This document shows, in pieces, positions 1-64,000 of a stretch of DNA of 64,000 nucleotides. The DNA is from Ferruginibacter sp. Its GTDB lineage: Bacteria > Bacteroidota > Bacteroidia > Chitinophagales > Chitinophagaceae. A model generated the notes under the pieces. That model had not been told where the DNA came from. It worked only from the letters and a program-made list of their open reading frames with translations, and searched no databases. The DNA lies in the NCBI GenBank assembly GCA_013141115.1, contig JABFRP010000002.1, positions 533,649 through 597,648 of the forward strand, read 5' to 3'. The translations under genes were made by a program, and so were the position numbers. The stretch's first letter is position 1. Each line of letters begins with the position of its first letter.

Positions 1-149
1 AACATGCCAAGTATCTATTGTATGATAAAGGCCTGAGTGTAACTGAAGTATCTTCGTTATTGGGCTACTCTTCTATCTCTCACTTTAGCACTGCATTTAA
101 AAAACACACCGGCATAAAACCTTGTGAGTTATTAATGCAACATAACTAA
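1..149 (+). CDS. AraC-family transcriptional regulator, C-terminal end (partial)
   Basis: The frame is open from the left edge to a TAA at 147-149, so only the last 48 residues are in the window. They carry the second helix-turn-helix of an AraC/XylS DNA-binding domain, with the typical stretch GYSSISHFSTAFKKHTGIKP. AraC regulators of the PchR type often sit beside siderophore receptors, and such a receptor starts at 779. An iron-related activator role is therefore plausible, but it is inference. The ligand-binding half lies outside the window. Confidence 0.85.
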   Translation, partial: HAKYLLYDKGLSVTEVSSLLGYSSISHFSTAFKKHTGIKPCELLMQHN

Positions 150-208
150 AAGCCTGCCTTTAGTTACTTACAGCAAACAAAAGAACAAGTAACCTCTTTT
201 ATAATAAT

Positions 209-538
209 CTATTCATTAAATAGTTTTACCAAACCTGCAGTTTTCATTTCTGTATCTGCATATTCAATCATTTGCTGCAAGCCCATCAGCTCATCTTCGC
301 TAAGTAAAAAGCAAATACCTTCCGTGGGTGTACGGATAGCAATTGATTTTATTTTCCGGTCAGCATTTGGGCTCCTGTTTTCCACGGCAGTTAACAGGTA
401 CAACCTGAACTTTTCAAATTCTTCATTACTAAAAGTTATCATCAGGTTGCCAAAACCGGTTTGAATTTTCCGGCACTGATTGCACTCTACTATATAACCA
501 ATAGCATTGTGATAAAACCAGGTATGATAATTACACAT
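209..538 (-). CDS. Small conserved Bacteroidota protein of unknown function
   Basis: This is a 109-residue protein. I place the start at the ATG at 536-538 (MCNYHTWFYH); an in-frame TTG 18 bases further upstream is less likely. It has no signal peptide or membrane segment. Three cysteines near the N-terminus (MC, then CNQC about 20 residues later) could bind a metal. It resembles small Bacteroidota proteins of the DUF6686 type, which begin with a similar Cys/His segment, but I recall that match only loosely. It is divergent from the receptor at 779 and lies downstream of the AraC fragment on the opposite strand. Function unknown. Confidence 0.6.
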   Translation of the reverse strand: MCNYHTWFYHNAIGYIVECNQCRKIQTGFGNLMITFSNEEFEKFRLYLLTAVENRSPNADRKIKSIAIRTPTEGICFLLSEDELMGLQQMIEYADTEMKTAGLVKLFNE

Positions 539-547
539 GCGTACAAA

Positions 548-567
548 TTTTATCAAAAATGATAAAA
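548..567. promoter_or_regulatory. Perfect inverted repeat, candidate operator
   Basis: TTTTATCA-AAAA-TGATAAAA is a perfect 8-base inverted repeat with a 4-base spacer. It lies 9 bases upstream of the minus-strand start at 538 and about 210 bases before the receptor at 779. The position suits a repressor site, but the A/T content makes chance a real possibility. No T-tract follows, so it is not a convincing terminator. Confidence 0.35.
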
Positions 568-778
568 AGAAATACAGATGTGTTCAACTATCAGGAAAAC
601 AATTTACGCAAAAAGAAAACAGGCATTGTGGTGACAGTTTAGTATTGAGTAGCAGCATTTTTACCATTATGTTATATTAGTTTTCCTCTTTCCGTAAACT
701 GAGTTACCGATTGTGTAACTACTAATCTGTTCGATTAAATTTTCTTTGCTTTCTTATTCATCAACAGAAAATTTAACC

Positions 779-3190
779 ATGATCAATAAACTGCATAAAA
801 AAATAATCGTTCTTTTCAGTTGCCTATTTATAATTATTACTGCCCAGGCTCAAAACTTTTTAATTAAAGGAATAGTAACCACCAGCGATGGCAAACCAGC
901 TGCAAGAGTAAACATACAACTTACAGAAACCAACCAAACTATTATAACTGCTGCAGATGGTAGTTACCAGTTTACTAAATTATATCCCGGTAAATACAAT
1001 TTAGTAGTTTCCTATACCGGCCTTGCCACACAGGTAAAGCATTTTACAGTTACTAAAGAAAGTACTGAACAAACCATTGACTTTGTATTGCTTGAAAACT
1101 ACACAGAGCTTGCTGAAATTATTATTGGTGCAGCTAAAACCAAATTAGACAGGATAGCTACCATTGGTAAATTACCCATTAAGCCAATGGATCTGCCTCA
1201 GGCAACCGCTGTTATTGAGCGGCAGGTAATTGAGCGGCAACAAGTACAAACACTTGGGGATGCGGTGCAAAATTTAAATGGTGTATATGTAATGGGTAAT
1301 ACCGGTGGCTACCAGGAGGAATTAGGGTCAAGAGGCTTTGCATTTAACAGTAACAATACTTTTAAAAATGGTGTACGGTTTAATAACAGCATAATGCCAG
1401 AAGTTAGCGGACTGGAAAGTATAGAAGTTTTAAAAGGCGGTAATGCTATTTTATTTGGTACTGTTGGTGCCGGTGGTGTTTTAAATATTGTAACTAAAAA
1501 GCCACTATTTGTAAATGGAGGCAGCGTAAGTTTTCAAACCGGCAGTTACGATTATTACAAACCTGCAATTGATATTTATGGCGCTATCAGCAACAGTAAG
1601 CATTTTGCCTACCGCATTAACAGCAGCTTTACCAAAGCAGGCAGCTTTAGAGATAATGTAAAATCGCAACGGTATTATGTTAACCCTTCTTTGTTAATAA
1701 AAATGGGTGCTAAAACAGAAGTATTGCTGGAAGCGGATTATACACAGGATAATCGTAATCTTGATTTTGGAACCGGTGCTATTTATTACAAACTTGCAAA
1801 CACACCCAGGTATCTTTATTTAAATCTGCCCTGGAGCTATAACAATTCCGAGCAAATTGCTGCCACTTCAACCATTACACACAACCTTACTGATAAATGG
1901 CAGATCAAATCTGTTTATAGTACCAGAAAATACAATAACGATTTATTTGGTGCTGCAAGACCGAACACTAACAGCCAGTTTATTGATTCATCGGCTGCTA
2001 ATTATGGCAGATGGATAAGAGGACTGGTAAAAAATAAAAATATTGAGCGCTACAATTTTGCATCGGTTGATGTTACCGGAAAGTTTATAACAGGAAAAAT
2101 ACAGCATACTTTACTTGCCGGCATTGATGCCGATATTACTAAAACAACAGCTTATAATTTTGATTTAACACAATACAGAACTGATAAGAAAAATATTTAT
2201 GACACGGTAAATATTTTTGGCACAAAACAATACACACAAAGAAATGATGTGCCCAATGTACCCTGGTTATTGTACACCAATACAACCATGAGGCGCTTAG
2301 GTATTTATGTACAGGATTTTGTAGAGGTATCACCTAAAATAAAAATGCTGGGAGGTATAAGATACTCAGTTTCTAAAACCGAAACGCCAGATAGCATTTA
2401 CGCATCCAATAACAATAAACTGCACAACGAAAAAAGAACAAATGATGCTTTTAGCCCAAGACTAGGCTTTGTATATCAGCCATCTAAAAATATTTCGTTG
2501 TTTACCAGCTATACCAACACTTACGAGTTAAACACTGCTATTGATACTTTTGGAAGAGTATTACCACCCTCCATCATAGACCAGTTTGAAATGGGCGTAA
2601 AAACCATGTTGCTTAACAATTCTATTTCAGTTAATGTTATTGCATATGTTATCAATAATAACAATGCTGTGCAAAGTTACCCCAATCTTTCGCCTGGCGA
2701 TAGCCGCAGAGAAAATGGCGGCCAAACACAAAGCAAAGGTGCCGAGCTGGATATTGTTACCAAAAACATTCATGGATTTAATATAAATGCAGGCTATAGT
2801 TATAATGATATCCGTTACAAAAAAAGCACCCTTTATGTACCCGGAAGCAGAATTTTATATACCCCAAATCATACCGCAAATGCACACATTTATTATGTGG
2901 TAAAGCCATCAAATAAATTAAACGGGCTAGGTGGCGGTATTGGCTTGTATTATGTTGGCGAAAGAGTGGCGGGCAGAAGTACCACCAAAGCTAATCCTGG
3001 TTATGCATTAATGCCGGTACCTGATTATTTTTTATTTGAAGCCAGTATTGGTTATACTTACCGGGATGTTCGCTTTCGTTTTAAAGTAAATAATATCTTT
3101 AACCAGTTAAGCTATAATGTTCATGATGACAATAGTATTAACCCAATTGCACCAAGGCAATTTACTGCAACTGTCAGTTATAAGTTTTAA
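779..3190 (+). CDS. TonB-dependent siderophore receptor
   Basis: Outer-membrane receptor of 803 residues that would import a ferric siderophore or similar ligand using TonB energy. I chose the ATG at 779 because the signal peptide (KKIIVLFSCLFIIITAQAQ) begins there; an upstream frame from 746 adds 11 unlikely residues. A carboxypeptidase-regulatory-like beta-sandwich (about 22-105) follows. The plug domain (about 135-240) has the siderophore-receptor hallmarks SRGF and ESIEVLKGGNAILFGTVGAGG. A long beta-barrel ends in the aromatic residue of ...VSYKF. The CarboxypepD_reg plus plug layout is normal for Bacteroidota. The substrate cannot be read from the sequence. A strong terminator follows. 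Confidence 0.9.
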   Translation: MINKLHKKIIVLFSCLFIIITAQAQNFLIKGIVTTSDGKPAARVNIQLTETNQTIITAADGSYQFTKLYPGKYNLVVSYTGLATQVKHFTVTKESTEQTIDFVLLENYTELAEIIIGAAKTKLDRIATIGKLPIKPMDLPQATAVIERQVIERQQVQTLGDAVQNLNGVYVMGNTGGYQEELGSRGFAFNSNNTFKNGVRFNNSIMPEVSGLESIEVLKGGNAILFGTVGAGGVLNIVTKKPLFVNGGSVSFQTGSYDYYKPAIDIYGAISNSKHFAYRINSSFTKAGSFRDNVKSQRYYVNPSLLIKMGAKTEVLLEADYTQDNRNLDFGTGAIYYKLANTPRYLYLNLPWSYNNSEQIAATSTITHNLTDKWQIKSVYSTRKYNNDLFGAARPNTNSQFIDSSAANYGRWIRGLVKNKNIERYNFASVDVTGKFITGKIQHTLLAGIDADITKTTAYNFDLTQYRTDKKNIYDTVNIFGTKQYTQRNDVPNVPWLLYTNTTMRRLGIYVQDFVEVSPKIKMLGGIRYSVSKTETPDSIYASNNNKLHNEKRTNDAFSPRLGFVYQPSKNISLFTSYTNTYELNTAIDTFGRVLPPSIIDQFEMGVKTMLLNNSISVNVIAYVINNNNAVQSYPNLSPGDSRRENGGQTQSKGAELDIVTKNIHGFNINAGYSYNDIRYKKSTLYVPGSRILYTPNHTANAHIYYVVKPSNKLNGLGGGIGLYYVGERVAGRSTTKANPGYALMPVPDYFLFEASIGYTYRDVRFRFKVNNIFNQLSYNVHDDNSINPIAPRQFTATVSYKF

Positions 3191-3203
3191 ACTTTACCCT
3201 CAA

Positions 3204-3238
3204 TAAAAAAACCGCTCAACAACTGAGCGGTTTTTTTA
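3204..3238 (+). terminator. Rho-independent terminator after the siderophore receptor
   Basis: The stem CCGCTCA (3212-3218) pairs with TGAGCGG (3224-3230) around a 5-base loop. An A-tract precedes it and seven Ts follow, so it can work in both directions. It starts 14 bases after the receptor stop codon. Confidence 0.9.
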
Positions 3239-3500
3239 TTGGGTACCTTGATGGCTTATTGTTACCGGAATTGTACAAGTGCCGCCTTGCCAGATTGCAT
3301 AAAATTGTTTTTAGCAATAGTTTCAATTTATTTTTCCATGTGCTGCATGATGCTGCTCATGCCGTACAATGATACTTATTAGCACCTCTGTCATCACTCT
3401 GTAAAACAATTTCGTTTTTCATATTCTAAATACATAATGACAATACTGTGATAATTCTGCCTTTTTGCTGTTGCAACTTTGTTTTCTCAATTGAAAGATC
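3239..3500. other. Intergenic region before the hemin-type receptor
   Basis: With the terminator, 310 bases separate the two receptor genes. I see no ORF, RNA gene or B12-riboswitch signature here. CAACTTTG at about 3474-3481 is one mismatch from the Bacteroidota -7 consensus TAnnTTTG and is the best promoter candidate for the gene at 3501. No convincing -33 element is visible. Confidence 0.4.
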
Positions 3501-5549
3501 ATGAAAAAACACTACGCTGTTGTATTAGGTTTGTTTTTAACAACTGGACTGTTTGCCCAGGATACTGCCAAAACAAAATCTTTAGATGAAATAATTATAA
3601 CAGGTCAATACAAACCGCAATCTTTAAAAAAATCTGTTTACCAGGTAAAAGTAATTAACCAGGAACATATTAAATTAAGTGCAGCCACTAATGTGCAGCA
3701 AGTTTTAAATACCCAATTAGGCTTTCGTTTTAGTAGTGATAATACTTTAGGCACTACCGATGTACAGCTAATGGGCATGAGTGGCAGAAATGTAAAAATA
3801 TTATTAGATGGTGTACCAATGATTGACCGTGGCGATACAAGAGAAAGTTTAAACCAGGTAGATGTTAATACCATTGAACGAATTGAAATTGTAGAAGGAC
3901 CAATGTCTGTTTCGTATGGCTCCGATGCATTGGCTGGTGTTATTAATATCATCACCAAAAAACATATCAAAAACAATCTTTCTGCAACCGCAAAGCTGCA
4001 GGAAGAAACAGCAGGATCAGAATATCACCCATTTAATTATAAAGGTGTACACATGCAAAATGTGGGTATAAATTATAAAAAGAACAACTGGGCTTTTACT
4101 GTTGGCGGCACACACAACGATCATTATGGGTTTGGCGGTGATACTTACGGAAGAGATAAAGACTGGAAACCAAAGGAACAATGGCTGGGTAATGCAAAAA
4201 TTGCTTTTAGCAAAGGTGCATTTAATGCTTACTACAGGTTGGATGGATTAGATGAGGACATTAAAAGCAGGGGAGCAATTAATTTTAATAACTATAAAGC
4301 CATTGATCAGCAGTATATCACCAAAAAACTTGCTCATCAAATACAAGGTGGATACAGCTTCAATAATAAAGTTCAGTTGGCTACTGTTTTAGGCTATACC
4401 AATTATCAACGCCAAACAAAAACCACATTACATGATTTTGAAAAAGGTACCGATCAACTAACCTCTGGCCCGGGTGAACAAGATGTTGCAAAATTCAACA
4501 ATTTTGTTTTTAGAAATACTTTACAATATCAGATCAGCAATAAAATTTCTTTACAACCAGGCATTGATATTAACCGTGAAGAAGCAAGTGGAGAAAGAAT
4601 TCAGGGCAATCCCGTAATAGCAGATTATGCATTTTTTGTATCAGCAGAAATTAAACCAACTGATAAAATAAATATCCGCCCGGGTTTTAGATTTATAAAA
4701 AATTCTGTTTATGATGCCCCACCGGTTATCCCTTCAATAAATACCAAGTTTATACTTAGCAGCCATTTAGATGTGAGAGTTGCTTATGCTTACGGTTTCC
4801 GCTCACCCGCTTTAAGAGAATTGTATTTTGATTTTGTAGATGCTAATCACAATATTGTGGGTAACCCTAATCTTAAAGCAGAATATTCCAACAGTTTTAA
4901 CGGGTCTTTAAACTGGATCAGTACACCAAAAAACAATATTCATCACAGTGCTTCATTAACAGGTTTCTTTAATGATTTTAATAACCAAATTGATTTTGCA
5001 CAGTCTGTAGGAAATACCAATGAGTACACCTACTTTAATGTTAATAAAGCAAAAACAATTGGCGGCACACTGGAAAACAAAGTGGTATGGAAAAACCTGG
5101 ATGCCGGCATTGGATTTTCTTACATTGGTTACTCCCGCAAATTATATGATGACAAGGATTATATAAAATTAGATAATAAAGATTTTTTGTGGAGCCCCGA
5201 AATAAATACCGCAGTTAGTTATGCTATTAAAAAAATAAAAACCAAGCTAAGTTTATTTTATAAATACACTGGCGAAAAACCGCAGTATGTAACCGGAAAA
5301 AATGCAGCCAGCCAGTCTGTACTTTATATTGCTAAAACTGCAGCTTACCATCTTGCCGATTTTACAGCTTATACTGTTCTTAACAGATTCATCAGTGTTA
5401 ATGCAGGGATTAAAAATATTTTTGATGTAAACACTGTAAACAGCACCGCTGTTTCTTCCGGCAGTATTCACAATGGTACAGGCGCTCTTTCAGTTAGCTA
5501 TGGCCGCTCTTACTTTTTAGGATTAAACTTTCAATGGAATAAAAAATAA
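3501..5549 (+). CDS. TonB-dependent receptor, probable heme/hemin uptake (HmuR-like)
   Basis: Outer-membrane receptor of 682 residues with signal peptide MKKHYAVVLGLFLTTGLFAQ. A TonB-box-like segment SLDEIIITGQ follows, then a plug domain with IERIEIVEGPMSVSYGSDAL and GVINIITKK, and a beta-barrel with the FRSPALRELYFDF motif common in BtuB/HmuR-type receptors. It lacks the carboxypeptidase-like N-domain of its neighbour. The HmuY-like lipoprotein starts 36 bases downstream, the same pairing as HmuR-HmuY of Porphyromonas. Heme uptake is therefore the best inference. A vitamin B12 or other metal-complex substrate is possible from sequence alone. Confidence 0.8.
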   Translation: MKKHYAVVLGLFLTTGLFAQDTAKTKSLDEIIITGQYKPQSLKKSVYQVKVINQEHIKLSAATNVQQVLNTQLGFRFSSDNTLGTTDVQLMGMSGRNVKILLDGVPMIDRGDTRESLNQVDVNTIERIEIVEGPMSVSYGSDALAGVINIITKKHIKNNLSATAKLQEETAGSEYHPFNYKGVHMQNVGINYKKNNWAFTVGGTHNDHYGFGGDTYGRDKDWKPKEQWLGNAKIAFSKGAFNAYYRLDGLDEDIKSRGAINFNNYKAIDQQYITKKLAHQIQGGYSFNNKVQLATVLGYTNYQRQTKTTLHDFEKGTDQLTSGPGEQDVAKFNNFVFRNTLQYQISNKISLQPGIDINREEASGERIQGNPVIADYAFFVSAEIKPTDKINIRPGFRFIKNSVYDAPPVIPSINTKFILSSHLDVRVAYAYGFRSPALRELYFDFVDANHNIVGNPNLKAEYSNSFNGSLNWISTPKNNIHHSASLTGFFNDFNNQIDFAQSVGNTNEYTYFNVNKAKTIGGTLENKVVWKNLDAGIGFSYIGYSRKLYDDKDYIKLDNKDFLWSPEINTAVSYAIKKIKTKLSLFYKYTGEKPQYVTGKNAASQSVLYIAKTAAYHLADFTAYTVLNRFISVNAGIKNIFDVNTVNSTAVSSGSIHNGTGALSVSYGRSYFLGLNFQWNKK

Positions 5550-5585
5550 CACTATCATTTAATACAGCAAATCAAAATATATTTT

Positions 5586-6650
5586 ATGCTTCGTTTACAA
5601 AAAATAATTTTAGCCGCTGCAGTAGCAGCAACATTTACAGCTTGCAAAAAAGATGTTGATCCTATTATAATACTTCCCCCCTCAACTGGTGCACAGGTAG
5701 AATTAAATGGCATTGCTGGTAGCGAAGCCGGTAGTTCCGCAGGCAATTCTGTTTACCTGGATTTATCGACAGATAAGCAAACTGTTTCTCTGCGTGCCGG
5801 TTGGGACCTGGGTTTTTATTGCGGTACAGATTTTAAGGTAATACTAAATAACACTATCAGTGCAGCCGTAAAAGTTTTAACCAGCAACGATATTACAGCA
5901 GTTGGTGCAGCAGATACCGTTGGTTTGGTATTAGCAACCAGCCAAACCAATCCCTTGCCAGAGCAATTGCCCTGGTTTGATAATGTAGCAGGAGACTTAA
6001 CCAAAACTGCTATACCTGCAGTATCGGCTACTGATGCAGACAATAAAGTAATTATTTTAAACCGTGGTACAGGAGGCGGTATTGCAGCAAGGCCATGGAT
6101 AAAATTAAGAGTACTACGTAATACCAGCGGTGGATATACTTTACAGTATGCAGGCATACAGGAAGTAACGTTTAAAACACTGCAAATACCAAAAGATATT
6201 TTGTACCATTTTAAATTTATTTCTTTTGAAAACGGCGTGGTAGATGCGCAACCTGAAAAAGAAAAATGGGATTTGGTTTGGAGCTATTCAGTTTTTGAAA
6301 CCAATTTTGGTGCAGGTGCAGTGCCGTACAATTTTTCTGACCTGATTGCTGTAAATTATTTATCAGGTGTAACGGTGGCTACCAAAATTTATGCAAATGC
6401 AGCCACAGCAGTTACCGCATTTGATGCATTTAATAAAGACAGTGTAACAAACACCACATTGGTAAACAACCGCTGGGCAATTGGTAGCAGCTGGAGAAGT
6501 ACACAGCCTGCAACAGGTGCAAGATTAGACAGGTTTTATATAATAAAGGATGCTGCCGGCAATTACTACAAACTTAAATGCCTGGATATGGGTATAGCAG
6601 ATGGCGGCACCAGGGGCAAGCCTAAATTTAAATATGCATTAATAAAATAA
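5586..6650 (+). CDS. HmuY-like surface lipoprotein
   Basis: A 354-residue lipoprotein with an SPII lipobox ending FTAC (Cys20), followed by KKDVDP. The HmuY family is recognisable from the N-terminal beta segment NSVYLDLSTDKQT, from WDLGFYCGTDFKV and from WDLVWSYSVFETNF. In Porphyromonas HmuY is a heme-binding hemophore that feeds HmuR. Heme-ligating residues cannot be assigned here. It is transcribed with the receptor that ends at 5549 (36-base gap). A terminator follows 17 bases after its stop. At 354 residues it is longer than classical HmuY (about 215), so there may be two HmuY-type repeats. Confidence 0.75.
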   Translation: MLRLQKIILAAAVAATFTACKKDVDPIIILPPSTGAQVELNGIAGSEAGSSAGNSVYLDLSTDKQTVSLRAGWDLGFYCGTDFKVILNNTISAAVKVLTSNDITAVGAADTVGLVLATSQTNPLPEQLPWFDNVAGDLTKTAIPAVSATDADNKVIILNRGTGGGIAARPWIKLRVLRNTSGGYTLQYAGIQEVTFKTLQIPKDILYHFKFISFENGVVDAQPEKEKWDLVWSYSVFETNFGAGAVPYNFSDLIAVNYLSGVTVATKIYANAATAVTAFDAFNKDSVTNTTLVNNRWAIGSSWRSTQPATGARLDRFYIIKDAAGNYYKLKCLDMGIADGGTRGKPKFKYALIK

Positions 6651-6667
6651 TTCACTTTTACCTTGTA

Positions 6668-6696
6668 AAAAGCTGTTCCTGAAAAGAACAGCTTTT
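6668..6696 (+). terminator. Terminator after the HmuY-like gene
   Basis: AAAAGCTGTTC pairs with GAACAGCTTTT across a short loop, followed by CTTTTTGC. It begins 17 bases after the stop codon at 6650. Confidence 0.85.
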
Positions 6697-6804
6697 CTTT
6701 TTGCATAAATGTATTATCAAGCAGCTATTAAAATTATTATTCCCTTTTTGTGAAAATTTAATTTTAAAAAAGAAGGAAGGTAAACACCAAACAGTTTCCA
6801 AAAC

Positions 6805-6838
6805 AAAAAGCATCCCTAAATAATGGGATGCTTTTTTT
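6805..6838. terminator. Second, bidirectional-looking terminator hairpin
   Basis: AAAAAGCATCCC pairs with GGGATGCTTTTT across an 8-base loop, with T-tracts in both directions. It lies about 110 bases beyond the first terminator, with no convincing gene between them. Confidence 0.7.
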
Positions 6839-7442
6839 GTACGAAATTTTTCAAGCACAATGAAAGATTCGCTTTTCTTTGGATAGATTTTGTTTGGTTT
6901 CTTAGATATTAAATACTCGGTTTACCTGGATATTGAACAATGACTTTCCGGATATGGATTTTAAAAAAACGGAACCATTATTTTTATATAAAAAATGTGA
7001 CGGGAGCAAGACTACCCCCGTCTTTACCCTAATAAAACCCTAAACCAGCAAAAAATTAAAACGCATTTGTGTTTGTAATATCTTTATTTCAATAGTATTG
7101 GAAATCACTTTAATCATTGGTATTGGAAAACTACTATTTATATATTTGAGGGATTTGCAATAATGATTTTATAAAAACCTGCCATCACAAAAAACCTTCA
7201 CAGAATATTTACCAATATTATGCCAATGCCCAAAAATGTGGATAACTAGCGGCAATAGTGAATACCAATAAGGGTTTCAGGGGTTTTTACTATAATTGGT
7301 TGTGCATCAAAAACATAGCAATCGTAATTTCACTAATTTTTATGCAGAGAAGTACGTAGCGTATTTTAATATTGTTTTCAACCGATTGCAGCACTTCTAT
7401 TTAAGCTTCTTAATAATGTGTTTTACGCTCCGCCTATTTTTG
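6839..7442. other. Long AT-rich intergenic region before ileS
   Basis: No credible gene lies in this part of the 850-base gap. It holds a GACGGG/CCCGTC hairpin at 6999-7022, two copies of TATTGGAAA about 25 bases apart near 7096-7130, and a perfect DnaA box (TGTGGATAA) at 7237-7245. The DnaA box stands alone, so I do not call an origin. The frame open from 7296 is low-complexity and runs into ileS out of phase. I treat it as noise. Confidence 0.4.
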
Positions 7443-7450
7443 TACCTTTG
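7443..7450 (+). promoter_or_regulatory. Promoter -7 box for ileS
   Basis: TACCTTTG matches the Bacteroidota -7 consensus TAnnTTTG exactly. It would start a transcript near 7457, about 50 bases before the ileS ATG. The expected -33 TTTG is only weakly represented (TGTTTT near 7418-7424). Confidence 0.6.
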
Positions 7451-7506
7451 CACACTTATTTTTAACATGGTCAAACGACTCGTTAGACCAATGACCGGAA
7501 ATTTTT

Positions 7507-10500
7507 ATGGCAGGCAAATACAAAGAATACAACCAGTTGAATTTACCCAGCATTGGGGAAGAAATTTTAGCCAAATGGAACCAGGCACATGCTTTTGAAA
7601 AAAGTGTGGAGCTGCGTGAAGGCGAAACGCCCTTTGTTTTTTACGAAGGCCCGCCAAGCGCCAACGGCATGCCTGGCATTCACCATGTTATCAGCCGTAC
7701 GCTGAAGGATCTGGTGTGCCGCTACAAAACCATGCAGGGTTTTCAGGTAAAACGCAAAGGCGGTTGGGATACCCATGGCCTTCCCATTGAACTGGGTGTT
7801 GAAAAAGAACTGGGTATAACCAAAGAAGATATCGGCAAAAAAATAAGTGTAGAAGATTATAATAAAAAGTGCCGTGAAGTAGTAATGCGCTTTAAAGATA
7901 AATGGGACGACATTACCCAAAAAATGGGTTATTGGGTAGATCTGAATAATCCTTACATCACTTTTGAAAATAATTATATTGAAACTTTGTGGTGGTGCTT
8001 AAGCGAATTGTACAAGAAAGGATATTTGTACGAGAGTGTAAGCATACAACCCTACTCCCCTGCTGCAGGTACTGGTTTATCAAGCCACGAATTAAACCAG
8101 CCGGGTACTTATAAAGATGTAAAGGATACGAGTGCGACGGTGATGTTTAAGGTAAGTCAAAAATCAAAATTAAAAATTAAAAATTTTGATGGCGATGCCT
8201 TTTTAATGGCATGGACTACTACACCATGGACATTACCATCAAATCTTGGGTTAACTGTTGGACTAAATATTGATTATGTGTTGGTAAGAACAATTAATCC
8301 CTACACATTGATTCCTGTTCAAATTATTTTAGCAAAAGCTCTTTTAGGAAAGTATTTCGACCTTCAAGTTAATATTGAAGGCGATGCCGGTAGCAACATT
8401 AATCAAGGATTAGATGCTTGGTTTTCGGCTGGGGATGCTTTTATCTTTAATGAAGCGACAAAAACTGCTGAAGAGAAAAAGAAATTTGAAGAAATCTACA
8501 TAAAAAGAAAAAACATTCCCTTTAAGATCATTGATGAATTTAAAGGCAAGGACTTAGAAGGAATAGAATACGAACAACTTCTTCCTTCAGAAGCTAACAC
8601 TTCAGAAAAAATACAAGAAATAACACCCGGTGCACAACCATTCCGTGTTATCCTTGGCGACTTTGTTACCACCGAAGATGGTACCGGCATTGTACACACG
8701 GCCCCGGCATTTGGTGCTGATGATTACCGTGTTGGTAAGAAAAATAACCTCGGCATTTTAACACTTGTTGATAAGCAAGGAAAATTTGTAGATGGCGTTG
8801 GTGAATTCAGTGGCCGCTATGTAAAAGATTACAAAGATGAGAAAGGTTATATAGATGTGAATGTGGACATTGCTGTAAAATTAAAATTAGAGAACCGGGC
8901 TTTTAAAGTAGAAAAATACGAGCACAATTATCCGCATTGCTGGCGTACCGATAAACCCATTATTTATTATCCGCTGGATGCATGGTTTATAAAAACTACT
9001 GCCGTAAAAGACAGGATGATTGAGTTAAATAAAACCATCAATTGGAAGCCTGCTACCACCGGCAGCGGCCGCTTTGGTAATTGGCTGGAAAATATGGTGG
9101 ATTGGAATTTAAGTCGCAGCCGTTTTTGGGGCACACCATTACCCATCTGGAAAACAGAAGATGGCGAACAACAAAAATGTATCGGCAGCATTGAAGAATT
9201 AAATAGCGAAATAAGAAAAGCGGCTGAAGTATTAGGTGGCGAAACCAACAAACATTATCTGCACGAAGGCATTTTAGATCTGCATAAACCTTACGTAGAT
9301 GATATTGTATTGGTTTCTGCCGATGGACAGCCTATGAAACGGGTGCCCGATCTTATTGATGTTTGGTTTGATAGTGGCGCTATGCCTTACGCACAACATC
9401 ATTTTCCTTTTGAAAATAAAGAAGCATTTAAGCAATCTTTCCCGGCAGATTTTATTGCCGAAGGTGTGGATCAGACAAGAGGTTGGTTTTATACTTTGCA
9501 TGCACTGGGTGTTTTGCTTTTCGATTCTGTGGCTTACAAAACTGTGGTGAGTAATGGTTTGGTGCTGGATAAAAGCGGCAACAAAATGAGCAAGCGTTTA
9601 GGTAATGTGGTTGACCCATTTGAAACCATTAATAAATATGGCGCCGATGCCACACGTTGGTATCTTATTACCAACGCAAGCCCCTGGGATAGCTTGAAAT
9701 TTGATATTGGCGGCATACAGGAAGTACAACGTAAATTCTTTGGTACGCTTTATAATACCTACCAGTTCTTTGCGCTATATGCCAACGTAGATGGCTTTGC
9801 CTTTAAAGAAAACTATGTACCACTTAAAGAAAGACCTGAAATTGACCAATGGATTCTTTCTTCTTTAAATACATTGATAAAAACGGTACAGCAAAGCATG
9901 GACGATTACGAGCCTACACAAGCTGGCCGTGCCATTGAAGAATTTGTTGACTCTCATTTAAGTAACTGGTATGTTCGTTTGTGCCGCCGCCGCTTTTGGA
10001 AAGGTGAATATGAACAAGATAAAATTTGTGCATATCAAACTTTGTATGAGTGTTTAGAAACTTTATCATTATTAATTGCCCCTATCGCTCCGTTCTTTGC
10101 CGATTGGTTATTTGTAAACTTAAATGATGTAAGTGCCCGTTTTAAAAACGAATCGGTGCATCATGTTCTTTTTCCAAAAGCGAAGAAAGAAGTTATTAAT
10201 GCAGATCTGGAAAAAAGAATGCAACTGGCACAGGATGCTTCTTCATTAATATTATCGCTGCGTAAAAAAGTGAATATTAAAGTACGGCAGCCGCTGCAAA
10301 AAGTTTCTATCCCTGTTATTGATAAAGAAATGGTGGAAAGAATAAAGCTGGTGGAAGATATTATTAAAGCCGAAACCAATATTAAAGAAATTGAAATATT
10401 GGCCGACGATAATAATTTCATCCGTAAAAAAGCCAAGGCCAATTTTAAAACCCTGGGCAAAAAGCTGGGGGCAAAAATGAAATGGGCTGCTGATGAAATT

Positions 10501-10956
10501 GTAAAATTTGATAATACTACTATTGATAAAATTTTGGAAGGTAATTACCTCCTTAACAGTGATTACGGGTTAAAGGGCGAAGAAGCTATATATATCAGTG
10601 CTGAAGACCTTGAAGTATCTACCGATGAGATACCTGGTTTTGAAGTAGCCAACAAAGGAGCTTTAACTGTTGCACTGGATATTGTTATTAGTGCCGAACT
10701 TAAAAAAGAAGGCGAGGCCCGAGAATTTGTAAACAGGATACAAAACATTCGTAAAGAAAGTGGCTTTAACCTTACCGACAGAATTATTGTGAAAGTATCT
10801 GCAAATGAAGGCTTGCAAGCATCTTTTAATGAATATAAAACTTATATTTGCGCCGAAATTTTGGCTGATTCTTTAGAATTTTTGCCAGAAATTAACGATG
10901 GTAACGCTATTGAAATTAACGAATCCATTGTAAATGTGAACGTTATAAAAAAATGA
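7507..10956 (+). CDS. ileS: Isoleucyl-tRNA synthetase
   Basis: Cytoplasmic class I synthetase of 1149 residues that charges tRNA-Ile with isoleucine. The HIGH signature appears as GIHH (57-60), followed by GGWDTHGLPIE. The editing domain and DVWFDSGAMPYA follow, then the KMSKR form of KMSKS near residue 692 and a long anticodon-binding C-terminus. Length and motifs fit the eukaryote-like IleRS type usual in Bacteroidota. A heptad DNA repeat at 8157-8187 encodes a Lys-rich patch (KSKLKIKNF) just before FLMAWTTTPWTLPSN, where relatives have a short turn. A DksA/TraR-like gene begins 7 bases after the stop. Confidence 0.97.
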   Translation: MAGKYKEYNQLNLPSIGEEILAKWNQAHAFEKSVELREGETPFVFYEGPPSANGMPGIHHVISRTLKDLVCRYKTMQGFQVKRKGGWDTHGLPIELGVEKELGITKEDIGKKISVEDYNKKCREVVMRFKDKWDDITQKMGYWVDLNNPYITFENNYIETLWWCLSELYKKGYLYESVSIQPYSPAAGTGLSSHELNQPGTYKDVKDTSATVMFKVSQKSKLKIKNFDGDAFLMAWTTTPWTLPSNLGLTVGLNIDYVLVRTINPYTLIPVQIILAKALLGKYFDLQVNIEGDAGSNINQGLDAWFSAGDAFIFNEATKTAEEKKKFEEIYIKRKNIPFKIIDEFKGKDLEGIEYEQLLPSEANTSEKIQEITPGAQPFRVILGDFVTTEDGTGIVHTAPAFGADDYRVGKKNNLGILTLVDKQGKFVDGVGEFSGRYVKDYKDEKGYIDVNVDIAVKLKLENRAFKVEKYEHNYPHCWRTDKPIIYYPLDAWFIKTTAVKDRMIELNKTINWKPATTGSGRFGNWLENMVDWNLSRSRFWGTPLPIWKTEDGEQQKCIGSIEELNSEIRKAAEVLGGETNKHYLHEGILDLHKPYVDDIVLVSADGQPMKRVPDLIDVWFDSGAMPYAQHHFPFENKEAFKQSFPADFIAEGVDQTRGWFYTLHALGVLLFDSVAYKTVVSNGLVLDKSGNKMSKRLGNVVDPFETINKYGADATRWYLITNASPWDSLKFDIGGIQEVQRKFFGTLYNTYQFFALYANVDGFAFKENYVPLKERPEIDQWILSSLNTLIKTVQQSMDDYEPTQAGRAIEEFVDSHLSNWYVRLCRRRFWKGEYEQDKICAYQTLYECLETLSLLIAPIAPFFADWLFVNLNDVSARFKNESVHHVLFPKAKKEVINADLEKRMQLAQDASSLILSLRKKVNIKVRQPLQKVSIPVIDKEMVERIKLVEDIIKAETNIKEIEILADDNNFIRKKAKANFKTLGKKLGAKMKWAADEIVKFDNTTIDKILEGNYLLNSDYGLKGEEAIYISAEDLEVSTDEIPGFEVANKGALTVALDIVISAELKKEGEAREFVNRIQNIRKESGFNLTDRIIVKVSANEGLQASFNEYKTYICAEILADSLEFLPEINDGNAIEINESIVNVNVIKK
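8157..8187. repeat. In-frame 7-base periodic repeat inside ileS
   Basis: The tract reads approximately TCAAAAA, TCAAAAT, TAAAAAT, TAAAAAT, a 7-base period continued in TTTGA. It looks like the arms of the intergenic periodic palindromes elsewhere in the window, but it is translated within ileS (about residues 217-228). Confidence 0.6.
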
Positions 10957-10963
10957 GTATAAC

Positions 10964-11842
10964 ATGGCAACTAAAAAGAAAGCTGCAAAGCCTGTAGCAA
11001 AAAAGCCTGCTAAACCTGTTAAACCAGCCGCTAAAAAGGCTGTGCCTGCTAAAAAGCCAGCAAAACCTGCCCCAAAAAAGGTAGTTAAGCCGGTGGCAAA
11101 AGCAAAACCTGTAGCTGCAAAAGCTAAAAAACCGGCTCCAAAACCAGTGGCTAAAAAAGTAGCCCCGGTAAAAAAAGCGGTTAAACCAATCGTAAAATCA
11201 GTACCCAAAAAACCGGTGTTAGTAAAAAAGCCGGTACAAAAACAACACATGGCAAAAAAAGTTGAAGAGAAAAAAACGGAAGTAAAACCGGCACCTGTTA
11301 AAGCTGCACCTCCTGTAAAATCTGTTGCCCCGGTAAAAGCAAAAGACATTAAAGTAGCGCCGCCTAAACCAGTAGTGTTACCAAAAATTAACACTAAAAC
11401 TTCACGTAAATACCAGCCTGATTTTACCAAATCTGTTCTGGATCAGCCTAAAAACGATCCCGGAGCTCCAATTGTAAGGTATAGTGATTCGGATTTAACA
11501 GAGTTCAGAGAGTTAATTCAGCGCAAACTGGAATCAGCTAAAAAAGAACTGGCTTACCTGCAGGGCTTAATTACCCGTAAAGATGAAATGGGTGGCGATA
11601 ATGATGATGCCCGTTACATGACCATGGAAGATGGCAGTATGAGCATGGAAAGAGAGCAACTGAGCCAGATGGCCAGCCGCCAGATCACTTTTATCGATCA
11701 TTTGGAAAAAGCGATCATGCGTATTGAAAATAAAACCTACGGTATTTGCCGTGTAACCGGTAAGCTGATAGATAAAGCCCGTTTACGTGCTGTGCCACAT
11801 GCTACACTAAGCATTGAAGCTAAGATGATTTCCAATAAATAA
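10964..11842 (+). CDS. DksA/TraR-like protein with long Lys/Ala/Pro-rich N-terminal tail
   Basis: A 292-residue protein. Residues 1 to about 125 are almost only Lys, Ala, Pro and Val in AKKPAKP-type repeats, resembling histone H1 or the tails of bacterial nucleoid proteins. The C-terminal part (about 160-292) is a DksA/TraR-type coiled coil plus zinc-finger region, ending in YGICRVTGKLIDKARLRAVP. The usual four-cysteine finger is reduced to one Cys, as in many Bacteroidota relatives, so zinc binding is doubtful. DksA-like proteins act on RNA polymerase; the basic tail suggests DNA or RNA contact (inference). It is 7 bases behind ileS and probably co-transcribed. A terminator follows. Confidence 0.8.
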   Translation: MATKKKAAKPVAKKPAKPVKPAAKKAVPAKKPAKPAPKKVVKPVAKAKPVAAKAKKPAPKPVAKKVAPVKKAVKPIVKSVPKKPVLVKKPVQKQHMAKKVEEKKTEVKPAPVKAAPPVKSVAPVKAKDIKVAPPKPVVLPKINTKTSRKYQPDFTKSVLDQPKNDPGAPIVRYSDSDLTEFRELIQRKLESAKKELAYLQGLITRKDEMGGDNDDARYMTMEDGSMSMEREQLSQMASRQITFIDHLEKAIMRIENKTYGICRVTGKLIDKARLRAVPHATLSIEAKMISNK

Positions 11843-11876
11843 TCAACAGCTCTTCCCAAAAGGAAGTATATAAATT

Positions 11877-11911
11877 AAAAAAAGAGAATGAGTAATTTCA
11901 TTCTCTTTTTA
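11877..11911 (+). terminator. Terminator after the ileS/DksA-like unit
   Basis: AAAGAGAATGA pairs with TCATTCTCTTT around a 5-base loop and is followed by a T-run at 11906-11910. It starts 35 bases after the stop at 11842. Confidence 0.85.
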
Positions 11912-11954
11912 TTTGTCAAAATAATCGTATTAACCTGTTAAATCTATTATAACA

Positions 11955-12302
11955 ATGTTTAAAAAATTAAGAACCGTAATTTATAATGTACCCGATCTGC
12001 AAAAAGCAAAGGAATGGTACATTGATCTTACAGGCAATCAACCTTATTTTGATGAAGTGTTTTACGTAGGGTTTGATTTTAATGGCTGCGAACTGGGTTT
12101 ACATCCAATAGATGAAACGGTTGCTCCCGGTAATCAAACCGTATCGCATTGGGCAGTAGATGATATTGATAATTGTGTTAAACAATTAGTTGAAAAAGGG
12201 GCAACGGTATTGTACCAGGTTTCTGATGTGGGTGGCGGTATAAAAGTAGCTACCGTAATTGATCCATGGGGTAATGCGGTGGGGTTGATTGAAGGGGCGT
12301 AA
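11955..12302 (+). CDS. VOC-family (glyoxalase/bleomycin-resistance-like) protein
   Basis: A 115-residue cytosolic protein with a single vicinal-oxygen-chelate unit. It opens with LRTVIYNVPDLQKAKEWYIDLTG-type strand-helix sequence, has GCELGLHPID and SHWAVDDIDNCVKQLVEKGA in the middle, and ends VIDPWGNAVGLIEGA. VOC enzymes bind a metal and act on diverse small molecules or bind drugs. Nothing here fixes a substrate. It stands alone between two terminators. Confidence 0.85.
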   Translation: MFKKLRTVIYNVPDLQKAKEWYIDLTGNQPYFDEVFYVGFDFNGCELGLHPIDETVAPGNQTVSHWAVDDIDNCVKQLVEKGATVLYQVSDVGGGIKVATVIDPWGNAVGLIEGA

Positions 12303-12311
12303 TATAAAAAG

Positions 12312-12333
12312 GGTTCGTGATTTTACACGAACC
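12312..12333. terminator. Convergent terminator hairpin
   Basis: GGTTCGTG pairs with CACGAACC across a 6-base loop between two convergent genes. On the minus strand it is followed by CTTTTTATATT, so it mainly terminates the gene ending at 12360. It may also stop transcription from the VOC gene. Confidence 0.75.
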
Positions 12334-12359
12334 TCCATTTCAACTTCAATATATTTTTC

Positions 12360-13493
12360 TTAAAAATTCCTTGAGTAACTTAGCAAAAGAGATTGATTGT
12401 AATACGGCTTAAATGGACTCATGGAAAAATCTCCTTTAAATGTTGCCCGATGAGTGAGGTACAAGTCTTTTACCAATTTAGCCCTGGTTATAAAGAGTCC
12501 GTCCACCAAACCATTCTTTGCAATTTTTTCAAAATAGTTAGATGATATACCAAAACGATACTGGACATCAAGCCATTTTCTAAACTGCCTGTCGTACCAA
12601 ATATTCACTTCGGCACCCAGGCGTTTAAACAGGTTCCTTTTATAATTACCGGATGCATCCATATCGGTAATAAAAATGCCTTTTGCAGAAATCTGCAGGT
12701 TTTTTACACCATACAAATTAAAAGAATAAGGCGAAATGGAAATCCGCAGGTATTTATTGGGTTGCCATTTTATACCAGGTGAAATGGTAACATCATAAGG
12801 ACTTAAAAATGCTTTGGCTTTACCCATACTTGTGTAATCTTTAAAATACTCGCCATCATAAATTGTAAAGAAAGAAGTGGCCGATTTTGCAATAACATTA
12901 AAATTCCATTTTTGGGTTTTTCCAATAGCCAGGCTCAGATCCTGCATAAAATTAATTTCGTCTGCCACTCTTTGCAGATGATTGGCACTAATGAAGCCGG
13001 ATTTTTGCAATCCGAAAATATAATGCACCTCATTGGTTATGGTAAAGCGGCTGCCTTCCTTACTGTAGTTGGCACCAGCATCAATGGCGCAGGTACCCGA
13101 CAGGCTTTTTTTATCGCTGCCAAAAGGATTATTAAGCTCAATAATGCTTTCCACATTCAAACCGACGCCCAATGTTAGTTTCCAGTTTTTTTGTAAGGGT
13201 ATTATTTCTTCAGTAACAGGTTTTGTCCTTTTAGTAAAGATTTTATTTTGCACCAAGTTGCTGTCGTAAAAATTGTAATTAACAGAATCAACCAGTGTTT
13301 TTAAAATCTTTGTTTTGAAAACCTTGTTAGCCAAATCTGCAAAAACATACTCGTATTTATCACCAGTTACCTTTAAAATTTTGCAGCGGATTTGTGTGCT
13401 GTCATTTTTGTAAATGATATCACGCTGAGCAAAACTATTTTGGTAAATAAAAAAAAGTGTTGCAATAAATGTTATTGTTTTTATTTTCTTCAT
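12360..13493 (-). CDS. Exported protein, probable outer-membrane beta-barrel, unknown function
   Basis: A 377-residue protein with signal peptide MKKIKTITFIATLFFIYQNSFAQ. An N-terminal domain (about 24-90) has IIYKNDSTQIRCKILKVTGD, a pattern seen at the start of several Bacteroidota exported proteins. From about 105 on, alternating polar/aromatic strands run to a C-terminal ...LLSYSRNF; the terminal Phe is typical of outer-membrane barrels. It resembles DUF3078-like barrels only in general character. It follows the exported protein at 13607-14050 on the same strand (113-base gap), and a terminator follows it. Confidence 0.6.
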   Translation of the reverse strand: MKKIKTITFIATLFFIYQNSFAQRDIIYKNDSTQIRCKILKVTGDKYEYVFADLANKVFKTKILKTLVDSVNYNFYDSNLVQNKIFTKRTKPVTEEIIPLQKNWKLTLGVGLNVESIIELNNPFGSDKKSLSGTCAIDAGANYSKEGSRFTITNEVHYIFGLQKSGFISANHLQRVADEINFMQDLSLAIGKTQKWNFNVIAKSATSFFTIYDGEYFKDYTSMGKAKAFLSPYDVTISPGIKWQPNKYLRISISPYSFNLYGVKNLQISAKGIFITDMDASGNYKRNLFKRLGAEVNIWYDRQFRKWLDVQYRFGISSNYFEKIAKNGLVDGLFITRAKLVKDLYLTHRATFKGDFSMSPFKPYYNQSLLLSYSRNF

Positions 13494-13606
13494 TACTATT
13501 TGTTTTTGTTATTAAGGGTTTACTGGTATTAAATGTGAATTGTTGTTATGCCTGGTTTTATTATGGTTGTGTTATGCCAACCAGGCTGGGATACAGTGCT
13601 AAAAAA

Positions 13607-14050
13607 TTAATTTGGTAATGCTATCGGCCCAGTACATTTTTTGTATGTAACCTTAATATCTATTCCTGCATACGTTATAGTACCAGATGAGGTAATAATA
13701 TCCGGAATATAATTTATAATTTCAATCGCATAGCCTGCAGGTTTATTTGCATTTGCCCAGTTTCTTGCCTGAGCAATAATTTTATTTTGGATAACAACAG
13801 ATATAGACTGAACGCTGCTGAAGGTATAGATTGAATTGTTGATATCCTGCAACAAGGAATTTGTAATAACTGTTGTATTAGATGCACCCTTACACATAAT
13901 CCTTGCACAATTAAAAGAACTCAATTCTGTACACAACTGAGGGTATCCTGTTACGCTTCGCCATGGAGAGCATTTCGGCATTCTTTGAATTTGCGCATGT
14001 AGCTGGCACGTAAATACAAATACTGTAATTAATAGTATAAATTTTTTCAT
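13607..14050 (-). CDS. Small exported protein, unknown function
   Basis: A 147-residue protein starting at the ATG at 14048-14050, where the signal peptide MKKFILLITVFVFTCQLHAQ begins; a frame 15 bases longer adds nothing. The mature part has four to five cysteines (CSPWR, QLCTEL, NCARIMCKG) and ends KKCTGPIALPN, so it is probably a disulfide-bonded periplasmic or surface protein. I do not recognise the family. It lies between the large Cys-containing exported protein at 14123 and the barrel gene at 12360, all on the same strand. Confidence 0.6.
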   Translation of the reverse strand: MKKFILLITVFVFTCQLHAQIQRMPKCSPWRSVTGYPQLCTELSSFNCARIMCKGASNTTVITNSLLQDINNSIYTFSSVQSISVVIQNKIIAQARNWANANKPAGYAIEIINYIPDIITSSGTITYAGIDIKVTYKKCTGPIALPN

Positions 14051-14080
14051 TTTGCTTATTTTCACTTTTGTATTTAAAGA

Positions 14081-14113
14081 AGGGTTAACAACTTTTGAAA
14101 AGCTGTTAACCCT
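14081..14113 (-). terminator. Strong hairpin after the 340-residue exported protein
   Basis: AGGGTTAACA (14081-14090) pairs perfectly with TGTTAACCCT (14104-14113). An inner CTTTT/AAAAG stem extends it to about 15 pairs with a tiny loop. On the minus strand it is followed by TCTTTAAAT, a weak U-tract, about 10 bases after the stop at 14123. It is a terminator or attenuator for that gene. Confidence 0.65.
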
Positions 14114-14122
14114 TTATTTAAT

Positions 14123-15145
14123 TTATCCTCTACCCCCTTTAGCATCGGATAATTGTTCAGCTTCTTTTAAAATTTCATCTTCCTCAGAGTTTGGCATTCT
14201 CTTTTGTAAACCCTGGGTATTGGGCTTGGTGTCTGGCGAAGTACTGATCGTATTATCGCAGATGCAAAAGCATATTGTTTTATAAACAACACAGGCTTTG
14301 GGATCCCATTTTGTTGAACATACATTTACATAATGAGTAAGTACATAACATTTACCCGGCAGTAAAACACCAGCAGGTATTATAATGCTTGCTCCTGTTG
14401 ACTGCCATTTAATTCCGCCCGGAACCCATTTGCATGGATTGCTGCTTCCGCCTGAAACTTCTTTTAATGTCCATCCGTTTCCAAGACCTGTGCTTGCACC
14501 CATTGCTGATGCTGTTGCAGTAGTACCTCCTCCTAAAGTTGTGGTTAAACTAAAGTTTACGTTGGTGTTGGTAGGTTTTTTGCAATCGCAACAATCGCCT
14601 TTTATTAAATCTGCATTTCCGCAAAGTATAAAACCACCCAGTACATCAATATATTGAACTTTAGCCCTGATCTTCCAGTTGCCGGTTCTGCCACATACAT
14701 CCTGGGTAGTAGTAATTTGGTTACTTAAATAATAAGGTTTAGGATTTACTGCAGTTAATGGAATTGCCGGGCCAGTTGGCGGTACAAGCTCTAATGATGT
14801 TAATACATCATCATAAGATACCTGAAAATTTAAAGTGAGGGCTTTAACACCCGATGCCGGTACATTTATTATCCTTTCGTAAACATAAAAACCTGGTGTT
14901 TGTGCACCAACAGAAACTGTTGGGTTAATCCACCGGGCTTTACAGCCCTGTATAGGTGTTGGCTGCCAGTAGCTGCCATATGATGCTACTGTAAAAGGCG
15001 TGGTAGTGCTGCTGCCGTTGGTAACTGTCCAGCCATTTGTTTCTGCTTGCCCGGCAGCACTATTATTTACACCGGTACTGATGTTTTGTGCAAAATTTGT
15101 AAGCGAAATAAAGCATATTGATAATGCTGCTAATAATCTTTTCAT
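14123..15145 (-). CDS. Cysteine-containing exported protein, unknown function
   Basis: A 340-residue protein with signal peptide MKRLLAALSICFISLTNFAQ. The mature chain is Gly/Thr/Ser-rich and holds over a dozen Cys, many clustered (GDCCDCKKP, CKWVPGG, VCSTKWDPKACVVYKTICFCICDN). Its centre (about 60-170) looks like a beta-sandwich of adhesin type. The C-terminus is charged (SEEDEILKEAEQLSDAKGGRG) with no type IX sorting signal that I can recognise. It is the first gene of a minus-strand run of three exported proteins. I do not recognise the family; surface display or secretion is inferred from composition only. Confidence 0.6.
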   Translation of the reverse strand: MKRLLAALSICFISLTNFAQNISTGVNNSAAGQAETNGWTVTNGSSTTTPFTVASYGSYWQPTPIQGCKARWINPTVSVGAQTPGFYVYERIINVPASGVKALTLNFQVSYDDVLTSLELVPPTGPAIPLTAVNPKPYYLSNQITTTQDVCGRTGNWKIRAKVQYIDVLGGFILCGNADLIKGDCCDCKKPTNTNVNFSLTTTLGGGTTATASAMGASTGLGNGWTLKEVSGGSSNPCKWVPGGIKWQSTGASIIIPAGVLLPGKCYVLTHYVNVCSTKWDPKACVVYKTICFCICDNTISTSPDTKPNTQGLQKRMPNSEEDEILKEAEQLSDAKGGRG

Positions 15146-15460
15146 AATTAAATAATTTAAATTTTAATGATAATTGTTGAAGGGTGTATTGCCAAAGTGC
15201 CTTGCAAGTTTCTCTTTCTCCCTTTCTTTTTATAAGGGTTGGGGTGAGGTAACCACACTTCGTCAACACAGGGCAAAAGTGCAAACAAGCTGGGAGGCAG
15301 GCAATGTGGGATGGACTAAAATGAAGAGCATAAAAGACGAATTTATTTATCCGTTGTTTAACGGTAATAGAAATAGTTGGCCAACGATAGTATTAGTTTA
15401 ATAAAGAAGCTTCCTTTGTATCATTAATAGTTTATATTTAAAAAGCAAAAACAACTAAAC
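15146..15460. other. Intergenic region with a pyrimidine/G-rich repeat remnant
   Basis: This is a 315-base divergent gap. At about 15211-15254 a tract reads TCTCTTTCTCCCTTTC, then ATAAGGGTTGGGGTGAGGT. It looks like half of a dispersed Bacteroidota intergenic element, and a related hairpin lies at 37868-37917. A TTCCTTTG box at 15411-15418 is one mismatch from the -7 consensus and may serve the gene at 15461. No small gene seen. Confidence 0.4.
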
Positions 15461-16183
15461 ATGAAAAAATTATTAACGATTGGAGCCACTTTTTTAATAA
15501 CATCGGCAGTTTTTTATTCCTGTAGTTTACTTAAATCCTTAGATGAAGTACAAAAAAGTGGATTTTTCTGTAGCAATTACTCCGATGATCCCGTTAATGA
15601 AATGAATAAACAAGATGTCATTTCTATGGTAAAAAACTACTACCAGAATCAGTATAAAGCAATCAATTCAACCTCTCCCATATCGGGTAAGCTGGTTTAT
15701 TTCCCAGCTTCCATGAACGTTGACAGTCGGGTTGTTTTTTTTAGCTTGGATACGCTAAAGCGACTAATTTATAATATAGAAAAGGCAACCAATCAGTTTT
15801 CAATTCAAGACAAACAAAACCTGGGTTTAAATGTATATTTTATTTCTTATCCCGATCAGATGAAAATGAATAATTGGGGATACGATTATACAAATCGTCA
15901 CAGCTTAGCGATAATTCCTTCTATTTTCGACAATGTTAATCATATAGGAAAGGACTTTGATCTTAACAACAGTCTTACCGGTGTTAATTTATTCAGCCCA
16001 CTTTACATTGATTCTGCATTCATAAATAATCCTTTGAAAACGATGATTCCAGGAATATATTTTAAAACGATGAGTACGCCAGGCGGTTCTGCCACAATGA
16101 ATTCACAAAACCATGGTACGGCAACACCGCCGCCACCAGCACCAACCGGCAATGCTTTATTAGACCTAACAGACCCCAACTAA
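15461..16183 (+). CDS. Lipoprotein of unknown function upstream of a two-component system
   Basis: A 240-residue predicted lipoprotein. The signal peptide ends at lipobox FYSC (Cys21). The mature part is soluble and ends in a Pro-rich tail (TPPPPAPTGNALLDLTDPN). No family recognised. It is the first gene of a tight unit: the membrane protein starts 4 bases after its stop, and the kinase and regulator follow with overlaps. A role in sensing or in signal delivery to the kinase is a reasonable guess from context only. Confidence 0.7.
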   Translation: MKKLLTIGATFLITSAVFYSCSLLKSLDEVQKSGFFCSNYSDDPVNEMNKQDVISMVKNYYQNQYKAINSTSPISGKLVYFPASMNVDSRVVFFSLDTLKRLIYNIEKATNQFSIQDKQNLGLNVYFISYPDQMKMNNWGYDYTNRHSLAIIPSIFDNVNHIGKDFDLNNSLTGVNLFSPLYIDSAFINNPLKTMIPGIYFKTMSTPGGSATMNSQNHGTATPPPPAPTGNALLDLTDPN

Positions 16184-16186
16184 TTT

Positions 16187-16828
16187 ATGCGGATAGATTC
16201 TGCAATAGTAGTTTTATGCGAACTGATTGCTTTAGCAAGCTGGGGCATGCATTACAAAAGCATCCAAGAAAGAAAGCTTAAGCTGTTTACATTTTACCTC
16301 AGTGTAATATCCTGCATTGAATTGTTGAACCTATTACTTAATTCAACAACAATATGGGCAAATGCTTTGGTATTGTATGTAAATATCCCATTGCAATTTT
16401 TATTCTGGATTTATTTTCTAATTTATCGTCCGAGGAAATTTTCAGCAATTGCAGCGATTATTTTTATGCTTATCTATTTTTTCCTTTTTGCAGCAGAAAG
16501 ATTGCATTTTTTTTCGCTACCAGTAAACTTTGATTCATTTTCATATGGCATCGGCAATCTGCTGTTAATTATTTCCATTATTATTGCGTTGACAAATATT
16601 TTTAAAACCAATAACCCATTGGTATTTAACCAAACTCCTGTATTCTGGATACTGATAGGCTTAATCATCTTTTATATTGGCTCATTCCCATATGAAAATT
16701 TTAGAAACTTTTTCTGGTCTAACCCTTCTTATTATAAGATGGCTTATTTTTTACACTATTTATCGCAGGTGTTTAATTGTATTATGTATTTATTATTTGC
16801 TTATGCTGTAAAATGGAAAACAAAATAG
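16187..16828 (+). CDS. Polytopic membrane protein of unknown function
   Basis: A 213-residue protein with about seven hydrophobic segments and little soluble sequence (for example AIAAIIFMLIYFFLFAA and PVFWILIGLIIFYIGSFP). I cannot name the family. Its last 16 bases overlap the start of the histidine kinase at 16813, so the two are translationally coupled. It may be a detached sensor or input module for that kinase, which has only one membrane segment of its own (inference). Confidence 0.65.
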   Translation: MRIDSAIVVLCELIALASWGMHYKSIQERKLKLFTFYLSVISCIELLNLLLNSTTIWANALVLYVNIPLQFLFWIYFLIYRPRKFSAIAAIIFMLIYFFLFAAERLHFFSLPVNFDSFSYGIGNLLLIISIIIALTNIFKTNNPLVFNQTPVFWILIGLIIFYIGSFPYENFRNFFWSNPSYYKMAYFLHYLSQVFNCIMYLLFAYAVKWKTK

Positions 16829-17592
16829 AAATTTATTTAATCGTCTTTTTTATCTCTTTTGCCCTTTTCTTTATTGGGGTTATTGCCCTTTTTGTTCAGT
16901 ACAAAAACAAACAAAAAATGATTAATAAAGAAAAACAGCTGACGAAACAGTTGCATCAGCAGGAACTGCTATCTACCCAGCTGGAAATGCAAACCCAAAC
17001 CATGCAACATATTGGCAGAGAAATACACGATAACGTAGGCCAAAAGCTAACACTGGCAAGTTTATACACTCAACAGTTGGCTTACGAAAATAAAGCCCCG
17101 CAGATAACTGATAAAATTGAGAATATCAGTAACATCATCAATGAGTCTTTGGCAGAATTGAGGCAGCTATCAAAATCATTAACTGATGATGCTATAAATG
17201 AAAACAGCATAAACGAACTGCTGTTGCAGGAATGTAATAAAGTAACCGACTTAAAAAACTGCAGTGTAGCTTTCAGCAGTAATCAAAAAAACATTGTGCT
17301 GCCCTACCAAACAAAAAGTATTTTATTACGCATTGTACAGGAGTTTTTACAGAACAGTATTAAACATGCTGATTGTAAAAACATAAAGGCAGCTTTAAAC
17401 ACTTACGAAAATACTTTACAGCTACTGTTAAAAGATGATGGCAAAGGATTTGAAACAACTAAAGTAACTGAAAAAGGAATTGGGTTAAATAATATGAGAA
17501 AGAGAACAGAACTACTTGGTGGCACTTATAATTTGGAAAGCTCTCCGGGCAGTGGAACTCAATTAACCATTGAAATACCTTTACAACAATGA
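16813..17592 (+). CDS. Sensor histidine kinase, HisKA_3 (NarL-type) class
   Basis: A 259-residue kinase. I chose the ATG at 16813 (MENKIEI); the longer frame from 16777 lies inside the upstream gene. One transmembrane helix (about 8-29) leads into a coiled coil. The dimerisation/phosphoacceptor helix IGREIHDNVGQKLTL follows (phospho-His72), then an HATPase_c domain with N box EFLQNSIKHA and G boxes DDGKGF and GIGLNNM. It would phosphorylate the LuxR-type regulator, whose ATG overlaps its stop (ATGA at 17589-17592). Confidence 0.92.
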   Translation: MENKIEIYLIVFFISFALFFIGVIALFVQYKNKQKMINKEKQLTKQLHQQELLSTQLEMQTQTMQHIGREIHDNVGQKLTLASLYTQQLAYENKAPQITDKIENISNIINESLAELRQLSKSLTDDAINENSINELLLQECNKVTDLKNCSVAFSSNQKNIVLPYQTKSILLRIVQEFLQNSIKHADCKNIKAALNTYENTLQLLLKDDGKGFETTKVTEKGIGLNNMRKRTELLGGTYNLESSPGSGTQLTIEIPLQQ

Positions 17593-18236
17593 CACACACT
17601 ATCGCAATAGTAGATGATCATCTTTTAATTGCCAAGGCACTCGCCGGTATTATCGAAAACTTTAAACAGTTTAATGTACTGTACGAATGCGAAAATGGCA
17701 AAGCATTGCAGGAGAAATTACAGATCAAAGAGAACATTCCTGATATTGTTTTGTTAGATATCAGCATGCCGGTAATGGATGGTTTTGCTACCGCACAATG
17801 GCTAAGAGAAATACATCCTGAAATTTTAATAATTGCATTAAGCATGCAGGATGATGAACAGAGCCTGATTAAAATGATTAAGAGCGGAGCGAAAGGGTAT
17901 CTATTAAAGAATGTACACCCGGCAGAGTTGGAAAAAGCTTTAAATGCACTAGTAAAAAATGGTTCTTATTATCCCGATTGGGCTACCAGCAAAGTATTTA
18001 ACAGCCTTAGTGCCAGTGCGGCAATTAATACCAACCCCATTAATATTACCGATCGTGAAAAAGAATTTTTACAATATACCGTAACCGAAATGGGCTATAA
18101 GGAAATTGCAGAAAAAATGTTTTGCAGTCCTCGTACGGTGGAAAGCTACAGAGATAGTTTATTTGAAAAACTGGGGCTGAAAACCAGGGTTGGTCTTGCC
18201 GTGTATGCAATTAAAAATGGATTTTCAAACGCATAA
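17589..18236 (+). CDS. Response regulator, NarL/FixJ (LuxR-HTH) family
   Basis: A 215-residue cytosolic transcription factor. The receiver domain has the acidic pair VDDH near residue 9, phospho-Asp57 in LLDISMPVMDG, and the conserved Lys in GAKGYLLKN. The C-terminal LuxR helix-turn-helix reads GYKEIAEKMFCSPRTVESY. It is coupled to its kinase by a 4-base overlap. No target site was identified; self-regulation of the unit from 15461 is possible. Confidence 0.95.
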   Translation: MTHTIAIVDDHLLIAKALAGIIENFKQFNVLYECENGKALQEKLQIKENIPDIVLLDISMPVMDGFATAQWLREIHPEILIIALSMQDDEQSLIKMIKSGAKGYLLKNVHPAELEKALNALVKNGSYYPDWATSKVFNSLSASAAINTNPINITDREKEFLQYTVTEMGYKEIAEKMFCSPRTVESYRDSLFEKLGLKTRVGLAVYAIKNGFSNA

Positions 18237-18309
18237 GTACCAAGTTATTAGTACAAAGTACAGATCATTTGATAAGATACCCTGTACTATGTACTTTTCA
18301 ACGCTGTAC
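18237..18309. repeat. Periodic palindrome A (7-base arms) between convergent genes
   Basis: The left arm repeats AGTAC-type units every 7 bases (AGTACCA AGTTATT AGTACAA AGTACAG). The right arm, CTGTACT ATGTACT TTTCAAC GCTGTACT, is its degenerate reverse complement. It fills the gap between the regulator and the ABC exporter and reaches the stop codon of the latter. It could act as a bidirectional terminator. Confidence 0.6.
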
Positions 18310-20136
18310 TTATTTCACCTCCTGCATATCTACCAGCCTTTTATAAAATCGGTTTTGTGCAATTAAGCTATCGTGTGTTCCCCTTTCTACAATCTCTCCT
18401 TTTTGCAATACAATAATTTCATCTGCGTGGCGGATGGTGCTTAAGCGGTGAGCAATTACTATTGATGTACGATTGGTCATTAAATTATTGATGGCATCCT
18501 GCACCAGTCTTTCACTTTCGGTATCTAATGATGAAGTGGCTTCATCTAAAATTAATATCGGCGGATTTTTTAACACAGCTCTTGCAATGGTTAAACGTTG
18601 CCTTTCGCCTCCGCTTAATTTGCTTCCTCTATCACCAATATTGGTGTTATATCCATCTTCTTTTTGAATAATAAAATTATGAGCGTTAGCAATTTTTGCA
18701 GCGGCTTCAATTTCGGCAGCAGTTGCATTTTTCATACCCAGCGCAATGTTGTTGGCAATGGTATCATTAAACAAAATAGGCTCTTGGGTTACAATACTCA
18801 TTAAATTCCGCACAGAAGTTAATGCATAGCTTTTTATCCCTTTTCCATCAATCAGTAGTTCACCGCTACTCACATCGTGAAACCGTGGCACTAAATCGGC
18901 CAAGGTAGATTTACCTGCACCAGATGATCCAACTAATGCTATGGTTTTACCTTTAGCAACTGTAAGGTTTATATTTTTTAAAATATCCACATCTTCATAC
19001 TTAAACCCTATATTATCAAACACTATCTCTTTACTAAACTGCTTAATTTTTTCTCCTCCCTCGTTTGCATCTACTACTACTGGTGCATTTAGTACTTCTT
19101 CAATACGACCAATAGCTGCTGTACCTTTTTGCATATTACTAAAAGAAGTAGATAGTGTTTTTGCAGGATTTATAATCATATAGAACAACCCTAAAAAACC
19201 TAAAAAAGAAGCTCCATCTAATGCTATTTGTTTATTCAACACTAAATAACCTCCATATCCTAAAATGGCACAAAACATGGCTATACCCATTACTTCACTT
19301 AATGGAGATGCAAGATCTCTTCTATATCCAATTTTATTTTTTGCTGCAACTAATTCGTTATTCTCTTTCTCAAATTTATTTTTTAATACGCCTTCTGCAT
19401 TAAAAGCTTTTATTACCCTTAACCCCCCTAAAGTTTCGTCAACAGTACTCATAGATTCTCCGTATTTTTTTGCCACTTCCACAGAATGTTTTTTCAACGA
19501 TTTAGAAATTCTGCCAATAGCCAATCCTATCAATGGAATTAATAGTAAAATAAATAATGTTAACTGTGCACTGGTAAAAAACAAGGTGACTAAAGTGATT
19601 ATTATAGTTAACGGGTCTCTTATCCATCCTTCTAAAGTACCCACTACAGATGTTTCTACTTCACCTACATCATTGGTAATTCGGCTCATGATGTCACCTT
19701 TTCTTTTCTCTGTAAAATACCCAATAGGTAATTCCAGAATTTTACTATAAATATCTTCTCTTAGATTATTAACTACTTTATTTTTTAACGGGTTTAAGAT
19801 ATAGTAGGATAAATACAAAAACAGATTCTTCAATAAGATAAAACTTATCATTAATGCACATATAACAGCCAGTGTAAACAGTTTGCCATTATTATTGATA
19901 GAGTCTAACAAAGTAGTATTAATAAAACTTATTGCAGGATTACTGCTTACTGAACTTATAGTACTGCAGTTTACACATGCCGGATCTGTATTGGCAAAAA
20001 TCAGTTGCAAAAAAGGCATTAACATCCCTATGGACACAATGGAGAAAACAATACTTAAAAGTGTATAAACAAAGTATAATATAATTTGGTTTTTGTAAGG
20101 AATCAAGTATCTGAAAACTCTGGAATATTTTTTCAT
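18310..20136 (-). CDS. ABC exporter, MsbA/lipid-flippase type (half transporter)
   Basis: A 608-residue inner-membrane half transporter that would work as a homodimer. About six membrane helices fill residues 15-325. The ATPase domain has Walker A GSSGAGKST, signature LSGGERQR, Walker B ILILDEATSSLD and the H-loop IAHRLS. Sequence character fits MsbA-like exporters of lipids or drugs; the substrate is not determined. It lacks a C39 domain, unlike the exporter at 48087. It is divergent from rbfA. TTACTTTG on the minus strand at 20162-20169 is one mismatch from the -7 consensus and is a likely promoter. Confidence 0.9.
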   Translation of the reverse strand: MKKYSRVFRYLIPYKNQIILYFVYTLLSIVFSIVSIGMLMPFLQLIFANTDPACVNCSTISSVSSNPAISFINTTLLDSINNNGKLFTLAVICALMISFILLKNLFLYLSYYILNPLKNKVVNNLREDIYSKILELPIGYFTEKRKGDIMSRITNDVGEVETSVVGTLEGWIRDPLTIIITLVTLFFTSAQLTLFILLLIPLIGLAIGRISKSLKKHSVEVAKKYGESMSTVDETLGGLRVIKAFNAEGVLKNKFEKENNELVAAKNKIGYRRDLASPLSEVMGIAMFCAILGYGGYLVLNKQIALDGASFLGFLGLFYMIINPAKTLSTSFSNMQKGTAAIGRIEEVLNAPVVVDANEGGEKIKQFSKEIVFDNIGFKYEDVDILKNINLTVAKGKTIALVGSSGAGKSTLADLVPRFHDVSSGELLIDGKGIKSYALTSVRNLMSIVTQEPILFNDTIANNIALGMKNATAAEIEAAAKIANAHNFIIQKEDGYNTNIGDRGSKLSGGERQRLTIARAVLKNPPILILDEATSSLDTESERLVQDAINNLMTNRTSIVIAHRLSTIRHADEIIVLQKGEIVERGTHDSLIAQNRFYKRLVDMQEVK

Positions 20137-20200
20137 TTTTTTTAAATATGCAATTAAACGGCAAAGTAACTAATTTTACAGCTATTAAAGCGTAAACATT

Positions 20201-20566
20201 ATGTTAGAAGGTAAAAGACAGAAGCAGGTGGCGGGCTTATTAAATAAAGAACTGAGTGATATTTTTCAACGGCTGGGGCTTAATATGATTGATGGCGGTA
20301 TGGTTTCTATTGCAGGCGTAAAAATAACCCCGGATCTTTTTGATGCCCGTATTTATTTAAGTTTTTTTAAAGTAAAAGACAATGATGCGGCACTAAAAAA
20401 GATTGAAGAGCATGCCCACGAAATAAAAAGAGAATTAACGGCAAGGGTTAGGCACCAACTGAGAAGTATGCCTAAGCTTACTTTTTACATTGATGACACT
20501 TTGGAATATGCAGAAAAGATAGAAAAACTGTTTAAAGAAATTAATGATAAAGACAAAAAAAGTTAA
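20201..20566 (+). CDS. rbfA: Ribosome-binding factor A
   Basis: A 121-residue cytosolic KH-type fold protein that assists 16S rRNA 5'-end maturation in 30S subunits. The start (MLEGKRQKQVAGLLNKELSD), the centre (GVKITPDLFDARIYLSFF) and LRSMPKLTFYIDDTLEYAEKI are characteristic. It is followed by a periodic palindrome and then the LolE-like permease, probably one transcript. Confidence 0.93.
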   Translation: MLEGKRQKQVAGLLNKELSDIFQRLGLNMIDGGMVSIAGVKITPDLFDARIYLSFFKVKDNDAALKKIEEHAHEIKRELTARVRHQLRSMPKLTFYIDDTLEYAEKIEKLFKEINDKDKKS

Positions 20567-20677
20567 TGGTTCATAGTTCATGGTCAATAAGCCGTATTGG
20601 GCTACAAGGCTATCAACTATTAACTATCAGCTATCAGGCATTATCCATGAACCATCAACCATGAACTATCAACCATG
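20567..20677. repeat. Periodic palindrome B (7-base arms) between rbfA and the permease
   Basis: The left arm GGTTCAT AGTTCAT GGTCAAT, a middle block CTATCAA CTATTAA CTATCAG CTATCAG, and the right arm ATGAACC ATCAACC ATGAACT ATCAACC ATG all have a 7-base period. The outer arms are reverse complements. The last ATG of the right arm is the start codon of the next gene (20675). It is closely related to palindrome E at 32806-32892. Confidence 0.7.
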
Positions 20678-21904
20678 TATTTAAAATTTGCCTGGAGATA
20701 TTTTAAAGCAAAAAAAAGTGCTAATGCCATTAATATTATTGCATGGGTAACTGCCGGCGTTATTGCATTTGCCACCTGCTGCCAGATTTTGGTGTTGAGT
20801 GTTTTTAACGGTTTTGAAGGCCTGGTAAAATCTTTATACGCCTCCTTTTATACCGATATTAAAATAGTACCTGCAACAGGAAAAACTTTTTTTTTAACTC
20901 CAGCACAATTAGCACAAATTAAACAACAGCCTTTTGTGCAAAATTTTTCTTTAATAGCCGAAGAAAAAGCATTGTTGCAAAATAGTGATGCCGGCGATGC
21001 ACAAACCGTTATTTACCTTAAAGGAGTGGATAGCAATTACAGCAAAGTATGTGGCGTGGCTGCAAAAACCAATAAAGGAATTTTTAATACCGGCACAGTA
21101 GATGAGCCGGGTATTGTGTTAGGTGCAAGCATTCAATATGCAGTGGATGTAAGTTTAAACCCGGCACTAGGTACAGCCAACCTCACAGTGGTGTTACCCA
21201 AAAAATACAGCTCCGGAAGCGACCCCTTGCAATCATTAAGCGAAGGCAATGTGGCGGCCACGGGTGCATTTACCATTCAACAGGATTTTGATAATAAATA
21301 TGCCATTACCAATATTGATTTTGTAAAACAGCAAATGGGGCTTAAGCCTGATGAATACAGCGCTGTGGAATTAAAACTAAACGACAAGGCTGATGTTACC
21401 CTGGCCAAAGAAAAATTAACTGCATTGATGGGCAAAAATTATAAAGTGCAAACCCTGTATGAGCAAAACATGAGCCTTTATAATACCATGAAAATGGAAA
21501 AATGGATCATTTACGCAGTGTTTACTTTAATACTTATTGTATCGGCATTTACTATGGTAAGTGCATTAACTATGCTGGTGCTGGAAAAACAAAAAGACAT
21601 TAGTGTATTACAAAGCATGGGTGCCAGTCAATCTTCTATCTTAAAAATATTTTTGAGCGAGGGGTTATTATTGGGTGGTATTGGCGCTGCAACAGGTATT
21701 GCACTGGCTGTAATTATTTGTTTGCTGCAACTAAAATTTAAGTTTATAAAAATAGGTGGTGGCTCTTTTTTAATAGATTATTTTCCGGTACAACTAATAG
21801 TAACCGATTTTTTACTGGTTACTGCAACCGCTGCATTTATTGCATTTATCGCATCGTGGTATCCGGCTCGTAAGGCTGCAGCACAGGCTTTTGAGTTAAG
21901 ATAA
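20675..21904 (+). CDS. ABC transporter permease, LolC/LolE type
   Basis: A 409-residue inner-membrane protein with the MacB/FtsX fold: one N-terminal helix (about 20-45), a large periplasmic domain (about 46-270) and three C-terminal helices. The opening FAWRYFKAKKSANAINIIAWV and LSVFNGFEGLVKSLY are typical of LolC/E family permeases, which help release lipoproteins from the inner membrane. The partner ATPase is not in the window. The start codon lies at the end of palindrome B. Its stop is one base from that of the convergent hydrolase. Confidence 0.88.
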   Translation: MYLKFAWRYFKAKKSANAINIIAWVTAGVIAFATCCQILVLSVFNGFEGLVKSLYASFYTDIKIVPATGKTFFLTPAQLAQIKQQPFVQNFSLIAEEKALLQNSDAGDAQTVIYLKGVDSNYSKVCGVAAKTNKGIFNTGTVDEPGIVLGASIQYAVDVSLNPALGTANLTVVLPKKYSSGSDPLQSLSEGNVAATGAFTIQQDFDNKYAITNIDFVKQQMGLKPDEYSAVELKLNDKADVTLAKEKLTALMGKNYKVQTLYEQNMSLYNTMKMEKWIIYAVFTLILIVSAFTMVSALTMLVLEKQKDISVLQSMGASQSSILKIFLSEGLLLGGIGAATGIALAVIICLLQLKFKFIKIGGGSFLIDYFPVQLIVTDFLLVTATAAFIAFIASWYPARKAAAQAFELR

Positions 21905-21905
21905 T

Positions 21906-22433
21906 TTAATCCAGCCTTTTTAAAATCTCCAATCCTTCATCCCATTTACCATAACCAGATGCAGCATTAATATGCCCTGCATTACCAATACTCACCAATT
22001 CACTTCCCCAGTTGCTGGCAAAATATTCCGCCCTCTCTATTGATACCCATGGGTCATCTTCGCTGGCTACCACAATGGTTTTAAAATTAATTTTATGTAG
22101 AGGTATTGGCGCAAAGCCTGTTGCTGGAAAAGTGTATACCGGATTTTCAATATCGCTGGGGGCTACCAATAAAGCACCCTTTATTTTTTTATTATATACC
22201 GATGCCCAATGTGCAATGGCTGTACAGCCTAAACTATGGCCAATTAAAATAACTGTTGAAAGATCGTAACCTGCAATTGCCTTATCAATGGTTGTAATCC
22301 AGTCGGTACAATTGGGGGCATCCCATTCCAGCTGATCAATACGTTTGAAATTAGTGGCCGAATTTTCAAAAAAAGTTTGCCAGTGTTCTGCCCCGGAGTT
22401 ACCCAACCCAGGCAAAATAAAATAATTGTTCAT
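21906..22433 (-). CDS. RBBP9/YdeN-family serine hydrolase
   Basis: A 175-residue alpha/beta hydrolase. I chose the ATG at 22431-22433 (MNNYFILPGLGNSGAEHW), where family members begin; the longer frame adds a non-conserved head. The nucleophile elbow is GHSLGC, the acid lies in EDDPWVS, and the His is in GNAGHINAASG near the end. The substrate is unknown. It is probably co-transcribed behind the transketolase N-half (78-base gap). Confidence 0.88.
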   Translation of the reverse strand: MNNYFILPGLGNSGAEHWQTFFENSATNFKRIDQLEWDAPNCTDWITTIDKAIAGYDLSTVILIGHSLGCTAIAHWASVYNKKIKGALLVAPSDIENPVYTFPATGFAPIPLHKINFKTIVVASEDDPWVSIERAEYFASNWGSELVSIGNAGHINAASGYGKWDEGLEILKRLD

Positions 22434-22511
22434 CAGTAATAATTTATTAATTAAAAAGAGTTGACTGCAATGCAGCCAACTCAACTTTTATTATCTTCTT
22501 TCTAAATTAAT

Positions 22512-23345
22512 CTAGTAATCGCCTAAGGTTTCGGGTAATTGCGCTAATGCTTTAGCCAGTTGATCATCATTAGGGGCAATACCATGCCACTCGTGGCTGC
22601 CTTCCATAAAATCAATACCTTTTCCCATTTCTGTTTTCATTAAAATAACAATAGGTTTTCCTTTGCCAACAAACGTTTTGGCAGTATCTAAACCAACAAC
22701 CACGGCATCCATATCATTGCCATCCATTTCCAGCACCTGCCAGTTAAAGGCCTCAAACTTAGCCCTTAAACTATCTAGTGCCATTACTTTTTTAGTAGGG
22801 CCGTCAATTTGTTGGCCGTTCCAGTCTATAGCGGAAATTAAATTATCAACCCCTTTATGTGCGGCAAACATTATAGCCTCCCAGTTTTGTCCTTCATCCA
22901 ACTCTCCATCTCCGTGCAACGAAAAAACTATGTTACTGTCTTTATTCATTTTTTTTGCCAAAGCGGCACCAATTGCTACACTCATCCCCTGGCCTAACGA
23001 CCCACTTGCAATACGTACACCCGGCAAATGCTCATGTGTAGTGGGGTGCCCCTGTAAACGAGAATTTAGTTTTCTGAAAGTGGCCAGCTCATTAACCGGA
23101 AAGTAACCACTGCGGGCTAAAACACTGTAAAATAAGGGAGAAATATGCCCATTGCTTAAAAAGAAAAGGTCTTCTCCAACACCATCCATGCTAAACGCAG
23201 GATTATGGTTCATCACTTTAAAGTAAAGTGCCGTCAGGTAATCGGTACAACCTAAAGAACCGCCGGGGTGGCCACTTTGCACACCATGTACCATACGTAC
23301 AATATCCCTGCGTACCTGTGATGCTATTTCTGGTAAACTATTCAT
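22512..23345 (-). CDS. Transketolase, N-terminal (TPP-binding) subunit
   Basis: A 277-residue cytosolic protein equivalent to the N-terminal third of transketolase. The start is the ATG at 23343-23345 (MNSLPEIASQVRRDIVRMVH). The family signatures SGHPGGSLG and the thiamine-diphosphate/metal motif GDGELDEGQNWEA are present. Split transketolases need a separate C-terminal subunit, usually the next gene. Here the next gene is an unrelated hydrolase and no C-terminal half lies in the window. It would act in the pentose-phosphate pathway only with that partner. Confidence 0.9.
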   Translation of the reverse strand: MNSLPEIASQVRRDIVRMVHGVQSGHPGGSLGCTDYLTALYFKVMNHNPAFSMDGVGEDLFFLSNGHISPLFYSVLARSGYFPVNELATFRKLNSRLQGHPTTHEHLPGVRIASGSLGQGMSVAIGAALAKKMNKDSNIVFSLHGDGELDEGQNWEAIMFAAHKGVDNLISAIDWNGQQIDGPTKKVMALDSLRAKFEAFNWQVLEMDGNDMDAVVVGLDTAKTFVGKGKPIVILMKTEMGKGIDFMEGSHEWHGIAPNDDQLAKALAQLPETLGDY

Positions 23346-23399
23346 TGTGGAATATAATTTGTTAACAATAATAAAGTGCCTGAAAACACTTTTGCCATG

Positions 23400-23407
23400 C
23401 AAACCTA
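23400..23407 (-). promoter_or_regulatory. Promoter -7 box for the transketolase N-half
   Basis: The minus strand reads TAGGTTTG, an exact TAnnTTTG match. It would give a leader of about 50 bases before the ATG at 23345. Confidence 0.55.
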
Positions 23408-23631
23408 CTTTAAATCGATTGATAGAAAAATTAAAAAACTGTTGCTTGTTTAAATAGTTAATAATAAGTTTATAATTTCTTCGTTATTTCACCATTAAAC
23501 CCGGGAAAACCCATTTTAATAATAACCTCCCGAATTAATTTGTCAGGCAACTTTTTTATGCAATACAGGGTCTTAAACAAAATGTTATAAGTATTTCTTT
23601 AAAATATTAGGTTTACTTAAAACATATTTAA

Positions 23632-23639
23632 TACTTTTG
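23632..23639 (+). promoter_or_regulatory. Promoter -7 box for the WecA/TagO-like gene
   Basis: TACTTTTG matches TAnnTTTG exactly and lies 30 bases before the ATG at 23670. A GGTTTA about 19 bases upstream could serve as the -33 element. Confidence 0.55.
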
Positions 23640-23669
23640 CAGCATAATGATTGCCATTAAATAAATTGA

Positions 23670-24800
23670 ATGGATAATATCTTACTTAGTGCGTCCCTGG
23701 CTTTTTTAATAACTTTTTTTGCGATACCTATAATTATACAGGTTTCTAAGGATAAAAAATTATTTGATGAGCCCGATGAACGGAAAGTTCACAAAACAGT
23801 TATTCCTACTTTAGGTGGCCTTGGCATCTTTGCAGGTTTTATCATAGCTACATTAATGGGTGTTCCTTCAGGTATAGCTTCAGAGCTACAATATTTTGCA
23901 GCAGCAGCCACCGTTATTTTCTTTTTAGGCCTTAAGGATGATATACTGGTTTTATCTGCCAGCAAAAAATTTATAGGCCAGCTTATTGCAGCTGGCATTG
24001 TTATTAAATTTGGCGGTGTCCAGTTAAACAACATGCATGGTTTTTTGGGCATTTACGAAATACCTCATATTGCAAGTATTATTCTTACCATCTTTACCAT
24101 AATTGTTATTACCAACTCATTTAATTTAATTGATGGTGTTGATGGACTTGCCGGAAGTTTAGGTGTGCTTACCACATTGGTATTTGGCACTTACTTTTTT
24201 TATGTAGGGCAATTAACTTACGCTGTGATGGCATTTTCGCTGGCAGGAAGTATTATTGGTTTTTTAATTTACAATTTTTCGCCTGCAAAAATATTTATGG
24301 GTGATACCGGTTCTCTTTTATTAGGATTGATAAACTCTATATTGGTAATTAAATTTATTAATATAGCTGGTAACCCTGCGGTTAATCTTCCATTGGAAGC
24401 TTCTCCTGCAATTGGTTTTGCTATCCTAATGATTCCTTTATTTGATACATTAAGGGTTTTTACTTTACGCATTTTAGATCGTCGCTCTCCTTTTAGCCCA
24501 GACAGAACACATGTACACCATTTTTTATTAGATATTGGCTTTAACCACCGCATGATAACCTTTACCTGCGTGGCTGTTAATATTGTATTTATAGCTATGG
24601 CTTATTTTTTACGCCACCTGGGTACTACTACGCTTTTAGGTATTTTGCTGGTTTCTGCATTTACTTTTATTGGTATTGTTTACTACAGCCGTCCTAAAAG
24701 CAAATCGATAGCCAATAAAAATACAGCAGCTAATAACAATACTATTATTAAGCCACGTAAAATACTTACACTGGCTCCCGAAAGTGTAGAAGCCGACTAA
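23670..24800 (+). CDS. Undecaprenyl-phosphate sugar-1-phosphate transferase (WecA/TagO-like)
   Basis: A 376-residue inner-membrane enzyme with about 11 helices. It moves a sugar-1-phosphate (typically GlcNAc-1-P) from a UDP-sugar to undecaprenyl phosphate, the first step of many surface glycans. Key motifs are DEPDERKVHKT, the catalytic [21 protein letters not shown], and DRTHVHHFLLD. The last is the HxHH signature of the WecA/TagO branch and sets it apart from MraY at 39594. A low-complexity Asn/Lys tail follows. It has its own promoter. No glycan operon surrounds it. Confidence 0.9.
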   Translation: MDNILLSASLAFLITFFAIPIIIQVSKDKKLFDEPDERKVHKTVIPTLGGLGIFAGFIIATLMGVPSGIASELQYFAAAATVIFFLGLKDDILVLSASKKFIGQLIAAGIVIKFGGVQLNNMHGFLGIYEIPHIASIILTIFTIIVITNSFNLIDGVDGLAGSLGVLTTLVFGTYFFYVGQLTYAVMAFSLAGSIIGFLIYNFSPAKIFMGDTGSLLLGLINSILVIKFINIAGNPAVNLPLEASPAIGFAILMIPLFDTLRVFTLRILDRRSPFSPDRTHVHHFLLDIGFNHRMITFTCVAVNIVFIAMAYFLRHLGTTTLLGILLVSAFTFIGIVYYSRPKSKSIANKNTAANNNTIIKPRKILTLAPESVEAD

Positions 24801-24838
24801 CCCACTTTACAATCTACTTTTACAATTTTGCTTTTTTT

Positions 24839-24887
24839 AGTGGCAGTCACTGCTATAACCGTTCTTTTTTATAGCTTTGCAGCCACT
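24839..24887 (+). other. Imperfect hairpin before frr
   Basis: AGTGGC...GCTATA (24839-24857) can pair with TATAGC...GCCACT (24870-24887) around an internal loop. It sits 15 bases before the frr start in a 101-base gap. It could be an attenuator, an RNA stability element or a processing site. No T-tract follows immediately. Confidence 0.35.
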
Positions 24888-24901
24888 TAATATTTTTACT
24901 T

Positions 24902-25465
24902 ATGGCCGAAGGATTAGATAAAATACTCAGCGACACCCAATCTACAATGACCAAAGCGATTAACCACCTGGAAGCAGAGCTGGTTAAGATACGTGCAGGC
25001 AAAGCCAACCCTAATATGCTGGATGGTATTGTAGCAGATTATTATGGCAACCCTACGGCCATCAATCAAATTGCCAACATATCAGCATTGGATGCCCGTA
25101 CCATTTCGGTACAACCATGGGAAAAAAATATGCTGCAGCCTATTGAAAGAGCCATCATCATGGCCAATATTGGTATCAATCCGCAAAACGATGGTGTAGT
25201 GATCCGTTTATTTTTACCTCCACTTACAGAAGAAAGAAGAAAAGAATTGGTAAAGCGCTGTAATGGCGAAGGCGAACACGCCAAAGTTGCCATACGTAAC
25301 ATACGCCGTGAAAATATTGAAGCCATAAAAAAATTACAGAAAGAAGGCCTTAGTGAAGATATTTGTAAAGATGCAGAGAAGGAAGTACAGGATGCTACCG
25401 ATAAATTTATTGTGATGATAGAAAAACATTTAGCTGCAAAAGAAAAAGAGATAATGGCGGTGTAA
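24902..25465 (+). CDS. frr: Ribosome recycling factor
   Basis: A 187-residue cytosolic protein that, with EF-G, splits post-termination ribosomes. The whole family pattern is present, including LVKIRAGKANPNMLDGI, VQPWEKNMLQPIERAI and LPPLTEERRKELVKR. In many bacteria frr follows pyrH; here it follows a cell-envelope gene. A periodic palindrome separates it from the next gene. Confidence 0.96.
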   Translation: MAEGLDKILSDTQSTMTKAINHLEAELVKIRAGKANPNMLDGIVADYYGNPTAINQIANISALDARTISVQPWEKNMLQPIERAIIMANIGINPQNDGVVIRLFLPPLTEERRKELVKRCNGEGEHAKVAIRNIRRENIEAIKKLQKEGLSEDICKDAEKEVQDATDKFIVMIEKHLAAKEKEIMAV

Positions 25466-25467
25466 AT

Positions 25468-25582
25468 ACTTCGAATTGAAAAATATAAAATATCGAAATG
25501 TATTAAACAGATTGAATAATCCAAAGTTGTTTTTAAATTAAAAACATTCGAAGTTCTATATTAACCATTCAATATTAAAATG
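25468..25582. repeat. Periodic palindrome C between frr and the desaturase-like gene
   Basis: The left arm (25468-25500) and right arm (25544-25582) are A/T-rich with 7-8-base periodicity. ACTTCGAAT at the left pairs with ATTCGAAGT at the right. The right arm ends three bases before the next start codon. It is more degenerate than the other elements. Confidence 0.45.
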
Positions 25583-25584
25583 CT

Positions 25585-26466
25585 ATGCAATCTGCAAGGG
25601 AAACATGGTTTTTACTTTTGTCTGTTCCCTTTTATGCCCTGTTGATTGGTATCGAAATTTTATTAAGCAACTGGCATCATAAAAAATTTTACTCCTTTAA
25701 AGAAACATTACAAAATGTTTACCTCACTTTAATTAATGCCGGTTTGGATGTATTATTGCGCTGGGCATTTTACATTGCTGTACTTAACTGGAGTTATAAC
25801 CATCATTTTTTAAAAATAGAAAATGCCTGGCTGTATTGGTTTGCATTATTTATTGCAGAAGATCTTGCTTTTTATATAGAGCATCGGGTTGATCATTATT
25901 GCCGTATATTCTGGGCAGTACATGTTACCCACCACTCTTCCGAAGAATTTAATCTTACTACAGGTTTCCGTTCATCGGTATTGCAGCCGGTGTATCGGTT
26001 TGTGTATTTGATGCCATTAGCCTTTGCAGGTTTTCATCCGCTGGACATAGTTTTTATGTACTCCATCACACAGACTTATGGCATACTTGTACATACGCAA
26101 TATATTAATAAGATGCCCCGTTGGTTTGAAAGTGTTTTCGTAAGCCCCAGCCACCATCGTGTACACCATGCCAGCAATATTATTTATTTGGATAAAAACA
26201 TGGGTATGTGCCTTATTATCTGGGATAAACTATTCGGTACGTTTCAGGAAGAATTGGTAACAGAACCTGTAAAATACGGCCTTACCAAGCCGGTGGAGCA
26301 TCATAACCATCCGCTGAAAATTATTTTTCATGAGTGGCAGAATATTGGCAAGGATATTACTCAAAAAATACCTTTTAGCATCCGCCTTAAATATTTATTT
26401 ATGCCTCCCGGCTGGAGCCACGATGGAAGCGGTAAAACGGCGAAAGAGTTACGGCAACAATTATAA
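25585..26466 (+). CDS. Sterol-desaturase/fatty-acid-hydroxylase superfamily membrane enzyme
   Basis: A 293-residue integral membrane di-iron enzyme candidate with about four to five helices. The histidine clusters of the superfamily are visible: HRVDH, HVTHHSSEE and HHRVHHASN. Such enzymes hydroxylate or desaturate lipids; alkylglycerol monooxygenase-like and carotenoid-type members also exist, and the substrate is not evident. It ends before a convergent histidine kinase. Confidence 0.88.
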   Translation: MQSARETWFLLLSVPFYALLIGIEILLSNWHHKKFYSFKETLQNVYLTLINAGLDVLLRWAFYIAVLNWSYNHHFLKIENAWLYWFALFIAEDLAFYIEHRVDHYCRIFWAVHVTHHSSEEFNLTTGFRSSVLQPVYRFVYLMPLAFAGFHPLDIVFMYSITQTYGILVHTQYINKMPRWFESVFVSPSHHRVHHASNIIYLDKNMGMCLIIWDKLFGTFQEELVTEPVKYGLTKPVEHHNHPLKIIFHEWQNIGKDITQKIPFSIRLKYLFMPPGWSHDGSGKTAKELRQQL

Positions 26467-26523
26467 TCTGCAATTAATTTAATAAGGTTGAAGTGTTACA
26501 AAAGTATTCATCCTGCTTTACCA

Positions 26524-29100
26524 TTAAGCTGCTACAGGAACAGTTACTGTTAAAACACAACCTTTACCCGGCTGTGAAACAAAACTGGCGATACCGTTGT
26601 AAGATGCAGCCCTGCTTTTAATATTATCTATACCGATCCCATTTTGCTTTTTTTCAGTATCAAAACCAACACCATTATCAGTAATTGACAACTGAATAAA
26701 ATTTTCGTTTTGTGAAAGATTAATTGCCACTTTTGTAGCATGAGCATGTTTTAAAATATTATTCAGATGCTCTTGTACTATCCTGAAAATATTCAGTTTG
26801 AATTTATCGGTAACCTTTTTTTCATTAAAGCTATTTAGCTTACAGCAAATTTTAATGGGGTTTACTGTAGCCATATCAATAGCAAGATTATCAATTGCAA
26901 TAGACAGGCCCAGGTTTTTTATAACATCTGTTGTAAGGCCTTTGGTTAATTTCCTTATCTCTTCAATTGCAGTAAGTGTATATTCGGATGAGCGGCTTAA
27001 ATACATGGCACTATTCACGCCTCCCTTTTTTGCCATTTCCAAAAACATCCGGGATGCACCCAACAACTGGTTTATATTGTCGTGCAGCTCCTTTCCTATG
27101 TTAGATCTTTCCATTTCCGTAGCATCTTCTGTTGCTTCAGTAATTTGTTTTTCTTTCAATTTTATTTCATGATCCAGTTTTTCTTCCAGCACTTTTTGTT
27201 TGCTTACATCATGTAACGAGCCAATGATACGGTAAGCTTTGCCATTGGCATCTCTTAAAACAACCCGGCTACCCACTACATCAACAATGGAATTATCTGC
27301 TCTCAAAAATCTATAAGCGGATTTCCAGTAGGTTTCCTTTGACGCTATCATTTTTTGATAGTCCAGTATTACTGCATCTTTGTCATCGGGATGAATATGG
27401 CTAAACCAATCGGCCGACTGTGTCATATTATCCGTTATCTTATACCCATACTCTTTTTCATATGCATCACTTATTATTACTACATCTGCCACCAGGTCAG
27501 AATCGAAAAACACATCGCCGGAAGCATTAAAAATGAGTTTAAAATTTTCTTTATAATCAGAAATCTGTTTTGCATTAAATGCAATTTCATCATCTAGTTT
27601 TTCTTCCAGTTCCTTCTGGCGGCTAAGATCCTGCATGGCGCCAATCATACGGTAAGCTTTACCGGCTGCATCTCTTATAATACTGGCCCGTACATATACT
27701 TTTGCAATAGCTCCATTGGCTTTTGTAACCCGGTATGCATGTTCCCAATTTGTGGCGCAGGAAATAAGAGTTTCATGCAATTCCTGTTCAATTATTTTTC
27801 TATCATCGGGGTGCAGGTAATCACTCCAGTCAGTAATCATATTACCCTTATTATTCTTTATACTATAGCCAAATAATTCTTCAAACCCTTCTCCAATAAA
27901 TACATCATTGGTAACTAAATTCCAATCCCATATCACATCAAAAGAAAGTTTAGCCGCCAGCAGAAATTTTTCTGTGTCTTCTTCATGTATAGTAATTTGT
28001 TCCTGTAGTTTTTTATCAAGGGCCTGCAAACTACTAACATCTTGTATGGCACCAATTAAACGTACTGCTTTTCCCTCTTCGTCTCTCAAAATACTTGCCC
28101 TGCTAGTAGTAGCAGCTACAGAGCCATCACGCCGTTTAAACATAAAATTATCGTTCCAAACTTTACTGCCGGAAGCAATCGTTTGCAATAATTTATTTTC
28201 TACCACTTCCTTTTCTTCTATAAGCAGGCAGCGACAGAAGTCTGTAAAATTCATAATATTGTTCCGCACTTTATACCCAAACACTTCTTCAATGCTATCA
28301 CCTACATATATCTGACCGGTAGCGGTATCCCAATCCCACATTACATCATAGGATGATTTGGCAATGTATTTTATCCATTCATTATTTTCCGCCAACCTTG
28401 CGTTTGATTTTGCCTGTGCTTCAATAATATTATCGTCAACAATTTTTTGCTTTTTATTATCTATATTTTTTTGTTTTGATTTTGCTGTAATTATATTATC
28501 AGCCACTACCTTTTCTTTTTTTATGTCAATAGCCTTTTGTTTAGATTTAGCAATTGTAATATTATCTGCCACTATTTTATCTCTCCTTATATCAATTGCT
28601 TTTTGTTTTGAGTTTGCAATAACAATATTATCCGCCACTACTTTTTCTTTTTCATCATCGCTTTTCTTTTGGTCTAAAAAACGTTGTGTTACATCGGTAA
28701 TGGTGGTAATTGATTTTTCAAGACCATGTTCCCCTGTAAAAGTTGCAGATGTTATTTCGCAGGAAAGTGATTTGCCTGTTTTTTTAATTACCAGCACCAA
28801 AGCTTTGGATTGTCCATCTGCAGTTCTTTGTTTTAGCATTTGTTTAAAACTGCTTTCTTCAACAGCAAAAATATCAGCCCTGTTTTTAGTAAGTAACTCT
28901 TTTTTTGAATAACCCAGCAGTTTGCAGGCTGCCCCGTTAGCCATTATAATTTTACCGCTACTTACTATTATAATAACATTGGCCTGTGCCACATTATCAA
29001 AAGCAAGATGGCTAAGGTTGTCATCAGTTGTAGCAGCAGATTTTATGTTAACATTAATTGACCGGGCTGTGCTTTCAGGTAAAATTTTACGCATAAACAT
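26524..29100 (-). CDS. Multi-PAS sensor histidine kinase (HisKA_3) with a tandem 22-residue repeat
   Basis: An 858-residue cytosolic kinase with no membrane segment. Four PAS/PAC modules lie at about 30-145, 245-365, 380-495 and 515-635; the PACs end in recurring RLIGAIQDVS / RMIGAMQDLS / RIIGSLHDVS motifs. Residues 154-241 between PAS1 and PAS2 are four near-identical 22-residue units (ADNI.IAKSKQKAID type), probably a coiled coil. The phospho-His is near residue 673 (IGKELHDNINQLL). The HATPase_c domain carries ITDNGVGFD and GIGIDNI. No response regulator is adjacent. ATG at 29100 or the ATG six bases later could be the start. Confidence 0.92.
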   Translation of the reverse strand: MFMRKILPESTARSINVNIKSAATTDDNLSHLAFDNVAQANVIIIVSSGKIIMANGAACKLLGYSKKELLTKNRADIFAVEESSFKQMLKQRTADGQSKALVLVIKKTGKSLSCEITSATFTGEHGLEKSITTITDVTQRFLDQKKSDDEKEKVVADNIVIANSKQKAIDIRRDKIVADNITIAKSKQKAIDIKKEKVVADNIITAKSKQKNIDNKKQKIVDDNIIEAQAKSNARLAENNEWIKYIAKSSYDVMWDWDTATGQIYVGDSIEEVFGYKVRNNIMNFTDFCRCLLIEEKEVVENKLLQTIASGSKVWNDNFMFKRRDGSVAATTSRASILRDEEGKAVRLIGAIQDVSSLQALDKKLQEQITIHEEDTEKFLLAAKLSFDVIWDWNLVTNDVFIGEGFEELFGYSIKNNKGNMITDWSDYLHPDDRKIIEQELHETLISCATNWEHAYRVTKANGAIAKVYVRASIIRDAAGKAYRMIGAMQDLSRQKELEEKLDDEIAFNAKQISDYKENFKLIFNASGDVFFDSDLVADVVIISDAYEKEYGYKITDNMTQSADWFSHIHPDDKDAVILDYQKMIASKETYWKSAYRFLRADNSIVDVVGSRVVLRDANGKAYRIIGSLHDVSKQKVLEEKLDHEIKLKEKQITEATEDATEMERSNIGKELHDNINQLLGASRMFLEMAKKGGVNSAMYLSRSSEYTLTAIEEIRKLTKGLTTDVIKNLGLSIAIDNLAIDMATVNPIKICCKLNSFNEKKVTDKFKLNIFRIVQEHLNNILKHAHATKVAINLSQNENFIQLSITDNGVGFDTEKKQNGIGIDNIKSRAASYNGIASFVSQPGKGCVLTVTVPVAA
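28378..28641 (-). repeat. Four tandem 66-bp coding repeats in the PAS kinase
   Basis: Four consecutive 66-base units encode residues 154-241. Units 1-3 are nearly identical at protein level and unit 4 is diverged. The pattern indicates recent tandem duplication of a signalling-helix segment. Multiples of 22 residues change linker length without breaking frame. Confidence 0.8.
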
Positions 29101-29350
29101 ATAAGGTTAATGAGTAAGGTATTTAAATTAAATCTTGCTGCTATTGTATATTTATTTTTAAATATTACATAATTCACACATCACCCTATAGCAGCACAAA
29201 TTTTAGTTTTACAAATGCAGGTATTAATTGTATTTACTACAACTTGTTATAAAACACAGCCCCACTCTCTCAAGTGGGGCCACACATACATACCTAAATA
29301 CAAAGTTTATAAAAATGTTTTTACCCATTTCTGGTTAAAAACATCAGTAA
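29101..29350. other. Intergenic region between ftsZ and the PAS kinase
   Basis: 250 bases without a gene. The only clear element is the GC-rich hairpin at 29259-29280, listed separately. The remainder is AT-rich and presumably holds the minus-strand promoter of the PAS kinase, although no exact -7 box was found. Confidence 0.35.
29259..29280 (-). terminator. Hairpin downstream of ftsZ
   Basis: GCCCCACT pairs perfectly with AGTGGGGC across a 6-base loop, about 70 bases after the ftsZ stop on the minus strand. GTGTTTTATAA follows. It is a probable end for the dcw transcript, though the T-tract is weak. Confidence 0.5.
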
Positions 29351-31267
29351 TTAATCAGGTTTTTTACCATCTAAAAAGCTGTTGATAGTGCTAATCTCTG
29401 CCTGGTTATTATCGTCGGACTTTACAGTATAGTTACTGTAAAAATTTTCTACGTCGGCAATGGAATTGTGTAATTCCATATTGCGGCGAAGGTAAGCTGG
29501 AACCATTTCAAACTCATTATTCGGATCGGCTGCATTGATGTTGAATGACAAATTACGCAGCTTCGCAATGCGTTCTATAGCCCGGCGCCTAAGTTCCTCT
29601 GTTTCGTCCTGCGGTGCAGGCTCCTCAACATTGGACATCATGATGGGCTGAGTTTGTTGTACAAGTTGCTCTTCCTCCGCCGCTTGATGGGATTTAACCA
29701 CCAGCTGCATTTCTTCAACTTCGGTTTCGTCGGCCTTAATTGTTAGTTGCAATGGCAGTAGCTCCTCGGTAGAATTGGATTCTGGTTTAGGTTGTTCCTC
29801 CACATAAATTTGCGAAGGCTTCGCCAATTTAACCCCCGACGAAGGGGCATTGCTAGCATCTTTATTAATTGCTGAAATATTAGTTGTAACGCTGGTTTTA
29901 CTAACGGGTTTTTCGGTGGGTATCGAAGTGCTGAGTATATCAAACGCTACTACAGGTGTTTGATCTGCGGCCGAAGATATTTCAAAAAACACCGGCGCTT
30001 CTTCAATTTTTTCCCCAGTAGTTTTACTTGGTGGTTCTACTTTTATTTGTTCTGTTTTAGTTTCTACCAACTTCGGCATCATCTCATCTTCTATCATTTG
30101 CACAGCAGGTGCTTCGCTTATTTCTGCAATGGCCTGCTCCTCTTCTTTTTCATCAAACTGAAAAGTAGGTTGTAGTGGTTGTGGCACCACCTTAACTGCT
30201 TTAGGTGCATGTTGTTCTTTAACCGGCATCTCCAGTGTCATTACAATCTTATCATCTTTCTTTACTTCAGCAACCACTTCCGCCTTCTTTTCAAAAGGAT
30301 CTTTATGTTCAAAACCTGTTGCTATTAATGTAATACCTATCTCACTTCCTAAAGTATTATCATAACCCAAACCTAAAATCACATCAGTATCTTCTCCTGC
30401 ATTACTCAATAAATAATTTTGAATTACTTCAACCTCGTCCATAGTAAATTCATGTTCGCCCTCAGCAGAATTGATGTTGATCAATATCCATTTTGCACCA
30501 CGGATATCATTATCATTCAGCAATGGAGAATTCAAAGCATTTTCTATAGCCAGTTGTGCCCTGTTTTCGCCTTCGGCAGATGCACTGCCCAAAATAGCCA
30601 CGCCTCCATTACTCATCACAGTACATACATCGGCAAAATCCACATTGATTTGACCGGTGCTGTTAATTACATCGGTAATACATTTTGCTGCAGTTGCTAA
30701 AACGTTATCTGCTTTTGCAAAAGCTTCTTTCATTTTTAAATTGCCAAACTGATGACGTAATTTATCATTACTGATCACCAATAAAGTATCCACATGATTT
30801 TTCAACAGCATAATACCTTCTTCTGCCTGGGCAATTCTTTTTTTGCCTTCATACGCAAATGGAGTGGTAACTATACCAACTGTAAGTATACCCAGATCTT
30901 TACAAATTTTTGCAAGGATGGGTGCACCACCTGTGCCTGTACCACCACCCATACCGGCAGTGATAAAAGCCATCTTGGTATTTACTTCCAGGATGCGTTT
31001 TATTTCTTCTAAACTTTCTTCAGTAGCCTGCCTGCCAATAGCAGGATTAGCACCGGCACCTAAACCTTGTGTAAGGTGTGGGCCTAACTGAATTTTATTA
31101 GGCACCTTACTCTGCGAAATTGCCTGTGCATCGGTATTACAAATAATGAAGTTTACACCTTCAATATTTTGTGAGAACATGTGGTTTACTGCATTACTGC
31201 CTCCCCCGCCAACACCTATCACCTTAATGATGGAAGACTGTTCTTTTGGCAAATCAAAATGTATCAT
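29351..31267 (-). CDS. ftsZ: Cell division protein FtsZ
   Basis: A 638-residue tubulin-like GTPase that polymerises into the Z ring. The N-terminal GTPase core opens with IIKVIGVGGGGSNAVNHM and has the tubulin signature GGGTGTGGAP near residue 107. The second domain includes the CTVMSNGGVAILG region. After about residue 325 a long acidic, Pro/Gln-rich linker follows (about 280 residues), ending STINSFLDGKKPD, a tail common in Bacteroidota FtsZ. It is last in the dcw cluster, behind ftsA and palindrome D. Confidence 0.97.
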   Translation of the reverse strand: MIHFDLPKEQSSIIKVIGVGGGGSNAVNHMFSQNIEGVNFIICNTDAQAISQSKVPNKIQLGPHLTQGLGAGANPAIGRQATEESLEEIKRILEVNTKMAFITAGMGGGTGTGGAPILAKICKDLGILTVGIVTTPFAYEGKKRIAQAEEGIMLLKNHVDTLLVISNDKLRHQFGNLKMKEAFAKADNVLATAAKCITDVINSTGQINVDFADVCTVMSNGGVAILGSASAEGENRAQLAIENALNSPLLNDNDIRGAKWILININSAEGEHEFTMDEVEVIQNYLLSNAGEDTDVILGLGYDNTLGSEIGITLIATGFEHKDPFEKKAEVVAEVKKDDKIVMTLEMPVKEQHAPKAVKVVPQPLQPTFQFDEKEEEQAIAEISEAPAVQMIEDEMMPKLVETKTEQIKVEPPSKTTGEKIEEAPVFFEISSAADQTPVVAFDILSTSIPTEKPVSKTSVTTNISAINKDASNAPSSGVKLAKPSQIYVEEQPKPESNSTEELLPLQLTIKADETEVEEMQLVVKSHQAAEEEQLVQQTQPIMMSNVEEPAPQDETEELRRRAIERIAKLRNLSFNINAADPNNEFEMVPAYLRRNMELHNSIADVENFYSNYTVKSDDNNQAEISTINSFLDGKKPD

Positions 31268-31303
31268 AATCGTTTATTTGTGGGTTAGTACTTGTATATT
31301 TTT

Positions 31304-31404
31304 AATGTTGAATTTGCGAATATCGAATGGGGAATGTTTTCATATACCGTCCTCTTCTCTTTTCCTGTTAATACATTCGATATTCGCACATTCTATATTC
31401 ATCA
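31304..31404. repeat. Periodic palindrome D between ftsA and ftsZ
   Basis: GAAT recurs every 7-8 bases in the left arm (31304-31337) and ATTC every 7-8 bases in the right arm (31371-31404). The core TGCGAATATCGAATG is matched exactly by its reverse complement in the other arm. The right arm ends at the ftsA stop codon. Confidence 0.65.
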
Positions 31405-32775
31405 TTATAACTTAGCGTCTTCTTCTTCTTTAAATAAATCTATCAAACCATTTTTAAAACCATCCATAAATCCTTTTAAAGTTTTACGCTGCTTTATTTT
31501 TACAGTTTTAGTTTCTTCTACTACATCCAATACTTCATCAACAGGTTGTTGTTGCAAAGCACTGGGTACTTCTACTTTTCTAAATGTTTCTTCAAACTGT
31601 TTATTTTTATTTTCGTAATCATTATAGCCTTTTAATATTAAACCAATACAAGTGCTGTACATTGGTTTGGCCAACTCATCAATATGGCCCGATGCCAGGT
31701 GTTCGTTGGGGTAACCAATTCTTGCATTTAACCCGGTAACATATTCTGTTAACTGAATTAAATGTTTTAATTGAGAACCACCACCGGTTAATATAATACC
31801 ACCATTCAACATCCTGGTATCTAACCCTACTTGTTTTAAATGATAAGTAACAAAATCCATTATTTCACTCATACGTGCCTGTATGATAGCCGCTAAATTC
31901 TTTACAGAAATTTCTTTGGGCGCCATACCACGTAAGCCTGGTATGGTAATAAATGCATTTGATTTTGCTTCGTCGCTTAATGCACTGCCAAACTGCACTT
32001 TCATTTGCTCGGCCTGAGTTTTTAAAACGCCCAAACCGGTTTTAATATCGTTGGTAATATTCTCACCACCGAAAGGAATAACCGCAGTATGTTTTAAAAT
32101 ACCTTCATAAAAAACAGCAAGATCTGTTGTACCACCACCAATATCTACAATAGCAACACCTGCTTCCAGATCCTGATCGCACATTACGGCAGCAGCAGAT
32201 GCCAATGGTTGTAATACCAGATCTTTGGTTTGCAGCCCTGCTTTTTCTACACTTCTGTTAATATTGCGGATGGCATTTTTATCGCCGGTGATAATATGAA
32301 AATTAGCGCCCACTTTTACACCACTGTATCCAATGGGGTTAGGGATATTCTGAAAATTATCCACCGTAAATTCCTGCGGTATCACATCAATGATCTGATC
32401 GCCTGCGGGAATGTATGTGCGGTACTGATCGGCAATTAAGCGATCAATTTCGCCCTGACTTATTTCGTCTTCCACTGCCTGGCGTACTATATCGCCACGG
32501 GTTTGTAAACTTTTTATATGATGGCCTGCAATACCTACATACACTTCTCCAATTTCTAAATTAGGATTACTGTCGTAGCAATTTTTTAATGCCATTTCGA
32601 TGGCTTTGATAGTTTGATCGATGTTTAACACCATGCCGTGTTGCACACCGTTACTGTTAGCCCGGCCAAAACCAAGTATCTCCAGTTTGCCGTATTCGTT
32701 TTTTCTACCGGCAATTGCAGCAATCTTTGTGGTGCCGATATCCAGGCCTACAATGATGGGTTGTTCGTGATTCAT
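31405..32775 (-). CDS. ftsA: Cell division protein FtsA
   Basis: A 456-residue actin-like ATPase that anchors FtsZ to the membrane. The phosphate-1 motif IVGLDIGTTKIAAIAG is at the N-terminus, phosphate-2 is VDIGGGTTDLAVF, and the adenosine motif is GGIILTGGGSQLKHL. The C-terminal segment GFMDGFKNGLIDLFKEE is amphipathic and fits the membrane-targeting helix. It lies between ftsQ and ftsZ, separated from each by a periodic palindrome. Confidence 0.97.
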   Translation of the reverse strand: MNHEQPIIVGLDIGTTKIAAIAGRKNEYGKLEILGFGRANSNGVQHGMVLNIDQTIKAIEMALKNCYDSNPNLEIGEVYVGIAGHHIKSLQTRGDIVRQAVEDEISQGEIDRLIADQYRTYIPAGDQIIDVIPQEFTVDNFQNIPNPIGYSGVKVGANFHIITGDKNAIRNINRSVEKAGLQTKDLVLQPLASAAAVMCDQDLEAGVAIVDIGGGTTDLAVFYEGILKHTAVIPFGGENITNDIKTGLGVLKTQAEQMKVQFGSALSDEAKSNAFITIPGLRGMAPKEISVKNLAAIIQARMSEIMDFVTYHLKQVGLDTRMLNGGIILTGGGSQLKHLIQLTEYVTGLNARIGYPNEHLASGHIDELAKPMYSTCIGLILKGYNDYENKNKQFEETFRKVEVPSALQQQPVDEVLDVVEETKTVKIKQRKTLKGFMDGFKNGLIDLFKEEEDAKL

Positions 32776-32805
32776 AATTGTATGTTTTGTGTGTGTTTGT
32801 GTACT

Positions 32806-32892
32806 GGTTGATGGTTAATAGTTGATAGTTCATGGATAGACTCTGTCATTTCAATTTCTTTTTTATGAACTATTGACCATGAACTATGAACT
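32806..32892. repeat. Periodic palindrome E between ftsQ and ftsA
   Basis: The left arm GGTTGAT GGTTAAT AGTTGAT AGTTCAT and right arm ATGAACT ATTGACC ATGAACT ATGAACT have a 7-base period and are reverse-complementary. The same word family occurs in palindrome B at 20567-20677. It fills the 120-base gap between the two genes. Confidence 0.7.
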
Positions 32893-32895
32893 GTT

Positions 32896-34143
32896 TTAAT
32901 ATTCATTTTTATTTTGCATTACTGCTTTTGGTTTGTCCGTTGCCGGCTTTACCACATTTGGTTTTGGCTTTACAGCCGGGTTTACAATTGGCTTTTTAGG
33001 AGGAACAGTGTTATTGTTGCTCTTGATAACAGGATTTGGTTTTGCCACTGCAGGTTTTGCAGCAACTGGTTTTGCAGAAGGAATTGGATTGGATGTTACA
33101 GGTTTTGCAAGGGGTAACGGATTAGGAACCTGTTGCTGGTTAGTTGGCTGCAGAGGTGATTCGTTGATGGCATTGGTCGTTTCAAAATTATCTTCTCTTT
33201 GTATCGATTGTTGTATCATACTGCTATCGGCAGTATTGTTGTTATTATCCTGTATAATTGTTTGCAAAGAATCTTCTGCCTGCCTTGCAGCATTAGCAGC
33301 TATCGCCTGCATTATTTGCAATGTTCTTACCGAGTCGGCCGTTTTATCTTCGGCACCTCTGATTTTTGCCACCACCTGATTTTTATACTGCACATTAATT
33401 ACACTGTATTTACTCCAGCCTGTTTTTACCATTACATTTTTATAAAACAATTGCAGCTTATTAAACTTTTCTTCAGCATCGGCAGCATTACCAAATACAA
33501 TTACCTGGCTACCAATTTTTGGAATCATCTCAAAATTGCGTTGTGCAGTAATATCCACCTGATCAATCATTGCCATTCTAAAAGAATCTTTTTGAATAGC
33601 GATACTGATATCTCTTACATCACCCAATAAATTGCTATCAGCCCTGGACAATACAATGTTGTCAGATGGAAAACCTGTAAACACCGGCAACCTTGCAGAG
33701 AATTTATCACTTAGCGGTAGCATGGCTAAAGCGGTATCTATATAAAAAGATGAACCCGCTGTTGTAAACACCCTTGCCACAGGCTCTCTTTCCTGCAGGC
33801 TTACTTTTAAAATATTATTATTATCAAAGAACAATTCTGCATTTTTTACCCACTTACTTTTTTCCAGTTCTGTTTCTATCTTGCGTAAATTAAAAGATCC
33901 GATTGTTTTTCCTATTGGATTGGCGTTGCAAATACTTTGTATAGTAGCCCTGATATCATTTTCATCTACAAATTTTTCATCTGCACTTTCAATACCTGTT
34001 ATTTTTATTTTAATGTCTTTACATTTTTTAGCATCGTTCTTACGAACGCCAGCCACCAATAACACAGTAGTTCCTGTGCCCACTGTTAACCACAGTATGG
34101 CAAAGAGAATTTTTTTAATACTATATCGTCTTCTATTTTCCAT
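32896..34143 (-). CDS. ftsQ: Cell division protein FtsQ with a long Pro/Lys-rich C-terminal tail
   Basis: A 415-residue inner-membrane protein with one N-terminal helix (about 11-27) and a periplasmic POTRA/FtsQ domain (about 40-265, including KKCKDIKIKITGIESADEKF at its start). Most FtsQ proteins have about 250-300 residues. Here a further ~130 follow: a Gln/Asn/Ser-rich stretch and then Pro/Lys/Ala/Val repeats (AKPVAAKPAVAKPNPV type) up to the stop. The tail would be periplasmic and might contact peptidoglycan (inference). Identification rests on the fold pattern and the position between murC and ftsA. Confidence 0.88.
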   Translation of the reverse strand: MENRRRYSIKKILFAILWLTVGTGTTVLLVAGVRKNDAKKCKDIKIKITGIESADEKFVDENDIRATIQSICNANPIGKTIGSFNLRKIETELEKSKWVKNAELFFDNNNILKVSLQEREPVARVFTTAGSSFYIDTALAMLPLSDKFSARLPVFTGFPSDNIVLSRADSNLLGDVRDISIAIQKDSFRMAMIDQVDITAQRNFEMIPKIGSQVIVFGNAADAEEKFNKLQLFYKNVMVKTGWSKYSVINVQYKNQVVAKIRGAEDKTADSVRTLQIMQAIAANAARQAEDSLQTIIQDNNNNTADSSMIQQSIQREDNFETTNAINESPLQPTNQQQVPNPLPLAKPVTSNPIPSAKPVAAKPAVAKPNPVIKSNNNTVPPKKPIVNPAVKPKPNVVKPATDKPKAVMQNKNEY

Positions 34144-34174
34144 TTTATCCCCGCTATGCAGAGATGATATTTTA

Positions 34175-35539
34175 TTAATTATTTTTTGTCAATATTTTTT
34201 TTATCGGTTCTACTAAAGTGTCAATATCTCCTGCGCCTGCTGTTATTAATAATTCTGTTTTATTATTTTCTATCCAATCTAAAATTTCAATTTTACTCAA
34301 TACTTTTTTATTAGCTATTGTCATTTTATTTATAATCATTTGGCTGGTTACTCCTTCCATTGGTAATTCCCTAGCCGGGTAAATAGGTAAAAGAATAATT
34401 TCATCGGCCAGGCTTAAACTTTCTGCAAAGCCATCTGCAAAATCTTTAGTTCGGCTGAACAAATGCGGCTGAAAAATAATTGTACACTTCTTATCCGGAA
34501 ATAATTTTTTAGCCCCGGTTAGTAAGGCTATTAATTCATCCGGATGGTGTGCATAGTCGTCAATAAAAACCTGCGCTTCATTTTTTACGATGTACTCAAA
34601 CCTGCGCTTTACCCCTTTAAAAGAACTTACTGCTGCTTTTATTTTTTCGTCGGCTATTTTCAAATTTTGTGCCACAGCAATGGCCGCAATCATATTTTCT
34701 ATATTGTGCATGCCGCCCATGTTCAATACCACATCATTCAGTATCCAATCTTTTGTTATCACATCAAACTGGTAACTACCATTATTCATTTTAATATTTG
34801 CTGCATATACATCAGCACTTTCATTGTTTAGATGATAACTGAAATGACCAGATGCCTGTAATTCACTTCCCCTCTTTAATCCAAACTTACTCAGCAACAA
34901 ACCGCCATCTTTTACTCTTGCAGAAAAATCGATGAACGCCTGTTCTACATTTTCCGCCGTACCATAAATATCCAAATGATCCGGATCCATTGCAGTGATA
35001 ATGGCCACATCAGGACTTAATTTCAAAAAACTTCTGTCGTACTCATCTGCCTCTACCACACAAACATTTTTTTCGCTTGCCCAAAAATTGCTGTTGTAGT
35101 TCACTGCAATACCGCCTAAAAAAGCATTACATCCAAAACCACTGTGCTGCAATATATGCGCCACCATTGTACTGGTAGTTGTTTTGCCATGCGTACCGGC
35201 CACACAAATATTAAAAGAGCTGTTAGTAATGGCACCCAGCACATCGCTGCGTTTTACTACCGTGTAATTATTTTGTTTGTAATAGTTTAACTCCTGGTGA
35301 TCTTTTGGCACCGCCGGTGTGTAAACTATTAACTGTGCTGCTTTGTCAATGAGCTCAGTATTATCTTCGTAATGCACTTTTATTCCTTCTGCTGCCAACT
35401 GTTTTGTTAATACTGTTTCAGTTTTATCGTAACCACTTACCTCAACTTGCTTAGATCTAAAATACCTTGCTAAGGCACTCATCCCGATACCACCAATTCC
35501 TACAAAATATATTCTTGCTATTTTATTTATTTCAATCAC
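34175..35539 (-). CDS. murC: UDP-N-acetylmuramate--L-alanine ligase
   Basis: A 454-residue cytosolic Mur ligase that adds L-Ala to UDP-MurNAc. The N-terminal Rossmann motif is FVGIGGIGMSALA, the ATP loop is GTHGKTTTSTM, and the Mur-ligase signatures EADEYDRSF and DDYAHHPDE are present. The start is GTG at 35537-35539, overlapping the murG stop by the sequence GTGA, so translation is coupled. It is followed by ftsQ after 31 bases. Confidence 0.97.
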   Translation of the reverse strand: MIEINKIARIYFVGIGGIGMSALARYFRSKQVEVSGYDKTETVLTKQLAAEGIKVHYEDNTELIDKAAQLIVYTPAVPKDHQELNYYKQNNYTVVKRSDVLGAITNSSFNICVAGTHGKTTTSTMVAHILQHSGFGCNAFLGGIAVNYNSNFWASEKNVCVVEADEYDRSFLKLSPDVAIITAMDPDHLDIYGTAENVEQAFIDFSARVKDGGLLLSKFGLKRGSELQASGHFSYHLNNESADVYAANIKMNNGSYQFDVITKDWILNDVVLNMGGMHNIENMIAAIAVAQNLKIADEKIKAAVSSFKGVKRRFEYIVKNEAQVFIDDYAHHPDELIALLTGAKKLFPDKKCTIIFQPHLFSRTKDFADGFAESLSLADEIILLPIYPARELPMEGVTSQMIINKMTIANKKVLSKIEILDWIENNKTELLITAGAGDIDTLVEPIKKILTKNN

Positions 35540-36627
35540 TTTATCGTATTCAATATTTGTTGTGCAATTATTTCATCTGCATTGGTAATACCCAGTTTGC
35601 CAATGTTCGATCTTAATTCATTTTGTTGTTGTTCATCTTTTGATAAACTGATAATGGTTGCCACCAACTTATCTAACGCCTCGCTATCTTTTACCATTAT
35701 GCCTGCATTTTTATTAACTAAACTTTGTGCATTTGCCGTTTGATGATCTTCTGCCGCAAAGGGAAAGGGCACAAATACCGCCGGCTTTTTTACCACACAT
35801 AACTCCGCAATGGCCATTGCCCCACTTCGGCTGATCACTAAATCGGCAGCAGCATAAGCATTTTCCATTTGGGTGATAAAATCATTTGCCCAAATATTTT
35901 TTTTACCCGCTGCAGCCTGCTTTCCTTTTTCGGCATAAGGCTTACCTGTTTGCCAAATCAGTTGCAGATCATTTTTTTCAAACAACTCAATATTTTTATC
36001 GATGGCTTCGTTAATACTTTTTGCACCAAGGCTGCCGCCGATGGAAAGAATGGTTTTCTTTGCCGGATCTAATCCAAAAAATTTAATCCCTTCTTCTCTT
36101 GTTATGTTGCTGTGCGATATGCTTGCCCGTACCGGATTGCCAGTGATCATAATTTTATGAGCCAGAAAGAATTTTTCCATGCCATCGCTGGCAACAAAAA
36201 TTTTAGTAGCCCTTTTACCCAGCATGATATTGCTTTTACCGGCAAAAGAATTGCTTTCGTGTATAAAAGTTTTTATGCTATTGGTTTGCGCAAACCTTAA
36301 AACCGGAAAACTTGAGTACCCGCCCACGCCAATTACTGCATTGGGTTTAAACGATTTAAAAATTCGTTGTACCTGCAAAAAACTCTTTACCAATTTAAAA
36401 GGCAATCCAATATTTCTTATCAAAGAACTTCTGTTAAACCCTGCAATATCCAATCCTTTAATTTCAAATCCCGCCTGCGGCACTTTTTCCATTTCCATTT
36501 TTCCTTTTGCGCCTACAAACAAGAATTCAGTTTCCGGTGCCAATTTTTTAATGGCGTTAGCAATTGCAATAGCCGGAAAAATATGCCCGCCAGTTCCACC
36601 TCCTGCTATAATGATCTTATGCTTCAT
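35536..36627 (-). CDS. murG: UDP-N-acetylglucosamine--lipid I GlcNAc transferase (MurG)
   Basis: A 363-residue peripheral inner-membrane GT-B enzyme that makes lipid II from lipid I. The start MKHKIIIAGGGTGGHIFPAI contains the first G-loop. GVGGYSSFPVL and SRSGAMAIAELC with PFPFAAEDHQTANA are the donor-site motifs. I chose the ATG at 36625-36627; an ATG six bases upstream is possible. It starts 10 bases after the ftsW stop. Confidence 0.96.
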   Translation of the reverse strand: MKHKIIIAGGGTGGHIFPAIAIANAIKKLAPETEFLFVGAKGKMEMEKVPQAGFEIKGLDIAGFNRSSLIRNIGLPFKLVKSFLQVQRIFKSFKPNAVIGVGGYSSFPVLRFAQTNSIKTFIHESNSFAGKSNIMLGKRATKIFVASDGMEKFFLAHKIMITGNPVRASISHSNITREEGIKFFGLDPAKKTILSIGGSLGAKSINEAIDKNIELFEKNDLQLIWQTGKPYAEKGKQAAAGKKNIWANDFITQMENAYAAADLVISRSGAMAIAELCVVKKPAVFVPFPFAAEDHQTANAQSLVNKNAGIMVKDSEALDKLVATIISLSKDEQQQNELRSNIGKLGITNADEIIAQQILNTIK

Positions 36628-37831
36628 TTGCAATAACCGGTTGATTCTTTCCTTCTAATTGTTCCACATTTCTTGCCACACTTAAAATGATACCTATTGA
36701 TAAACAGGTGAACAGAAAACTACTGCCACCCATACTTACCAACGGTAATGTAACACCTGTATTTGGGAATGCATTTACTGCCACTCCCATATTTGCTATG
36801 GCCTGTATTACCAATGTAAAACTTAAGGCCAGTGCCAGAAATGCCCCAAACGCAAAAGGGCATTTACGGTATAGCCTGATACACCTGTGTAAAAACAAGA
36901 GGTAAATAAAAATCATAAATGCGGCACCAAACAAACCATACTCTTCAATTATAATAGCATAAATAAAATCGCTGTAAGAATGTGGTAAAAAATTTCTGGC
37001 TTCACTGTTACCCGGCCCCCTACCTAACCAACTACCATTTGCAATGGCAATTTTTGCCTGGTTGATCTGGTAGGTTTTTTCTGTTTCATCATTTTTATTA
37101 CTGTATACAAATGTTTGTATACGACTTACCCATGTTTTAATACGGCCGGCATCAAAAATTGCAGGCAACTCTTTTGCCTTATGTGCTTCCTTATCGTAAT
37201 TGCTTACAGCTAGTGTGAGCAGGAATACTACAGGAATCAATGTAATGCCTATTGATACTAATAAATGTTTTGTGTTTACCCTACCAATAAACATCAGCAT
37301 AAAACTTGTGGCACCTACCAGCAATGCTGTAGATAAATTTGCAGGTGCAATAACGGCACAGATAATTACCACAGGAATTACAATAGGGAGAAATCCTTTT
37401 TTAAAATCTTTAATTACATTTTGTTTGCGGCTAAGTTGTAAACTCAAATACATGAATAGTGCCAGCTTAGCTAAGTCGGATGTTTGCAATGTCATATTTA
37501 TTACCGGCAATGTTATCCATCTGCTTGCGCTATTAATTTTTGAACCAAACATCAATGTATAAATCATCAATGGTATTGAAATAAGAAACAAAATTTTAGC
37601 TACTCTTGCATAAATGGTATAATTAACCCGGTGGGCAAAATAAATCAGGAACAAACCGATTACTATAAATGCAAACTGTTTAAACAAATAACTTTCTGTA
37701 CTCTTACTGTATTTATAAGCTAATGAACCGGTGCTGCTGTACACCACCAATAAACTTATTAAAGTAAGAATAACCACAATACCCCAAATAACACGGTCAC
37801 CTTTGGTTTTGCTTACCAAATTGCTACTCAT
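36617..37831 (-). CDS. ftsW: SEDS-family glycosyltransferase FtsW
   Basis: A 404-residue inner-membrane protein with about ten helices that polymerises lipid II at the septum together with the class B PBP. The SEDS signature PNTGVTLPLVSMGGSSFL is near the C-terminus, and GRGPGNSEARNFLPHSYSDF is the large-loop motif. I prefer the ATG at 37829-37831 (MSSNLVSKTKGDRVIW), where Bacteroidota FtsW usually starts. An in-frame ATG at 37873 or the longer frame from 37888 would run into a GC-rich repeat. The gene overlaps the longer possible murG start. Confidence 0.93.
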   Translation of the reverse strand: MSSNLVSKTKGDRVIWGIVVILTLISLLVVYSSTGSLAYKYSKSTESYLFKQFAFIVIGLFLIYFAHRVNYTIYARVAKILFLISIPLMIYTLMFGSKINSASRWITLPVINMTLQTSDLAKLALFMYLSLQLSRKQNVIKDFKKGFLPIVIPVVIICAVIAPANLSTALLVGATSFMLMFIGRVNTKHLLVSIGITLIPVVFLLTLAVSNYDKEAHKAKELPAIFDAGRIKTWVSRIQTFVYSNKNDETEKTYQINQAKIAIANGSWLGRGPGNSEARNFLPHSYSDFIYAIIIEEYGLFGAAFMIFIYLLFLHRCIRLYRKCPFAFGAFLALALSFTLVIQAIANMGVAVNAFPNTGVTLPLVSMGGSSFLFTCLSIGIILSVARNVEQLEGKNQPVIANEA

Positions 37832-37867
37832 GTTTGGAGTAAAAAGTTCTTTTATGTTTATTAAACT

Positions 37868-37917
37868 TGCCATAAACCTCACCCTCATTCCCCCTCCTTT
37901 AAGAGAGGGGGGCCGGG
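37868..37917. repeat. GC-rich dispersed-type repeat upstream of ftsW
   Basis: ACCTCACCCTCATTCCCCCTC-like sequence followed by CTTTAAGAGAGGGGGG forms a hairpin (CCCCCTC with GAGGGGG). The CCTCACCC word also appears, in reverse complement, in the remnant at 15211-15254. Elements of this type are common between Bacteroidota genes. Its base composition differs sharply from the surroundings. Confidence 0.5.
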
Positions 37918-37983
37918 CATTAATTTTTTAATCAACATTTGTAATTAAGCATTTCAGCTTTTTTTTCTTTATTCAACTTTAGT

Positions 37984-39324
37984 TCATAGTGCTTTTACTG
38001 CCTGTTTAAATTGGTTACCCCTGTCTTCGTAATTTTTAAACAGATCAAAACTTGCACATGCAGGGCTTAACAACACCACATCTCCTTTTGCTGCAAAATG
38101 AAATGCTGCCTGTGTAGCTTCCTGTGCTGATGAGGCATTTACCATCAATGGCATAATATCAGCAAATGCCTCGTGTATCTTTTTGTTATCAGTACCCATA
38201 CACACAATGGCTTTTACTTTTTCTTTCACCAGCTCTTTTATTAAAGAATAGTCGTTGCCCTTATCCACTCCGCCCAATATTAATACCACCGGTTTTTCCA
38301 TACTTTCTAATGCAAACCAGGTGCTGTTTACATTAGTAGCTTTACTATCGTTAATAAACTCCACATTTTTAATGGATGCAACAGGCTCCATGCGATGCTC
38401 TAAACTTTCAAAAGTTTGTAACGCTTCTCTTATCTTTTCCTTTCGGATGTCTACAGCAGATGCCGCTAAACTGGCAGCCATACTGTTGTACTGATTGTGC
38501 TTGCCCTTTAAAGCAAAATCTTCGATACTCATTTGCATTTCTTCGTTTTTCCATTTCAAATGCAATTTTGCATTCATCAGGTATGCTCCCTGCGGTAGTG
38601 GTTTGCTCATGGTAAATGGGGCTAGTGTTGATTTAATGTGATAGTTACTTATATATGCTGCTGTTGTTGCATCGTCTAATGAATAAATAAAAATATCTTC
38701 GGCCTGCTGGTTCATCGCAATACGAAACTTACTGCTGATGTAGTTCTCAATTTTGTATTCATACCTGTCTAAATGATCTTCGGTAATGTTGGTTAATACA
38801 GCCACATCCGGACGAAATGTTTTTATATCATCTAATTGAAAAGAACTTATTTCGGCTACGTATAAAGGTTTAGGATCTACCGCCACCTGTTTTGCAAAAG
38901 AAACACCAATGTTGCCCACCATAGCACAATCGCTACCTGCATGTTTGCAGATATGGTAGGTTAATGCTGTGGTAGTTGTTTTTCCATTACTACCTGTTAT
39001 AGCAATAATTTTACTGTTGCCTTTATAACGATATGCAAATTCTATTTCGCTGATCACTGCAATACCTTTTGCCCGTATCTTTTTTACCAGTTCATTTTTT
39101 TCCGGTATGCCTGGGCTCTTCATCACTTCATCTGCATTTAAAATTTTTTCTTCGGTATGCGTTGCTTCTTCAAACTGAATTTGATGAATGTTTAATTCTG
39201 CTTTGTAATTTTCTTTAATAACACTTCCATCACTCACAAAAACATCATAGCCCTGTTGCTTAGCCAAAATAGCGGCACCCACTCCGCTTTCGCCTGCACC
39301 CAGTATGACTAATCTTTTCTTCAT
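37984..39324 (-). CDS. murD: UDP-N-acetylmuramoyl-L-alanine--D-glutamate ligase
   Basis: A 446-residue cytosolic Mur ligase that adds D-Glu. The N-terminal motif is VILGAGESGVGAAILAKQ, the ATP loop is ITGSNGKTTTTALT, with LTNITEDHLDRY and INDSKATNVNSTW, then LLSPACASFDLFKNYEDRG, which is distinctive for MurD. It lies between mraY and ftsW in the usual dcw order. Confidence 0.97.
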   Translation of the reverse strand: MKKRLVILGAGESGVGAAILAKQQGYDVFVSDGSVIKENYKAELNIHQIQFEEATHTEEKILNADEVMKSPGIPEKNELVKKIRAKGIAVISEIEFAYRYKGNSKIIAITGSNGKTTTTALTYHICKHAGSDCAMVGNIGVSFAKQVAVDPKPLYVAEISSFQLDDIKTFRPDVAVLTNITEDHLDRYEYKIENYISSKFRIAMNQQAEDIFIYSLDDATTAAYISNYHIKSTLAPFTMSKPLPQGAYLMNAKLHLKWKNEEMQMSIEDFALKGKHNQYNSMAASLAASAVDIRKEKIREALQTFESLEHRMEPVASIKNVEFINDSKATNVNSTWFALESMEKPVVLILGGVDKGNDYSLIKELVKEKVKAIVCMGTDNKKIHEAFADIMPLMVNASSAQEATQAAFHFAAKGDVVLLSPACASFDLFKNYEDRGNQFKQAVKAL

Positions 39325-39593
39325 GTAATAATTACTTTTAACTTACTTCATTGCTGTAAAGTAAAAAATGGCTTTTCAATAGCATTAAATTTTCCAATTC
39401 GTTAATAACAACCGCTATACCGTAAACAAAAAAAGGTTCTTCAAAAGCATAGAATTTAACGGGTATAGGGTTTCACTGATCATAAGAACTTTTCACAGAT
39501 ACTGATAACAATTGAAAAACTTAGAGTGTCACTAATGACTTGTTCCAGGTTGCGGTTTTCCAATAAAACATTGCCCAGCCGCAGGGGTATTAT
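39325..39593. other. Gap between mraY and murD
   Basis: 269 bases without a gene inside the dcw cluster. Two imperfect direct copies of a TTCAAnAGCATnnAATTT-type word lie about 80 bases apart (near 39373 and 39438), each followed by a TATA-rich or CGGGTATA-like tract. No perfect promoter box or terminator seen. Confidence 0.3.
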
Positions 39594-40910
39594 TTATCTT
39601 AATTTTAATGTTGCTATAGCTACTATAACACTTAAAATGGTTACTATCCAAAACCTTACTGCTATTTTACTTTCGTGATAACCTAATTTTTGATAATGAT
39701 GATGCAGAGGGCTCATTAAAAACACTCGCTTACCTTCTCCATATTTTTTCTTGGTGTATTTGAAATAAGAAACCTGTATCATCACACTTAACAACTCTAT
39801 TAAAAACACAAAACAAAAAACAGGTATCAGTAATTCTTTACGCACTATAATTGCGAGTGCTGCAATAATGCCGCCTAATGCAAGGCTGCCCGTATCTCCC
39901 ATAAAAACCTGTGCCGGGTAAGAATTGTACCATAAAAAACCTATACATGCCCCAACAAATGCTGCAATAAAAATAGATAGCTCTCCAATATTTGGTATGT
40001 ACATAATATTGAGGTACTCAGCAAACTTTATATTACCACTTACATAAGCAAATATGCCTATCCCTATACCAATGATGGCACTAACTCCTGTGGCTAAACC
40101 ATCGAGCCCATCTGTAATATTTGCACCATTACTAACTGCAGTAACAATAAAAATTACAATAATGATGTACAAAATATAAGTAGCCGCCTCCCAGCTTTTG
40201 GGTAATAATTTTGCGTAATTAAACTCATGATTTTTTACAAAAGGAATGGTAGTGATAGGTGTTTTTACAATGGCAAAAATGTGCTGCTTTCCTTCTATTG
40301 TTACAATGTGAAAAGAATCTGTTGCCAATTGTTCGCCCCTGTGCAAAACAGAATCTTTTACATACTGCACATCAGGGTTATAAATTTCTCTTTCTACCAC
40401 AACACTTTTGGTAAAAAATAAAGTTGCGCCTACAATTACCCCCAACATTACCTGGCCAAATATTTTAAACCTGCCGGCTAAACCATCGCTGTCACTTTTT
40501 TTATAAGCAGCACCTTTAGCCTGTGCAAGTCTTTTGGAACGTATCTTTAAGTAATCGTCTATAAAACCAATAGCACCCAACCAAACAGTACATAATAGCA
40601 TCAGGCGTATGTACACTTTATCCAGATCGGCCAGCAATAATGTGGGTATTATTATAGCCAATATAATAATGATGCCACCCATAGTTGGTGTGCCTTTTTT
40701 GGCCTGTTCGCCAGCCAGTCCTAAGTCCCTTACCGTTTCTCCTAATTGTTTCTTTCTTAAAAACCCAATGAGCTTTCTGCCGTATACTGTTGTTATGATC
40801 AAACTTAAAACCATAGCAAGCATTACCCGGAAGCTTAGGAATTTATACAATTCGCTGCCGGAGAATTTAAAGCCCTCTGTTTTTAACCAATCAAATAAGT
40901 GATACAGCAT
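39594..40910 (-). CDS. mraY: Phospho-N-acetylmuramoyl-pentapeptide transferase
   Basis: A 438-residue inner-membrane enzyme that makes lipid I from UDP-MurNAc-pentapeptide and undecaprenyl phosphate. Motifs are [47 protein letters not shown] and [11 protein letters not shown]. It is about 80 residues longer than the E. coli enzyme because of an extra-membrane insert (about 175-240), which Bacteroidota MraY proteins commonly carry. Palindrome F separates it from murE. Confidence 0.97.
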
Positions 40911-40920
40911 GTTAATTAAA

Positions 40921-41036
40921 TAATTTGCTAATTAGCTTATGTGCTAATTTTTAAAACTTGTTGTACTTTAATTTAAACTTTAATTCTTTTGCTGCGGTAC
41001 ATTAGCCAATAAGCTAATTAACAAATCAGCACATTA
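40921..41036. repeat. Periodic palindrome F (8-base arms) between murE and mraY
   Basis: The left arm ATTTGCTA ATTAGCTT ATGTGCTA ATTTTTAA and right arm CATTAGCC AATAAGCT AATTAACA AATCAGCA have an 8-base period and are reverse-complementary. The element shares words and layout with palindrome I between atpD and atpC, 20 kb away. Confidence 0.7.
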
Positions 41037-42500
41037 TCATTTCTCCAGTAATTCAAACATTTCATTCAATACCTTCTTATCATCAAAATCATACTTCACG
41101 CCTTTTATATCCTGGTACTTCTCGTGCCCTTTACCGGCTATCAAAACAATATCTTCTTTTTGTGCCAGACTTACTGCTGTTTTAATAGCTTCTCTTCTAT
41201 CAGCAATAGAGATCACTTTTTTTCTGGCAGCTACATTTACCCCGGCCTCCATATCTTTTAAAATTTCCATTGGATCTTCGCTCCGGGGATTATCAGAAGT
41301 AAGGATTACTTTATCGCTGTATTCACAAGCCACTTCTGCCATTACCGGCCGTTTTGTTTTATCTCTGTCGCCACCGCAACCCACCACAGTTATTACCTGT
41401 TCGTTTCCTTGTCGTAATTTTTTTATGGTAGCCAGCACATTTAATAATGCATCCGGTGTGTGGGCATAATCAACAATACCAATCAGCCTTTCCTGGTTGC
41501 TTATTACATAATCAAATCTTCCTTCGGCGCCATCCAAACTGCTGAGTATTTGCAATACTTCATTTTTTTCTTCTCCCAGGCAAATAGCTGCACCATATAC
41601 TGCTAATAAATTGTAAGCATTAAATTCTCCAATCAATCTGAAGTGTACCTCAACATCATTTACGGTAAGGTGTAAACCTGTTAAACTATTATCTAAAATC
41701 TTCCCTTTAAAATCAGGCATTGTTTTCAGGCTATAGAAATACTTTTTGGCAACAGTATTTTGTAACATCACTGCGCCTCTTTTATCATCGGCATTGCTGA
41801 TGGCAAATGCAGTTGCAGATAAATTATCGAACCATGATTTTTTTACACGGATGTACTCGTCAAATGTTTTGTGATAATCCAAATGATCGTGGGTGATATT
41901 GCTGAACAAGGCTCCTGCAAACTGTAAACCAGCAATGCGGTGCTGGTGAATAGCATGGCTGCTTACTTCCATAAACACATAGTCGCAACCTTCATCTGCC
42001 ATTTGTTTTAATAATGCATTTAAGCTGATGACATCGGGTGTGGTATGGGTTGCAGGAATAACGGTAGCAGCAATTTGATTTTGTACTGTACTTATTAAAC
42101 CACATTTATAGTCTAATGCAGAAAAAAGTTTAAATAACAAAGTAGCAATAGTTGTTTTGCCATTGGTACCAGTTACACCAACTAATTTAATTTTTGCAGA
42201 AGGTTCACCATAAAAATTATGGCTCATCAAACCTGACGCAGCTGCGCTATTATCAACCTGTATATAAGTGATAGTATCTTTTAAAGTTGCAGGCAACACT
42301 TCGCATACTACAATAGCCGCACCATTGTCAATTGCTTTATCAATAAACAAATGCCCGTCGGCCGCAGTACCTTGTACCGCAATAAAGCAATCTCCTTTGC
42401 TGATCTTTCTGGAATCGATCTGCAAATTATGCACTTCAATAGCGGTACTACCCTTTACAGAGCTAATGGCAACCTTATATAGTATATCCTGTAAAATCAA
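41037..42500 (-). CDS. murE: UDP-MurNAc-tripeptide synthetase MurE (meso-DAP type)
   Basis: A 487-residue cytosolic Mur ligase that adds the third stem residue. The ATP loop is VTGTNGKTTIATL. TSDNPRSEDP holds the DNPR motif typical of meso-diaminopimelate-adding enzymes, so the wall is probably mDAP type. VDYAHTPDALLN is also present. The only sensible start is TTG at 42498-42500, overlapping the TGA of the upstream PBP gene, so expression is probably coupled. Confidence 0.96.
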   Translation of the reverse strand: MILQDILYKVAISSVKGSTAIEVHNLQIDSRKISKGDCFIAVQGTAADGHLFIDKAIDNGAAIVVCEVLPATLKDTITYIQVDNSAAASGLMSHNFYGEPSAKIKLVGVTGTNGKTTIATLLFKLFSALDYKCGLISTVQNQIAATVIPATHTTPDVISLNALLKQMADEGCDYVFMEVSSHAIHQHRIAGLQFAGALFSNITHDHLDYHKTFDEYIRVKKSWFDNLSATAFAISNADDKRGAVMLQNTVAKKYFYSLKTMPDFKGKILDNSLTGLHLTVNDVEVHFRLIGEFNAYNLLAVYGAAICLGEEKNEVLQILSSLDGAEGRFDYVISNQERLIGIVDYAHTPDALLNVLATIKKLRQGNEQVITVVGCGGDRDKTKRPVMAEVACEYSDKVILTSDNPRSEDPMEILKDMEAGVNVAARKKVISIADRREAIKTAVSLAQKEDIVLIAGKGHEKYQDIKGVKYDFDDKKVLNEMFELLEK

Positions 42501-44665
42501 TTTAATATCAGTGAAATGATTTGTCCTTTTTTAAAATTAGTACCTGCTGTTACCGATTGGTTCATTACCCACCCCCGCCCGGTGGCGGCCACTTTTAATC
42601 CCGAATTTTCTAATAAATACACCGCATCTTTCAATCCCATTCCGACAACGTTAGGGGTTACAGAACCGGATGATGCGGATGAATAAAGCGGTGCATTCAA
42701 AGAAGAAAAATTATTTCTCATGCTCGTTTGCCTGAAAATGCCTGCAACTGCTGAATCAATAAATGGCATTTTTAAAAAACTGAAAATAGAGGTCAGTTCA
42801 TTTTTCATACCATAAAAATTGTATTGCAAACTATCTGCAGTATTGGTGGCTACAAATGATTGATTACTTAAAAAACGGCCATAAATTTTATCGCTGATCT
42901 CTTTAAACACCGTACCGGAAACATCGGCACCGTAAACCAGTTTAGATTCGTTACTGTTTTGTATTACTACAGCCATAGTATATTTTGGCTCTTTAGCAGG
43001 AAAATATCCCATAAAAGATGCCTGGTATATTTTATTGCCTTTATTGTAGCCTTTGTTATTTAAGGCTGTTACTGCTGTACCGGTTTTGCCGGCAATGCCA
43101 TAAGTATTTTTAGATAAAATTTTATGCCCGGTGCCGTGTACACTATCTACCACTGCTCTTAAACACTCTTGTACCTGTGCCAGTGTTTCATCACTGCAAA
43201 TTTTTTCCACCAGCACCTGAGGCTGCATTACTTTCACATCAATGCCATAATTTTTTACTGCATTTACCAAATAAGGCTTCATCATCTTTCCATTATTGGC
43301 TACTGCATTATACAACATCAGCATGTGCAATGGTGTAACCAATTCCTCATAACCATGAGCCATAAACGGAATGGTAGTGTTGGCATTCCAGCTACGGTTG
43401 GTTGGCTTTTTAATAGTTGTTTTTGCTGATGCTGCATCAATATCAATTCCGGTACCTGTATCTAACCTGTAGCGGTGCAGGTTATCAATAAATTTTGATG
43501 GCTGGTTATGATAGTACTGATCGGCCAACTTTGCAAATGCTACATTACTGCTGGTATAAAAAGCCTGCTTTACCGAAATTACACCGGCACCTAAATGAGA
43601 ATCTTTAATTCTTAAACCATAAAAATTTCTTACCCCACCTTCGCAATCCACTTTAGAATTTATGGTTACATGTTTATCTTCCAGCAAACTCATTAATGTA
43701 GCCAGCTTAAAAATAGATCCCGGCTCTGTGGCTTTACCAATGCCATAATTCAGGTCTTCGTCATAAATACTATTTCCAGCCGCATCTTTTACCGCAGTGT
43801 TATCAGGATATTTTCTTTGTCCTAAATTGGCAATCGCTTTTATTTTACCAGTTGCAGTTTCCATTACAATAGCAGTGCCATGCAGTGAGTTATTGCCCAC
43901 CATCATTTTCATTAAAGCATTTTCTGCCACATCCTGCATATAAGTATCTAAAGTGGTGATAATATCTTTCCCATTTTCGGGTTCCAGTTCAGCATCTTCC
44001 ACCGGCACATACGCCCCGGCGATATAGCGTACTAAGCGCTGGCCTGATGAGCCTTTTAATAAACTATCGTAACTTCTTTCCAATCCCACATTTTTTGTAG
44101 AGTCTTCTCTTGATAAACCAATTGTTCTGTTGGCTAACAGCACATAAGGATTAATTCTTTTATCTCTTGCATCAAAAATAAAACCGCTCTTATTTCTGCC
44201 TTGCCTTACCAATGGAAAATCTCTGAGCAGTTTATATTCCGAAAAAGAGATCTTCTTTTTTAGTATATAATAACGGTCTTTATTTTTATACCCTTGCTGC
44301 AATTGTTTTTTATATTCTGCTCTTGTTTTATCTTTAAAAAGATTAGCAAGACTTAGGCTTAAAGAATCCACATTTTTTTTAAATCTTTCGCCCTCCTTTT
44401 CTCTTAACCCTTCTGCACCAAAATCAACAAACACATCAAATATGGGCACCGATGTGCTGAGCATATTGCCATCTTCACTGTAAATAGTTCCTCTTTCTGC
44501 ATCAACAGGCAAATATTTTAAATGCAGGTTTTGCCCCATTTCTTTCCAATATTTTCCTTCAATGCGTTGTATATAAAAAGCCCTGCCCAGCACCACTGCC
44601 CCCAGTAGTATCATCCCTATAAAACAGAGATACACCCGCCACAATATGTCTTTTTTTACATCCAT
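42497..44665 (-). CDS. ftsI: Class B penicillin-binding protein FtsI (PBP3-like) with PASTA domain
   Basis: A 722-residue inner-membrane transpeptidase for septal peptidoglycan. One N-terminal helix (about 12-32) and a pedestal domain lead to the transpeptidase domain with SIFK (SxxK in TEPGSIFKLATL), SSN in FYTSSNVAFAKL and KTG in IAGKTGTAVT. A single C-terminal PASTA domain (about 655-722, TPNVVGMGLKDAVYLLENSG) ends the protein. It lies between ftsL and murE and overlaps the latter by 4 bases. Confidence 0.95.
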   Translation of the reverse strand: MDVKKDILWRVYLCFIGMILLGAVVLGRAFYIQRIEGKYWKEMGQNLHLKYLPVDAERGTIYSEDGNMLSTSVPIFDVFVDFGAEGLREKEGERFKKNVDSLSLSLANLFKDKTRAEYKKQLQQGYKNKDRYYILKKKISFSEYKLLRDFPLVRQGRNKSGFIFDARDKRINPYVLLANRTIGLSREDSTKNVGLERSYDSLLKGSSGQRLVRYIAGAYVPVEDAELEPENGKDIITTLDTYMQDVAENALMKMMVGNNSLHGTAIVMETATGKIKAIANLGQRKYPDNTAVKDAAGNSIYDEDLNYGIGKATEPGSIFKLATLMSLLEDKHVTINSKVDCEGGVRNFYGLRIKDSHLGAGVISVKQAFYTSSNVAFAKLADQYYHNQPSKFIDNLHRYRLDTGTGIDIDAASAKTTIKKPTNRSWNANTTIPFMAHGYEELVTPLHMLMLYNAVANNGKMMKPYLVNAVKNYGIDVKVMQPQVLVEKICSDETLAQVQECLRAVVDSVHGTGHKILSKNTYGIAGKTGTAVTALNNKGYNKGNKIYQASFMGYFPAKEPKYTMAVVIQNSNESKLVYGADVSGTVFKEISDKIYGRFLSNQSFVATNTADSLQYNFYGMKNELTSIFSFLKMPFIDSAVAGIFRQTSMRNNFSSLNAPLYSSASSGSVTPNVVGMGLKDAVYLLENSGLKVAATGRGWVMNQSVTAGTNFKKGQIISLILN

Positions 44666-44722
44666 AAACCCCTATCCCCTGAAGGGGGAAATGTAGATTG
44701 ATTTTATTTTATTACTAGTTCT
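44664..44722. repeat. Short GC-rich hairpin between ftsL and ftsI
   Basis: CCCCTATCCCCTGAAGGGGGAAA contains a compact CCCCT-GA-AGGGG hairpin at about 44675-44686. It begins at the ftsI start codon and resembles GC-rich intergenic words seen elsewhere in the phylum. Confidence 0.4.
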
Positions 44723-45067
44723 TTACCTTTTCTTTTGTTCTGTTGTTAATACAACGGGTGGTTCTGTTAATTCTTTTAGCCCCATTGGCTCTACCACTTT
44801 TACTAACTCACTTGCCTTGCTTCTGAATATCACTTCGCTTTTTACTGTTTTATATTCGTACTCCAGTTCTTTAATATGTTTTTCTGTTACATTTATTTTT
44901 CTTGTTAGTTTATCGGCATAATGTCCGTTGTAGATATACAATACCGCCAATGCTGATAAAAACAAAAAGAAGGGTATGTTTTTCACCACCCATTTATAAC
45001 TCAAAAACTTTTTCCAATCTATCTTTTGGGCAATTGGCTGTTCTGGTATTTTTATTTCTTCCTGCAT
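44723..45067 (-). CDS. ftsL: FtsL-like cell division protein
   Basis: A 114-residue bitopic membrane protein. A cytosolic N-terminus (about 1-30) leads to one helix (about 32-48, FFLFLSALAVLYIYNG) and a periplasmic coiled coil (KINVTEKHIKELEYEYKTVKSE). The short Pro-rich end is EPPVVLTTEQKKR. FtsL sequences diverge widely; identification rests on topology and position between rsmH and ftsI. It would form a complex with FtsB/FtsQ and activate FtsWI. Confidence 0.8.
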   Translation of the reverse strand: MQEEIKIPEQPIAQKIDWKKFLSYKWVVKNIPFFLFLSALAVLYIYNGHYADKLTRKINVTEKHIKELEYEYKTVKSEVIFRSKASELVKVVEPMGLKELTEPPVVLTTEQKKR

Positions 45068-45098
45068 TATTTTTTTATGCTTATAATTTTTTAAACTT

Positions 45099-46043
45099 TT
45101 ATTTTAATTCCGCAATCCTCAGCTTGGCACTTCTGCTCCGGGTATTTTGCTTTAATTCCGCCGTTGCAGCAACAATTGGTTTTTTGGTAATAATTGTAAA
45201 TGGGTTATCTGCTTTTCTGCCATACACGTCATCGGTCTCCGTTCCGGCAAAGCTTCCGTCCCGAAAAAATATTTTTACTATTCTGTCTTCCAATGAATGA
45301 AAAGTGATGATTGCAATACGGCCGCCGGGTTTTAAAAGTGTGGTGGTTTGTTCTAATAATTCTTTTAATGCTCCCAACTCGTCATTTACCTGAATGCGTA
45401 GCGCCTGAAATACCTGGGCAAAGTATTTTTGAGGATTACCTTTAACTACCGCCTGAACAGCCTGTTTAAATTCGTTGATGGTACGGATGGGTGCCAATGC
45501 TCTTTGCTGTACAATTGTTTTAGCCAACGTTTTTGAATTGGTTACTTCGCCATATTGCTCAAACATTTTATGCAGCTGCTGCTCTGTAAAATTTTTAAGC
45601 ACTTCGGCTGCAGTAAGGCTCCCCCGTTGATCCATCCTCATATCCAGTGCGGCATCAAAGCGAATGGAAAATCCCCTTTCAGCTTCATCAAACTGGTGAC
45701 TGGATACACCCAGATCTGCCAGAATACCATCTACCTTATTTACTTTTTGCAGGCGTAAAAAACGTTGCAGGTAACGAAAGTTTTGAGGTATAAAAATTAC
45801 CCTTTCATCATCCGGTAAATTTTTCTTTGCGTCAGCGTCCTGATCAAAAACATACAGCCTGCCATTTTCATTTAAATGCTCCAGCACAGCACGGCTGTGG
45901 CCACCTCCACCAAAAGTGCAATCCACATAAATCCCGTCAGGTTTTATGTTCAAACCAGCAATAGTTTCATGCAGCAAAACGGGGATGTGATAATCCTGTA
46001 ATTGGGAATTTGGAATTGGTATGTTACCTTCTTTGTTACTCAT
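45099..46043 (-). CDS. rsmH: 16S rRNA (cytosine1402-N4)-methyltransferase
   Basis: A 314-residue SAM-dependent methyltransferase (MraW). The SAM motif is VDCTFGGGGHSRAVLE. ILADLGVSSHQFDEAERGFS and FHSLEDRIVKIFF are family signatures. The first 17 residues (with the stretch NIPIPNSQLQDYHIP) are partly encoded by the left arm of palindrome G, so the N-terminal extension before HIPVLLHE may be repeat-derived. Confidence 0.96.
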   Translation of the reverse strand: MSNKEGNIPIPNSQLQDYHIPVLLHETIAGLNIKPDGIYVDCTFGGGGHSRAVLEHLNENGRLYVFDQDADAKKNLPDDERVIFIPQNFRYLQRFLRLQKVNKVDGILADLGVSSHQFDEAERGFSIRFDAALDMRMDQRGSLTAAEVLKNFTEQQLHKMFEQYGEVTNSKTLAKTIVQQRALAPIRTINEFKQAVQAVVKGNPQKYFAQVFQALRIQVNDELGALKELLEQTTTLLKPGGRIAIITFHSLEDRIVKIFFRDGSFAGTETDDVYGRKADNPFTIITKKPIVAATAELKQNTRSRSAKLRIAELK

Positions 46044-46075
46044 TCCATTTTTTCTAATTACAAATTCCTAATTAC
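45999..46075. repeat. Periodic palindrome G spanning the rsmH start and the mraZ end
   Basis: The left arm TAATTGGG AATTTGG AATTGGT lies inside the rsmH coding sequence. The right arm CTAATTAC AAATTCC TAATTAC covers the last codons and stop of mraZ. The arms have a 7-base period and are reverse-complementary. Confidence 0.6.
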
Positions 46076-46523
46076 TTGTTTTATTCATCACCTCGTTAGC
46101 CAAATCGCTAAAGCTTTGCGGTGTAAAAGTTTCAAAGAACTGTGTATACTTACCTTTATCCCAGATCTCAATTTTGTTTACGGCCGATACCAGCACAATA
46201 TCTTTTTCCAGGCCGGCATGTTCGCTAAGGCTTTTGGGCAACAGCAATCTTCCTGCACTATCTAACTCTACTTGTGTGGCACCGTTTAAAAAGTACCGCC
46301 TGAATTCACGTACCTTAGGGTCAAAATCATTCAATTTGCTAATTGTGGAAAATATAGGTTCCCAGCTTTGTATTGGGTATAACGTGAGGCATTTTTCAAA
46401 GCCCCGGTTCAATACAAATTGGGTATTAGCTTCCTGCGGCAGTTGTTTTTTAAAACCTGCCGGTAACAAAAAGCGTCCCTTTGTATCCAAAGTAGCTTCA
46501 TATTCACCAAGGAAACCTATCAT
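46068..46523 (-). CDS. mraZ: Transcriptional regulator MraZ
   Basis: A 151-residue protein with two SpoVT/AbrB-like MraZ units, each with the DxxGR motif (LDTKGRFLLPAGFK and LDSAGRLLLPKSL). MraZ proteins form rings, bind repeated sites in front of their own operon and repress dcw transcription. I chose the ATG at 46521-46523 (MIGFLGEYEATLD); a TTG six bases upstream is not needed. It is first in the dcw cluster, with candidate operator repeats at 46558-46582. Confidence 0.96.
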   Translation of the reverse strand: MIGFLGEYEATLDTKGRFLLPAGFKKQLPQEANTQFVLNRGFEKCLTLYPIQSWEPIFSTISKLNDFDPKVREFRRYFLNGATQVELDSAGRLLLPKSLSEHAGLEKDIVLVSAVNKIEIWDKGKYTQFFETFTPQSFSDLANEVMNKTSN

Positions 46524-46557
46524 TTTCAAGTATTTAGCATCTGCTTAAACAGAAACT

Positions 46558-46582
46558 TACACAAAATAACACTTTTTCCCAC
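46558..46582 (-). promoter_or_regulatory. MraZ-type operator: three direct repeats at a 10-base period
   Basis: On the minus strand, reading toward mraZ, GTGGG (46578-46582), GTGTT (46568-46572) and GTGTA (46558-46562) recur every 10 bases; the first two are within AAAGTGGG and AAAGTGTT. Known MraZ sites are three short direct repeats with about 10-base spacing (TGGGN5 in E. coli, AAAGTG[T/G] in Mollicutes). This fits autoregulation of the dcw cluster. Confidence 0.75.
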
Positions 46583-46610
46583 TTTCTGAACATTTTTTAG
46601 ATAAAGTTTT

Positions 46611-46619
46611 TTATCCACA
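46611..46619 (+). promoter_or_regulatory. Perfect DnaA box upstream of mraZ
   Basis: TTATCCACA is an exact consensus DnaA box about 90 bases upstream of the mraZ start. More boxes lie at 46684-46712. Confidence 0.5.
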
Positions 46620-46683
46620 TGAGTATTGCCCAAAGTGAGCATGGTTTTGATGACCTTTTACCGGTTTAGTAATGTGCATTAAG

Positions 46684-46712
46684 TGTGGAAAGATGTGGAT
46701 AGCTGTTGATAA
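46684..46712 (-). promoter_or_regulatory. Three DnaA-box-like repeats at a 10-base period
   Basis: TGTGGAAAG (46684), TGTGGATAG (46694) and TGTTGATAA (46704) are each within one or two mismatches of the inverted DnaA box TGTGGATAA. They are spaced exactly 10 bases apart. They lie between the end of the peptide-export locus and mraZ. The same spacing and GTGGA core could equally be read as a second MraZ-like array on the other strand. Confidence 0.45.
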
Positions 46713-46753
46713 GGTAAAACTGCCGCCTGGCAGAAGATAAAAGAGGGTATAAT

Positions 46754-48097
46754 TTACCTGCTCACCTGCTTTACAATATTGTAGTAAAAGCGCTGCAGCA
46801 AGCGCATATCAGCCGTAACAATTTCGCCTTGTGCAGTTAGGCCTTCTGTAAATTGGATAGATTTTTTATAGCTCGTATTTAACCCGTTGGGTAAAATAAC
46901 TTTTGCCAGGTAGCCGCTATCGGTTGTTATATGGCTGATAAAATCTATTGTGCCTTTTATACTGCCATACTCCTGAAAAGGATAAGCCGGAAATTTTAGT
47001 AATACCTGCTGCCCTGTTTTTACTTTACCAAAATTGGTTTGTGGAATGTACACTTCTGCATAGTATTGTGCATTTTCAGGGTTAACAAAGCAAATAATTT
47101 GATTATTTTGTAAGTGCTGATTTTTCTGTAAAAAAGTAGCGAATGCAATTTTGCCATCTACAGGTGCTACTAATAAATATTTACTTTTCCAATCTTCCAA
47201 TTGTGCTTTTAATGTATGGAGTGCTTGTATAAAAATTTCTTTCTGTTGTGCAATATCATTTTCTAATTGTAAAATTTCTTTTTGTTTTTCCTGTTGGCTG
47301 CTTTGGTTTGATATGATATTGCTGTTTATCTGCGGTATACTCATAGCCTTATTTAAAAATTTGCTGCGCTCATTTCTATACTCCAAGCTGGCTATTACTT
47401 TTTGCTCCTGTAATCGTTTGTTCATTTTAAAAGTAGTATCGGCCAATGCTACATCTTCCTGTTGTATACTTTTTTGCTGCAATAAATTCACATACAGCTT
47501 TTGCAGGTAACTCATATCTTTTTTCAGCATCACTTTCTTTTTTAAATAATAACCCGAAGAAAGATATTGGTTAAATAAAATAAAGCCCTGCATAAAGCTT
47601 TGGTAAGCCGGTTGTACCTCACCAAGATTTTTAAAGGGTTGCACTAAATATCGTGGAATTTTTTCTACCTGGTTGTTTTGCAGTAAATTCTGCAAAGTAT
47701 CAGTGATGGTTGAAAGCGTAAGTACTTCATCGGCGTTGGCCCTGCTTTCCATATAACCCAGTAATTCATTTTGCTGTACCGTTTGTCCTTCTTTCGCTAT
47801 TAGTTTAATTAGTTTACCTGCTGCTTTAGTAATTACTTCTTTGGGGGCGTTTATGGAAGTTAGTTTTGCTTTTGTATTTACAATATCAGGGTATTGTATA
47901 AACCAACATATAGCAGCAAGCAACAGCAGCAGTATTAAAAAATATACTGTTCCCCATCGCACAATAGAAGGAAGTTTGTTAGAAATAATTTCCTCAATTT
48001 CATTACCATGCTCCAAAAAAGTATTTCGCATTACGAAAGCGTTTTCTTTCGCATCATCAAAATCAGCAGGAAGTATTATGGGATTATCAGTTGCCAA
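46754..48097 (-). CDS. HlyD-family membrane fusion protein of a peptide exporter
   Basis: Periplasmic adaptor of up to 447 residues linking a type 1 ABC exporter to an outer-membrane channel. One membrane helix lies at about 52-72 (FLILLLLLAAICWFI). A lipoyl-like half follows (KAAGKLIKLIAKEGQTVQQNELLGYM), then a long coiled coil (about 180-300), the second lipoyl half (LLVAPVDGKIAFATFLQ) and a beta-barrel. The start is uncertain: TTG at 48097 overlaps the exporter stop by 11 bases, or ATG at 48031. It is the last gene of the peptide locus. No TolC homologue is in the window. Confidence 0.88.
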   Translation of the reverse strand: MATDNPIILPADFDDAKENAFVMRNTFLEHGNEIEEIISNKLPSIVRWGTVYFLILLLLLAAICWFIQYPDIVNTKAKLTSINAPKEVITKAAGKLIKLIAKEGQTVQQNELLGYMESRANADEVLTLSTITDTLQNLLQNNQVEKIPRYLVQPFKNLGEVQPAYQSFMQGFILFNQYLSSGYYLKKKVMLKKDMSYLQKLYVNLLQQKSIQQEDVALADTTFKMNKRLQEQKVIASLEYRNERSKFLNKAMSIPQINSNIISNQSSQQEKQKEILQLENDIAQQKEIFIQALHTLKAQLEDWKSKYLLVAPVDGKIAFATFLQKNQHLQNNQIICFVNPENAQYYAEVYIPQTNFGKVKTGQQVLLKFPAYPFQEYGSIKGTIDFISHITTDSGYLAKVILPNGLNTSYKKSIQFTEGLTAQGEIVTADMRLLQRFYYNIVKQVSR

Positions 48098-50291
48098 GTT
48101 CTAATTGATTTTTTACTAATTCATAATATTTACCTTTTTTAAAACTAAGTTCTGCATGTGTACCTTCTTCTGCAATTTTTCCATTTTCCAACACTATAAT
48201 TTTATCGGCATTTTTTACTGTACTAAGCCTATGAGCTACAACAATCACTGTTTTGTTTGTAAAGAATTGCTGTAGATTTTCAAGTATTACTTTTTCATTA
48301 TTAGCATCTAAGGAATTTGTTGCTTCATCAAAAAATATAAATTGCGGATCTTTATATACTGCCCTCGCTATAGACAATCGTTGTTTTTGCCCGCCGCTAA
48401 TACCGTTACCTTCTGCACCTAATTTTGTGTAAAAGCCCAATGGCAACGACTCTATAAATGGCAATATGTTAGCAGTTTTACAGGCGTTCATTAACCGTTC
48501 ATTATCTACTTTATCATCGGTAACAATAATGTTTTTACGGATATTGTCATTAAAAATAAAACTGTCCTGCATTACTGCGCCGCTAACACTTCGCCAATAT
48601 TTTGGACTGATGGTTTTAAAATTTGCAGTACCTAAATGTATATCCCCCTTATATCCTTCATAAAATCTTAACAGCAGTTTTACCAATGTAGTTTTACCGC
48701 TGCCACTCATACCCACAATAGCAGTTACCTTTCCCTGCGGAATGGTTAGGCTAATATCTTTAAGTACAGGCTCGTTGCCTGCACCAGGATAGGTGAAACA
48801 AAGATTTTTTATTACGATAGAATGCTCTTCTGGTAATGAGTGATTAAATTGTTTTTGTACAGGCTCTTCGTCTTCCAAAGCATGAATATCGTTTAACCGT
48901 TCTAAAGATATTTTTGCATCCTGTGCCTGTTGTGTAAAACCAACTAACTGTTCAATAGGGCTATTAAGCTGGCCAATAATATATTGAATAGCCAGCATCA
49001 TGCCCAAGGTTAGCGGCCCTTCAATAACTAATTTGGCTACAACAAATGTTATAAAAATATTTTTACCCTGATTAATAAAGAATGCCCCTATCTGCTGGTA
49101 TTGTGTAAGTGATAAACTTTTAAAATTAAGTTTGAACAAACCAGCTTGTAAACCTTCCCAAGCCCAGCGGTAAGTATTCTCTGCATTATTTAATTTTATT
49201 TCCTGCATACCATATACCAATTGCATTGTGGCATTGTTTTCCTTTGCTGCTATGGCGAATTTTTGATAATCTAATTTGCGGCGGTATTTTAAAAAGAATT
49301 GAATCCAAAACAAATACAACAAACTACCCACTGCAAAAATTATAAAAATGGTAGTATTATAACGGAGTAAAACGAAAGAAAAAATAATTAGATTGAAGAT
49401 GGAGAAAAAAGTATTTAATGCTGTGCCTGTTAAAAAACTTTCTATGCGATGATGATCGCCAATGCGTTGTATAATATCGCCAGGATGTTTACTATCAAAA
49501 AATTGCATGGGCAATTTTAGCAATTTTGCCCAAAAGCCCGAAAGCAGGGATATATTTATACGTGTGCTGATATGCAGCAAAATACGACTGCGTATAAACT
49601 CTACCACTGTTTGAGAAAATAGCAACATTAATTGTGCTGCTAAAATTATTTGTATAAAATTGAGGTTTTGGGTGTTGATGCCCGTGTCTACTATACTCTG
49701 AGTTAAATAAGGAAAAATGAGTTGCAGTACACTACCCATTAATAGCCCCAATAAAATTTGAAAAAAGTAAGCCTTATGTTGTTTTACATAATTGAACAAA
49801 TACGCTTTACCAATAGTATTAGTTTTTGTTTGTGTATCATCAGCTAAATCAATTTTTTTAAACAAGGGTGTTGGTTCCAGTAAAAGTGCAGTTCCTTTTG
49901 TTATGCCATTTTCTGTAGTAGCTATCCATTGTTTGCAAAATTCCTCTTTATTAATTTTGAGTATCCCCTTTGCCGGATCGGCAATTACCAATTGCTTTTT
50001 TGTTGATGCAGGAGTAAGCACCACAAAATGATATTGCCCCCAATGAATAATTGCTGGCAAGGGTGCATCAGTAAGCAGTTGCTCAAAACTTAGTTTTGCA
50101 CCAACAGTTTTTAATCCAATGCTTTCTGCTGCATCTGCAAGCCCAAGCATGCTTACACCTTCTTTACCATACTCCGCTTTGTTACGTAAATAATCTAATG
50201 AAATAGAACGACCATAATATTTTGACACCATGCGAAGGCAGGTGGGGCCGCAATCCATAGCATCAAGTTGTTTATATAGGGGAAATTTCAC
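48087..50291 (-). CDS. Peptidase C39-containing ABC exporter (PCAT) for leader peptides
   Basis: A 734-residue inner-membrane bifunctional transporter. The N-terminal C39 peptidase has the catalytic triad Cys14 (LDAMDCGPTCLRM), His88 (HWGQYHFVVL) and Asp105 (IADPAKG), so it should cleave leaders after a Gly-Gly-type site. Six helices (about 165-450) and an ATPase with GMSGSGKTTL, SGGQKQRLSIARA and IFFDEATNSLD follow. The start is GTG at 50289-50291, inside the last 20 bases of the glycosyltransferase-like gene. Its likely cargo is the pair of peptides at 52363-52784. Confidence 0.95.
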   Translation of the reverse strand: MKFPLYKQLDAMDCGPTCLRMVSKYYGRSISLDYLRNKAEYGKEGVSMLGLADAAESIGLKTVGAKLSFEQLLTDAPLPAIIHWGQYHFVVLTPASTKKQLVIADPAKGILKINKEEFCKQWIATTENGITKGTALLLEPTPLFKKIDLADDTQTKTNTIGKAYLFNYVKQHKAYFFQILLGLLMGSVLQLIFPYLTQSIVDTGINTQNLNFIQIILAAQLMLLFSQTVVEFIRSRILLHISTRINISLLSGFWAKLLKLPMQFFDSKHPGDIIQRIGDHHRIESFLTGTALNTFFSIFNLIIFSFVLLRYNTTIFIIFAVGSLLYLFWIQFFLKYRRKLDYQKFAIAAKENNATMQLVYGMQEIKLNNAENTYRWAWEGLQAGLFKLNFKSLSLTQYQQIGAFFINQGKNIFITFVVAKLVIEGPLTLGMMLAIQYIIGQLNSPIEQLVGFTQQAQDAKISLERLNDIHALEDEEPVQKQFNHSLPEEHSIVIKNLCFTYPGAGNEPVLKDISLTIPQGKVTAIVGMSGSGKTTLVKLLLRFYEGYKGDIHLGTANFKTISPKYWRSVSGAVMQDSFIFNDNIRKNIIVTDDKVDNERLMNACKTANILPFIESLPLGFYTKLGAEGNGISGGQKQRLSIARAVYKDPQFIFFDEATNSLDANNEKVILENLQQFFTNKTVIVVAHRLSTVKNADKIIVLENGKIAEEGTHAELSFKKGKYYELVKNQLELGN

Positions 50292-51132
50292 TTTTTTGTT
50301 TTGCCATTATTTTTTTGGGAGTAAAATAAAAAATATCGGGTATTGGGCTAAGTATTTTAGGCGGTTTACATTGCGTTTTAAATTTTATGAGATGATAAAA
50401 CATTGCTTCGTAGGTATCCTTATAAATGATTCTTCCTTTGTCCCATTTTATTTTTCCTGTGGCACCTTCAATAATAATAAAATCAAAAAATGCTTTAAGT
50501 TTTCCGTCTGCTTCAGCTTTTTTAACTACCCAAGTCATGCTTTGTATATTATCAGGATAATCAAAGATTGAAGCACCGTTTTGTAGTTCTTGAAACAAAA
50601 AATTACACTCATCAAAGCAATAATGTTCTATACTGCTAAAAACCTTTTTATAATCTTTGCTTTGCATAAACAAATTATTCATTTGCTCGCTATTTCTAAA
50701 TAAACAAAAAGTGCCGGTAATATAATCGTGCCTGCTGCTAATAACATCGTACTTATATAAAATTTCATTTGTCATAAAATTTCTGATATTACCATACACA
50801 ATATCTATATCACCATGCCCCCAAAAATCATAACCCTTTATAATCTCTGGAAATAAAAAACCATAAGCTGGTTTAAAATCACAAAGTTTGTAAGGGTAAT
50901 CTATATTTACTTTGAAGCCTAATTTTTTAGAAGCTATTCCATTTATCCCGACCATTGTCTTAAATATAATTTTAACATTTTCGGGTTTATTAATAATTAC
51001 ATTCTCATTGTCCGTAATTATTATAAAATCTATTGAATGATTATAGGAGCAAGAATGAATAAAGTATGGAAAATACCATGGGTAAGGTCCAAACCAACAA
51101 GAAAGGATTACAATTTTATTAGTGTATCGCAT
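50272..51132 (-). CDS. Putative GT-A glycosyltransferase (DUF6625-like) in the peptide locus
   Basis: A 286-residue cytosolic protein. The opening KIVILSCWFGPYPWYFPYF with SCSYNHSIDFIIITDN matches the start of DUF6625-type proteins, which look like GT-A nucleotide-sugar transferases. A DxD metal motif is present (GHGDIDIVYGN, Asp108 and Asp110). Its substrate is unknown. The position between the thioredoxin-like gene and the exporter, with a 20-base overlap into the latter, suggests it modifies the exported peptides, as SunS does for sublancin (inference). Confidence 0.65.
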   Translation of the reverse strand: MRYTNKIVILSCWFGPYPWYFPYFIHSCSYNHSIDFIIITDNENVIINKPENVKIIFKTMVGINGIASKKLGFKVNIDYPYKLCDFKPAYGFLFPEIIKGYDFWGHGDIDIVYGNIRNFMTNEILYKYDVISSRHDYITGTFCLFRNSEQMNNLFMQSKDYKKVFSSIEHYCFDECNFLFQELQNGASIFDYPDNIQSMTWVVKKAEADGKLKAFFDFIIIEGATGKIKWDKGRIIYKDTYEAMFYHLIKFKTQCKPPKILSPIPDIFYFTPKKIMAKQKSEISPI

Positions 51133-51149
51133 CAGCTAAAAAACTTATT

Positions 51150-52289
51150 TTAATATTTTCTTAAAAACCTACTTAATTCCAAAGGTTCAATATCCTTAGC
51201 GATAACCTTTCCATTGCTATCTAAAAGAAAATTGGTAGGATAACTGGAAATATTTAGCCCTAAGGCATTTTTACCGCCTTTATCCCATAAATGAATCCAA
51301 CTAGCTTGTTCCCTTTCAATTATGCTAATAGAATTTTTAATTTCTTCATCATCATCAATTGTAATACTTACTAAGTTGAACAAATTTGTATTTTTATATG
51401 AATTTGTGATGCTCCTAAAAGCAGGAAATTGCCTGATACAAGCGCCACATTTAGCGAACCAAAAATCAATTAAAATGAATTTTTTTGTATAATATGTAGA
51501 TAAAGAATCTGCCCTATTATTTTCAACTTTTATTAATTTGAATTTTGGAAAGGATTCCCCAATTGATAATGATTTTGAATCCATCATCTTTTTATACAAA
51601 TACGTATAAGGTTGGCTAAATTTTAAATTGGATGTATATTTTTTTAAACTCTTAATAAAAGAATCACTATACCCGTAAAAGTTTTCTACCATCAGAAAAA
51701 TAGGGATTAGTGAATTTGTATTTTTGCTGGCATAGCTACTTATTTCATTATGATAATTATTCTGTATCAAGCGATCTTGAATTCTCATTTCACTTAAGGC
51801 ACTGTCCAATTTTTCTCCTTCATAGGCATCATACTTTTCGTTCATTTGAGCTGCCCACAAGTCATTCAAAATTTTATACTTACTAAAAACATTTACAAAT
51901 GTCTTTTGAAATTTAAGGTGGGTTGCTGAACCATTTATTGCAACTACATTATTTCGTAGGGTATCAATTAAAAATTTAGTACTCAATTTTCCCCCTTCTA
52001 TAAAAACCATTGCAGAAGTCATACCTTCATTTTCAAACCTATAAGTAAATTTCACCCCAAGTGGGCCTTTTAATTTACCTTTAAATTTAAACCTCTCATT
52101 GTAAATTGTATCTGAATAAGAATCCAAATTATAATATTTATTTTTTTCAATCAATGGTTCTAAATACATGATACTACCATCCTTAGCACCTTTAGCATAT
52201 CCACTTAACTCAAAAGATTGCATCGCATTTTGCCCCATAACATTTACGGATATAAAAAATGAGAATATCGATAATTTTATAATTTGCAT
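51150..52289 (-). CDS. TlpA-like thioredoxin-fold protein with DUF4369-like N-domain
   Basis: A 379-residue exported protein with signal peptide MQIIKLSIFSFFISVNVMGQ. The N-terminal beta domain (about 24-120, FELSGYAKGAKDGSIMYLEP) is of DUF4369 type, then a helical middle. The C-terminal thioredoxin fold has the active site CGAC (Cys281, Cys284 in FWFAKCGACIRQFPAF) and a cis-Pro in SSYPTNFLLD. Such proteins reduce or reshuffle periplasmic disulfides. Placed directly behind two six-cysteine peptides, it may proofread or isomerise their bonds. Confidence 0.88.
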   Translation of the reverse strand: MQIIKLSIFSFFISVNVMGQNAMQSFELSGYAKGAKDGSIMYLEPLIEKNKYYNLDSYSDTIYNERFKFKGKLKGPLGVKFTYRFENEGMTSAMVFIEGGKLSTKFLIDTLRNNVVAINGSATHLKFQKTFVNVFSKYKILNDLWAAQMNEKYDAYEGEKLDSALSEMRIQDRLIQNNYHNEISSYASKNTNSLIPIFLMVENFYGYSDSFIKSLKKYTSNLKFSQPYTYLYKKMMDSKSLSIGESFPKFKLIKVENNRADSLSTYYTKKFILIDFWFAKCGACIRQFPAFRSITNSYKNTNLFNLVSITIDDDEEIKNSISIIEREQASWIHLWDKGGKNALGLNISSYPTNFLLDSNGKVIAKDIEPLELSRFLRKY

Positions 52290-52362
52290 CTACTTATTAT
52301 TAAATTGGTTTGCTAAAAATTAAGTAGGTCAAGGAAATTTATTTGACCTACTTAATTAAGTG

Positions 52363-52554
52363 TTATTTGCAGTAAGATGTACCTGTCAGTTTTACATCAC
52401 AACTTGCACAACAGCCATCGTAAGTGGCCCCTGGCGCAGGACACTTTATACCTTTAGCAGCGCATCCCGAACTGCTACCTGCCATGATATTCTTCATTTC
52501 AGTCCTACTTAACTTACCATTTATACTAGCAAGACTCATTTTTTTTGTTTCCAT
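52363..52554 (-). CDS. Secreted six-cysteine peptide precursor 1
   Basis: 63 residues. Leader 1-26 ends KLSRTEMKNIMAG; hydrophobic Ile at -4, Met at -7 and Leu at -12, with Glu at -8, match C39 leader recognition, although the cleavage site is Ala-Gly, not Gly-Gly. The 37-residue core has Cys at 31, 38, 48, 49, 52 and 62 (C-x6-C-x9-CC-x2-C-x9-C), the C-C-CC-C-C framework of knottins. The leader is close to that of precursor 2, while the cores differ except for the cysteines, DGCC and a few glycines. No lanthipeptide enzyme is nearby. Activity unknown; antibacterial or signalling roles are possible. Confidence 0.85.
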   Translation of the reverse strand: METKKMSLASINGKLSRTEMKNIMAGSSSGCAAKGIKCPAPGATYDGCCASCDVKLTGTSYCK

Positions 52555-52586
52555 TTTAATGGTTTTAGTAATTAATAATTTTTAAT

Positions 52587-52784
52587 CTATTTAGGACCAC
52601 ATGAATAAAACCCTAAGGAACTCTTTACACACTTTCCACAGCAACCATCAGGTGTTCCGTATTTGTCAGGGCAACTTTGCCCATTGGGTGCGCAGGCACT
52701 TCCACTTCCTGCCATAATATTCTTCATTTCAGTCCTACTCATTTTACCTTGCATATTCGCAAGGCTCATTTTTTTTGTTTCCAT
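52587..52784 (-). CDS. Secreted six-cysteine peptide precursor 2
   Basis: 65 residues. Leader 1-26 (ending KMSRTEMKNIMAG) shares about 22 positions with precursor 1. The 39-residue core has cysteines at the same six positions, 31, 38, 48, 49, 52 and 62, with different residues between (for example CAPNGQSC and CCGKC). The same leader with a divergent core is the usual mark of a duplicated exported-peptide family. It lies 144 bases after the VKOR fusion gene and 32 bases before precursor 1, so all are probably co-transcribed. Confidence 0.85.
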   Translation of the reverse strand: METKKMSLANMQGKMSRTEMKNIMAGSGSACAPNGQSCPDKYGTPDGCCGKCVKSSLGFYSCGPK

Positions 52785-52928
52785 TTTTTTTAATTTAAAT
52801 GTTGTAAATCAAAATGCTGTATTTCTTATTACACCTTTGCTTTTAGCATCAAAGGCTTTGGCTTAGTTTGGCAACCCATTGTTTGCAACCAACAGGCGTA
52901 AGCGTCCAAACTATTTTCTACCTGTTGC

Positions 52929-54527
52929 TTATTCAAGTAAAAAATATTGTAAATCCTCAATGCTGTATGCATTGGGCAGTTGGTATCCGTTTATAAAAAT
53001 TGTTGGTGTAAAAGCTATTCCAGTTTCGCTGCACCATTTTGCCATACGTTCTATTTTGTCTCCTTGTTTGTTCAGCTCTCCATTCATAGCATATTTTTTC
53101 GCAAACACTTCATAATCTTTTTCAGGTGGCAAATACCAATCATCTAAAGCTTGTTTTGTTTTTTCTTGGTTGCCCTGGCCTTTTATTGCAAGTAAGTGCC
53201 TTACCGGATAAATTGCACTATCGGCTTCGCTGTTGGTAGTATTAAAAATTATTTTTGCTTTTACATTGTCATTTTGTTCTAGCAATGCTTCAATTTTTGG
53301 GTGCGCTGTAGCGCAAGGGCCGCAATAAGGGTTACATACTTTTATAATCGTATTTTTGGCGGCTGGGTTACCCATATCAATTCCTAACCCGTCTGTAGAA
53401 GTTATTATTTTCTTTTGTTTATGCAAAAGTGTTTCAAATATCTGGGTGTTAAATTTTATACGCAGGTATTCTCTTTTAGTATTTTTTGCTTGTTGTAAGC
53501 GCAAAATATAAGGCTTTACCGCATACCATAATAATACAGGTAGCACCATTAGCATTAAGCAATTGGTAATAAGTAAAAATGGCAATTGTGGTAGCAGAAA
53601 TAAAAAATTACCAACGATAACATTAATGCCGCCCAGCAATAATAAGGCTTGCACCGTAAGGCAGAGTACACACCATTGCTTTGCCACACGCCATTGATAA
53701 TAAATGCTAAATAATGTGTATGGTAATGCCAATATATTAAGCCATGCCAATAAAGCAATAGCATTGGGTAAAAATAATAGCGTAAGCAGGCTACCTGCAA
53801 AATAAAAAAAGCCTACCTCACTCCAGCTTAACCAGTTAAATACTTTGGCCTGCTTACCGCTAAGTATGGCGTTGCAATTACCTTTGGCAATGCCTGTACA
53901 TACTTTATGTAAAAGAGGATTATTTTTATCAATCTCGTACCAGAGCAACAGGGCTGTTACAAACACCCCCGCCAGCAAAATAGCGTATTGCAGGTAAATA
54001 CCGGTTGAAGGTGAGTTAAAAGCCCTGGTATTTTTATCTAAAATTAAAAAAGAAAGTATAATTAATAGCACTACTGATGCAGCGGGTATAAGCGAATTTA
54101 AAAATGCTTTTTGCTTATTTGCAATATAGTTTAATTCGCCAGAGTGTTGATCTGGTTCCGCTATAAGGTAAATGCCATCCCACTGCTTTAAGAAGTCTTC
54201 CTTGCTTAGTTTAAGCGTAGTATTATATTTCTTTTGGCAAACTTGTACAGTATCATCATTTATTTGTGTAACAATGGCCAATGGATTTTCTCTGTTATTT
54301 GTATAAGCCATAAAAGGCAAAGGCAACTCATCTATTTTACCAGCATCTATTTTACCTGCGCCGTTGGGGATATTCCATTTGTTTAGGCTATCGGCAATAC
54401 AAAGCAGGCTTGGCCAGTCGGGGTGGTTTTGTAAGGTTTCGTTTACAGTAGCATCGTTTACCTTGACTTTTAATTGTTTAAGATATGAAATGGTAGCATT
54501 AACATTAGGCTCGTATTGGCTAAACAT
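52929..54527 (-). CDS. C39-like / VKOR / thioredoxin fusion, disulfide-forming membrane protein
   Basis: 532 residues in three parts. Residues 1-125 resemble a C39 peptidase domain but lack its catalytic Cys (PDWPSLLCIADSLNKW), so it may bind leaders without cutting. Residues 145-345 are a VKOR membrane domain with the loop pair C210-x7-C218 and active site Cys286-VL-Cys289. Residues 365-532 are a DsbA/thioredoxin fold with Cys402-GP-Cys405 and cis-Pro in FTPTIFING. VKOR-thioredoxin pairs make disulfides by passing electrons to quinone. As the first gene of the locus it is the likely oxidase for the six-cysteine peptides. Confidence 0.9.
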   Translation of the reverse strand: MFSQYEPNVNATISYLKQLKVKVNDATVNETLQNHPDWPSLLCIADSLNKWNIPNGAGKIDAGKIDELPLPFMAYTNNRENPLAIVTQINDDTVQVCQKKYNTTLKLSKEDFLKQWDGIYLIAEPDQHSGELNYIANKQKAFLNSLIPAASVVLLIILSFLILDKNTRAFNSPSTGIYLQYAILLAGVFVTALLLWYEIDKNNPLLHKVCTGIAKGNCNAILSGKQAKVFNWLSWSEVGFFYFAGSLLTLLFLPNAIALLAWLNILALPYTLFSIYYQWRVAKQWCVLCLTVQALLLLGGINVIVGNFLFLLPQLPFLLITNCLMLMVLPVLLWYAVKPYILRLQQAKNTKREYLRIKFNTQIFETLLHKQKKIITSTDGLGIDMGNPAAKNTIIKVCNPYCGPCATAHPKIEALLEQNDNVKAKIIFNTTNSEADSAIYPVRHLLAIKGQGNQEKTKQALDDWYLPPEKDYEVFAKKYAMNGELNKQGDKIERMAKWCSETGIAFTPTIFINGYQLPNAYSIEDLQYFLLE

Positions 54528-54719
54528 AATTGATACTGCAATTACTTTTAAATGTATTTGGAATATGAAAGTTGAATATAAAAAAATTATAAACCTAAAT
54601 ATTGAGGGTTGTAAATTACAACCAGATGAAATGTTTAACTGTTTATTATAAAGGAACTATTATTCATGTTATTTTTTATATTGTATAAAGTAGTTATCTT
54701 GGTTACTAAATAATCTGTG
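54528..54719. other. Gap between the peptide locus and the divergent XRE remnant
   Basis: 192 AT-rich bases between the VKOR-fusion start and the XRE-like frame. It must hold the promoter of the peptide locus on the minus strand, but I found no exact TAnnTTTG box and no clear operator. Confidence 0.35.
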
Positions 54720-54966
54720 ATGCACCACTTGAATAACTATTTACCATCAGGAGAATTGTTTAGATTATTACGCAATTTAAAAGGTATTAAACAAGAGCAA
54801 GCCGCTAAAAAATTAGCTATCAGCCAGCAGGCTATTTCTAAATTGGAGAAATGTAAAAATATAAGTACTGAAAAAATTTACTGCTATTATTACTGCATTT
54901 AATTTTACGCAGGAAGATATTGATATTGCTAAAGGTTTTTACCCCCAGAAAAGTAATATCAATTAG
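54720..54966 (+). pseudogene. XRE-type HTH regulator, broken by a +1 frameshift
   Basis: From the ATG at 54720 the frame encodes an XRE helix-turn-helix (LFRLLRNLKGIKQEQAAKKL, then ISQQAISKLEKC). It hits a stop at 54900. If one A of the A6 run at 54871-54876 is skipped, the frame continues as FTAIITAFNFTQEDIDIAKG to a TAG at 54964-54966, a natural HTH_3 ending. Total length is 247 bases, not a multiple of three. It may be a pseudogene, a sequencing error or a recoded gene. It is divergent from the peptide locus and may have regulated it. Confidence 0.7.
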
Positions 54967-54980
54967 GCATTAAAACTACA

Positions 54981-55064
54981 CTGTTATTCTGGCCCAGAAG
55001 GAATCTACATTGCATTAGCATCATTAATAAACAGATGTCTCCTTCGTCGACATGACAAAGGTAG
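54981..55064. repeat. Dispersed palindromic repeat of the TGTCATTCTG/CGACATGACA type
   Basis: The left arm TGTTATTCTGGCCCAGAAGG and right arm CCTTCGTCGACATGACAAAG are imperfect inverted copies. The words resemble widespread Bacteroidota intergenic repeats that start TGTCATTCTG and end CGACATGACA. It lies between the XRE remnant and the convergent histidine kinase. Confidence 0.55.
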
Positions 55065-55094
55065 AATGAAATACTGTTTACAAATAATGACACG

Positions 55095-56414
55095 TTAAAT
55101 TGCCGCCAGTGGAATAGTAATTACAAACGTACTTCCCTTACCCAATATACTATCGGCTTTAATGGTACCATGATGTGCTTCTACCATTGTTTTTACATAA
55201 CTCAACCCAAGGCCAAAACCTTTTACATTATGTACATTACCGGTGTGAGCCCGGTAAAATTTTTCAAATATGCGGTTAACGGTTTCTTTGTTCATACCTA
55301 TACCGTTATCTTCTATTTTTATTTTTAAATTACTACCGCTGTTTTCGGTAGTTAATTTTATGGCCAGGTTTTCTTTGGAGTATTTAACGGCATTATCCAG
55401 CAGGTTATTGATCAGGTTGGTAAAGTGTACTTCATCTGCCAATACCATATCTTTTTCAGCATTAAGCTTTACATCAAGTGTACCTTGTTTTTCCTCTACC
55501 TGTAAAGTAATATTGTTTAGTGCACTGGTAATTAAATCGTGTGCAGGTAATTTTTTTAAATTCAATTGCACTTCCTGCTTATCCAGCAAAGCCGCCTGTA
55601 GAATGGTTTCCACCTGTTTGTTCATCCGCTTATTTTCTTCCTTAATGATATTGGTAAAATAGTTGGTCTTTTCTTCATTTCCTTTTACCTTATCATTTTT
55701 TAATGCATCTACCGCTAACGAAATTGTTGCCAGCGGTGTTTTAAATTCATGCGTCATATTATTGATAAAATCAGATTTTATCTCACTTAATTTTTTTTGC
55801 TTTAACAGGGTTCTTATAGTTATAAAAAATGCAGTAGTAATAATTAAAGTAAAAAGAATGGCGCCAATAATAAACCAAAACATCTCCCGCCAGATGATAG
55901 TTTTTTGATTGGGTACAATAACATTAAACAACTCTTCGTTTACCAGATTTTCGTAACTGCTTCCACTGGGTGGTGATAAAGGAATAGAATGAACTTTATT
56001 ATTATTACTATCGGCATACAGGTTGTAAAAATTATCGCTCAATAGTTGTTTGCCGCTTATGGAGTTTTCAATTATGGCAAATTCAAATGGGTAATTCTTC
56101 AGATTGAATTGATTAAATGCGTTGCGGATGATCTGCGATATTTCTTCTTTAGAAAACCGTTGCATTACCGACGGTTTAAAATATTGAAGTTTATCACCAG
56201 GAAAAAGCATATCGCTTTTTTTTCCAAAAGGAACTATAGAATTATTATCCTGTGATAAAGCTTCGCCGGCAATGTACATTGCACGTACAATATTTTCCTC
56301 CACCTGTTTATCCTTGGCATCTCTGGCACTTTTTATCCATAGAAACTGAAAAAAAATCAGGCCCAGTAAAGACAGGAAAATAAGTATGGTGATAATAGGG
56401 AAAATTTTCTTCAT
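55095..56414 (-). CDS. Sensor histidine kinase (HisKA class), no adjacent regulator
   Basis: A 439-residue inner-membrane kinase. Two helices (about 5-27 and 178-203) flank a periplasmic sensor domain. The HisKA phosphoacceptor is in NNMTHEFKTPLATISL. HATPase_c motifs are N box NLLDNAVKYS, G1 IEDNGIGM and G2 KGFGLGLSYV. In Bacteroidota the matching response regulator usually follows directly; here it is missing, and a repeat and the XRE remnant follow instead. An exact -7 box ends only 5 bases before the ATG, so the mRNA may be leaderless. Confidence 0.94.
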   Translation of the reverse strand: MKKIFPIITILIFLSLLGLIFFQFLWIKSARDAKDKQVEENIVRAMYIAGEALSQDNNSIVPFGKKSDMLFPGDKLQYFKPSVMQRFSKEEISQIIRNAFNQFNLKNYPFEFAIIENSISGKQLLSDNFYNLYADSNNNKVHSIPLSPPSGSSYENLVNEELFNVIVPNQKTIIWREMFWFIIGAILFTLIITTAFFITIRTLLKQKKLSEIKSDFINNMTHEFKTPLATISLAVDALKNDKVKGNEEKTNYFTNIIKEENKRMNKQVETILQAALLDKQEVQLNLKKLPAHDLITSALNNITLQVEEKQGTLDVKLNAEKDMVLADEVHFTNLINNLLDNAVKYSKENLAIKLTTENSGSNLKIKIEDNGIGMNKETVNRIFEKFYRAHTGNVHNVKGFGLGLSYVKTMVEAHHGTIKADSILGKGSTFVITIPLAAI

Positions 56415-56419
56415 CTATG

Positions 56420-56427
56420 CAAAAGTA
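56420..56427 (-). promoter_or_regulatory. Promoter -7 box immediately before the histidine kinase
   Basis: The minus strand reads TACTTTTG, an exact TAnnTTTG match, five bases before the ATG at 56414. The predicted transcription start would fall at or within a base or two of the start codon. Confidence 0.5.
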
Positions 56428-56558
56428 AATCAGTTAGAGAGTGTAAAATATGGTAAAACCGGCAAACTATAAATTTAACGAAGGTTTAGAAATTAAATTC
56501 TGTAGAAATATCTGCCTTTACCCTTTTGTATTTTGCAATTATACACTACTTTAGGAAT

Positions 56559-57110
56559 ATGATTGAACCAGGAGCAGGCATATTGTTAATAGCAGACCCT
56601 TTTTTAAAAGATCCTAATTTTTTAAGAACTGTAGTACTGTTGTGCGATCATAAAGATGAAGGCAGCTTTGGCTTTGTATTGAATAAACAGATTGAACAAA
56701 CGCTGGATGAGCTGCTGGAAAATTTTGAAGGGTTTTGCTTACCTGTGTATTACGGCGGGCCGGTTCAGCCAGATACTATTCACTTTGTACACCAGTATCC
56801 CGATCTTATTCCCGATGCGTATAAAGTAAACGATGATATTTACTGGGGTGGCAATTTTGAATCAGTTACGGCCTTAATAAAAAACAACAACATTGATCTT
56901 AATAAAATAAAATTTTTTATTGGTTACAGCGGCTGGGGTAATGGCCAGTTACACAATGAGCTGGATGAAAAAAGCTGGCTAACTGTTGCTGCTACAAAAA
57001 AATTGGTTTTTAATACACAACCTGATGATGTATGGAAGGGTAGCCTTAAACATTTGGGCGGCGATTACGAAATGATGGTGAACTTTCCGATAGATCCACA
57101 ATTGAATTAG
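56559..57110 (+). CDS. YqgE/AlgH-family protein
   Basis: A 183-residue cytosolic protein of the UPF0301 family. I chose the ATG at 56559 (MIEPGAGILLIADPFLKDP), the usual family start; the frame from 56526 adds 11 unlikely residues. RTVVLLCDHKDEGSFGFVLN, YYGGPVQPDTIHFVH and FIGYSGWGNGQLHNEL are family signatures. Biochemical function is not established. It is probably co-transcribed with the acyltransferase at 57228 through palindrome H. Confidence 0.92.
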   Translation: MIEPGAGILLIADPFLKDPNFLRTVVLLCDHKDEGSFGFVLNKQIEQTLDELLENFEGFCLPVYYGGPVQPDTIHFVHQYPDLIPDAYKVNDDIYWGGNFESVTALIKNNNIDLNKIKFFIGYSGWGNGQLHNELDEKSWLTVAATKKLVFNTQPDDVWKGSLKHLGGDYEMMVNFPIDPQLN

Positions 57111-57190
57111 GGTTTAGCAGTTTAGGGATTTAGTAATGATACTGCAAAATCCAAACTTTCTAAACGTCTAAACTACCAAACGCCAAACTC
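57108..57190. repeat. Periodic palindrome H (8-base arms)
   Basis: The left arm TAGGGTTT AGCAGTTT AGGGATTT AG and right arm CAAACTTT CTAAACGT CTAAACTA CCAAACGC CAAACTC have an 8-base period and are reverse-complementary. The left arm starts with the TAG stop codon of the YqgE/AlgH gene. Confidence 0.7.
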
Positions 57191-57227
57191 ACCACATTAC
57201 TTCACATTATTTCATTATCTTGAACCA

Positions 57228-58190
57228 ATGTTATATTCCTTTGTAAAAATATTGGCAAGATTAGCAATTAAAATCTACTGCAGGGATATAAACATTAATA
57301 AAAAAGAACTCTTAAAAACTGACGGCCCTTTACTGCTTGCCGTTAACCACCCCAACTCATTTTTAGATGCTATAATTCTTTGTACGTTGTTTGATAAGCC
57401 CGTTTACTCTTTAGCAAGAGGCGATGCGTTTAAAGGAAAACTTACCAGTAAAATTTTATTTACATTAAAATTATTACCCGTTTACAGGGTTAGCGAAGGT
57501 GTAGAAAATTTAGAAGAAAATTATAAAACATTTGATGCCTGTAAAGAGATATTTAAACAAAATGGCATTGTGTTAATTTTTAGCGAAGGGCTCTGTGTTA
57601 ATGAATGGCATTTACGGCCATTAAAAAAAGGCACTGCACGCCTGTCCATTAGCAGTTGGGAAGATGACATTCCGCTTAAAGTTTTACCGGTTGGTATCAA
57701 TTACAGTTCGTTCCGGAAATTTGGCAAAAATGTAAAATTATTTTTTGGGGAGTTTATTACTGCTGATGATATTGAAAATAATAATGGGCATGGTAAAAAC
57801 ATTCAGTCATTTAACAGTAATCTTTTACAACAGCTACAGCCTTTTATTTTTGAAATACACAAAAATGATAAACCAGCTTTACATAAAAAATTATATGTAC
57901 AACAATCGCTATTAAAAAAAACAGTTCTGTTAGTACCTTCTGCAATAGGCTGGTTGCTTCATGCACCTTTATTTTATCCTGTTAAAAAGTTTGTAAAAAA
58001 TGCAACATTCGATAGTGACCATTACGACTCGATTGTGGTGGGTATATTATTACTGACTTATCCAATCTACATTATTCTTATTTCGTTAATTACAGTTGCA
58101 ATTACACAGCAATGGTTTTACCTGTTACTCTTACTATTCTTTCCTTTAACGGCATGGGCACATGTACAATTAAAAAAACAATTGGATTAG
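57228..58190 (+). CDS. PlsC-like acyltransferase with C-terminal membrane segments
   Basis: A 320-residue protein with an LPLAT acyltransferase domain (about 30-190). The catalytic His/Asp motif appears as NHPNSFLDAII, followed by YRVSEGVENL and the acceptor motif FSEGLCVNEW. Two to three hydrophobic segments after residue 225 anchor it in the inner membrane. It would acylate a glycerophosphate or lysophospholipid. It is convergent with the small gene at 58195 (4-base gap). Confidence 0.85.
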   Translation: MLYSFVKILARLAIKIYCRDININKKELLKTDGPLLLAVNHPNSFLDAIILCTLFDKPVYSLARGDAFKGKLTSKILFTLKLLPVYRVSEGVENLEENYKTFDACKEIFKQNGIVLIFSEGLCVNEWHLRPLKKGTARLSISSWEDDIPLKVLPVGINYSSFRKFGKNVKLFFGEFITADDIENNNGHGKNIQSFNSNLLQQLQPFIFEIHKNDKPALHKKLYVQQSLLKKTVLLVPSAIGWLLHAPLFYPVKKFVKNATFDSDHYDSIVVGILLLTYPIYIILISLITVAITQQWFYLLLLLFFPLTAWAHVQLKKQLD

Positions 58191-58194
58191 GTAA

Positions 58195-58524
58195 TTATTT
58201 CTTTACAGGCGTTTTGCTGATCTTTTTTGGAGCTGTAATTTTAAATGTACCCTCAACAGCACGCCACAAAAACGGGCTAGTCTTTTTTATTTCTCCGGAA
58301 ATATTCTTTGATGGCTGCAGTTGTAGTTTTTTTTGCAGATCGCCACTTACCAGTATTTTTATTTCTTTGTTTATCAAATCATTTCCTAAAAATTTTACGC
58401 CTTTTTTTTCTCCTGCATCTGCCACCAGAAGACTCAATATAAAAAAACCTTCCTGTGCTGCATAGTTTTCTATTGCGGTAACTGTACCATTTATTAATGC
58501 CGCATTAGGTATCATTTGAACCAT
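58195..58524 (-). CDS. Small protein of unknown function
   Basis: 109 residues, soluble, no signal peptide. It has a strand-rich centre (ALINGTVTAIENYA, GFFILSLLVADAGEKKG, KEIKILVSGDLQKKL), possibly an OB-like barrel, and a basic C-terminus (KITAPKKISKTPVKK). I do not recognise a family. It stands alone on the minus strand. Codon use looks like that of its neighbours. Confidence 0.55.
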   Translation of the reverse strand: MVQMIPNAALINGTVTAIENYAAQEGFFILSLLVADAGEKKGVKFLGNDLINKEIKILVSGDLQKKLQLQPSKNISGEIKKTSPFLWRAVEGTFKITAPKKISKTPVKK

Positions 58525-58669
58525 TGCCTTTTTATTTAAACATAAAATTAGTTCTATTTTACAGAATAGTTTAAGTTAGCTTTTGTTAGCAGAAATAAAA
58601 AAGAGCTGTACTATGATCTATTTTTCTCCCAACAGTAATAATTCATAATACAACTCTGCTACTTAGAGT

Positions 58670-60130
58670 TTATTTACGCTTGCCTTTTGCTTTAGATTTT
58701 GCAGGTGCCAGTGCTGCACCAGGTTTTACATACAAATCAGCAGTTATAAGGCTGGCCGTTTTCTTTATATTTCTTACAGCCACATCTGTTTTAATATTAC
58801 CGTACGATTTTGAATTAGGTTTACTGGTACCACTAAATGTTTTTTTGTTTGCAGTACCGGGCCAAACATCGCCTGTATCGCCACGGTTAGTACCCGCCTC
58901 CAAATGTTTTTTACCGTCTGCCTGCATCAGTGCCACTTTATAATGCATTTCGTTACTGTTACTGTTCATTGCATCATCAATATGATAAATGAGTAACCCT
59001 TCTCCGGGCAAAAACTTATCATATTTTTTCTTTGTTCTGTTCTCTGCCAAAAAATATTCGGTACCCGAACCTCCATCTTTCCAAAGCCGGTAAACCGTTT
59101 TACTATCTTTTACATCCGGAATTGAAACTGCTTTTTTATTATTGCTTAAGGTAACGGTGTTTACCCAATTTTGCTGCGTTTTACACCATGCACAGGGATG
59201 CGCAGGAGTAAGACCGCTATTATTCCAACTACCTCCGGCCATCAGGCACCAATCGCCAATGCCTTCACTGGTGTAATCATCATCATATAAATCAGGAAAG
59301 CCAAACAACAAATGCCCCAGCTCGTGAGCACACACACCTAATTTACAATCATCAGGCACCGTTAGGTAAGCATATACTTGTGTGCCATCGGCATTGTACT
59401 CATTTGGTAAAACCCATTTATGGCTCCATATATCGGCTTCGCTACCCGTTTCCTCTGCACCTCTGCCGGCATGTATTACCACAAATGCATCCACATAACC
59501 ATCATCGTCATTATCGTATTGTGCAAAATTAACTGCAGGATTTGCTTTTCTGGCTGCATCTTCTGCCATAGTACGGGCATTAGGTATTGCATCACCTGTA
59601 CCACTTTCGCCATGTGCATAAGCTGCCAAAGTTTTGGGCATGCGATATGGGCCTACCACCTGGCCCGCAATATTAATAAGGCCGCCAGTTACTTCTTTAT
59701 AATATTCTTTTACACTACCCGTGGCTATTACTCCTTCGGAAAAGAAAAGCTCTTCGTAATGCTTTTTGGAGTTGGCCAATGCTTTGTCTGAAAAATCGAC
59801 CAGCACCACAATTACTCTTACTGTGCCTTGCAACGGAGCCCTGTTAGCTGCTACTGATTTTACACGGCTTGCCGACATGCCCAATGGAAATGATTTTCCC
59901 GGTCTTAGCAAATCATCATTTAACCCCACTTTTGTTTTGCCCAATGGCGTTAATAAATTACTTAGTACAGATGAGCCTAATTGCTTTTTTAATTTTTTCA
60001 AATCACCTTTTAACTCTTTTTTTAAATCAGGTGAAGGGGCAATCATACAGCGATTACCGTCGTTGCTTTTGTTGGCTGCTTCCATTATTTTAAGGTAGCG
60101 TTGCAACAGTGTGGGTGTTGTTTCTTTCAT
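58670..60130 (-). CDS. M6-family (immune-inhibitor-A-like) metalloprotease
   Basis: A 486-residue zinc protease. The zinc site is HELGH (residues 269-273) followed by LLFGFPDLYDDDYTSEGIG, and GDWCLMAGGSWNNSG is the Met-turn region typical of M6 enzymes. I chose the ATG at 60128-60130 (MKETTPTLLQRYLKI); the longer frame from 60301 starts with an unlikely head. No signal peptide is visible at this start, which is odd for M6, whose known members are secreted. The C-terminus is basic (SKAKGKRK). CAATTTTG on the minus strand near 60184-60191 is a possible -7 box. Confidence 0.88.
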   Translation of the reverse strand: MKETTPTLLQRYLKIMEAANKSNDGNRCMIAPSPDLKKELKGDLKKLKKQLGSSVLSNLLTPLGKTKVGLNDDLLRPGKSFPLGMSASRVKSVAANRAPLQGTVRVIVVLVDFSDKALANSKKHYEELFFSEGVIATGSVKEYYKEVTGGLINIAGQVVGPYRMPKTLAAYAHGESGTGDAIPNARTMAEDAARKANPAVNFAQYDNDDDGYVDAFVVIHAGRGAEETGSEADIWSHKWVLPNEYNADGTQVYAYLTVPDDCKLGVCAHELGHLLFGFPDLYDDDYTSEGIGDWCLMAGGSWNNSGLTPAHPCAWCKTQQNWVNTVTLSNNKKAVSIPDVKDSKTVYRLWKDGGSGTEYFLAENRTKKKYDKFLPGEGLLIYHIDDAMNSNSNEMHYKVALMQADGKKHLEAGTNRGDTGDVWPGTANKKTFSGTSKPNSKSYGNIKTDVAVRNIKKTASLITADLYVKPGAALAPAKSKAKGKRK

Positions 60131-60376
60131 GTTTTTTAGGTTTAATTTTTTATAAGAAGATAATAACTGGCGGAAGAGGTTAGCAAAATTGTTATCGAAG
60201 GAACGGGAATGCTTTATTGCCAATAAAGATAATATGGCAAAATGCCAACTGCAATACCCTAAAGTGGGAATAGCCACCCAGTTCACCAACTGCTGCAGCA
60301 ATCTTGATTAAGGAGAAGTTATTAAATATTAAAAGCGAGGATTAGGATTGAATTTATATCTCCGGTTAACAGATAC
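60131..60376. other. Gap between the M6 protease start and the atpC terminator
   Basis: About 245 bases with no credible gene. It presumably carries the protease promoter. The frame that extends the protease upstream through this region is Leu/Ser-rich and does not look like a signal peptide. Confidence 0.35.
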
Positions 60377-60410
60377 AAAAAAAGGCATCCCAAAAAACGG
60401 AATGCCTTTT
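60377..60410 (-). terminator. Terminator after atpC
   Basis: AAAAGGCATCC and GGAATGCCTTTT pair with one bulge around a short A-rich loop. On the minus strand seven Ts follow. It lies 20 bases after the atpC stop. Confidence 0.85.
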
Positions 60411-60429
60411 ACTTTAATTTTTTATGCTA

Positions 60430-60681
60430 TTATATTTCTTTAGCGCCTTCTACCAAAACGGTTACTTTATTATTCAATACTTCTACAAAGCCGCTTTGAA
60501 TAGTATAGGATGATGTAGCACTCTTATCTTTTAAAATTTTAAGATTGCCACCTTTTAAAGCACTTACCATTGGCGCATGTTTATCCAACAGCTCAAAAGA
60601 TCCGCTGATGCCTGGCAATTGTACACCGTACACATCGCCGCTAAAAATTTTGCTTTCTGGTGTTAATATTTCTAAGTTCAT
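60430..60681 (-). CDS. atpC: ATP synthase epsilon subunit (short form)
   Basis: An 83-residue F1 subunit containing only the N-terminal beta-sandwich (MNLEILTPESKIFSGDVYGV, GSFELLDKHAPMVSAL). The C-terminal two-helix inhibitory domain of the ~135-residue enterobacterial form is absent, as in other Bacteroidota. It is paired with atpD through palindrome I. Confidence 0.95.
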   Translation of the reverse strand: MNLEILTPESKIFSGDVYGVQLPGISGSFELLDKHAPMVSALKGGNLKILKDKSATSSYTIQSGFVEVLNNKVTVLVEGAKEI

Positions 60682-60688
60682 TTTGAGT

Positions 60689-60801
60689 AATTTGCTAATT
60701 AGCTGATGAGCTAATTAGCTAATTTTAAAATACTATAACTATCGCATACAATGTAACAAATTGTCATTAGCCAATCAGCACATTATCGAATTAGCCAATT
60801 A
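60689..60801. repeat. Periodic palindrome I (8-base arms) between atpD and atpC
   Basis: The left arm AATTTGCT AATTAGCT GATGAGCT AATTAGCT and right arm CATTAGCC AATCAGCA CATTATCG AATTAGCC have an 8-base period and pair with each other. It shares words with palindrome F in the dcw cluster. The right arm touches the atpD stop codon. Confidence 0.75.
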
Positions 60802-63642
<2,841 letters not shown>

Positions 63643-63660
63643 AAGATCGATGGCTTTAAT

Positions 63661-64000
63661 TTACTGTACAGCTTTAAATACCAGCGCCGCAATAACTGCC
63701 CCGATAACCGGCCCAACAATGGGTACCCAGCTATAACCCCAATCGCTATCCCGTTTATTTTTTATAGGTAAAATAAAATGCACGATACGTGGCCCGAGGT
63801 CACGGGCAGGATTAATGGCATAACCCGTAGGGCCACCCAAACTTAAGCCAATGCCCAATACCAGCAAGGCTACGGGCAATGCATCCAGTGCGCCTAATTT
63901 TATATCGGCACCAGTAATAAAAAGCACACCCAATATTAATGTAAATGTGCCAATGGCCTCGGTAGCTACATTGAACAAAGGGTTTTTAATTGCCGGCCCG
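63661..64000 (-). CDS. MIP-family aquaglyceroporin, C-terminal part (5' end outside window)
   Basis: The frame is open to the right edge, and about 112 residues are visible. The second NPA pore motif is followed by Arg-Asp (GYAINPARDLGPR), the GlpF-type signature for a glycerol-conducting channel, not a strict water channel. The visible start PAIKNPLFNVATEAIGTF belongs to the extracellular loop before helix 5. No true start is inside the window; the TTG at 63978 is not a start. Neighbouring glp genes would lie beyond the edge. Confidence 0.9.
   Translation of the reverse strand, partial: GPAIKNPLFNVATEAIGTFTLILGVLFITGADIKLGALDALPVALLVLGIGLSLGGPTGYAINPARDLGPRIVHFILPIKNKRDSDWGYSWVPIVGPVIGAVIAALVFKAVQ

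Follow-up and report, generated by a model that had tools for sequence, protein, structure and literature searches.

Two described systems are among the closest to the locus reported here. Glycocin clusters combine a leader-bearing precursor, a glycosyltransferase, thioredoxin-like proteins and a bifunctional C39 exporter, and their product is rich in disulfides, of which thermoglycocin has three (PMC12457901). No word in that article begins with 'Bacteroid', and no title reporting a Bacteroidota glycocin stands among the open-access matches listed for 'glycocin' together with 'Bacteroidetes'. The bacteroidetocins, class IIf bacteriocins of Bacteroidota, are small disulfide peptides that leave through a C39-ABC exporter and have a dedicated thiol oxidoreductase, deletion of which attenuates activity (PMC6671954). 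In the parts of that source drawn on here, bacteroidetocins A and B have about 42 residues, four cysteines and a 15-residue leader, and the other members listed have two cysteines or more.

Gene content and machinery of the locus

We analyzed a 64,000-nucleotide stretch of DNA from Ferruginibacter sp. (the window), in which seven minus-strand genes are inserted between mraZ and a histidine-kinase gene (Table 1). All seven open reading frames were found within 46754-54527, in the order given by the preliminary description; the first possible starts of the C39 ABC exporter and the HlyD adaptor are GTG and TTG, respectively. Neighboring genes are separated by small gaps or overlap, but the single transcription unit proposed earlier is unproven, and between precursor B and the TlpA gene there is a hairpin that none of 200 shuffles matched in stability. 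On the minus strand the hairpin is followed by only three T's, and the terminator scan reports it for the plus strand alone, so attenuation at this point is possible. Promoter and terminator scans gave results at chance level.

Table 1. Features of the seven-gene locus, in window coordinates.
Feature	Position	Strand	Basis
Fusion of a C39-like domain (lacking catalytic residues), VKOR and a DsbA-like thioredoxin; putative peptide oxidase	52929..54527	-	Pfam, hhalign, alignment
Precursor A, 65 aa	52587..52784	-	26-aa leader ending ..IMAG + 39-aa core SGSAC.., 6 Cys, ICK spacing
Precursor B, 63 aa	52363..52554	-	26-aa leader ending ..IMAG + 37-aa core SSSGC.., 6 Cys, ICK spacing
Hairpin of 15 bp separating precursor B from TlpA, potential attenuator	52318..52357	-	Folding z -5.82
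DUF4369-TlpA-like thioredoxin (CGAC), putative disulfide isomerase/reductase	51150..52289	-	Pfam
DUF6625 protein, predicted GT-A glycosyltransferase, DxD at residues 108-110	50272..51132	-	Pfam, predicted structure
C39 peptidase-ABC exporter, leader cleavage + export	48087..50291	-	Pfam, invariant catalytic residues
HlyD-type periplasmic adaptor	46754..48097	-	NCBIfam TIGR01843

The exporter matches Peptidase_C39 (1.6e-34) and ABC_tran (1.2e-27) in Pfam, and its Cys14, His88 and Asp105 are invariant in all ten aligned sequences. The best NCBIfam match of the HlyD adaptor (TIGR01843, 3.5e-23) falls below the curated cut-off. Both domains previously reported for the VKOR-thioredoxin fusion were found (VKOR, 3.9e-12; Thioredoxin_4, 3.6e-12), with invariant VKOR cysteines at 210/218 and 286/289 and thioredoxin-domain cysteines at 398/402/405, but an N-terminal domain had been overlooked. 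This domain is homologous to the C39 domain of the exporter (hhalign, 97.2%, in an alignment that runs only beyond the exporter's catalytic Cys motif) and has none of the catalytic residues. Given the roughly six transmembrane segments of the fusion, the C39-like domain is apparently periplasmic, a poor fit with cytoplasmic cutting of the leader. The TlpA-like protein is a Redoxin/AhpC-TSA protein with a DUF4369 domain and, by eye, an apparent signal peptide.

No LanB/LanC-type or radical-SAM family matched any of the seven proteins in Pfam or NCBIfam. The absence of such enzymes thus stands as first described, and we rejected a lanthipeptide or radical-SAM product on this ground. The earlier statement that every step of the pathway is present was too strong, since the seven-gene set contains neither an outer-membrane channel nor a recognizable immunity gene. 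The machinery nonetheless recurs across Bacteroidota: the VKOR fusion is found in 45/294 genomes of the family and 41/395 of the phylum, in most cases next to a C39 exporter and to Cys-rich peptides that carry a leader. This bears out both the suggested spread of the gene set and the proposal that disulfide peptides are made and exported by a pathway of their own. It suggests a large reservoir of hypervariable, disulfide-rich peptides that come with a dedicated oxidase and, at some loci, a separate TlpA for each; a TlpA gene directly follows 43 of the 194 precursors with at least four cysteines.

DUF6625 and the residue after the leader

The protein formerly called a putative glycosyltransferase belongs to DUF6625 (PF20330; 1.1e-62, 212.7 bits against a gathering cut-off of 27). 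It passes no other Pfam cut-off and has no Glycos_transf_2 match at E<=1. Its predicted structure (pLDDT 95) has a GT-A glycosyltransferase fold nearest to GT6 enzymes, with an invariant DxD. The fold matches listed for the model are GT6 and LARGE1, a listing that alone excludes no GT type, and SunS-type entries are not among the VIA-align matches listed, which likewise excludes nothing. A search of PDB sequences with the protein gave nothing of note (best E 0.8), and the DUF6625 profile found no PDB sequence at E<=1. Close kinship with DUF6734 was rejected (hhalign probability 0.3%). We found no mention of DUF6625 in the open-access literature.

We considered the neighborhoods of the best 80 of 235 DUF6625 candidates, those nearest to the window protein, in 79 loci. 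L106 and L165 share one contig. One or more components of the peptide machinery are present in 68/80, a tally that includes a false leader ORF at L115, and none in 12/80; by BLAST, a LanB-C-like protein occurs in 3/80 and a LanC-like protein in 1/80. The leader rule found no leader ORF in 29/84 of the DUF6625 set. Co-occurrence with peptide machinery and the predicted fold now back the glycosyltransferase assignment, and glycosylation is likely.

The leaders of both window precursors end in Ala-Gly, not in Gly-Gly, and the next residue is Ser (Ser+1). Of the AG-type precursors with DUF6625 no more than 8 kb away, all 54 have Ser+1, whether the core is Cys-rich, Cys-free or hydrophobic; of those without DUF6625, 12 of 40 do. 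From these 40 cases, four spurious ORFs and another that belongs to a DUF6625 locus were dropped. Precursor counts exclude loci L218-L269. At L114 and L123 the leader protein has AG followed by Ser but does not satisfy the leader rule, and neither is counted. Where the exporter is at least 60% identical to the window's, Ser+1 occurs in 19/19 precursors with DUF6625 (12 loci, two of which, L126 and L192, have the same sequence and are both also within the 54) and in 0/15 without it (four loci, one genus). L058/L267, with an exporter 72% identical and no DUF6625 nearby, stand outside this comparison and have Ser+1 in 4/6 AG-type precursors. Beside the long DUF6625 form (>330 aa), the residue after the leader is Ser in four cases, Tyr in three, Phe in two and Leu in one (n=10), the Leu being a mis-call at L146; L115 and L124, the latter on the same contig as L081, were left out of this count. 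At the level of sequence, the DUF6625-Ser+1 association is a new observation. The earlier reading had not connected the glycosyltransferase with the Ser that opens the mature peptide.

These figures tell against the competing account that survives best, which we consider rather unlikely: that the peptides are exported, bacteriocin-like and modified by disulfides only, while DUF6625 acts on a surface glycan, for example in producer self-protection, and Ser+1 is a mere leader-core junction motif of the leader lineage. Against it, too, Ser+1 is kept beside DUF6625 where the adjoining leader proteins have unrelated cores, differing sizes and different exporters. The account gains from DUF6625 relatives within polysaccharide-type clusters (L080, L085, L086); with DUF6625 inside a peptide locus in just three of the eight family-draw genomes that have it, the acceptor need not be a peptide. 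VKOR stretches, moreover, mostly have no DUF6625 (37/40 phylum-draw, 40/40 family-draw), so the system works without it. Ser+1 also occurs with no DUF6625 nearby at L188 (2/2), L194 (2/3), L055 (1/2), L232, L237/L263 and L241, and BLAST queries and inspection by eye recognized no glycosyltransferase at L267 or L263. Ser+1 could be a junction signal, or could be inherited with a linked cassette; its role as the glycosylation site is plausible.

Cores and their likely targets

Both window cores contain exactly six cysteines, spaced C-x6-C-x9-CC-x2-C-x9-C, and neither precursor matches a Pfam family at E<=1. The core of precursor A has a close relative in L058/L267 (9124-9309), and that of precursor B in L058 (9300-9512) and L232/L262; because other genera have the leader too, and with it relatives of each core, the pair is not a chance product. 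Across the loci examined, cores are hypervariable. The number of cysteines is even in 184/197 cores with at least three, and knottin spacing, which both window cores show, occurs in only 8/125 six-Cys cores (L124 was left out of both counts). We therefore rejected a single knottin family, and the 'Bacteroidota family of bacterial knottins' of the preliminary description becomes a minority framework. On these sequences, what marks out the peptide family is the leader and the machinery, not a core framework. Disulfides are strongly suggested and, given the even cysteine numbers, S-glycosylation on a spare Cys was rejected as the general mode.

Weak profile and fold matches link the window core to spider and plant knottins. 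The core was modeled with low confidence (pLDDT 61.8), so the nearest folds of the model, eukaryotic knottins including a spinach trypsin inhibitor (best E 0.45), are no more than suggestive. They offer some basis for viewing the products as signals or as agents against eukaryotes, akin to protease or channel inhibitors, and not as bacteriocins. We regard this as improbable. Cystine knots arise repeatedly, the wider family has many Cys frameworks, and the phage-lysozyme domain on the DUF6625-linked leader protein of L114 points to attack on bacteria. Bacteroidetocins, whose gene set is similar, are inhibitory to bacteria in the part of their description cited here (PMC6671954).

Proposed route and comparison with known systems

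From these data we infer a route with the peptide as acceptor. The ribosomal precursor would be recognized through its 26-residue leader, and DUF6625, a cytoplasmic, leader-guided GT-A glycosyltransferase, would add one sugar to the Ser after Ala-Gly; in some relatives GT61 and GT4 enzymes or extra DUF6625 copies may lengthen it. The C39 exporter would then cleave after Ala-Gly, and the core would leave with its sugared N-terminal Ser by way of HlyD and a chromosomal outer-membrane channel. Finally, the VKOR-thioredoxin protein would oxidize the core and TlpA reshuffle its three disulfides. That the sugar instead sits on a Ser, Thr or Tyr within the loops, with Ser+1 only part of the recognition site, is also improbable: Ser and Thr are common in cores and glycocin enzymes modify residues within the core and near its end (PMC12457901, in part), but in the 50 distinct cores near DUF6625 only +1 never varies (Ser in 50/50; +2 is Gly in 34/50, and no residue exceeds 17/50 at +3 to +8), and the cores at L129 and L094-L096 otherwise have nothing evident in common with those of the window.

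We hold it about evenly balanced that the two peptides encoded here are secreted, rich in disulfides and probably O-glycosylated by this DUF6625/Ser+1 route, and serve most likely in bacterial competition. With somewhat less confidence, we propose tentatively that the DUF6625 proteins of Bacteroidota form a new class of protein glycosyltransferase, guided by the leader, whose sugar goes on the first residue behind the leader cleavage site. Knottins, other disulfide peptides, hydrophobic peptides and even a whole lysozyme-like enzyme would then be exported with a glycosylated N-terminal Ser, rarely Cys. If true, a Pfam family of hitherto unassigned role would gain a function, ribosomal glycopeptides would extend to Bacteroidota, where we found none in the open-access literature, and an enzyme modifying a fixed N-terminal position regardless of core would be useful for peptide tagging. 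The open-access titles and abstract openings among the matches listed hold no prior description of the gene set.

Of the known groups, lanthipeptides are set apart by LanB/LanC (or LanM/KC/L) enzymes, absent among the seven window proteins. Knottins (ICK) share the C-C-CC-C-C pattern with vicinal III-IV, a likeness known from spacing and not from I-IV, II-V, III-VI connectivity; the window peptides differ in their bacterial origin, their double-glycine-type leader and their C39 exporter, and most of their family has other frameworks. TIGR04149 and leader_Chryseo (NCBIfam) describe a similar leader style, but the window precursors lie below both cut-offs and neither matches TIGR04149 at E<=1; L113 is above the TIGR04149 cut-off. 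Bacteroidetocins A and B, as described in the parts of the source cited, differ in having four cysteines and a 15-residue leader, against six cysteines, 37-39-residue cores and a 26-residue leader in the window. The same parts describe a separate 5-TM protein; the seven genes include no separate gene of this kind, and the C39-like/VKOR/thioredoxin fusion has about six transmembrane segments of its own. Those parts describe no glycosyltransferase, whereas the window has DUF6625.

The glycocins (sublancin, glycocin F, thermoglycocin/orniglycocin), so far as the cited parts of their description go, have the same cluster parts as the window locus. Both have a C39 peptidase-ABC exporter with a double-glycine-type leader end (AG, not GG, in the window) and thiol-disulfide oxidoreductases, here the VKOR-thioredoxin fusion and TlpA. 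Glycocin glycosyltransferases are of the SunS/GccA (GT2) type, whereas DUF6625 has no Pfam GT2 match and a GT6-like predicted fold that, with its DxD, places it by model among GT-A glycosyltransferases. The proposed site also differs, being the N-terminal Ser; unlike in glycocins, the even cysteine number leaves no evident spare Cys for S-glycosylation. The window locus also includes a VKOR fusion and an HlyD adaptor, suited to a Gram-negative envelope. On this proposal, the window pathway would work like the glycocin pathway, with a different enzyme family.

Organization and insertion site of the seven-gene set

The preliminary description had listed seven minus-strand genes, and the set is present as described: a VKOR fusion, precursors A and B, a TlpA-like thioredoxin, DUF6625 (a predicted GT-A glycosyltransferase), a C39 ABC exporter and an HlyD adaptor. 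Computed from the first possible start codons, the exporter overlaps HlyD by 11 bases and DUF6625 by 20 bases, while 17 bases separate TlpA from DUF6625 and 32 bases precursor A from precursor B. The gap from precursor B to TlpA contains a 15-bp hairpin whose folding energy is far under that of shuffled versions (z −5.8). The terminator scan reports the hairpin for the plus strand only, and on the minus strand no more than three T's come after it, so it might raise the peptide transcript above the other genes of the set or have no such effect.

Judged from gene order, the set is an insertion between mraZ and a histidine-kinase gene. Nine of 12 further same-genus genomes have the two flanking genes at most 1.5 kb apart; a full orthologue of the kinase was not found in genomes G681 and G677. 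The locus has a G+C content of 0.338, and the remaining window sequence 0.367. Since different genes occupy the same junction in genome G682, this may be a hot spot for insertion. Coordinates are collected in the table, where L numbers denote stretches fetched from other genomes or, for L269, from the source genome.

Coordinates and content of the loci and genes discussed
Feature	Location	Content
Seven-gene set	window:46754-54527	Minus strand
VKOR fusion gene	window:52929-54527	Minus strand
61-aa ORF	window:54717-54902	By eye, XRE-type helix-turn-helix-like; points away from the VKOR gene; may be a regulator or a remnant
mraZ/histidine-kinase junction, G682 (same genus)	L230:3667-14262	Other genes, an RND efflux-like set among them (by eye)
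LuxR-type regulator adjoining VKOR fusion	L267:3411-4085	Pfam GerE; possible cluster regulator
LuxR-type regulator adjoining VKOR fusion	L055:10954-11628	By sequence similarity; possible cluster regulator
464-aa leader protein gene	L114:9917-11311	Adjoins DUF6625; Ser after Ala-Gly; phage-lysozyme domain at the C terminus; next gene small and lipoprotein-like
Lanthipeptide cluster	L082:9498-19873	DUF6625, GT2, Lant_dehydr_C protein (Pfam), LanB- and LanC-like (by eye), C39 exporter, HlyD
Separate class I lanthipeptide-type cluster, source genome	L269:3767-17605 (C1, about 1.49 Mb)	Several small leader ORFs, LanB-like (1057 aa), C39 exporter (51% to the window's), LanC-like (by eye)
Peptide locus	L081	TlpA-DUF6625-exporter order as in the window, plus GT61 and GT4
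Polysaccharide-type clusters	L080, L085, L086	DUF6625 present; judged by neighbours
Neither peptide nor polysaccharide-type	L083, L084	DUF6625 present; judged by neighbours

Residues 1-130 of the VKOR fusion are homologous to the C39 peptidase domain of the exporter (hhalign 97.2%). The alignment begins past the motif that holds the catalytic Cys, and neither His nor Asp is conserved in the fusion; we infer that this is a leader-binding domain. Five hydropathy stretches exceed the threshold, one of them of two-segment length, giving about six membrane segments. In cyanobacterial VKOR the cysteines are on the periplasmic side. With this number of segments and the same orientation, the C39-like and thioredoxin domains would both be periplasmic, a placement that for the C39-like domain seems at odds with a leader cut during export.

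Diversity of the peptide family

Precursors A and B share a 26-residue leader ending in Ala-Gly. Their cores, of 39 and 37 residues, both start with Ser and carry six Cys each in the spacing C-x6-C-x9-CC-x2-C-x9-C. A profile of both precursors plus five related ones weakly matched knottins of solved structure, with a best E of 0.011. For precursor A, structure prediction gave a poor model (pLDDT 61.8); knottins make up most of the 18 folds that it matched, with no E under 0.45. Close relatives of cores A and B occur together in locus L058/L267, and L232/L262 holds one more core B relative.

The VKOR fusion is present in 45 of 294 genomes in the family draw and 41 of 395 in the phylum draw. Forty stretches per draw, a subset of the matches, were searched by BLAST with the window proteins, several of them stopping at contig ends. 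The family-draw stretches contain the C39 exporter in 25 cases, HlyD in 23, TlpA in 12 and a leader ORF of four or more Cys in 33; the phylum-draw values are 33, 31, 7 and 30. All scanned loci together yielded 237 distinct leader ORFs. The number of Cys is even in 184 of the 197 distinct leader ORFs having at least three (binomial 4e-40), and of the 194 precursors with four or more Cys, 43 have a TlpA gene immediately behind them. The preliminary description had proposed a family of knottins; a knottin fits the window locus but not the family, as only 8 of 125 six-Cys leader ORFs have the knottin spacing. From this Cys parity, spacing and TlpA adjacency, we read the family as hypervariable disulfide peptides behind a single leader type. 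In L038, L039, L058/L267, L063 and L052, arrays occur in which precursors have their own diverged TlpA-like genes behind them, as if each peptide had a dedicated foldase.

DUF6625 and the serine after the leader

DUF6625 was sought with a three-sequence alignment against 84,980 species genomes. Since only the best 80 of 235 candidates were taken, yielding 79 loci, the sample represents the family members closest to that of the window. Adding the window itself brings the total to 80 loci, of which 57 have a C39 exporter, 42 HlyD, 39 VKOR, 14 TlpA and 52 a leader ORF. VKOR, exporter and leader ORF are all absent from 12 loci, and the other 68 have one or more of them. By record titles and tree labels, the loci fall in Chitinophagaceae, Flavobacteriaceae, Weeksellaceae, Sphingobacteriaceae and others, with one in Balneolota. 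DUF6625 is rare in the family draw (8 of 294 genomes); only three of the eight, namely the window, L081 and L082, are peptide loci, and the other five (L080, L083-L086) are listed in the table. Among the 80 loci, homology to L081 identifies GT61 in five and a GT4-like protein in six, and 14 have multiple DUF6625 copies, as if longer sugar chains were made. The gene set of L082 suggests glycosylated lanthipeptides.

Ser directly follows the leader (Ser+1) in 54 of 54 AG-type precursors, those with leaders ending Ala-Gly, near DUF6625 (same strand, within 8 kb), versus 12 of 40 without it (Fisher 8.5e-15), or 9 of 35 once four false ORFs and one ORF from a DUF6625 locus are dropped. Counting one precursor per locus gives 39/39 versus 6/18, and distinct cores 50/50 versus 12/38. 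For nearest leader ORFs of any size, short-form DUF6625 loci have 44 Ser and one Cys of 45, and long-form loci (>330 aa) four Ser, three Tyr, two Phe and one Leu (a mis-call) of 10; the selection rule found no leader ORF in 29 of 84 DUF6625 loci. Only 6 of 17 GG-type precursors near DUF6625 have Ser+1 in the genome scan.

Ser+1 is retained in a core without Cys (L129), in hydrophobic Gly-rich cores whose exporter is just 27-28% identical (L094-L096) and in Flavobacterium leader proteins of 164-464 residues, except L107 with Cys. The longest of these, in L114, looks like an exported cell-wall hydrolase. Where exporters are at least 60% identical to that of the window, Ser+1 occurs in 19 of 19 precursors with DUF6625 (12 loci, two with the same sequence) versus 0 of 15 without (four loci, all one genus). 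L058/L267, where the exporter is 72% identical and 4 of 6 precursors have Ser+1 without nearby DUF6625, falls outside this count because the exporter was missing from the first stretch fetched. In an informal comparison on the VKOR tree, short of a test for correlated change, DUF6625 is patchy and Ser accompanies it in several places.

Ser+1 also occurs without nearby DUF6625 in L188 (2/2), L194 (2/3), L055 (1/2), L232/L262, L237/L263 and L241/L264. BLAST queries and inspection by eye recognised no glycosyltransferase in L267 or L263. Pieces of the uncharacterised family DUF6734 lie in three loci with Ser+1 where DUF6625 is missing (L055, L262, L264), and members occur in further related peptide loci (L057, L061, L107, L150, L158). 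No relationship between DUF6734 and DUF6625 was detectable; given a D-x-D common to five longer members, DUF6734 may be a substitute enzyme. Ser+1 may be a recognition signal or a mere co-traveller with the cassette.

Likeness to known systems

Glycocin clusters combine a leader peptide, glycosyltransferase, thioredoxin-like proteins and C39 exporter (PMC12457901). The window locus is similar in function but differs in glycosyltransferase family, and no spare Cys is evident in its cores. Bacteroidetocin loci are similar too, but differ from it in Cys number and leader length; there, deletion mutants lacking either the membrane protein or the thiol oxidoreductase are reported to have attenuated toxin activity, and an obvious immunity gene could not be identified (PMC6671954). 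In a Bacteroidales RiPP cluster mining paper, a word search gave no occurrence of disulfide, thioredoxin, VKOR, vitamin K or cysteine-rich (PMC10352776). On the comparison with glycocin and bacteroidetocin loci, we call the window products putatively glycosylated disulfide bacteriocin-like peptides, with a different glycosyltransferase family and in another phylum.
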